From assembly GCA_937888775.1 (NCBI GenBank), contig CALAQT010000485.1, positions 1 to 27,642 of the forward strand: a stretch of DNA of 27,642 nucleotides, in the 5' to 3' direction. The notes below the pieces were generated by a model. That model did not search any database. It had not been told where the DNA came from and was given only the letters and a program-made list of their open reading frames with translations. Below are positions 1 through 27,642 of this stretch, piece after piece (the stretch's first letter is position 1; the number at the start of each line of letters is the position of its first letter). Made by a program: the position numbers and the translations under genes. The stretch comes from an uncultured Actinomycetes bacterium. GTDB taxonomy: Bacteria; Actinomycetota; Thermoleophilia; Solirubrobacterales; Solirubrobacteraceae.

Positions 1-816
1 GACTCGCTGCAGCTGTTCCTCAAGGACATCGGCAAGGTCCGGCTGCTGACCGCCCAGGAGGAGGTCGACCTCGCCAAGCGCATCGAGCGCGGGGATCTCG
101 ACGCCAAGCAGAAGATGGTCGAATCCAACCTGCGGCTGGTCGTCTCGATCGCCAAGAACTACCGCAACCAGGGGTTGCCGTTCCTCGATCTGATTCAGGA
201 GGGCACGCTCGGGCTCGTCCGCGCAGCGGAGAAATTCGACTACCGCAAGGGTTTTAAGTTCTCCACCTACGCGACCTGGTGGATCCGTCAGGCGATCGCC
301 CGGGCGCTGGCGGACAAGGCGCGCACGATCCGCATCCCGGTGCACGTAGTCGAGAAGCTCAACAAGATCGGGCGGGCCGAGCGCAAGCTCGTGACCGAGC
401 TCGGGCGCGAGCCGACGGCCGAGGAGATCGCGGAGGTGACCGGGATCGAGCCGGAGGAAGTCGAGTCGATCAAGCGCTCGGCGCAGGCCCCGGTTTCGCT
501 GGAGAAGCCGGTCGGCGACGAAGAGGAGTCCGAGTTCGGCCAGTTCATCGCCGACGAGCGGGCCGAGTCGCCCTACGAGCGCGCCGCCGAGATCCTCACC
601 AAGGAGGCGCTGCGTGAGGCCCTGGAGAACCTCAGCTACCGCGAGCGCCGCGTGCTGGAGCTCCGTTACGGCCTCGGCGGTGAGCATCCCCGGACGCTCG
701 ACGAGGTCGGACGGACGTTCAACGTCACGCGCGAGCGAATCCGCCAGATCGAGAATCAGTCGCTCAAGAAGCTGCAGTCCCTGGCGGAAGCCCAGAAGCT
801 CCGCGACGTCGCCTGA
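1..816 (+). CDS. rpoD: Principal RNA polymerase sigma factor (RpoD/SigA), 5' partial
   Basis: Sigma-70 family initiation factor that directs core RNA polymerase to housekeeping promoters. The frame is open from base 1, so the N-terminal part lies outside the window; 271 residues are visible. It begins in region 1.2 ([16 protein letters not shown]). Region 2 follows, with [12 protein letters not shown], the FLDLIQEG core-binding helix and the -10-recognising [15 protein letters not shown]. Region 3 follows, then region 4.2 with the -35-binding helix-turn-helix ([20 protein letters not shown]). The RpoD-type 2.4 and 4.2 signatures argue for the primary sigma factor rather than an alternative one. 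A 12-bp perfect hairpin follows the stop. Confidence 0.95.
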
Positions 817-876
817 GTCCGTCGACCAGCAGGGGCCGATCCGGCACCGCTACACCGTGAACTAGTCGGTCGCGCG

Positions 877-907
877 GTCCGGGTCGGCATCCGGCGCCGA
901 CCCGGAC
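877..907 (+). terminator. Hairpin terminator after rpoD
   Basis: A perfect 12-bp inverted repeat (GTCCGGGTCGGC and its complement) with a 7-nt loop lies about 60 bp past the rpoD stop. There is no clear U-tract, which is common in high-GC actinobacteria. A closely related hairpin occurs near 8675-8705. Confidence 0.7.
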
Positions 908-913
908 ACGTGC

Positions 914-941
914 TTCAGTTCGTAAAGCATTGCGCTAGAAT
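914..941 (+). promoter_or_regulatory. Candidate promoter of the HxlR gene, near-leaderless
   Basis: TAGAAT at 936-941 is a strong -10 match, with a weak -35-like TTCAGT at 914-919 (16-bp spacing). The ATG at 952 lies 10 nt after the -10, so the transcript would have almost no leader, and no Shine-Dalgarno sequence is present. Inferred from sequence only. Confidence 0.5.
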
Positions 942-951
942 CAGTGTTCAG

Positions 952-1329
952 ATGGCTTCCAGCGACACATGTCCGGTCTGCCGCACCGCCGAGATCGTGT
1001 GCGGCAAGTGGACTCTGCTGGTGATTCGTGACCTCGCCGAGGGCCACTCCCGCTTCTGCGAGCTCGAGCGCTCGCTGGAGGGGATCAGCCCGCGGACGCT
1101 GTCGCTGCGCCTGAGGGCGCTGGAGGAGGAGGGCATCGTACAGCGCCAGACCTTCCCTGAGGTGCCGCCGCGAGTCGAGTATGTGCTGACCGACAAGGGC
1201 CGGGCGTTGGTGCCGCTGATCGAGGACATGCGCACCTACGGACGCGAGTGGCTGGGTGGCGACTTTGTGCTGGAGCCGGAGATCGGCTCGGTTTCACCGG
1301 CCCGCCAGCCGGCCGTCGTAGCCGCCTGA
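952..1329 (+). CDS. HxlR-family winged-helix transcriptional regulator
   Basis: DNA-binding regulator of about 125 residues, typical of HxlR/DUF24 family size. The conserved Cys near the N-terminus sits in TCPVCRTAEIVCGKW, followed by TLLVIRDLAEG, the recognition region GISPRTLSLRLRALEEEG and the wing RQTFPEVPPRVEYVLTDKG. HxlR proteins often respond to thiol-reactive or electrophilic stress through this Cys; here there are three Cys within 13 residues. An upstream GTG at 910 is in frame but would place the -10 inside the gene, so ATG 952 is preferred. The next gene starts 10 bp after the stop, suggesting co-transcription. Confidence 0.85.
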   Translation: MASSDTCPVCRTAEIVCGKWTLLVIRDLAEGHSRFCELERSLEGISPRTLSLRLRALEEEGIVQRQTFPEVPPRVEYVLTDKGRALVPLIEDMRTYGREWLGGDFVLEPEIGSVSPARQPAVVAA

Positions 1330-1339
1330 CCTGTTAGCG

Positions 1340-1786
1340 ATGAGGATCGCCGTCGCGGCCGACGAGCTGACCGGCGTCGCGCAGGCGTTGCCCGACGAGC
1401 TTCGGCAACGCGGGCACGAGCCGATCCTCCACGGCGCCTACGTGCAACACGAACGGCCCGACTGGGCCTGGGCGAGCGAGCGCGCCGCTCGCGATGTTGC
1501 CGAGGGCCGCGCCGAGCAGGCGATCGTGGCGTGCTGGACGGGCACCGGCGCCTCGATCGCGGCCAACAAGGTGCCAGGCGTCCGCGCCGCACTGTGCGGT
1601 GACGCGCAGACCGCGGCCGGCGCGCGGCGCTGGAACGACGCCAACGTCCTCGCCCTCAGCCTGAGGATCACCTCAGACGCCCAGCTGGCCGAGATCCTCG
1701 ACGCTTGGCTGGCGGCCCGGGTCAGTGACGACGCTGCCGACGCCGCAAACGTCGAGCACGTGCGGCAGCTCGAACGCGACGGCTGA
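1340..1786 (+). CDS. RpiB/LacA/LacB-family sugar-phosphate isomerase
   Basis: 148-residue protein of the ribose-5-phosphate isomerase B / galactose-6-phosphate isomerase family, which interconverts aldose and ketose phosphates in the cytosol. The active-site Cys65 lies in VACWTGTGASIAANKVPG, followed by RAALCGDAQTAAGARRWNDANVLAL, the phosphate-binding and catalytic region. The motif reads CWTGTG where classical RpiB has CGTGIG. This marks an actinobacterial subgroup whose substrate is less certain, so rpiB is not assigned. It lies 10 bp behind the HxlR gene with no obvious ribosome-binding site, so the two are probably one transcript. Confidence 0.85.
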   Translation: MRIAVAADELTGVAQALPDELRQRGHEPILHGAYVQHERPDWAWASERAARDVAEGRAEQAIVACWTGTGASIAANKVPGVRAALCGDAQTAAGARRWNDANVLALSLRITSDAQLAEILDAWLAARVSDDAADAANVEHVRQLERDG

Positions 1787-1937
1787 CTGGTGCCGTGATC
1801 CAGAGATTGCTCCCGAGATGTCTGATCACGACATGAGGGGGTCAAATCGGGAGCGGCTTGGGCCGGTCTGCCCTCCCGGGCGCTGCAAGGCGCCGTCCGC
1901 AGGCAGGATCCGCGCTCGCTGCGAAGAAACGGCGGAC

Positions 1938-3188
1938 GTGCGAAACACCACGCTGCACCAACTGCTCGAAGCGTTCACGCTCGACGCAGGCGGCCGCCTG
2001 GCGGCCGAGAAGGCGTCAGGAGCAGAGATTCCGTTCGAGGTGACCGAGGAGTCCGGCGGCCGCGTGCCGCTGTATTGCTACCGCCCACTGACCGGAGACT
2101 TCATCCGTGAGCGCCTGGGTCTGCTCTCGGTGCTTGACACGTATGCCCCGGCGGCCCGCGCGCTGACCGGCCTGCAGGCACTGGATGCCTATCTGCTGGA
2201 GCACGGCGAGTCGCGGCTGCCCGCCGAGCCGCGTGAGCGCGCCGACGCGACCCTGAGGACGTTCCTATCTTGCGTATTCGACGAGCGCAGCGAGTTCGGC
2301 TTTGAGTCCGCCCGCTTCGAGGCGGCCTACGCCGAGCTGGAGCGGGCGCTGTACGGCGGTCAGTTCACGGCGATGGTGATCGCACCGCTGCTGGGGGTCG
2401 CGCTCGATCCGCAGACGACCGAGCTGGCCCTCGGCGACGGGCTGTCGCTGATCCGCGGCGACGCCCTGTCCGATGCGCCGGCGGATGCCGTCTGGGGCGA
2501 GGGCGAGGAGCCCAACGTGTTGGCCGTTCTGGCCGTTGCCCAGGAGCGCTCGGCGCCGCCGCCCGTGTCGCTGGCGCGGGCGCGCTTCCGGCGGATTCTG
2601 ACCGCGCTGCGACTGTTCGAGCGCGGCGGGTATTCGCTTGGTCCCGGCGCATGGTCGCGCACGGCCGGCGGGACCTGGCGACCGGTGGCGATCGGAGGCA
2701 GCGGCCGCCCGCGCTTCCTGACCCTGGTCCCGGCCGCGCAGGAGGACGAGCTGCGGGCCTTCTGCAATCTGATCGCCCGCCGCCTGCCGCGAGGCGGGGA
2801 GCTGGCCTGGGCGCTGGCCCGCTTTGAGATGGGATGCGAGCGCCTGGCTCCGTTTGAGGCCCTGACCGATTACCTGCTCGCTCTGCGGGCGCTGCTGGAA
2901 CCAGAAGGACCGGCGAGCGGCCGGCTCCCCCACCGGCTGGCGGCGATCTGTGCCAAGACTGAAGAGCGGGCGGCGCTCGCCGAGCGGGTCGGCCGCGCGA
3001 TCACGCTCGAGCGCGCGGTGATCGAGGGCATCGCGCCCGCGCAGCCCGGGGAGGACGCGCTGGTCGGCGAGCTCTCCGAGCACCTGCGCGCCATGCTGCG
3101 AGACGCGCTCTGCGGTCATCTGGACGCCGACCTGCGCGCGGTGGCCGACGAGCTGGTGGCCGAGGCCGCCGGCGTCGCCGCCGACTAG
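1938..3188 (+). CDS. Conserved protein of unknown function, possible HEPN-like C-terminal region
   Basis: Cytosolic protein of 416 residues with no signal peptide or membrane segments; I do not recognise a named family with certainty. The frame is open upstream to 1725, but GTG 1938 (VRNTTLHQLLEAF) is where protein-like composition begins. The C-terminal third (RFEMGCERLAPFEALTDYLLALRALLEPEG, then RLPHRLAAICAKTEERAALAERV) resembles the helical layout of Apea-like HEPN domains, in which a 'viALEaLl' helix precedes an 'R-A-A-LL' helix. This resemblance is by eye. The gene stands alone between the isomerase and a structured gap. Confidence 0.7.
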   Translation: MRNTTLHQLLEAFTLDAGGRLAAEKASGAEIPFEVTEESGGRVPLYCYRPLTGDFIRERLGLLSVLDTYAPAARALTGLQALDAYLLEHGESRLPAEPRERADATLRTFLSCVFDERSEFGFESARFEAAYAELERALYGGQFTAMVIAPLLGVALDPQTTELALGDGLSLIRGDALSDAPADAVWGEGEEPNVLAVLAVAQERSAPPPVSLARARFRRILTALRLFERGGYSLGPGAWSRTAGGTWRPVAIGGSGRPRFLTLVPAAQEDELRAFCNLIARRLPRGGELAWALARFEMGCERLAPFEALTDYLLALRALLEPEGPASGRLPHRLAAICAKTEERAALAERVGRAITLERAVIEGIAPAQPGEDALVGELSEHLRAMLRDALCGHLDADLRAVADELVAEAAGVAAD

Positions 3189-3208
3189 GGCCCGCTAGTC
3201 TGATCTAA

Positions 3209-3312
3209 GGCCGCTCCCTACTCGGTCCCCGTCAGGGGGCCGGGAGTGTTTGCCCACCAGGCACAACACGTAAGTCCTGGGGCTCGTATGTAGTCAGGGG
3301 GAGCGCGACCGC
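3209..3312 (+). ncRNA. Possible small structured RNA (unassigned)
   Basis: This roughly 100-nt stretch could fold into a closed multi-branch structure. CGCTCCC (from 3212) can pair with GGGAGCG near 3308. Inside lie a hairpin CTC-GG-TCCCC / GGGGG-CC-GAG and a small TGCC/GGCA hairpin. A -10-like TAGTCT lies just upstream at 3196-3201, and a strong palindrome follows at 3319-3340. It lacks the TTCRANNC T-loop of a tRNA and the SRP RNA core, and does not match 6C RNA loops. Strand and existence are inferred. Confidence 0.3.
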
Positions 3313-3317
3313 AGAAA

Positions 3318-3341
3318 CGAGCGGGCCCTAGGGCCCGCTCG
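3318..3341. terminator. Palindromic terminator
   Basis: Perfect palindrome of 22-24 bp centred on CCCTAGGG (GAGCGGGCCC and its complement). It lies between the end of the 1938 gene or possible small RNA on + and the phosphoesterase on -. Confidence 0.65.
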
Positions 3342-3356
3342 CTCTGCATCTGAAGC

Positions 3357-3384
3357 CGTTCCGGCGGTCTTACCGCCCGCGGAA
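3357..3384 (-). terminator. Hairpin terminator of the phosphoesterase gene
   Basis: GTTCC...GGAAC encloses GGCGGT-CTT-ACCGCC, a strong stem-loop a few bases past the minus-strand stop codon at 3389. Confidence 0.6.
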
Positions 3385-3388
3385 CCAG

Positions 3389-5369
3389 CTAGTGGTCAAC
3401 GGGCTGGCCCGATCCCGGATCGAGGATCAGCTTCGGGTTGCTCTGATCCCCGAAGTTGAACATTCCGGCGAGGTCGAACGGGATTCCTTCGGAGCTGTCA
3501 CGGCTCTTGAGCACCTGGTCGGCCGAGCCACTGATCCCGGGCAGACCCCAGTTGTATTGCACAAAATTGATGATCGAGGCCTGATCGCTCAGGTTGTGAT
3601 CGACGTAGTTGTGCCGTGCGAACGGCGAGATTACGATCATCGGCAGCCGCGGGCCAAAGCCACACCGACCCTGCTCCTCGCCGAGCGGCTGGGTGGTGGC
3701 GATCAGCGACCGCGACCCGCAGCGGCCCGATGTCGGCGGGGTCAGTGTCGTGTCGGTCAGGTTGTCCGCGACCGATGCTGACGGATTGGTGACGCCGCTG
3801 TAGACGTGGTCATAGAAGCCGTCGGAATCGTCATAGTTGACGATCACGACGGTGTTGTGCCAGTCCGGGGTCTTCATCAGCGAGTCGATTTCGCTGGTGA
3901 CGAAGCGCTGCTCGTCGGCGGGTTCCGAGTAGCCGGCGTGGCCATCCTGGTAGCCCGGGGCCTTGAGGAAGCTGACTCCGGGAAGCGCGGACGGAGCAAG
4001 CTCCCCACGCCCGATCGCCGCCACCAACTGGTCGAAGTCGCTGCTGTCGCACTGGTGGTTGGGGGTGTTGAACTGCGGCACGCCATTTTCGTAGGACTGG
4101 GTGTCGGAGCCGATCTCGCTTAGCCCGGCCAGGCTGTCACGCCCGTTGGGCTCGCTGGGCACCGTCAGGTGATGCGGGTTGGCTGTCGACGCGTAGTACT
4201 GAAACGGCTCGTGGTGGGGGATGTAGTCGTTCTTGTAGCCCCACTGGCCGGTTCCGCCCAGCGCGACTCCGATCGGATGAACGGCGTCGCACAGGCCCTC
4301 ATTGGAGGAGTTCGCGACCGAGCCCTGGAAGCCCGCGTTCTTGAACTCGTCCGCGACGAACTTGCTGGTCGGCTGTCCGACGTTCCCGGTGGCGGCGAGC
4401 GCCTGAGAGTAGGAAGTGGTCGGTCGGAAGCCGCCCTGGAACCAGCCCCAGGTCACTCCGGCCGCGTTGAGCTCGTCGCCGATGTTCGTGCCGCTGAGCG
4501 CCACCGCGTCGCGGGTGGAGCAATCGTCCCAGTAGGGCTGCGCGTCGCTGGTCAGCGAGTAGCCGCCGTGGCCGTCGGCGGTGAGATCGCCGTTAGGCGA
4601 GCTTGGAGTTGAGATCGAGGGGCTGTTGGCCTCGTGGGAGGTATCGACGTTGCCGGTATCTCCTGAGGCGAGATTGATCGCTCCCGGTGCTGACGGTCCG
4701 AACGTGGTGCCAAACGAGTTGTCGCTCATCGCGTATTGCTGGGCGTAGTTCCACAGCCCGGTGACCGTGTTGCCGTCGTAGTAGTCCATCACGGTCGCGG
4801 GGTTGCACGGGGTGCCGAACGGCGACGTGCCGCTACTTGTCCGACGCTCTGGACGAAGTGGTCCATCTTGGCGCGGTCAAACGCCTGCTGCTCGTCGCTG
4901 TAGTCGTGATCCTGGTCGCAGGTCAGCTGCCCGCCGGCGCTCCCGGTCAGTCCGGTCGCGCTGCTGTCCAGGCGCTGGGGCGGGTCGAGGTTGGGATTGC
5001 TGGTCAGCAGGTTCGAGGTGTGCTGCAGCGAAGCGGCAGCGACGGACCGGTGGCCGGGGTCAGGCCGTCGACGGCCGGGGTCCCGGGCGCCGCATGGAAG
5101 GACTGACCGTCAGTGTCGGACGCGTTGGGATAGGTGCCGAAGTAGTGATCGAAGGACACGTTCTCCTGGAAGATCACGACCACGTGCTTGATCGGGGTTG
5201 CGGTCCGGCGGTCGGTCCCGTGCCGTTCACGGTAACCGCCGGCGTCAGACCGGCTCGACTGGCGATGGCTATGCAGACCGCCGGCATCGGCGGCCTCGGC
5301 GACCAGCACTGTCGGCGCAGCGCATGCCAACGCTGTTGCCATCAGTGCCACCTTGCGCTTGCGCGACAT
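3389..5369 (-). pseudogene. Secreted phosphoesterase / phospholipase C-type (PF04185), two frameshifts
   Basis: Reading from ATG 5369 on the minus strand: a signal peptide (MSRKRKVALMATALACAAP), then the family's metal-site opening KHVVVIFQENVSFDHYFGTYP. The frame breaks near 5028-5040. The next segment (SLQHTSNLLTSNPNLDPPQR to DHFVQSVGQ) lies in a second frame. A second break near 4825-4835 leads into SGTSPFGTPCNPATVMDYYD and the long C-terminal frame ending at 3389. That part holds TVVIVNYDDSDGFYDHV and RLPMIVISPFARHNYVD. Family members are exported hydrolases of phospholipids or phosphate esters. A Shine-Dalgarno GGGGAG precedes the start. Joined across both breaks it has normal family length, so it is either a young pseudogene or two sequencing errors. 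Confidence 0.85.
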
Positions 5370-5429
5370 CTGGGCTCCCCTTGTTTGAGTTGCTGAGCTC
5401 GGGCGCCACCCGCGACCTTCGGCGCCGAC

Positions 5430-5453
5430 CGCCAGCACTCTCGTGCTCTGGCG
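5430..5453 (-). terminator. Hairpin terminator after the DUF190 gene
   Basis: On the minus strand CGCCA..GCAC-GAGA-GTGC-TGGCG forms a two-part stem with a GA bulge, just past the DUF190 stop at 5459 and before the phosphoesterase start. Confidence 0.45.
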
Positions 5454-5458
5454 CCCGC

Positions 5459-6148
5459 TTAGAGTTGCCGACGCGTGACCCGTTTGTGATCGAGCTGTGA
5501 CGCTTGGTTCTGGCCGGCGCGCGGGCGTAGGCGGTGCGAGGTGGGGACCAGCTCGCTGGTGACCAGGCCGTCGGTGGCGGTGAGCTGATCGACGACCGGC
5601 CACCAGCGCCTGACTTCCGCGGGCGTATCGACAACCACGATGGTGACCGCTCCGTTGCGCCGCAGCGACATGAGCCGGTCGGCGAACGGCTCACGCTCGC
5701 CGTGGAAGGCCCTGACTTCCCGCAGCACGGTGGCGCCGGCGGCGCCCGCCTCACGCAGATGGCGGATCAGCTCCACGTACAGCGGGCGCCCGTCCACCTT
5801 GGCCTGTTCCTCGACGTGCATGCTGAGCTTCTGCCAGTTGGGCAGTCCGCTGCGATCTAGCTCGGGCACATCGTGATGCTTGGCCAAGCGCGTCCCGGCC
5901 GCCTTGAGGATCTGCACGCGTTCGATCGTGGCCACCGGATGATCGAGCAGCGCGGCCAGGTCGGGCAGCGCCGCGCCGCTGCTTGCCGCGTCGCCAAACG
6001 CCAGCAGCACCAGCGGAACCCCCGCGTTGCGGGCAATTAAGCGCGCCCGCCGGCGCTCGCCATGCAGTGTGCCGTCCACCGCCAGCATCACCGACGCGCC
6101 GACCGCGCCGGTGGCGCGCAGCCGCGACACGGCAGCCACGTATCCCAC
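5459..6148 (-). CDS. Tandem DUF190 protein of the fluoride locus, start unclear
   Basis: Contains two copies of the DUF190 (PF02641) ferredoxin-like fold. The first copy runs from QLTLYAGRSDRTEGQVGYVA to VLLAFG; the second from KLSMHVEEQAKVDGRPLYVE through GATVLREVRAFHGE to IVVVDTPAEV. DUF190 genes commonly sit with crcB; they may be PII-like regulators, though their role is not established. GTG 6148 is the first conventional start, but homology continues upstream in the same frame to about 6238 (LEALELPAHDDAQIQL) without an ATG or GTG. A stop lies at 6257-6259. The true N-terminus therefore seems lost at the junction with the crcB fragment. Confidence 0.75.
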   Translation of the reverse strand: MGYVAAVSRLRATGAVGASVMLAVDGTLHGERRRARLIARNAGVPLVLLAFGDAASSGAALPDLAALLDHPVATIERVQILKAAGTRLAKHHDVPELDRSGLPNWQKLSMHVEEQAKVDGRPLYVELIRHLREAGAAGATVLREVRAFHGEREPFADRLMSLRRNGAVTIVVVDTPAEVRRWWPVVDQLTATDGLVTSELVPTSHRLRPRAGQNQASQLDHKRVTRRQL

Positions 6149-6231
6149 CTGGCCCTCGGTTCTGTCCGAGCGGCCCGCATACAGCGTCAGCTGGATCTGG
6201 GCGTCGTCGTGCGCCGGGAGCTCGAGCGCCT

Positions 6232-6407
6232 CCAGGTCTGATCCGCTGGCCGACCATCAGGCCGAGCGCCAGGCAGCCTCCGAGGTCGACGATCAAGGTC
6301 CCGAGCGGGAACTCGCAACCGCGCCGCGATTGCACCAGAGCGTCGACGACGAACCGCGCGATCGCCCCCAGTCCACCGCAGGTGACGACGAGGACGGCGG
6401 TGATCAC
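6232..6407 (-). pseudogene. crcB: N-terminal half of a CrcB/Fluc fluoride channel
   Basis: Starting at GTG 6407 the frame reads VITAVLVVTCGGLGAIARF, then VDALVQSRRGCEFPLGTLIV and DLGGCLALGLMVG. This is the first two membrane helices of a CrcB (Fluc) fluoride exporter, including the GxxGAxxRF and FPxGTLxVN-like motifs (Asn is Asp here). After about 55 residues the reading leaves the family, and DUF190 sequence follows in another frame. The second half with the TTFSTF helix break is absent. The start overlaps the previous crcB stop as GTGA, a normal coupled arrangement, so the loss is at the 3' side. Confidence 0.75.
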
Positions 6408-6598
6408 CAGGTCAACCTCGCGCGGCGCACGAGTGCGGTGGCGGTGGCGACCCCGGCAAAGCCGGCCCCGATGCTGGCGGCACCGTAGACGAGCGCCAGC
6501 GTCAGCTCGCCTCGGGCGAGCATCTGCAAGAGCTCGATCTGGAAGGTCGAGAACGTGGTCAGCGCGCCGCAGAAGCCGGTGCCGAAGATCGCCGTCAT
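6404..6598 (-). pseudogene. crcB: C-terminal half of a CrcB/Fluc fluoride channel
   Basis: MTAIFGTGFCGALTTFSTF carries the conserved GxxGxxTTFSTF signature of the third helix, where the Na+ site and channel-lining Phe residues lie. A final helix follows (TLALVYGAASIGAGFAGVATATALV). The first half of the protein is missing: in this frame a TGA lies only about 20 codons upstream, and the riboswitch ends about 80 bp before ATG 6598. Fluc channels are usually about 120-130 residues with four helices; this has two. Together with the next fragment it holds one channel's worth of helices in swapped order. Confidence 0.75.
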
Positions 6599-6675
6599 GT
6601 CGCGGCGGTCGGCGGGCCATCGCGGCGCTCAGGCCGCGCAGCGCGACAGCAAGCTGCTTTTCACCACGGGCTGGT

Positions 6676-6740
6676 TCCACTCAGAGGCCATTGGCGACCG
6701 GGGCGACCGCGTTTGGTGGAGCGAGCCTCACCGCTCGTAC
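6676..6740 (-). promoter_or_regulatory. Fluoride riboswitch (crcB motif)
   Basis: On the minus strand the sequence follows the fluoride aptamer layout step by step. P1 is GAGCG (6736-6732) with CGCTC (6723-6719). Its loop TGAGGC forms the pseudoknot with GCCTC at 6688-6684. Then come AAAC (6714-6711), a short GCG/CGC-closed second hairpin, and the 3' segment ATGGCCTCT. The order and several conserved blocks match the well-known Thermotoga petrophila aptamer. A -10-like TATCCT lies just upstream at 6745-6750. Its place directly before crcB pieces supports the call. It should switch expression on when fluoride binds. Confidence 0.85.
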
Positions 6741-6787
6741 CGGCAGGATAGCGATCCTGGTGGAGCCGAAGATGCGAACCTTGAGGG

Positions 6788-7435
6788 ATGTTCCACGTCG
6801 AGCTGCGTCAATTCCCCCACGTCGCCCGGGCGTTCAACCTCACGCCCGACGAGCTGCAGACACGGGTCCTGGGGGCTTGGGTCCGCGGCGAGGTTGTGGA
6901 GCTGGACGACCGCCACTGGGGGCCGGAGAAAGCGCGGCTGACGATCTACGAGGGCCCGCAGCTCAAACCTCAGGAGATGGGCCTCGGCCGAGGCTGGGCC
7001 AACGTGACCAAGAACTGCACCGAGGTGACCGACCAGCTGCTGGCCCTGGAGCGTCAGGCCGCCGCCTCCGGAGCCGCCAGCGCGGGGCAGAAGGCGCCTG
7101 AGGCGGTCTCCCAGCTGCAGGCCGAGATCCTGGAGCGCTGTGCCGTGGACGAGCTGGTGATCTCAGAGCTGATTGAGCTGTTGAACCGGCGTCACCCCGG
7201 CTGGCGGGTCAGCGATCGGATCGCGCTCGCCGAGCAGTCGATCTGGCAGCTGCTGCATCAGGGAAGGCTGACCATCTCCTGGGCGGATGGTGGCCCGCCG
7301 CTCGATAAGGATGCGTGGGGGCCAGTGCTGCTGTCGTGGCGGACGTGGTCGCCCGAGGGGGCTCCGGACGTGAGCTTGGGTCTCGTGGACGCCGATCAGG
7401 CGGGCATGCCGAACAGGCCCGACGGATCGCCGTGA
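6788..7435 (+). CDS. Conserved protein of unknown function
   Basis: 215-residue cytosolic protein with no signal or membrane segment. The N-terminal part (MFHVELRQFPHVARAFNLTPDEL, then WVRGEVVELDDRHWGPEKARL and MGLGRGWANV) has the feel of a lineage-restricted Thermoleophilia family. A charged helical middle with Ala/Gln-rich stretch follows, then a C-terminal part with WQLLHQGRLTIS. I cannot assign a function. It is divergent from the fluoride locus, with its start about 50 bp from the riboswitch, and convergent with the arsA-like gene. Confidence 0.65.
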   Translation: MFHVELRQFPHVARAFNLTPDELQTRVLGAWVRGEVVELDDRHWGPEKARLTIYEGPQLKPQEMGLGRGWANVTKNCTEVTDQLLALERQAAASGAASAGQKAPEAVSQLQAEILERCAVDELVISELIELLNRRHPGWRVSDRIALAEQSIWQLLHQGRLTISWADGGPPLDKDAWGPVLLSWRTWSPEGAPDVSLGLVDADQAGMPNRPDGSP

Positions 7436-7449
7436 GGGCGCCGGCTGCC

Positions 7450-7480
7450 CGCATGGCCCTTCGGCCCTACGGTATGCGGC
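7450..7480. terminator. Hairpin between convergent genes
   Basis: GCCCGCAT...ATGCGGC with an inner GGCC-CTTC-GGCC hairpin, in the 48-bp gap between the convergent genes ending at 7435 and 7484. Confidence 0.4.
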
Positions 7481-7483
7481 CGT

Positions 7484-8629
7484 TCAGGCGACGACCTCGG
7501 CGATCATCCGCTCCCGCTCGGCGCTTGACGCGAACAGATAGCGGTGCATTCGCAGCAGCCCCTCGACGTCGTGGACGTCGTCGTCGAGATGAGGCACGAG
7601 CAGAAGCGGATGATCTCCCAGCTCGCTCTCCAGGCGCGCGATGTTGCGCCGGTCGCGCCGGGCCAGCGCGTGGTAATCACCGAAGTTCTCCGCCACCTGG
7701 GCGGCCAGCTTGGGCGTCAGCTCGTCGCTCAGCGCGGCGAGCACGTCCTCAGGCTCGCTGTCGCCTAGCGTGTCGTGGTGCACGCGGTTGACCACCACGC
7801 CGGCGAACGGCAGACCGCTGTCGTCCAGCGTGCGCCGGAACCAGATCGCCTCGTCGATCGCGGCGGCCTGGGTTGAGGTGACAAGCACGAACGCGGTGGT
7901 GGACGCAGTGAGCATCTCTCCGACCGCCGCCGCGCGGACGCTGAAGTCCTCGGTCATGTCGCCCAGGAGGGCGAAGAAGGTCGACAGGTCGGCCAGGAGG
8001 TCGATGCCGGTCACGCGGCGCAGGGCGCCCAGGAACGGAGCCGCCCCCCGGCCGAGTACGCGCATGCCCAGTCCGGTCGGCCGGATGAATGCCTTCAGCG
8101 CGCGGCCCTCCAGGAACGAGGTCAGCCGCCCAGGAGCGTCGAGGAAGTCCAGCGCGTTGCGCGACGGGGGCGTGTCGAGCACCAGCAGATCGAAGTCTCC
8201 CTCGCGGTCGAGGTCGTAGAGCTTGCCCACGGCGGTGAACTCCTGGGATCCGGAGACGGCGGTGGAAAGCTCGCTGTAGACGTGGTTGGCCTTGATCTCG
8301 GCCGCCCGTTCGGGGTCGGGCGCGATCCGGTCGATCAGCTCGTCGAAGGTCCGCTTGGGATCGAGCATCATCGCCCACAGCTCGCCCTCGATCTCCAGTC
8401 CGCCGGCCGCGAGCAGCTCAGGTGCCACCCTCCGGGGCTCGTTCTCGAGCTCCTCCAGGCCGAGCGCGTTGGCCAGCCGTCGGGCGGGATCGATCGTCAC
8501 GACCGCCACCTTGGCGCCGCGCGCCGCCATCCCCAGCGCGATCGCGGCCGAGGTCGTGGTCTTGCCGACGCCGCCGGATCCACCACAGACGCATACGCGC
8601 TTGCCCTCCAACAGCTCGGCGACACTCAC
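7484..8629 (-). CDS. Get3/ArsA-like ATPase, second member (atypical P-loop)
   Basis: 381-residue soluble ATPase of the ArsA/Get3 SIMIBI class. The P-loop GGSGGVGKTTTSAA keeps the GK-TTT core but has Ser where the 'signature' Lys of KGGxGK stands. Switch I follows as VVTIDPARRLANALGL, with EFTAVGKLYDL, then switch II DLLVLDTPPSRNALDFLDAP. The helical insert (FLGALRRVTGIDLLADLSTFFALLGDM) may form the hydrophobic client groove. Actinobacteria usually carry two such genes side by side (Rv3679/Rv3680 in M. tuberculosis). Here the partner at 11582-12535 is 2.95 kb away. GTG 8629 has a -10-like TAGACT 7 nt upstream, so the transcript may be leaderless. Confidence 0.85.
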   Translation of the reverse strand: MSVAELLEGKRVCVCGGSGGVGKTTTSAAIALGMAARGAKVAVVTIDPARRLANALGLEELENEPRRVAPELLAAGGLEIEGELWAMMLDPKRTFDELIDRIAPDPERAAEIKANHVYSELSTAVSGSQEFTAVGKLYDLDREGDFDLLVLDTPPSRNALDFLDAPGRLTSFLEGRALKAFIRPTGLGMRVLGRGAAPFLGALRRVTGIDLLADLSTFFALLGDMTEDFSVRAAAVGEMLTASTTAFVLVTSTQAAAIDEAIWFRRTLDDSGLPFAGVVVNRVHHDTLGDSEPEDVLAALSDELTPKLAAQVAENFGDYHALARRDRRNIARLESELGDHPLLLVPHLDDDVHDVEGLLRMHRYLFASSAERERMIAEVVA

Positions 8630-8636
8630 CGTTGTG

Positions 8637-8642
8637 AGTCTA
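8637..8642 (-). promoter_or_regulatory. -10 element of the second ArsA-like gene
   Basis: TAGACT on the minus strand, ending 7 nt before GTG 8629. This places transcription start at or next to the start codon. Confidence 0.45.
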
Positions 8643-8650
8643 TTTCGGAA

Positions 8651-9832
8651 TCACGGCACTGGGGCGACCCGGTCCCGGTCCGGGTCAGTGTCCGGCGCTG
8701 ACCGTCTGAGGGGACAGCGACGGTGCCTGCTCGCCGTTGGCCGGCGCGCCGACGGCCGGGCGAGTACCCGTAGCGCGTCGGCGGGGACGTGCACTGCCAC
8801 GGGCGTTCCCTGGGTGTGGACATCGGTCTCGCCGGTGTTGGTGACCGAGGCCTGGACCGAGGCACCGGTGGCCAGCCGCACGATCACCTGCAGGCTGGCG
8901 CCGACGTAGACCGTCCGCTCGATCATCCCCGGTAGGCAGTTCTCACGTTGCGCGCCGTGCTCAAGCAGGGTTATGCGCTCGGGCCGGGCCACCACCTTGA
9001 CTCTGCCCCTGGCGGTCAGTTCGCCGCACCCGGCCCGCAGCGAGAAATCGCCGACCCGCACCGTGCACTCGCCCTGGCCCCAGGCGACGGCGTCGGCGTC
9101 GGCGTCCATCAGGTTTGAGACACCGAGAAAGTCGGCGACGAACACGGTGGCGGGACTCTCGTACACGGCCGCGGGGGTCCCGATCTGCTCGATCCGCCCC
9201 GCGTTCATGACCGCGACGCGGTCGCTCATGCTCAGCGCCTCCTCCTGGTCGTGGGTCACGAACACGAACGTGATTCCCACCTCCTCCTGCAGCGCCTTGA
9301 GCTCCATGCGCAGCTGCTTTCTGATCTTGGCGTCGAGCGCCCCGAGCGGCTCGTCGAGCAGCAGTACCGCGGGGCGAAGCACGAGCGCCCGCGCCAGCGC
9401 GACGCGCTGCTGCTGGCCGCCGGAGAGCTGCTGCGGACGCCGGGCGGCCAGACCGCCGAGCTCGACCAGGTCGATCGCCTGCTCGACGCGACGGCGCAGC
9501 TCGTCCTTGGCGACCTTGCGGCGGCGCAGACCGAAGGCGACGTTGTCGAACACGTCCAGGTGCGGGAACAGCGCATAGTTCTGGAACACCGTGTGGACGT
9601 TGCGTCGATGGGGCGCGACCGAGGCGACATCCACTCCGTCGAGCAGGATCTCGCCCGACGTCGGGCGCTCGAATCCGGCGATCATCCTCAGCGTGGTGGT
9701 CTTGCCGCAACCTGACGGGCCGAGCAGCGAGAAGAATTCCCCCGCGTTGATCGAGGCGTCGATCCCGTCGACGGCGACCGCGTCGTCGAAGCGCTTGGTC
9801 AGGGCGCGTAGCTGGACGTCGCCGGCCATCAC
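8651..9832 (-). CDS. ABC transporter ATP-binding protein, PotA-like (polyamine type)
   Basis: ATPase of an importer for spermidine/putrescine-type substrates. The ABC domain has Walker A (LLGPSGCGKTTTLRMIAGF), the Q-loop (FQNYALFPHLDVFDNVAFGL), the signature LSGGQQQRVALARAL, Walker B (VLLLDEPLGALD) and the switch His in FVTHDQEEALSMSD. A TOBE-type C-terminal domain follows (VVARPERITLLEHG to VHVPADALRVLA). The last ~35 residues after LRVLA are Arg/Pro-rich and run through a hairpin, so they look like read-through after a lost stop. GTG 9832 and ATG 9829 are adjacent; the start overlaps the permease stop. The rest of the transporter operon is not intact. Confidence 0.85.
   Translation of the reverse strand: MMAGDVQLRALTKRFDDAVAVDGIDASINAGEFFSLLGPSGCGKTTTLRMIAGFERPTSGEILLDGVDVASVAPHRRNVHTVFQNYALFPHLDVFDNVAFGLRRRKVAKDELRRRVEQAIDLVELGGLAARRPQQLSGGQQQRVALARALVLRPAVLLLDEPLGALDAKIRKQLRMELKALQEEVGITFVFVTHDQEEALSMSDRVAVMNAGRIEQIGTPAAVYESPATVFVADFLGVSNLMDADADAVAWGQGECTVRVGDFSLRAGCGELTARGRVKVVARPERITLLEHGAQRENCLPGMIERTVYVGASLQVIVRLATGASVQASVTNTGETDVHTQGTPVAVHVPADALRVLARPSARRPTASRHRRCPLRRSAPDTDPDRDRVAPVP
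8675..8705. terminator. Hairpin resembling the rpoD terminator
   Basis: GGTCAG...CTGACC stem. The block GGTCCGGGTC-x-G-xx-TCCGGCGC-x-GACC is shared with the hairpin at 877-907. It lies inside the odd C-terminal extension of the PotA-like frame. Confidence 0.4.
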
Positions 9833-10270
9833 GCAGCCTCGATCCCGGACAGCTCGCGCAGCGCAGAGACCTCGCCCATCGAGGCGCGCTTGCCGAGCGT
9901 GGTGTAGATCACGTAGGCGATCGTGATCCCTAGCAGCGTGGTGAACACGAGAATCGTCGCGAGTGCGTTGAGAGCGGGGGTCGTGGTGCCGCCGCGGGCG
10001 TTGGAGTAGAGATACATCGGGATCGTGGTGGTGGTCGAGTTGGAGGACATGTACTGGGTCACGACGAAGTCGTCGATCGAGAGCGCGAACACGATCAGCA
10101 TGCTGGCCAGAATCGCGGGTAGCAGCAGCGGAACCAGCACCAGTCGCAGCGCCTGGAATGGAGTTGCCCCCAGATCGCGTGCGGCCTCCTCGTACTGGGC
10201 GCCGATCGAGGCCAGCCGGCTGCGCACGATCACCACCACATAGGAGAGCGAGAAGGTCACCTGGCCGACG
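9829..10270 (-). pseudogene. ABC permease, PotC-like, C-terminal part only
   Basis: The minus-strand frame reads GQVTFSLSYVVVIVRSRLA, then the EAA cytoplasmic loop EEAARDLGATPFQALRLVLV and membrane segments LLLPAILASMLIVFALSIDD and ATILVFTTLLGITIAYVIYT. This is the last third of a binding-protein-dependent permease of PotC type. Upstream of about 10270 the frame stays open but its sequence is no longer permease-like. The missing N-terminal helix appears on the opposite strand next door. Its stop overlaps the PotA-like start, so the two were translated together. Confidence 0.75.
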
Positions 10271-10341
10271 GCTGGCCCCACGGTTTCTACATCGCCTGGG
10301 CGCTGGTCCCGGTGGCGATCGCGATCCTGTTCTCGTTCGGG
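10264..10341 (+). pseudogene. N-terminal permease helix fragment, inverted
   Basis: The + strand reads GFYIAWALVPVAIAILFSF, the first membrane helix typical of PotB/PotC permeases (usually ending in 'LFSFN'). It lies head-to-head with the C-terminal permease part on the - strand and runs directly into amine oxidase sequence. No start codon or complete domain is present. It looks like the scar of an inversion plus deletion, or an assembly fold-back. Confidence 0.5.
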
Positions 10342-11518
10342 GGGCGGACCTGGAGTGCCGAGTGGGATGGCGCGCAGATCGAGTACGGAGGCGCCTGGGT
10401 GCACTGGCACCAACCTCACACCTGGTCGGAGATCACCCGCGCCGGACTGTCGGTGGAGCTCGGCGCTGACGCGCAGGTCGCGGCCTGGTACGAAGGTGAC
10501 ACGCGCCGCACCGGGACCATGCCGGAGCGCGATGCGATCGCCCGGCGCGGCTGGGACAAGTTCGTGGACGGGGTCGACGCGGCGCTGCCGATGCCGCACG
10601 ATCCGCTGTTCGCGGATCGAAGCGCTGGCCCGGTTTGACCGCCTGACGATCTCCGAGCGCCTGGAGGAGCTGACGATGTCGCCCGAAGAACGTGACGTGC
10701 TGGCCGCAGAGCTGGAATCGCTCGCCCACGCGCCGCTGGATGACGCCGGGGCGGTGTCCGTGCTCCGCTGGCACGCGCTGTCGGGCTACAGCCTCGCGCT
10801 GACGCAGTTCACCGGCGGGCGCGTGACGATCACCGCCGGGACGGGGGCGCTGCTGGCGGCGATCGCCGCGGCCGCGCCGTTGGAGGGTCGCCTGGATGCG
10901 GCGGTCGCGGCGGTCACCCGGCGCGCGGACTGCGTCGAGGTGCAGACGCGCTCGGGAGAGGGCTACCGCGCGCGCGCCGCGGTCGTGGCCGTGCCGCTCA
11001 ACGCGCTTGCCGGGATCGAGTTCTCCCCGGCGCTCGGTGAGCCAAAGCGCCGGGCGATCGCGCTCGGGCAGGCTTCACGCGGGATCAAGCTGTTCCTCCG
11101 TGTGCGCGGCGAACCGCGGCGCCAGAACGCGATCCGTGCGGGTCACCCGTTCGGCTACCTGGACACCGAGCTGCTGCTCGCCGACGGGACTCAGCTGATG
11201 ATCGGCTTTGGGGGTGATGCGCAGCGCTGCAACGCTACCGACCGGCCTGAGTTGCAGCGCCAGCTGGACGCGATCCTGCCCGGATATGAGGTGCTCGGCG
11301 CGACCGCCCACGACTGGCTGGCCGACGAGTTCTCACGCGGGACGTGGGCGATTCACCGGCCGGGTTGGTATGAGCATCATCACGCTGCGATGCAGGCACC
11401 GGAGGGACGGGTGATGCTCGCCGGCTCAGATCTCGCCGACGGCTGGGCAGGGTTCATCGACGGCGCGATCGAATCCGGATTGCGCGCCGGCGCGTACGCG
11501 GCGCGCGTCAGCGGCTAA
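10339..11518 (+). pseudogene. Flavin monoamine oxidase, 5' truncated and frameshifted
   Basis: Sequence begins inside the family's GGRTW motif and runs through IEYGGAWVHWHQPHTWSEIT, the substrate-side region of FAD-dependent amine oxidases. A frame change near 10611-10616 links MPHDPLFADR to IEALARFDRLTISERLEEL. The second frame continues with YRARAAVVAVPLNALAGIEF and GYEVLGATAHDWLADEFSRG. It ends with the FAD-binding C-terminal motif VMLAGSDLADGWAGFIDGAI. The N-terminal dinucleotide-binding GxGxxG is missing, so the product could not bind FAD normally. Next to a PotA-like transporter, the intact enzyme probably oxidised imported polyamines. Confidence 0.8.
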
Positions 11519-11581
11519 GCGCTCGCCGTCAGTAATTCCGTCGCGAGCCCGTGACGCGGCCGACGGAGCGAGCGCGCCTGG

Positions 11582-12535
11582 TCAGCCGCTGACGGCCAAT
11601 GCCTCATGCCGGGCCAGGCCCTGCTCCAGGACATCGGCCAGCAGCTCAAGCTCGGCGGGTCCGATCTGCTCGGAGAACAGATACGGCAGCGTCACCACGT
11701 CGGTGGCCAGACCCTCCCGCAGCCGGGCCAGCTGGAGCTGCTGGGTCTGCGTGCGGGCCCGCTCCGACAGGGCCGCGCCGAGCGCCGCCGAGATCGTGGC
11801 GGACTCCGAGCGCTCCAGCGCTGCGCGCAGCTTGACGCTGTCGGCGGCGCTGAAGCGCTCCGGGTAAAGCGCGTTAACGATCACCGTGTCGAGCGGAAGG
11901 TCGTCGTCGGAGAGGGAATCGCGCAACACGAGCGTCTCGTTGACCGGCATCTCGGCGGCGGTGGAGACAGCGATCACGGCGGTGAACGCACGATCGGCGA
12001 TCGTGTTGGCGATCGCCCGTCCCTGACGCGCAATCGGCCCGACGCGGGCGATCTCGGCAAACGTTCGTGGCGTGCGCAGCAGCCCGACCCCGTGACCGGT
12101 CGCCGGCGCGTCGACGATCACCAGGTCATAGGGGGCGGCACCTCCCGTTCTGCGCTGCAGCTGGGCGAGTTCCCACACCTTGCCCACGCTCAGCAGCTCC
12201 CGCATCCCCGGCGTGGCCATCGCGAAGGCCCCAAACAGCTTGCTGGATCCCAGCGCGTGCCCAACGGGGCCGGTCTTCACGCGCAGGTACTCCTCCATGG
12301 CGTGTTGCGGGTCGATCGAGATCGTGAACAGCCGCTCGGCCAGTTCGACCTCCGCGTAGTGCTCCCCGGGCTGATCGAACGTGCGCTGAGCACGGTCTTG
12401 GCTGGCCAGCTCGGCGACGATCGTGCGCAGGCCGCGGCGGGCGGCGAGCAGGCCGAGCGCGACGGCGACCGTCGACTTGCCGACGCCCCCCTTTCCTGTG
12501 ACGAAGATCAGGCGTCGGTTCAGAAGCTCGGGCAC
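11582..12535 (-). CDS. Get3/ArsA-like ATPase, first member (canonical P-loop)
   Basis: 317-residue soluble ATPase. It carries the full deviant Walker A LIFVTGKGGVGKSTVAVALG including the signature Lys. Switch-type motifs include LFTISIDPQHAMEEYL and YDLVIVDAPATGHGVGLL. The insert around SKLFGAFAMATPGMRELLSV is helical and hydrophobic. Start GTG 12535 (VPELLNRRLIF) is chosen because the open upstream sequence is not protein-like. A -10-like TATTTT lies 8 nt upstream. In actinobacteria this type is normally followed at once by a partner lacking the signature Lys, which is the gene at 7484-8629. A role in handling tail-anchored or anionic cargo is only inference. Confidence 0.85.
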   Translation of the reverse strand: MPELLNRRLIFVTGKGGVGKSTVAVALGLLAARRGLRTIVAELASQDRAQRTFDQPGEHYAEVELAERLFTISIDPQHAMEEYLRVKTGPVGHALGSSKLFGAFAMATPGMRELLSVGKVWELAQLQRRTGGAAPYDLVIVDAPATGHGVGLLRTPRTFAEIARVGPIARQGRAIANTIADRAFTAVIAVSTAAEMPVNETLVLRDSLSDDDLPLDTVIVNALYPERFSAADSVKLRAALERSESATISAALGAALSERARTQTQQLQLARLREGLATDVVTLPYLFSEQIGPAELELLADVLEQGLARHEALAVSG

Positions 12536-12684
12536 GGGAGTTGAAAATAGCTGCCGGCGCGCCGCCCGGTCCCGGCGAGCTCGTTCGGTACCGGGACTTC
12601 GCGCGGCGCCGCGCCGAAAGGAATTCCCGTCCGGCGTGCGAATAGAGGCGCGATGAGTAAACCGACGCATCGGAGCCTCCTGTG

Positions 12685-13449
12685 ATGGCCACCTGCAAGG
12701 TGATCGCGTTCGCCAACCAGAAGGGTGGCGTCGCCAAGACAACGACCACGCTCAATCTAGCCGTGGCCTTCGCCGAGGAAGGACACCGCGTGCTGTGCTG
12801 CGACATGGATCCGCAGGGGAACCTCACCATGTCCCAGGGCATCGATCCCGACACGCTTGACAAGTCGATGTACGACGTGCTCGTACACCATGTCTCGATC
12901 CGCGAGGTGGTCAAGCACCGTGAGGTCGACGTGGCCTGCGCGTCGATCGACCTCGCCGGCGCCGAGATCGCGATGTCCACGATGATCGGTCGCGAGCGCT
13001 CACTGGAGAAGGCGCTCAAGGAGGTCGAGGAGGACTACGACTACGTGTTCATCGACACCCCACCCAGTCTGGGGCTGCTGACGATCAACGCGCTGACCGC
13101 CGCAGACAAGGTGATCGTCCCCGTTCAGTGCGAATATCTGTCGATGCGCGGCCTGGTCCAGCTCCAGAACACTTTGGCGATGATTCGGGAGAACCTCAAT
13201 CCCGATGTCGAGATCGAGGGGATCCTGCCCACGCTGGTCGACCTGCGGACGCTCCACGCCAAGGAGGCGATCGAGCTGCTCGAGGAGAACTTCGGCGATC
13301 GGTTGTTCGCCTCCAGGATCCGCAAGACGGTTCGTTTCGCCGAGGCGCCCGTGAAGGGCATGTCGGTGCTGAAGTACGATCCCGACGGTCTGGCCGCCCA
13401 CAGCTACAGGCAGCTCGCCAAGGAGGTTCTCTCACATGGCAACCGGTAA
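12685..13449 (+). CDS. parA: ParA/Soj-family chromosome-partitioning ATPase
   Basis: 254-residue ParA ATPase that forms ATP-dependent dimers on DNA or surfaces to position cargo. The deviant Walker A is FANQKGGVAKTTTTLNLAVA (Lys13 and Lys18), followed by VLCCDMDPQGNLT, the switch/Walker B segment YVFIDTPPSLGLLTINAL, and PVQCEYLSMRGL. It is close to chromosomal Soj in length and motifs, but no parB follows. Instead the last 14 bp overlap ftsZ, suggesting translational coupling and a role linked to division-site placement. ATG 12685 follows GGAG at a normal distance; a GTG one codon earlier is also possible. Confidence 0.9.
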   Translation: MATCKVIAFANQKGGVAKTTTTLNLAVAFAEEGHRVLCCDMDPQGNLTMSQGIDPDTLDKSMYDVLVHHVSIREVVKHREVDVACASIDLAGAEIAMSTMIGRERSLEKALKEVEEDYDYVFIDTPPSLGLLTINALTAADKVIVPVQCEYLSMRGLVQLQNTLAMIRENLNPDVEIEGILPTLVDLRTLHAKEAIELLEENFGDRLFASRIRKTVRFAEAPVKGMSVLKYDPDGLAAHSYRQLAKEVLSHGNR

Positions 13450-14944
13450 GCGCGCGAGCATGCGTGAGGGGCCACTGGCCGATCTGTTCCGCAAGACGGC
13501 TGAGGATTCGGCTCCCACCCACCCAACCCCCAACCAACCCGCGCGCACCCAGCCCACGCCCGGGCAGGCCGGTCCGGTGCCGCCCGCGGCCGACCAGCCG
13601 CCCGAACGCCGTACCAAGCCCCATCCGTCGCTCGGCACCTCGGCGCTCGGCGCCGAGCCCGCTGATGTTCACATCCCGACTCCGCAGGAGCGACTGCGCA
13701 ACGCGTTCTCGGCCGACATCCCGGAGAACGTGCTCGAACGGCCCCGGACCGGCTCCGGGCTTGTGCCCGCTCATGAGCCGGTAGCGGATGTCTACGCGCG
13801 GCCCGAGCGTCCCGGCGACGCCTACGCGCCCGCGCCGTCGGTCGGCGTACCGGTGCTGCGCGTCGTGGGCGTCGGCGGCGCGGGCGTGAACGCGATCAAC
13901 CGGATGGTCGAGGCCGAGATCGCGGGCGTCGAGTTCCTGGCCATCAACACCGACCTGCAGTCGTTGCAGCAGTCGGCGGCCCATGAGACGCTGCACATAG
14001 GCGACGGCGTGACCCGAGGCCTGGGATCCGGCTCTGATCCCGAGCTGGGACGACGCGCCGCGCGTGAGGAGCACGACCGCATCAAGGCGATGCTGCGAGG
14101 CTCCGACATGGTCTTCATCGCGGCCGGCGCCGGCGGCGGCACGGGAACCGGCGCGGCTCCGATCGTCGCCCAGATTGCCCGCGAGCTGGGCGCGCTGACC
14201 GTCGGGATCGTCACCCGCCCGTTTCAGTTCGAGGGCACACGGCGCCGCGAGCAGGCGGAGGTCGGGATCGAAGCCTTGGCCGCCGAGGTCGACACGCTGA
14301 TCGTGGTTCCCAACAACCGGCTGCTGTCGGTCCTGGACCGAGGCGTATCGATGGTCGAGGCGTTCCGGGTCGCCGACGACGTGCTGCGCCAGGGTGTCCA
14401 GGGCATCTCTGACCTGGTGACGCTTCCCGGGCTGATCAACCTCGACTTCGCCGACGTTCGCACGATCATGCACGACGCCGGCAACGCACTGCTGGGGATC
14501 GGGATGGGCACCGGGGAGCGGCGGGCGATCGACGCTGCCGAACAGGCCGTCGCTTCGCCGCTGCTGGAGACCAGCATGGAGGGCGCCCGCTCGATCCTGC
14601 TCTCGATCACCGGCGGGCGCGACATGTCGCTGTGGGAGGTCAACGAGTCCGCCAAGGCGGTCGCGGAGGCCGCCCACCCCGACGCGAACATCATCTTCGG
14701 CGCGATGGTCGACGAGAAGCTCGAGGACCAGGTGTGGGTGACGGTCGTCGCCACTGGGTACGGCGACCAGCGCCCGCGTCGCCGCGCGGAGGAGCCCGTG
14801 GGCCTCCGCTCACGGGACGCCGAGCCGCTGCGGTCGCTGCGCGAACCTGAGGGCGAGCCGCGCGTCAGTCGCGTGCGGCGCCGCAGCTCGGGCTCGAGCT
14901 CGCCGCAGGAGATAGACATTCCCGAGTTCATCCCCCGCCGCTGA
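13436..14944 (+). CDS. ftsZ: Cell division GTPase FtsZ with long N-terminal extension
   Basis: Tubulin-like GTPase that forms the division ring. Residues 1-138 are an extension rich in Pro and Arg with two better-ordered patches: MREGPLADLFRKT near the start and PTPQERLRNAFSADIPENVL at 81-100. The GTPase begins at LRVVGVGGAGVNAINRM (141). The tubulin signature AGAGGGTGTGAAP is at 230-242, NTDLQSLQ at 171 binds nucleotide, and the T7 loop LPGLINLDFADVRTIM is at 330-345. The C-terminal tail ends with EIDIPEFIPRR, the conserved peptide that binds FtsA/SepF-type partners. Usual FtsZ length is about 380-400; this is 502. The GTPase domain is complete. Confidence 0.93.
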   Translation: MATGKRASMREGPLADLFRKTAEDSAPTHPTPNQPARTQPTPGQAGPVPPAADQPPERRTKPHPSLGTSALGAEPADVHIPTPQERLRNAFSADIPENVLERPRTGSGLVPAHEPVADVYARPERPGDAYAPAPSVGVPVLRVVGVGGAGVNAINRMVEAEIAGVEFLAINTDLQSLQQSAAHETLHIGDGVTRGLGSGSDPELGRRAAREEHDRIKAMLRGSDMVFIAAGAGGGTGTGAAPIVAQIARELGALTVGIVTRPFQFEGTRRREQAEVGIEALAAEVDTLIVVPNNRLLSVLDRGVSMVEAFRVADDVLRQGVQGISDLVTLPGLINLDFADVRTIMHDAGNALLGIGMGTGERRAIDAAEQAVASPLLETSMEGARSILLSITGGRDMSLWEVNESAKAVAEAAHPDANIIFGAMVDEKLEDQVWVTVVATGYGDQRPRRRAEEPVGLRSRDAEPLRSLREPEGEPRVSRVRRRSSGSSSPQEIDIPEFIPRR

Positions 14945-14960
14945 CCTGACGTCCTGCTAG

Positions 14961-14978
14961 GGGCGCCCGGCGGCGCCC
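14961..14978 (+). terminator. First terminator hairpin after ftsZ
   Basis: GGGCGCC-CGGC-GGCGCCC, a perfect 7-bp stem with a 4-nt loop, 17 bp past the stop. Confidence 0.6.
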
Positions 14979-14987
14979 TCGGTCGTT

Positions 14988-15005
14988 CGTGGGCTGGCGC
15001 CCACG
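14988..15005 (+). terminator. Second terminator hairpin after ftsZ
   Basis: CGTGGGC-TGGC-GCCCACG, a second perfect 7-bp stem 9 bp after the first. The rest of the gap up to 15189 shows nothing I can name. Confidence 0.55.
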
Positions 15006-15189
15006 TCGCTCCCTGCGTCCTCAACACTCGCAAGCTCGCGTGGAAGGATCCATGAACGTCAGGGACGTGTTCGTGCTTCGGTGGCGGCTCGGTTCGAAAG
15101 CGCTAGGACGTCTTCCTGCGTCCGGGGCAGGCTTGGCGCCAGGAGCGATTCCCGCCTCGCGTCGGACCCACTGCGTTCACACTTAGCTG

Positions 15190-16734
15190 ATGTCCGCCGC
15201 CAACCCGCAGCTTGGCGTTGTTGCCGCTGGCCATACGCTCAGTGCGCGGGCCGGTGCCGATGTGCTGCGCGAGGGGGGCAATGCGGTCGACGCGGCGTTG
15301 GGGTCGATGCTGGCCTCGTTCGCCTGCGAGCCGCTGCTGACCGGGCTGGGGGCGGGGGGGTACATGCTGGTAGTGGCGCCGGAAGCCGATCCGGTGCTGC
15401 TGGACTTCTTCGTTGAGGCCCCCGGCCGCGGAGCCGAGCCGGACCGGCGTGCCGAGCTGGTGCCGATCAGCGTCTCGTTCGGCGACGTGGTACAGGTTTT
15501 CAATATCGGTGCCGCCTCGGTGGGCAGCTACGGGCTGCCGGCCGGGGTCTGTGCCGCCGCTGAGCGGTTTGGGCGGGTCCCGCTTGCGCAGCTGGTCGCG
15601 CCGGCGGCGAGGCTGGCCCGGGACGGCGTGGTGCTCAACGCCCAGCAGGCCTACGTGGTCGAGATCCTCGCCGGCATCATCACCGCCACGCCCGAGGCGC
15701 GTTCGCTGTTTGCCCCCGGCGGGCCGGTGGCCCGCGAAGGCGATGTCGTCCGCCAGCCGGAACTGGCCGACGCGCTGGAGCGCCTGGGCACCGAGGGCCC
15801 GGCTCCGTTTTACACCGGTGACATCGGCGCGGCGATCATCGATTGGCTGGGCGCGCGGGGGGGCATGCTGACCCAGGCCGACCTCGCCGCCTATAGGGTG
15901 GTCGATCGAGCCCCCGTGCGCGCGCGCTACCGCGGACGCGACGTACTGACCAACCCACCGCCATCAGCGGGTGGGATCCTGATCGCCCGGGCGCTGGGGC
16001 TGCTCGACGGCTCGCCCGGGAGACTGTCGGTGGAGCGGATCGTCGAGGTGATGGAACAGACTCAGCGCGAACGCACGCCGGACTTCCTGGCCGGCCTCGA
16101 CGACCCTGAGTTCGTGCGCGGCTTTCTCGATCGGGCGGTCGGCTCGGCCGGCGAGGGGGGCGCCGGTACGCGCCGGACCGGTCCGCTCGGCTCGACCACG
16201 CACATCTCGGTGCTGGACCGTGAGGGGTGGGCGTGCTCGGTGACCTGCTCGGCGGGGTCATGCTCCGGCGTAATCGTGCCCGGCACCGGAGTCCACCTGA
16301 ACAACATGCTCGGCGAGCAGGACCTCAATCCGCTCGGCTTCCACCGTCATCCTCCCGGCCGTCGGCTGCCTAGCATGATGGCCCCCACGGTGGTACTGCG
16401 CGACGGCCAGGCGGAACTGGTGGTCGGCAGCGCCGGATCCAATCGCATCCGCTCGGCGATCCTGCAGACGATCATCCGCTCGATTGACGACGGCATGCAG
16501 GCCGCGGACGCCGTCCGGGCGCCGCGAGTCCACTTCGAGGACGGGGTCGTCTACACCGAGCCGGGCGTCGAGACCGGGGTGCTGCAGTCAGCGGGCCGAG
16601 CGCTCGGACCGTTCCGGGAGCTCAACCTGTTCTTCGGCGGCGCCCAGGCCGCGGCGCGCGACGCCGCGGGCGTGTTCTCGGGCGGCGGAGATCCGCGTCG
16701 GGGGGGAGCGGCGATCGTGGTCGGCGCCGCGTGA
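15190..16734 (+). CDS. Gamma-glutamyltransferase-family Ntn-hydrolase
   Basis: 514-residue GGT family member, which transfers or hydrolyses gamma-glutamyl groups (for example of glutathione) after self-cleavage. The N-terminal domain has GNAVDAALGSMLAS and LTGLGAGGYMLVV. The cleavage site and nucleophile are in GPLGSTTHISVLDREG, with Thr336 as the expected catalytic residue. It is followed by VPGTGVHLNNMLGE and RLPSMMAPTVVL, the substrate loop. There is no signal peptide, so it may act inside the cell, unlike classical exported GGT. Substrate is uncertain because cephalosporin and other acylases share the fold. It overlaps the next gene by 4 bp. Confidence 0.88.
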   Translation: MSAANPQLGVVAAGHTLSARAGADVLREGGNAVDAALGSMLASFACEPLLTGLGAGGYMLVVAPEADPVLLDFFVEAPGRGAEPDRRAELVPISVSFGDVVQVFNIGAASVGSYGLPAGVCAAAERFGRVPLAQLVAPAARLARDGVVLNAQQAYVVEILAGIITATPEARSLFAPGGPVAREGDVVRQPELADALERLGTEGPAPFYTGDIGAAIIDWLGARGGMLTQADLAAYRVVDRAPVRARYRGRDVLTNPPPSAGGILIARALGLLDGSPGRLSVERIVEVMEQTQRERTPDFLAGLDDPEFVRGFLDRAVGSAGEGGAGTRRTGPLGSTTHISVLDREGWACSVTCSAGSCSGVIVPGTGVHLNNMLGEQDLNPLGFHRHPPGRRLPSMMAPTVVLRDGQAELVVGSAGSNRIRSAILQTIIRSIDDGMQAADAVRAPRVHFEDGVVYTEPGVETGVLQSAGRALGPFRELNLFFGGAQAAARDAAGVFSGGGDPRRGGAAIVVGAA

Positions 16735-17135
16735 GGCGCGTCGTGCTCGCCCTGTGTGTGTCGCTGGCGGTGTGCGGCTGTGGCCTGGAGGTGCAGTCGG
16801 CTGATCTGTTCTTGCTGACCCGCGCTGGGCAGGGCCAGCGGCTGACGATCCTGGTCAACGACAGCGGCACGATCCGCTGCAACTCCCAGAAGACCAAGCC
16901 GCTATCGGACTCACTGCTGATCACGGCGCGGGATCTGGCCGGCAACCTCGACAGCGACGCCAAGGCCAAGCTGCGCATCGCCGCGGGACCACACAGCGTG
17001 TACCAGTACACGATCCGCCTGCAGGACGGCACGATCTCGTTTCCTGACACGGCGGCCGCCAAGCACCACGAACTCTCCCAGGCAGAGCTGTTCACCGTCC
17101 AGGCCGCCGCGCAGGCCTGCGGTATCAGCGCCTAG
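16731..17135 (+). CDS. Small putative lipoprotein, unknown function
   Basis: 134-residue protein starting at GTG 16731, overlapping the GGT-family stop as GTGA. The N-terminus MRRVVLALCVSLAVCGCGLE has a charged start, a hydrophobic core and a Cys after Gly, resembling a lipobox, so it is probably exported and lipid-anchored. The mature part (LTILVNDSGTIRCN to LQDGTISFPDTAA) looks like a small beta-rich domain of a type found as a conserved unknown in this lineage. Tight coupling to the GGT gene suggests shared expression, not a known joint function. A hairpin at 17136-17163 follows directly. Confidence 0.7.
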   Translation: MRRVVLALCVSLAVCGCGLEVQSADLFLLTRAGQGQRLTILVNDSGTIRCNSQKTKPLSDSLLITARDLAGNLDSDAKAKLRIAAGPHSVYQYTIRLQDGTISFPDTAAAKHHELSQAELFTVQAAAQACGISA

Positions 17136-17163
17136 ACCAGCCGAGGGCTGATCTGGGGCTGGT
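17136..17163 (+). terminator. Terminator after the lipoprotein gene
   Basis: ACCAGCC...GGCTGGT, a 7-bp stem directly after the stop codon. Downstream to 17410 there are further short hairpins (CTTCC-GGC/GCC-GGAAG near 17176, CGGTGA-TTCACCG near 17200) but no gene I can support. Confidence 0.5.
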
Positions 17164-17410
17164 CTCGCGGGCGACTTCCCGGCAGCGCCGGAAGGACCGG
17201 TGATTCACCGCTCCGGGGCGCCAAAAGAGGGCCGTGAGCGATGTTGACTGTTAATTGGTCATTTGCCCCCCGCCCCCCGCCCGCGCCGACCGAAGCTCCG
17301 CTCGACGCTGCGGCTCCGGCCCGGAGTCAAGCCGCGTTCTCTTCGTCGCGCTGTCTTGTCGTTCGTCCTCGCACGTCGCCCCACCCGGACTCAGACCTAC
17401 AAGTGCATTA

Positions 17411-18124
17411 CTAGGGAAAATCGCAGTTGGTGTCGGCCTGCGTCTGGCGTCCCGCGGTCACGGTCGCGCTCCCGTGGCAACCCCCACTCGCGAGCATGTA
17501 GCTGCCCGCGGGCACGACGAGCGTGTAGCTGTGCAGCGCCGCGACGTTCTGGCTGGCGACGACCGTTCCGGAGGCGTTCGTCGCGGTGACCGTGTAGGGC
17601 GCGTCGTCACACCGGTAGATGCCCGGGAACGGCCCACCCTGGCTATATACCCCGCCGACGATCCAGCCGTCTCCCGCCGGTATGGCGAAGGCCGGTGGCA
17701 CCGCAGGCTTGCAGTACACCGCGGCCGGTCCGACAAAGGATTGCCAGGATGAGCCGGCCACCAGCAGCCGTCCCTCCCGGATGACGGTGAGGCGAAGCTT
17801 CAGCGGACCGATCGCCGTGCCCTGGCCGACCCGCCAGTGCAGGCTGAAAGCTCCGCTCCGGCGCAGTGTCGTGCTCGCCAGCACGCGCCAGTGGCTCCCG
17901 CGCGCTGATTGGAGCGCGACCTGTGCCCCGCGCGGGGGCAAGCGCACGCGACCGGTGACGGTGAGCCGCTGACCGATCCGAACGACGCTGGGAAGCGGTT
18001 TGCGGGCGGTGATCGACGGCCCGGGACCTGCGCGTACGGGACGACCGCTCGCCGCCATCGCGACACCCGACGCGAGCACCGCCGCCAATCCGGCTCCCAA
18101 CCCAGCCACCCGACGCGCGCCCAC
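17411..18124 (-). CDS. Secreted protein of unknown function
   Basis: About 237 residues. GTG 18124 (VGARRVAGLGAGLAAVLASG) opens a signal peptide with Arg-Arg, a hydrophobic core and likely cleavage after VAMAASG. The open frame reaches a TTG at 18160, which is less likely, and GTG 18109 is an alternative. The mature part has a beta-rich segment (RIGQRLTVTGRVRLPPRGAQVALQ) resembling carboxypeptidase-regulatory or Ig-like repeats used on actinobacterial surface proteins. A C-terminal part with four Cys follows. No catalytic motif is seen. It is divergent from uppP. Confidence 0.65.
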   Translation of the reverse strand: MGARRVAGLGAGLAAVLASGVAMAASGRPVRAGPGPSITARKPLPSVVRIGQRLTVTGRVRLPPRGAQVALQSARGSHWRVLASTTLRRSGAFSLHWRVGQGTAIGPLKLRLTVIREGRLLVAGSSWQSFVGPAAVYCKPAVPPAFAIPAGDGWIVGGVYSQGGPFPGIYRCDDAPYTVTATNASGTVVASQNVAALHSYTLVVPAGSYMLASGGCHGSATVTAGRQTQADTNCDFP

Positions 18125-18195
18125 GCCTCCAGTATGCCGCCCGGACCTCGCGCCAGGCAAGCTCCGGCATCCGACGCCGGCGTCAGATCTCGGTT

Positions 18196-18235
18196 AGCGC
18201 TAGTGGTTTCCGCCGTACTCACGGCGGGAAGCGCT
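18196..18235 (+). other. Stem-loop in the uppP upstream region
   Basis: AGCGCT and AGCGCT (self-complementary) flank CCGCCGT-ACTC-ACGGCGG, a perfect 7-bp stem with a 4-nt loop. It lies between two divergent starts, so it is not the terminator of either neighbour and could be a leader structure or operator. Confidence 0.4.
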
Positions 18236-18274
18236 TAGCTCGCCGTTAGCGATCCGGGTACGCTTCCCGGCTTC

Positions 18275-19201
18275 GTGATCGCGCTCGCCGCCAGCCACAA
18301 TCTGATCAGCACATTTCAGGCGATCGTCTTGGGCGTGCTCCAGGGCGCTACCGAGTTGTTCCCGGTCTCCAGCCTCGGCCACACGGTCCTGTTCCCGACG
18401 CTGTTCCGCTGGCACAATGTGGTCGCCTGGCAGTCGCAGTCGGAGTCACCGTGGCTGGCTTTCGTCGTCATGCTCCATGTCGGCAGCGCCGTGGGGCTGC
18501 TGATCTACTTCTGGCGTGACTGGATCGCCATCATCGGCGCGTTCTTCAACACGCTGCGAACGCGGCGGATCGAGACCGCCAACGAGCGCCTGGCGTGGCT
18601 GATCATCGCCGCCACGATCCCCGTCGGGATCCTCGGCGTCGCGCTTGAGCATCCGGTCCGCGTCGCGCTCGCCAAGCCCCTGTCGGCGGCCATCTTCCTG
18701 ATGGTCAACGGCTGCATTCTGCTCGCCGCCGAGCGCTACCGGAGGCGGGCCGAGGTGCGCGAACTGGCGAGTCGCGAGGGCCTCAACCCCGAGGGCGCCC
18801 GTCGACTCGACACGATGGAATACCGCGAGGCCGGCGTGATCGGGGTCGCCCAGTCGAGCGCGTTGATCGCCGGGATCAGCCGGGACGGTGTCGTGATGAC
18901 CGCCGGCCTGGCTCGCGGCCTCGACAACAGCGATGCGGCGCGGTTCGCCTTCCTGTTGGCGACGCCTCCGATCCTCGCCGCCGGCGTCTACAAGGTCGGT
19001 GACCTGACCGGTCCGCTCGGCAACGGCGGCGTCCGCGGTGCGGCGGTAATCGCCGCCGTGTTCGCGGCGGTCACGGCGATCATCACGGTCCATTTCCTCA
19101 CCCGGTACTTCAAGAACCGCAACCTGACCCCGTTCGGAATCTACTGCCTGCTGTTCGGCGCCGCGATGGTCGTCTTCACGCTCGTCGCCGGCAGCCCGTA
19201 G
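18275..19201 (+). CDS. uppP: Undecaprenyl-diphosphate phosphatase
   Basis: Integral membrane phosphatase that recycles the C55 lipid carrier for peptidoglycan and other wall polymers. The first signature is LGVLQGATELFPVSSLGHTV (residues 19-38), with the catalytic Glu-rich patch reduced to one Glu in this motif. The second is ALIAGISRDGVVMTAGLARG (197-213), with the catalytic Arg; Asp replaces the usual second Ser of SRSG. About eight membrane helices are visible, and the length of 308 is a little over E. coli's 273. GTG 18275 has a weak -10-like TACGCT about 10 bp upstream and no clear Shine-Dalgarno. Also called BacA; it can raise bacitracin tolerance. Confidence 0.9.
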   Translation: MIALAASHNLISTFQAIVLGVLQGATELFPVSSLGHTVLFPTLFRWHNVVAWQSQSESPWLAFVVMLHVGSAVGLLIYFWRDWIAIIGAFFNTLRTRRIETANERLAWLIIAATIPVGILGVALEHPVRVALAKPLSAAIFLMVNGCILLAAERYRRRAEVRELASREGLNPEGARRLDTMEYREAGVIGVAQSSALIAGISRDGVVMTAGLARGLDNSDAARFAFLLATPPILAAGVYKVGDLTGPLGNGGVRGAAVIAAVFAAVTAIITVHFLTRYFKNRNLTPFGIYCLLFGAAMVVFTLVAGSP

Positions 19202-19307
19202 TCCCGCCGGGCCACCGCGGGAGAATCGCCAGATCTCCGATCGGGCACCGTCAGAGCCTTCTCTAGAGCCGGATCCGCCCCGGGGAATGCCGCCAGGCTT
19301 TCCCCAA

Positions 19308-19328
19308 GGGAAGGCCGCAGGCCTTCCC
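19308..19328. terminator. Bidirectional terminator between uppP and the LON-domain gene
   Basis: GGGAAGGCC-GCA-GGCCTTCCC, a perfect 9-bp stem between convergent genes. Confidence 0.7.
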
Positions 19329-19331
19329 CGA

Positions 19332-19958
19332 TCAGCCGAAACGCACCTTGCCGTTTGACCGCGCCCGGCTCTGGGCTCGGTCGACGAAGTCCAGCCGCTT
19401 GATCGCCGCCCGGAACAGCCGCGTGACCAGCCGCAGGCGCGCGTTCTCGGAGCGGAGGTCGAGCAGTCCCTGCTTGGCCTCCAAGCCGAAGTCGACGGTC
19501 GCGGCCATGTCGTAGGCGCTCATCTCCGACAGCTCCTGATCGTCGGGCTCGTGGTCGGTCGCGCGCTTTACGAGCTCCGCGTAAGCGGCGCGTGCCCCGC
19601 CGGCGAGTTCAGGATCGGGATCGTCGGCGCGATCGTGCACGAATTCGATCACCCCGGCCGGGTAGGGCAGGTGTCCCTGGCGCTCCAGGACGCGAATCGG
19701 GCGCGTACCGCGCGCCAGGATGTTCAACCGCCCGTCGTCGGTGCGCTCCAGGACCCGCTCGATCTCACACGCGCAGCCGATGTCACGCAGCCCGTCGTCG
19801 GAGAGCCACACGATCCCGAACTCGCGCTTGTCGCTGAGGCACTCGCCGATCATCGTCTTGTAGCGCTCCTCGAAGATGTGCAGCGGGATCAGCTCGCCGG
19901 GGAGGGCGACAAGGCCGAGTGGGAACAGGGGAAAGTCAGACGACGGCTCGGAGGCCAT
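19332..19958 (-). CDS. LON substrate-binding (PUA-like) domain protein
   Basis: 208-residue protein made of the N-terminal LON domain alone, without the AAA or protease parts. Typical motifs are FPLFPLGLVALPGELIPLHIFEERYKTMI at the start, EFGIVWL, GCACEIERVLERTDDGRLNI and the ARGTRPIRVLE segment. A C-terminal helical bundle follows (ARLRLVTRLFRAAIKRLDFV). Stand-alone LON-domain proteins are widespread in bacteria and their role is not settled; substrate or adaptor functions in proteolysis are plausible. ATG 19958 has TAAACT 7 nt upstream and no Shine-Dalgarno, suggesting a leaderless transcript. Confidence 0.85.
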   Translation of the reverse strand: MASEPSSDFPLFPLGLVALPGELIPLHIFEERYKTMIGECLSDKREFGIVWLSDDGLRDIGCACEIERVLERTDDGRLNILARGTRPIRVLERQGHLPYPAGVIEFVHDRADDPDPELAGGARAAYAELVKRATDHEPDDQELSEMSAYDMAATVDFGLEAKQGLLDLRSENARLRLVTRLFRAAIKRLDFVDRAQSRARSNGKVRFG

Positions 19959-20055
19959 GGAAGGAAGTTTATTTCGCGCGGCTGCCGCCGCCGCAGCTCA
20001 CCCTTCGAACCCGGTCGGCCGAGCCGGCCGGCCCGCAGTTAGGGCTCGCGAGCCC

Positions 20056-20973
20056 TTAGGGGCGGCGCGCGGTCAGCAGGAGGTTGTAAAAGATCGCCGG
20101 GGGCAGCAATGGCTCGAGCACCTTCTCGTCGAGCCGTTGCAACAGCAGATAACCGTGGAAGGCGTACCGGCGCCAGAGCATCGGCACGTCGTCGGGGTCG
20201 GCGCTAGCCTCCAGCGCGCGGTTGAACCAGCCGAACCAGTTGGCGGTCAGCTCCTCGCCGCGGACCACGATCTCGGTGAATCCGGAGCGTCTCGCGTGAC
20301 GCGATAGATCGCCGGGGGCGAACGCGTGGATGTCGACGAAGCGCTCCAGGTCGTGGTCGCGCTCGTGGCCGGACCCCGGGCCGCCCGGCGGCGGGGCGGG
20401 ACTGGCGCGCAGCAGCGCGCGCCACACCGGGGCCAGCGCGCCGGCGCCGCGCTTGGGCACCGAAGCGATCCGGTCCCCGAAGCGTGAAGGCTCGCCGGCA
20501 AACACGATCCTCCCACCGGGGCGCAGCACGCGATGAAACTCGTTGAACGCCCGGCGCAGGTTGGGGAGATGGTGGAGCACCGCGTGGCCGAGCAGCAGAT
20601 CGAAGCTCTGGTCGGCGAACGGCAGCGATTCTGCGTCCGCCCGGGCGGTCCGCACCTCCAGACCCAGTCGCTGCGCGTTGCCGGCCAGCGTGGTGACCAT
20701 TCCGGGCGAGATGTCGGTGCAGGTAGCGTCGCGTACCACTCCGGCCTGCAGCAGGTTGAGGCTGAAGTAGCCGGTTCCGGCGCCGATCTCAAGCGAACGC
20801 TCGTAGCCGTCGTCGAGCTCGGCGCCGAGCAGTTTGCGCAGCTTGCCGAGCACCTGCGCCTGGCCGACCGAGCCAAAGTCGATCCCCCACTTTGAGTCAT
20901 AGCTGTCGGCCGCGACGTCGTGATAGCGCGTATTGACGTCGCGGATCTGATCCGCGGTCCGAAGTGCCTCCAT
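20056..20973 (-). CDS. Class I SAM-dependent methyltransferase (UbiE-type fold)
   Basis: 305 residues from ATG 20973 (MEALRTADQIRDVNTRYHD). SAM-binding motif I is SLEIGAGTGYFSLNLLQAGV. The acidic motif II follows as CTDISPGMV, then ARADAESLPFADQSFDLLLG and the HAVLHHLPNLRRAFNEFHRVLRPGG block of methyltransferase family 11. The C-terminal part (RYAFHGYLLLQRLDEKVLEPLLPPAIFYNLLLTARRP) has a hydrophobic patch that may touch membrane or lipid substrates. The substrate is unknown. The gene is divergent from another methyltransferase 27 bp away; together with GH57 and a glycosyltransferase it may belong to a polysaccharide or lipid-sugar locus. Confidence 0.8.
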   Translation of the reverse strand: MEALRTADQIRDVNTRYHDVAADSYDSKWGIDFGSVGQAQVLGKLRKLLGAELDDGYERSLEIGAGTGYFSLNLLQAGVVRDATCTDISPGMVTTLAGNAQRLGLEVRTARADAESLPFADQSFDLLLGHAVLHHLPNLRRAFNEFHRVLRPGGRIVFAGEPSRFGDRIASVPKRGAGALAPVWRALLRASPAPPPGGPGSGHERDHDLERFVDIHAFAPGDLSRHARRSGFTEIVVRGEELTANWFGWFNRALEASADPDDVPMLWRRYAFHGYLLLQRLDEKVLEPLLPPAIFYNLLLTARRP

Positions 20974-20982
20974 GGCGCCGGG

Positions 20983-20989
20983 CACAATA
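20983..20989. promoter_or_regulatory. Possible overlapping divergent -10 elements
   Basis: CACAAT (+, 20983-20988) and TATTGT (-, 20989-20984) share the same bases. They lie 11-12 bp from GTG 21001 and ATG 20973 respectively, which would give near-leaderless divergent transcripts. No convincing -35 is visible. Confidence 0.3.
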
Positions 20990-21000
20990 CCCTGTCCCGC

Positions 21001-21789
21001 GTGCCAGTGAACGCCTACGTTCAACGCGACCAGCCCGCCGGGGTGCCGCCGCTTGAACTGACAGGGGAGCGCACGCTTCCCGATGTTCCGGCCGAGAACT
21101 ACTGGTACCGGCGCCATCTGGCCGTCTACGAGTGGATCGGAGCCCGGGTCGCCGGGCTGCGGGTGCTCGACATGGCCTGCGGCGAGGGTTACGGCTCGGA
21201 GGTGCTGTCACGCTCGGCGGCCGGCGTCGTGGGCGTCGACGCCAATCCCGAGGCCCACGAGCACGCCCGCCGGCGGTACCGCCGCCAGAACCTGCGCTTT
21301 GACCGCGGACTGGTCGAGACCTACGGTGAGCCGGCCTCCTTCGACGCTGTCGTGTTCCTGCAGACGATCGAGCACGTGAACGACCCCGCGGCGGTCCTCG
21401 AGCACTTCCGCTGGACGATGGCGCCCGGGGCGGTGGCCTACGTCTCGACCCCTAACGTCCTCACGCTCGCGCCTCCCGGGGCCCAGAAGTCAGACAACCC
21501 GTGGCATCTGAAGGAGTACCGGGCGCAGGAGTTCATCGATCTGTGCAGCACTGCGTTTGACCACGTCGAGCTGCTGGGCATATTCCACGCCGGCAAGCTG
21601 CGCCTGCACGAGCGGGCGCTGGCGCTGGGGTGGGACCGCGTCCATGCCAGATTGGGGATCACGAAGTTGTTCTATGACCGTTTCACCCCGGCGATCTCCA
21701 CGCGCGACTTCGCGCTGCGCGACCGCGATCGGTCAGGTGTCCACGGCCGGCTCGACGGAGCGCTTGACTTCCTGGCGATCTGCCGGTGA
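21001..21789 (+). CDS. Class I SAM-dependent methyltransferase
   Basis: About 262 residues from GTG 21001 (VPVNAYVQRDQPAGVPPLELTGERT). The open frame reaches back to 20920, but that would enter the divergent gene's start. Motifs are GERTLPDVPAENYWYRRHLA, motif I LRVLDMACGEGYGSEVL, VVGVDANPEAHEHAR, FDAVVFLQTIEHVNDP and VAYVSTPNVLTLAPPG. The layout is that of methyltransferases in surface-sugar or glycan loci, which often begin with a 'GER..P' segment. Its stop overlaps the start of the GH57 fragment as GTGA, so the two were one operon before the insertion. Confidence 0.82.
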   Translation: MPVNAYVQRDQPAGVPPLELTGERTLPDVPAENYWYRRHLAVYEWIGARVAGLRVLDMACGEGYGSEVLSRSAAGVVGVDANPEAHEHARRRYRRQNLRFDRGLVETYGEPASFDAVVFLQTIEHVNDPAAVLEHFRWTMAPGAVAYVSTPNVLTLAPPGAQKSDNPWHLKEYRAQEFIDLCSTAFDHVELLGIFHAGKLRLHERALALGWDRVHARLGITKLFYDRFTPAISTRDFALRDRDRSGVHGRLDGALDFLAICR

Positions 21790-21853
21790 GCAAACCACGC
21801 GGGGAGCTGGCGCTCGTACTGCACACGCACATGCCCTACGTCCTGGGATATGG
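21786..21853 (+). pseudogene. GH57 glycoside hydrolase / branching-enzyme N-terminus, cut by mobile element
   Basis: GTG 21786 begins with SKPRGELALVLHTHMPYVLG, the opening strand of GH57 (DUF1957-type alpha-glucan branching enzymes), where 'HxHMPY' holds a conserved active-site His. After about 22 codons the family sequence stops, and the serine recombinase promoter begins. The usual next residues (GFGTWPFGEEWL-like) are absent. The remaining ~500 codons are not found in the window. This marks the left boundary of the inserted element. Confidence 0.7.
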
Positions 21854-21879
21854 TAGAATCGGTGCTCTACCGAGAGGAG
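21852..21879 (+). promoter_or_regulatory. Promoter-palindrome and RBS of the recombinase gene
   Basis: TAGAAT at 21854-21859 is a good -10. It sits in an inverted repeat GGTAGA...TCTACC (21852-21871) that could be an operator. GAGAGGAG at 21872-21879 is a strong Shine-Dalgarno for GTG 21884. The attachment-site core is expected near here. Confidence 0.45.
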
Positions 21880-21883
21880 CATC

Positions 21884-23344
21884 GTGCCCCAAGCCAAAAC
21901 CTATGACTTGCTGATCCGAGTGTCCCGCATGGGGTCGCGCACCGAGGGCGCCGAAACCACGATGACCCTTGGTGACCAACGCACTGCGGGCATGGCCACC
22001 ATCGCCCAAGCTGGCGGGCGCTTAGGGCGCGAACTTCAAGCGACCAATCAGTCCGGGTCCACGGTCCACACATCGGCCAAGTGGGCCGAGGCTGTCGCGC
22101 GGGCGAATCGCGGCGAAACCGCTGGCTTCGCTATTGCGTATGACGATAGGCTGGGGCGCAACTGGCGCACCGCTGGACCGTTCTACGATGCCTGCGAAGC
22201 GGCGGGCTGCGAGATTTTATTCTCGAATCTGCCCGGTGTGGATTACCGCACTGATGACGGCCGCACGATCACCGGAGTCCTCGCGGTTGTCGCGGAGAGG
22301 ACGTATCTCACCGCGCGAAACCGAGGCAACCGGATCGCGGCAGCGGTGCTTGCTCGCGGCGTGACCAACAGGGTGCCCTTCGGGTACAGACGCAATGCCG
22401 CCGAGTTTGACGACCGAGGCGAGGCTATCGAAAGCAGCAAGACCGACCCGGACAAGGACGGCAAGGCGCTCGTCCCCGACGACGCCGAGGCGCCCTTTCT
22501 CGTCGGCATATTCGAGCGGCGGGCTGACGGCCACTCGTGGGTCAGTATCGCCCGATGGCTCGACGCGGAGGGCGTGAAACCGCGGTCGCCCCGCGGCAGT
22601 TCGGGCACTTGGACAACCTCGACGCTCGCCAATATGATTTCCAGCTCTGTCTACCTTGGCACCGTGACCCTTGGGGATCGCCCACCGGTAGAGGACGCGC
22701 ACAAGCCGCTCGTGACCCGGGCACTCTGGAATAGGGCGCAGTCGAGCACCACGATCCAGCGCACCGGTCGAAACTGCGCCGGAATCGCCGGGGGCCTGCT
22801 GGTCTGCGGAACCTGCGGCGGCATTCTGTCCGTGACGGGCTCGAACCCCTCCTACACCTGTCGGCGGACAATCAACGGCGTGCCCTGCGGCCGTCCAACC
22901 TATGTCTCAAAATCAAGGGCTGACGAGTTCGTGGAGCGGGCCGTGATCGAAGCGCTTTCGACCGGATCGCTGGACGTGCTCACGACCGCCGCCGACCTGA
23001 CGCGGCTACGGGGCGCCTGGGAGGACGCACAAGCCGCATTGGAGAATGTTCTAGCGCTTGGTACGGCCCTAGACCCGGCGATGCTTAGGCGGGCTGTGAG
23101 CGTGCGACAGGGCCGGATAGACGAGACTCGCGCCGCCTATGAAGCTGCTAGGGACGGCGCCGAAGCTGCGTCGGCGCTACCGGACGCGAGCGCGTGGGCG
23201 ATGCTCGACCTCGATGACAAGCGCCGAGTCGCTGGGGTGCTGATCGAGCACGTCACTGTGAGCGCGCCTGTGTCCATTCGGGACCGCGTACCACACGCGG
23301 ACGTGGCGCGGCGCTTCAAGGTCCGCTGGAACGGCGGCAAGTAG
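21884..23344 (+). CDS. Large serine recombinase (integrase) of a mobile element
   Basis: 486-residue site-specific recombinase. The resolvase-type catalytic domain has the nucleophile Ser14 in LLIRVSRMG and the conserved DRLGRN at 88-93. The Recombinase domain (about 160-290: RVPFGYRR, SIARWLDAEGVKPRSP, MISSSVYLGTV) follows. A zinc ribbon uses Cys308, Cys311, Cys326 and Cys335. A coiled-coil stretch of Ala/Arg/Glu-rich helices lies around 365-450. Such enzymes integrate and excise phages and integrative elements between attP and attB, usually with attP beside the gene. Its 5' end abuts the broken GH57 gene, as expected at attL. Codon choice is less GC-biased than in the flanking genes. Confidence 0.92.
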   Translation: MPQAKTYDLLIRVSRMGSRTEGAETTMTLGDQRTAGMATIAQAGGRLGRELQATNQSGSTVHTSAKWAEAVARANRGETAGFAIAYDDRLGRNWRTAGPFYDACEAAGCEILFSNLPGVDYRTDDGRTITGVLAVVAERTYLTARNRGNRIAAAVLARGVTNRVPFGYRRNAAEFDDRGEAIESSKTDPDKDGKALVPDDAEAPFLVGIFERRADGHSWVSIARWLDAEGVKPRSPRGSSGTWTTSTLANMISSSVYLGTVTLGDRPPVEDAHKPLVTRALWNRAQSSTTIQRTGRNCAGIAGGLLVCGTCGGILSVTGSNPSYTCRRTINGVPCGRPTYVSKSRADEFVERAVIEALSTGSLDVLTTAADLTRLRGAWEDAQAALENVLALGTALDPAMLRRAVSVRQGRIDETRAAYEAARDGAEAASALPDASAWAMLDLDDKRRVAGVLIEHVTVSAPVSIRDRVPHADVARRFKVRWNGGK

Positions 23345-23358
23345 GCTCGCCAGTCTGC

Positions 23359-23430
23359 TATAGTCTAGTAGAATGGCGCACCTAAAAGCGCGCCAACGAA
23401 GCTCGCGGGGGCTTCGATAGCTGACTATCG
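23359..23430 (+). promoter_or_regulatory. Promoter and three-hairpin leader
   Basis: Two -10-like hexamers, TATAGT (23359-23364) and TAGAAT (23369-23374), precede three short stem-loops. They are TGGCGC...GCGCGCCA, CGAAGC...GCTTCG (23397-23416) and CGATAG-CTGA-CTATCG (23415-23430), the last two sharing a CG. The leader precedes the 54-aa ORF. It could be an attenuator, a small RNA or a recombinase terminator. Confidence 0.4.
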
Positions 23431-23468
23431 CAAAGCAATTTCCCCCACCCGCCACTGTCGCGCTTGCC

Positions 23469-23633
23469 ATGCAGGCGCTTGCCGACGCACTCGCCCGAAA
23501 GCACCCGGACCTCGGTTTCACGCCGCGGTCCGACCTCGGCGGGAGCCTGCTCGCCGTCGAGTCGCCGCTGAGCGGCGCGCCCCGGCTAGCCGCTGACATG
23601 TACGGCCGTGCCATGAAAGGCGAGGTAGGCTAA
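23469..23633 (+). CDS. Small element protein (54 aa), unknown function
   Basis: ATG 23469 opens MQALADALARKHPDLGFTPR and ends in RAMKGEVG. In-frame protein-like sequence extends upstream to a CTG near 23421 (LTIAKQFPPPATVALA), so a non-standard start is possible. Composition is that of a small phage or plasmid protein; no motif is recognised. Its stop lies 4 bp before the ATPase start, so translation of the two is likely coupled. Its last codons are echoed in a second copy at 24909-24935. Confidence 0.5.
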   Translation: MQALADALARKHPDLGFTPRSDLGGSLLAVESPLSGAPRLAADMYGRAMKGEVG

Positions 23634-23637
23634 CCGC

Positions 23638-24756
23638 ATGACCTCAACTGAAAACGCGACTAACCGCCTACAGGACGAATGGGAGGAGCGCCTAGCGCGC
23701 GACTATGAGGAGTGGGAGGCGTTCGCTCAAACAGTTGCGGATGGCAAGCTGTACCTACATCTAGCGGAGCACGGCAAGCCGCGCCCGGAGGATGTCGCCC
23801 GGATTATGCGCGAGGGTCCGCGGCTACCGGAGATGACGATAGATGGCTGGCTCGTCAAGGGCGAGTTGCACTGGATTTTCGCGGACGCCGAAGCGGGCAA
23901 AACCTGGCTGGCGCTGTGGCTGAGTGTGGCCGTGATGGCCCGCGGCGGCACGGTCGTTTACTTTGACGAGGAGCTTGGCCGGGATGCAATCGCCCAACGG
24001 CTGATTGACCTAGGCGCAGACCCGGACGTGGTCGAAAAGCAGTTCGTCTACTGCCCGTTCCCGTCCTGGCAGATTGGATCGAGCGCGGAGCCTACGGAGC
24101 CTGATATGCACCGTGACGCGCTGCGAGCGCTCAAGGGTGATTTGCAACTGGTTGTCTATGACACCGTGACCGACGCGCTCGCCGAAGCTGGGATGGACGA
24201 AAACAGCGGTGTGGACGTAACCCGCTGGGTCAAGGCTTACCCGGAGGAGGCGCGCAAGCTCGGAGCCGCGGCGCTCGTGCTTGACCATACCGGCAAGTCC
24301 AACGGCGACACCGCCGTAGGGTCGCGCGCTAAGAGGGCCAAGGCCAAAGTCCAATTCAAGCTCAAGTCAAGTGGACGGTTTGATCGGGACACGACTAACG
24401 AGGTAGTTGTCACGTTGAAAAAGAACACGAGCGGCGCCGTTGGCATACCGGACCGGAGGGTGTTCAAGGTCGGCGGCGATGGTGAGGGACACTTCCTATG
24501 GGAACCGATGTTCGCATCGACGGGCGAATTGAAGACAGCGGTGACGGCTAACCGCATCCGCACCGACCTCGTCGCCCGCATCGGCAACTTGCCCGGTGTG
24601 ACGCAGCGCAACCTATTCGCAAACGTGCCCGGAGAAACGAAAGCCAAGGGATCGGAGCTAGCTTGGCTCATATCCGATGGCACCGTCCGCGTCGAACCGG
24701 GCGCGCGCAATTCCATCTGCCACTTCCTATCCTCGACTGCGACGGATGTGGGCTGA
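23638..24756 (+). CDS. RepA/AAA_25-like ATPase of the mobile element
   Basis: 372-residue RecA-fold ATPase. The glutamate-rich N-terminal helix (LQDEWEERLARDYEEWEAFA) is followed by WLVKGELHWIFADAEAGKTW, a Walker A at residues 82-89 with Ala in the first Gly position. Then come VYFDEELGRDAIAQRL, Walker B LQLVVYDTV (Asp175) and ALVLDHTGKS, a sensor-like strand. The layout resembles hexameric RepA/AAA_25 helicases that plasmids and phage satellites use for replication. A C-terminal part from about 295 may be a winged helix. It probably drives or helps replication of the excised element, which is inference from family and neighbours. Confidence 0.75.
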   Translation: MTSTENATNRLQDEWEERLARDYEEWEAFAQTVADGKLYLHLAEHGKPRPEDVARIMREGPRLPEMTIDGWLVKGELHWIFADAEAGKTWLALWLSVAVMARGGTVVYFDEELGRDAIAQRLIDLGADPDVVEKQFVYCPFPSWQIGSSAEPTEPDMHRDALRALKGDLQLVVYDTVTDALAEAGMDENSGVDVTRWVKAYPEEARKLGAAALVLDHTGKSNGDTAVGSRAKRAKAKVQFKLKSSGRFDRDTTNEVVVTLKKNTSGAVGIPDRRVFKVGGDGEGHFLWEPMFASTGELKTAVTANRIRTDLVARIGNLPGVTQRNLFANVPGETKAKGSELAWLISDGTVRVEPGARNSICHFLSSTATDVG

Positions 24757-24776
24757 GTGCGTGACTGCGACTGCAC

Positions 24777-24809
24777 TGGGGCACTCCTACGGAGTGTGCC
24801 CCCCCCAGT
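24777..24809 (+). terminator. Terminator after the element ATPase
   Basis: CTGGGGCACTCC-TAC-GGAGTG(T)GCCCC...CAG, a strong stem of about 11-12 bp with one bulged T, 20 bp past the stop. Confidence 0.65.
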
Positions 24810-24860
24810 TGCACTCGCGGCTCAAGCACACTAAAAGCCGGGGTTTGCAGGGAAACACCA

Positions 24861-24897
24861 GTGAAACTGTGAAACTGACCGCAACTAACCGCAACTA
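24861..24897. repeat. Short tandem repeats, possible iterons or operators
   Basis: Two perfect tandem copies of GTGAAACT (24861-24868, 24869-24876) are followed after one base by two perfect tandem copies of ACCGCAACTA (24878-24897). The embedded CTAACCGC (24885-24892) also occurs at 23630-23637, 23660-23667 and 24548-24555. Confidence 0.55.
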
Positions 24898-24905
24898 TTC
24901 CGACT

Positions 24906-24942
24906 GCCATGAAGGGCGAGGTAGGCTTACCGTAGGATGACC
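24906..24942 (+). repeat. Second copy of a 34-37-bp initiation region
   Basis: Matches 23610-23643 with few changes. Both contain GCCATGAA-x-GGCGAGGTAGGCT followed by ACCG and then the ATG-ACC start of the next gene. Here the copy encodes a possible leader peptide MKGEVGLP ending one base before ATG 24937. Confidence 0.6.
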
Positions 24943-25158
24943 AAATACTTCGTAGTAGCCAGTGATGGCATGGGCGGATTCTTCCGTGGGCGCGTGGACG
25001 ACATTGCCGAGATGGAGAAGTGGCGCGCCAAGGGGCTCCCGGTGTTCTCCGTCAAAGACGGACAGGACCAACGTGCCGAGCTTGCCAAGGCACTCACCCG
25101 TCACAAGCTGGACGTTGCCCGCGGCCGGGTTCCGGCCGATGCATTCTTGAGTGCGTAG
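24937..25158 (+). CDS. Small element protein (73 aa), unknown function
   Basis: MTKYFVVASDGMGGFFRGRV begins a short protein with an N-terminal beta-rich half and a charged helical half (AELAKALTRHKLDVARGRV). There is no membrane segment or catalytic motif. It lies between the repeat region and the next small gene and shares the repeated initiation region with the ATPase gene. The size and position would fit a DNA-binding or regulatory protein, but nothing in the sequence proves this. Confidence 0.55.
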   Translation: MTKYFVVASDGMGGFFRGRVDDIAEMEKWRAKGLPVFSVKDGQDQRAELAKALTRHKLDVARGRVPADAFLSA

Positions 25159-25199
25159 GTCAGTACAAACCAAACCAAAGCAAAGCTGAGGAGCAAAGC

Positions 25200-25445
25200 A
25201 TGGCGACGGCAACCGAAACGAAAATCACAACCCGCAAACCCACCGACCGGGACCGGCTTCACGCGGATGCCTTCTGGGATGCGCTCGCGGACACCGGACA
25301 CGTCGATAGCCGCGGTGGCGCCGAGTACACGCGAGTGTTCGCGTCTGGTGCGTCCGAGCGCAGGGTCAAGGACTACGCGAAAGCTGCGCGCGGCCTAGTC
25401 GCCAGCGTGGCCCGTTCCGCCAAGCAAACCGCCGCAACCAACTAG
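25200..25445 (+). CDS. Small element protein (81 aa), unknown function
   Basis: ATG 25200 follows GAGGAG at a good distance. The start MATATETKITTRKPTDRDRL is disordered and charged. The remainder (HADAFWDALADTGHVDSRGG, then RRVKDYAKAARGLVASVARS) is helical and basic. The stop TAG is part of CTAG at 25442-25445, where the IS701-type sequence begins, so the insertion seems to have landed exactly at the end of this gene. The original C-terminus could have been longer. Confidence 0.6.
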   Translation: MATATETKITTRKPTDRDRLHADAFWDALADTGHVDSRGGAEYTRVFASGASERRVKDYAKAARGLVASVARSAKQTAATN

Positions 25446-25803
25446 TGCTCTGACAGGTGGTGGGAAGGGTTATGTAGCCCGACGGTGAACTTGGTTGACA
25501 TGGTTGCTGCCAGCGTGATGGACATCGGGATCGATGAGGAGATGGTCGGGGTCGCGCCGGCGGTGGTCGATCGGTTGGCGGAGTACTTCGCTGATGTCGC
25601 GTCGGGTCTTGTGCGCTCGGAGCAGCGCTGGGCTGCTGAGTACTACGCGCGTGCGTTGATGATGGACGGGGCGCGTAAGTCGTTGGAGCCGATGGTCGCG
25701 CGGATCGGCGGGACGAGTGTGGAGTACGAGGCGCTGCAGCATTTTCTGGCTGATAGCCCGTGGGATCCGGCGGTGATTGACCGGGCGGTCGCTGAGCGGG
25801 TGC
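25446..25803 (+). mobile_element. IS701-family insertion sequence, left part only
   Basis: Begins after CTAG with TGCTCTGACAGGTGGTGGG. IS701 elements favour 4-bp YTAR targets, which fits. The transposase N-terminus starts at GTG 25485 (or ATG 25500): RLAEYFADVASGLVRSEQRW, AAEYYARALMMDGARKSLEP, LQHFLADSPWDPAVIDRAVA. Sequence leaves the family near 25803, before any catalytic Asp, so roughly three quarters of the gene is missing. No matching right end was found; GTCAGAGC at 26159 is only an 8-base resemblance. Confidence 0.75.
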
Positions 25804-26223
25804 GCGCAGTCCGTTGCAGATCGGTGAGGAGGAGGTGGGGTGCTGGTTGCGGACTCGTCCGCGGGTCCGGCCGTTGGCGGTGCACCCGGGCTGGCGCACC
25901 AGCCTGGACACCGCCTGTGCGGTCGTGCTGGCCACCGTCGGCTGGGTGCGAACGCCCGAGCCTCTGCGCGAGGCACGGCGGGTCGCCCGGCGCGCTCGCG
26001 CCGGGCTGGCGCCTACCCGTACCAGACCCGTTCGCGGCGGCGATCCGTGTTTGCCGGACCGGCCCTCGCGACAGTCTGCGGATGCGCGCTCGAGGATGGG
26101 CGACTAGGTTGAAAGCAACCTCGTCATCGCCCGCCACGGACCCTCGGCCGGGGCGGCGTCAGAGCTGGAGCGGTTCCGTTGACTGCACTCTCGGCTGCGA
26201 CATCCCCGGAGGCTCACCCGGGC
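25804..26223. other. Unassigned GC-rich stretch between IS fragment and glycosyltransferase
   Basis: About 420 bp with no gene I can support. One + frame stays open from 25814 to a TAG at 26105 and reads QIGEEEVGCWLRTRPRVRPL and HPGWRTSLDTACAVVLATVG, which is protein-like at first and degenerate later. After the TAG the same frame gives VESNLVIARHGPSAGAASEL and a TGA at 26180-26182, perhaps the tail of a lost gene. Other frames are no better. Confidence 0.35.
26102..26125. terminator. Hairpin, possible terminator
   Basis: GAC-T-AGGTTG-AAAG-CAACCT-C-GTC, a 9-bp stem with one mismatch and a 4-nt loop. Confidence 0.45.
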
Positions 26224-26988
26224 GTGAAGCGCAGTGCGTTTCGGGTGGCGATGATCGCGCCACCGTGGATTCCGGTGCCGCCTTCGGCCTAGGGGGGAAT
26301 CGAGGCCGTCGTCTCGCTGCTGGCCGACGAGCTGACCCTTCGCGGGCACGATGTGATGCTGCTGGCGGCGCCGGGGTCGCGGTCAGCGGCGCGTGTCCGC
26401 TCGCCGCTCGAGAGCGGGCACGCCGACCGGATCGGGTGGTCGCTGTACGAGGCCGATCACGTCGGCAGCGCGTACGACGCGGTCGACGACGCGGTGATCG
26501 CCGGGCAACCGTTCGACGTGGTGCACGACCACTCCGGGTTCACGGCGGTCGCGATGGCGCCCCGCAGCCCGATCCCGGTCGTACACACCTTGCACGCGCC
26601 GTTCAACGACGACACCAGGCCGTTCTACGCCCGCCACGGCCACAAAGTGCGGCTGGTGGCGATCAGCCGCTTCCAGCTCGAGCACGCGCCGCCCGGCGTG
26701 CGGATCAAGGACGTGGTGCCGAACCCGATAAGGGTCGAAGACTGGCCGTTCCGCGAGGGCAAGGATGAGTACCTGCTCTGGGTCGGGCGCTTTGATCCGG
26801 TCAAGGGCGCCCATCGCGCGATCCGCGTCGCCCATCAGGCGGGCATTCCGCTCGTGCTCGCGGGACCGGTACAGCCGGGGCAAGAGGAGTACTTCGCGCG
26901 CGAGATCGAGCCGCAGATCGACGGCGAGCAGGTGCTGTATCTCCAGGAGGTGGGCGGCGCGCGTCGGCGCTGCTGCCCGTGCGATTGA
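26224..26988 (+). pseudogene. Glycosyltransferase family 4, nonsense codon and 3' truncation
   Basis: GTG 26224 follows GGAGG at 26208. The protein reads KRSAFRVAMIAPPWIPVPPS and then TAG at 26290-26292, where GT4 enzymes have Tyr before GGIE (PPxxYGGxE loop). After it GGIEAVVSLLADELTLRGHD and FDVVHDHSGF continue normally, as do VVHTLHAPFNDDT and the linker YLLWVGRFDPVKGAHRAIRV that starts the donor-binding domain. Family similarity ends near EVGGA (about 26955), before the catalytic E-x7-E region. It would have transferred an NDP-sugar. In this context the partner was probably the GH57 enzyme. Confidence 0.8.
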
Positions 26989-27642
26989 ACTGCAAGGCCC
27001 GTTTATGCGCGACGCCGAGACGGCCAACCGGCTGCTAGCGCTTGCTGACGAGGCGCACGGCTGGCCCGGACGTTGGTTGACGGCTGGGGACTGGGCGCCC
27101 CCCGTGCTGCCCGTGCTGAAGTCCAGCAACGCTGTAGCGGCCCGTGTAGCGCCGTTCGTCGCCGCGTGCGCGGCCGGGTTCGGCGAAGTTGCGCGGGTGC
27201 TCGGTATCGTCGCCGAGGTAGACGTGCAGGCAATCGGCCAAAGTGTGCTCGATGACATCGGTGAGCAGATGGCCGAGCGCGGCGAGACGGTTGGAATACG
27301 GCTCTGGAACGCGCTTGAGCAGGACATAGCGTCGAACCCGTCGCTGTACCCGTCCCGGCAGGAGGCGCTCGGACTCGGATTCGTCGCTGGCGGCAAGGGA
27401 CTGCGCGGTGTATCCGAGGACGGCTACCTGTATCTGTTCAAGGACCGCGCCAAGGACCTAGCGCACGGGATTGAGGCTGACCTACGCGCCGCGCTCAGGG
27501 AGCTTGAGGATACCGGCGCGCATATCGTGCTGACGCCGACCCGCGGACGGGCGGAACGAGTCAGCGTTGGCCGCACTCAAGTCGATACTCGAGTTTCGGG
27601 GTTCTCGGTTGTTGTGATGACCGGCGCGGCGGGGCTAGCGAG
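26960..27642 (+). CDS. Unidentified mobile-element-type protein, partial at both ends
   Basis: An open frame runs from before 26960 to the window end; ATG 27005 is the first good start, but protein-like sequence (ARAIELQGPFMRDAETANRL) extends upstream across the junction. A helical N-terminal half is followed by SNPSLYPSRQEALGLGFVAG, GYLYLFKDRAKDLAHGIEAD and LRELEDTGAHIVLTP. The last part, a helix-turn-helix-like segment then basic beta strands, recalls the C-terminal region of DUF927-type or phage primase-helicase proteins. This is a weak resemblance by eye. Codon use (CTA, GTA, ATA) matches the 21.9-25.4 kb element rather than the chromosome. Confidence 0.5.

Follow-up and report, generated by a model that had tools for sequence, protein, structure and literature searches.

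Which DNA interrupts the GH57 gene of this Solirubrobacterales-like bacterium, and how far does it extend? In the window (the whole stretch of 27,642 nucleotides analysed here), the start of the gene is followed by a serine recombinase gene. Targets in conserved coding genes are described for the large serine integrases that phages and integrative elements carry. A sequence-only reading had proposed that an integrase-bearing element cuts GH57 after about 22 codons and ends at 25445. Our analysis indicates that the interrupting DNA is likely the left, integrase-proximal end of a longer, rearranged integrative mobile element.

A probable serine-integrase junction near the start of GH57

The features around the junction are the following.

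20920..21789, + strand: SAM-dependent methyltransferase, the host gene adjoining GH57 (Methyltransf_23, E 3.7e-16)
21786..21842, + strand: GH57 codons 1-19, left half of attB (alignment with 12 relative loci)
21822..21883, + strand: proposed attL, made of the attB left half, the crossover and the attP half up to the integrase start (junction from the alignment)
21884..23344, + strand: large serine integrase, 486 aa (Recombinase 5.1e-15, Resolvase 1.5e-7, Zn_ribbon_recom 1.6e-6)

Reading from the left, the methyltransferase is followed by GH57 codons 1-19, chromosomal sequence ends near 21842, and the integrase comes next, with its start codon 41 nt past the junction at 21842. The interrupted target is therefore near the integrase. 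Many DNA alignments with relatives stop at 21842, and some reach 21853 through a short resemblance. The crossover is accordingly proposed at 21840-21843, at the latest 21854, with a predicted exact core. The methyltransferase was matched in 201 of 232 genomes (E<=1e-60) and the GH57 start in 181 (E<=1e-4). An uninterrupted GH57, which the earlier reading had named as the means to define attB, stands behind the methyltransferase in 12 of 20 relative loci; in all 12, a glutamate codon follows HTHMPYV or HSHMPYV. The attB looks like this conserved motif near the GH57 start, HTHMPYV followed by EGFGTWPFGEEW in relatives, and the 21842 junction has the appearance of a typical serine-integrase attL. 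The interruption near the gene start thus stands, at 19 codons by alignment rather than about 22. The opposite case, in which the gene order of the element is normal chromosome in relatives, was not seen, the integrase being present in 0 of the 20 loci. Overall, the support for a serine-integrase element within GH57 is good: GH57 is uninterrupted in those 12 loci, the junction lies 41 nt from the integrase, and the composition of the inserted DNA is foreign. The integrase would have recombined attP with attB in GH57, as its position and family suggest, leaving GH57 codons 1-19 upstream of the inserted element, as seen at the junction.

The second GH57 half is not in the window; the GH57 of the nearest genome (G125) matches the first residues only (E 3.4e-4), the next best match having E 0.34. 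No attR was found within the window, and the GH57 remainder may lie past 27642 or be deleted. Of 34 repeat families, the 20 listed contain no direct repeat pairing with the left junction, and no other genome carrying the element at the GH57 attB was seen. Because neither attR nor a second GH57 half was found, one clean integration is not established. The absence of the GH57 remainder and the several gene fragments that follow would also fit an assembly artefact joining two unrelated sequences at 21842. This is very improbable, as the break, 41 nt ahead of the integrase start codon, falls at the place predicted for an attL, the composition differs on either side of it, and no long repeat was reported at 21842 (21700-27642 analysed).

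The target had been considered unusual, which does not hold for its kind. In the accessible part of a survey of serine recombinases, most clusters are predicted to target specifically one to three clusters of disrupted genes, and a conserved site lies within the coding sequence of a prolyl isomerase (PMC10083194); the accessible part of another study places some serine-recombinase AICEs in protein-coding genes (PMC3218068). No publication describing GH57 or a branching enzyme as a serine-integrase attB was found. The kind of insertion is known and its GH57 address was not found described.

The integrase and its relatives

The integrase is a full-length large serine recombinase with catalytic (Resolvase), Recombinase and zinc-ribbon domains, in agreement with the sequence-only reading. 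The integrases of SPbeta (YokA), A118 and phiC31 likewise hold these three domains in one protein, and their genes also lie beside the junction. In addition, the protein matches the PHROG 95 integrase (E 2.8e-45). Its family profile matches solved serine integrases; its single sequence gave no match to solved structures at E<=0.001.

Altogether, 35 related proteins were found, with 27-100% identity. One of them, the jgi protein P0001 from a contig of 3464 bases, starts differently but shows 100% identity along the aligned length, which suggests a second copy or a variant elsewhere. Two others (P0002, P0003) show 81-85% identity. Of the loci whose DNA could be read, three IMG/VR contigs (L003-L005; 38-43% identity) match the integrase best, with profile E values of 2e-167 to 1e-178 versus 5e-116 for the best bacterial locus. 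L004 carries tail and baseplate genes, L005 a tail gene, and L003 RecT and an exonuclease. These neighbours favour a degraded prophage, in which the window would show the integrase-bearing side of a Solirubrobacterales tailed phage, whose structural genes would lie past the window. This is a sharper form of our preferred explanation and overlaps it; we consider it possible, short of probable. It is further favoured by the weak likeness of the neighbouring helicase to phage primase-helicases, against which stand the lack of an AAA_25 match in the L003-L005 records and of any phage structural gene in the part seen. Viral contigs were also considered as helicase carriers: pattern scans gave 2 and 35 stretches, none of which was confirmed.

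A RepA-like ATPase gene between folded gaps

Downstream of the integrase, the following features were identified up to 25445.

23345..23468, + strand: non-coding gap after the integrase (promoter scan, folds)
23469..23633, + strand: small ORF S1, 54 aa, no family match
23609..23641, + strand: 33-nt repeat copy 1, at the AAA_25 start codon (88% identical to 24905-24937)
23638..24756, + strand: AAA_25 RepA-like ATPase/helicase, 372 aa (AAA_25, E 1.5e-20)
24756..24832, + strand: long hairpin directly after the AAA_25 stop codon (z -5.1, 0/200 shuffles)
24905..24937, + strand: 33-nt repeat copy 2, at the S2 start codon (88% identical to copy 1)
24937..25158, + strand: small ORF S2, 73 aa, no family match
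25200..25445, + strand: small ORF S3, 81 aa, no family match

The ATPase had been read as RepA/AAA_25-like, and the AAA_25 domain was indeed found. The domain match, the model and the fold matches together give a RecA-fold ATPase core with a P-loop, whose Walker A motif we take to be ADAEAGKT. Compared to RSF1010 RepA, the model has an extra N-terminal helix and a C-terminal helix-strand part. Since the scores of KaiC, RadA and DnaB lie within about 1 Z, the fold alone leaves the function unfixed; the protein is probably a helicase for replication of the element after excision, as the fold suggests. Only two loci, L109 (1 of 30 integrase loci) and L106 (1 of 7 helicase loci), showed an AAA_25 protein close to an integrase, and therefore the pair is not a general module. 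The L109 element, in the nearest genome, has a serine integrase 34% identical to ours and an AAA_25 protein within a few kb. It differs in carrying a Prim-Pol gene and in adjoining what we read as a TetR-type gene.

The three small proteins were rightly described as being of no known family: searches against Pfam, PHROG and NCBIfam gave nothing better than E 0.03. A match of S1 in one locus (L102; E 0.005) was dropped because it overlaps a longer gene on the opposite strand. No defence family was matched at E<=0.01, and no structural, packaging, transfer or capsid-hijacking family was matched in 21843-25445.

The fold scan covered 756 windows of 80 nt over 20000-27559. Its lowest z, -3.85, was obtained for the window at 23350, in line with the structured leader proposed earlier. 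The signal is modest, since other placements at this fold are weaker (z -3.73, -3.08, -2.14 and -1.92) and host coding windows reach -3.2, and the fold of 23372-23470 is unremarkable (z -1.3). A promoter scan placed a TAGAAT -10-like box, a consensus match only, at 23369-23374, followed by three tandem stem-loops at about 23374-23429. The hairpin at 24756..24832, whose limits were picked after a longer fold was seen, accounts for the second and third lowest z of the scan. Rfam gave no match on 20000-27642 at E<=1. The folded gaps flanking the S1-helicase pair are candidate control or origin sites.

An undescribed lineage of Solirubrobacterales integrative elements could be defined by an attB in a strongly conserved stretch of a branching-enzyme-type GH57 gene, by replication through the RepA-like helicase under control of the two folded gaps, and by the duplicated 33-nt start-site signal, a reading that we hold to be doubtful. 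In such a lineage, the 33-nt start-site copies would be a shared translation or regulation signal.

Foreign composition of the element

Third-position GC is 0.761 in the integrase and 0.739 in the helicase, versus 0.850-0.909 in six host genes; S1, at 0.83, is nearer the host than the other element genes. Compared with host windows of equal size, which overlap and all come from one 22-kb stretch, 21843-25445 has fewer GATC (11) than all 365 windows (minimum 28) and more CTAG (11) than all 365, and the 686 bases from 26957 have 0 GATC, below all 424 windows (minimum 1). The block at 25446-26956 has 17, the host median. Against its own shuffles, 21843-25445 is not poor in GATC (11 versus a mean of 13.2); the stretch from 26957 has 0, a value that 40 of 500 shuffles also give, versus a mean of 2.3, and the host is enriched (251 versus a mean of 126).

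The right side and the extent of the element

The earlier placement of the right end at 25445 is not borne out: the GH57 remainder is absent, a truncated IS701 and gene fragments follow, and element-like DNA resumes at 26957.

25446..25810, + strand: 5' part of an IS701-family element (transposase N-terminus, profile 1-76 of 363, E 1.1e-15)
25814..26107, + strand: 3' fragment of an Endonuclease V gene (PF04493 positions 147-196 of 198, E 6.5e-9)
26224..26956, + strand: 5' part of a glycosyltransferase family 4 gene, pseudogene (in-frame TAG at 26290; start, stop and junction confirmed in the sequence)
26957..27642, + strand: 3' part of a DUF927-type gene, open at the window end (P0091 and P0090 matches; composition)

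The IS701 fragment follows the S3 stop codon, and by our reading its left limit would lie at a CTAG; a plasmid search with this stretch gave one partial match. Judged by its codons, the block is host-like in the glycosyltransferase part only; IS701 and Endonuclease V are intermediate in third-position GC (0.80 and 0.83) and rare codons (0.13 and 0.17). DNA matches of the glycosyltransferase part to relatives stop at 26957 (L120, L124/L126) or 26924 (L119). Glycosyltransferase and Endonuclease V are not supported as normal GH57 neighbours, as neither stands behind GH57 in 20 relative loci; they are present in 5 and 4 of the 14 genomes searched, on other contigs or far from GH57. The DUF927-type fragment is 59% identical to P0091 over 131 residues, past the DUF927 domain of P0091, and 52% identical to P0090, a protein without a Pfam domain. 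Its relatives were found in 0 of 33 integrase loci and 0 of 163 loci examined. Matches of the window-end ORF in 2 of 232 genomes (E 2e-4 and 9e-4) were dropped, as they seem antisense to other genes.

Could 21843-25445 be a complete element of about 3.6 kb, a phage satellite or an integrative plasmid, which the compact gene set had resembled in the earlier reading? A later IS701-linked deletion would then have taken away the remainder of GH57 along with the right att site. The glycosyltransferase gene would have been broken by a second element, to which the DUF927-type fragment would belong. The genes are compact and all in one direction, with no structural, packaging or transfer family among them; the IS701 fragment directly succeeds S3, GATC content is host-like from 25446, and no integrase locus examined holds a DUF927-type relative. 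We nevertheless judge this unlikely, since there is no attR, no hijacking or transfer function was seen, and the DUF927-type fragment shares the foreign composition of the element.

In our preferred explanation, an IS701 fragment and host-like gene fragments interrupt the longer element at 25446, and the element probably continues from 26957 with a replication gene of DUF927 type, as composition and family suggest. The two parts, 21843-25445 and 26957 onward, are probably one element, on the basis of composition and one ORF, against which stand the lack of DUF927-type relatives in the loci examined and the shuffle controls for GATC; the sequence may also have been joined at the IS fragment during assembly. 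Most likely, the whole is a degraded integrative element that resembles a prophage or a plasmid.

Discussion

Like AICEs, this is an actinobacterial element with an integrase and a replication gene. It differs in that no FtsK/Tra-type transfer gene was matched in the part seen, the right part being missing, and in that an AAA_25 protein and a DUF927-type fragment are found there instead of RepSA, RepAM or Prim-Pol. PICI-like phage satellites carry packaging or capsid-hijacking genes and helper-linked regulation, none of which was matched in 21843-25445 of this cut-off element. Among the papers listed for Solirubrobacterales elements, the openings of the abstracts did not name the order.

If our explanation is right, the locus yields a new attB and the integrase that apparently acts on it. 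The site would lie in a gene that is widespread in its soil order, a group that has received little study; integrase/att pairs are practical tools for DNA placement. The methyltransferase-GH57 order recalls, by likeness of gene order, the mycobacterial methylglucose lipopolysaccharide cluster as described in the accessible part of its report (PMC4555173). Because the broken GH57 adjoins the methyltransferase in this same order, the insertion would, if the likeness holds, be a natural knock-out in a methylglucose-lipopolysaccharide-like cluster.

Junction between host chromosome and element

The window is chromosomal DNA from an actinobacterium close to Solirubrobacterales.

Genes and gene fragments around the junction and to its right
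20920-21789: methyltransferase
21786-21842: GH57 gene, codons 1-19
21884-23344: large serine integrase
23469-23633: S1, small ORF
23638-24756: helicase, AAA_25 RepA-like
24937-25158: S2, small ORF
25200-25445: S3, small ORF
directly after the S3 stop: IS701 transposase, N-terminal part (profile 1-76 of 363)
after the IS701 part: Endonuclease V, last quarter
after the Endonuclease V part: glycosyltransferase gene, 5' part, a pseudogene with an in-frame TAG at 26290
26957-27642: DUF927-type 3' part

In the order to which G002 belongs (a Solirubrobacterales MAG, source of locus L002), 201 of 232 genomes gave a match to the methyltransferase at E ≤ 1e-60, the closest match (81% identity) being in the nearest genome, G125. 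Twenty relative loci around this gene were compared for the gene downstream. GH57 comes next, in the same direction, in 12 of them, two of whose contigs (those of L057 and L059) stop shortly past the junction point; in the other eight, a contig end (one locus) or other sequence takes that place. The methyltransferase-GH57 order recalls Rv3030-Rv3031 in the mycobacterial methylglucose lipopolysaccharide cluster (PMC4555173), a likeness in gene order.

In all 12 relative GH57 loci, a glutamate codon follows the motif HTHMPYV or HSHMPYV, and GFGTWPFGEEW or a close variant comes after the motif in 10. The window GH57 agrees with its relatives up to V19 (base 21842), beyond which stand a leucine, G-Y-G and element sequence. 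Many DNA alignments to relatives also end at 21842, and a short resemblance carries others on to 21853; the crossover was therefore placed at 21840-21843, or at the latest at 21854. With the GH57 of G125 as query, its start alone was recovered in the window. The integrase is absent from all 20 relative loci. An insertion of a serine-integrase element into GH57, as the sequence-only reading had proposed, is very probably real, with a broken or incomplete right side, and the check on whether relatives carry the same gene order as normal chromosome came out in its favor.

The GH57 start is present in 181 of the 232 genomes (E ≤ 1e-4), seven of which gave more than one match; in G118 and G129, the listed match starts only at residue 19-20. 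In the GH57 of L058 (genome G123), some 25 extra residues, a natural insert and not an integrase, stand in a loop next to attB, one or two codons past the crossover point.

Base composition

GATC is strongly enriched in host DNA (positions 1-21842; 251 occurrences, where 50 shuffles average 126), so that foreign DNA is easily spotted in the window. Positions 21843-25445 contain 11 GATC, fewer than any of 365 host windows (range 28-58), 25446-26956 contain 17, equal to the host median of 17, and 26957-27642 contain none, again below all 424 host windows (range 1-15). Shuffling places the excess in the host: the two foreign parts stay near their own shuffled means (11 versus a mean of 13.2; 0 versus a mean of 2.3, a count that 40 of 500 shuffles reached as well), so that the element simply does not share the enrichment. 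Third-position GC is 0.761 in the integrase, 0.739 in the helicase and 0.755 in the DUF927-type part; it is 0.850-0.909 in six host genes and 0.91 in the glycosyltransferase, with intermediate values for IS701 (0.80), Endonuclease V (0.83) and S1 (0.83). Composition divides the window along the same borders as the gene matches.

Origin of the integrase

Domain search found all three large serine recombinase domains in the integrase, whose family profile hits integrases of known structure, SPbeta YokA among them; we take S14, in an IRVS motif, to be the catalytic serine. A protein search, in which the best 7998 candidates were scored, gave at least 35 related proteins at E ≤ 0.001, the nearest among the matches listed being one identical protein, then two at 85 and 81% identity. 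The closest relatives with readable DNA are on the IMG/VR viral contigs L003-L005 (38-43% identity), with profile scores of 2e-167 to 1e-178 versus 5e-116 for L109, the best bacterial locus (34% identity). Among the products of these contigs are tail and baseplate proteins (L004), a tail protein (L005), and RecT and an exonuclease (L003). The integrase therefore probably derives from a phage lineage. Within the order, 44 of the 232 genomes match the integrase profile at E ≤ 1e-25. Two other loci of the order, L109 (G125 contig 178) and L106 (G184 contig 65), have an AAA_25 protein no more than a few kb from a serine integrase, with a Prim-Pol in addition at L109.

Right side of the proposed element

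Positions 25446-26956 are 1.5 kb of gene fragments only, flanked on both sides by DNA of foreign composition. Of the alignments between the glycosyltransferase and relatives, three stop at 26957, two of which represent one place, and another stops at 26924. The DNA from 26957 onward resembles two related proteins, P0091 (59%), in the region behind its DUF927 domain, and P0090 (52%), and this stretch itself has no match to the DUF927 model. It is joined straight onto the broken glycosyltransferase gene at GTGGGCGGCGCGCGT, which fits both reading frames, so that a few bases may be common to both genes. We read the whole as one foreign element starting at 21843, broken by a host-like block and running out of the window. 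DUF927-type relatives were found in 0 of the 163 loci examined, which counts against this reading. The alternative is a pair of distinct elements and a deletion of DNA in between.

Non-coding gaps and repeats

In a fold scan of 756 windows (z relative to shuffled sequence), where host coding windows go down to about -3.2, the lowest z (-3.85) is in the gap before S1, and the second and third lowest (-3.76 and -3.75) fall in the gap after the helicase. Right behind the helicase stop codon, 24756-24832 forms a single long nested hairpin of 77 nt (z -5.1, with limits picked by eye after a longer fold that was itself unremarkable, z -1.2), which is not among the terminator scan predictions. Could this hairpin be a candidate origin or control RNA? 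A 33-nt direct repeat (23609-23641 and 24905-24937, 88% identity) covers the stretch just before the start codons of the helicase and S2 and the codons themselves, and resembles the start-associated sequences of some actinobacteriophages. The folded gaps and this repeat are candidate control sites or a candidate origin.

Relation to known integration sites

A serine-integrase attB in a GH57 or branching-enzyme gene was not found in the literature searched. A survey of serine recombinases predicts relative site specificity for 82.8-88.3% of clusters and gives, as one conserved site, a position within a prolyl isomerase coding sequence (PMC10083194). Some serine-recombinase AICEs are placed in protein-coding genes, one a putative endonuclease gene, and others in a tRNA gene (PMC3218068). 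Entry of serine recombinases into coding genes is already well known, and the GH57 insertion is of the same kind.
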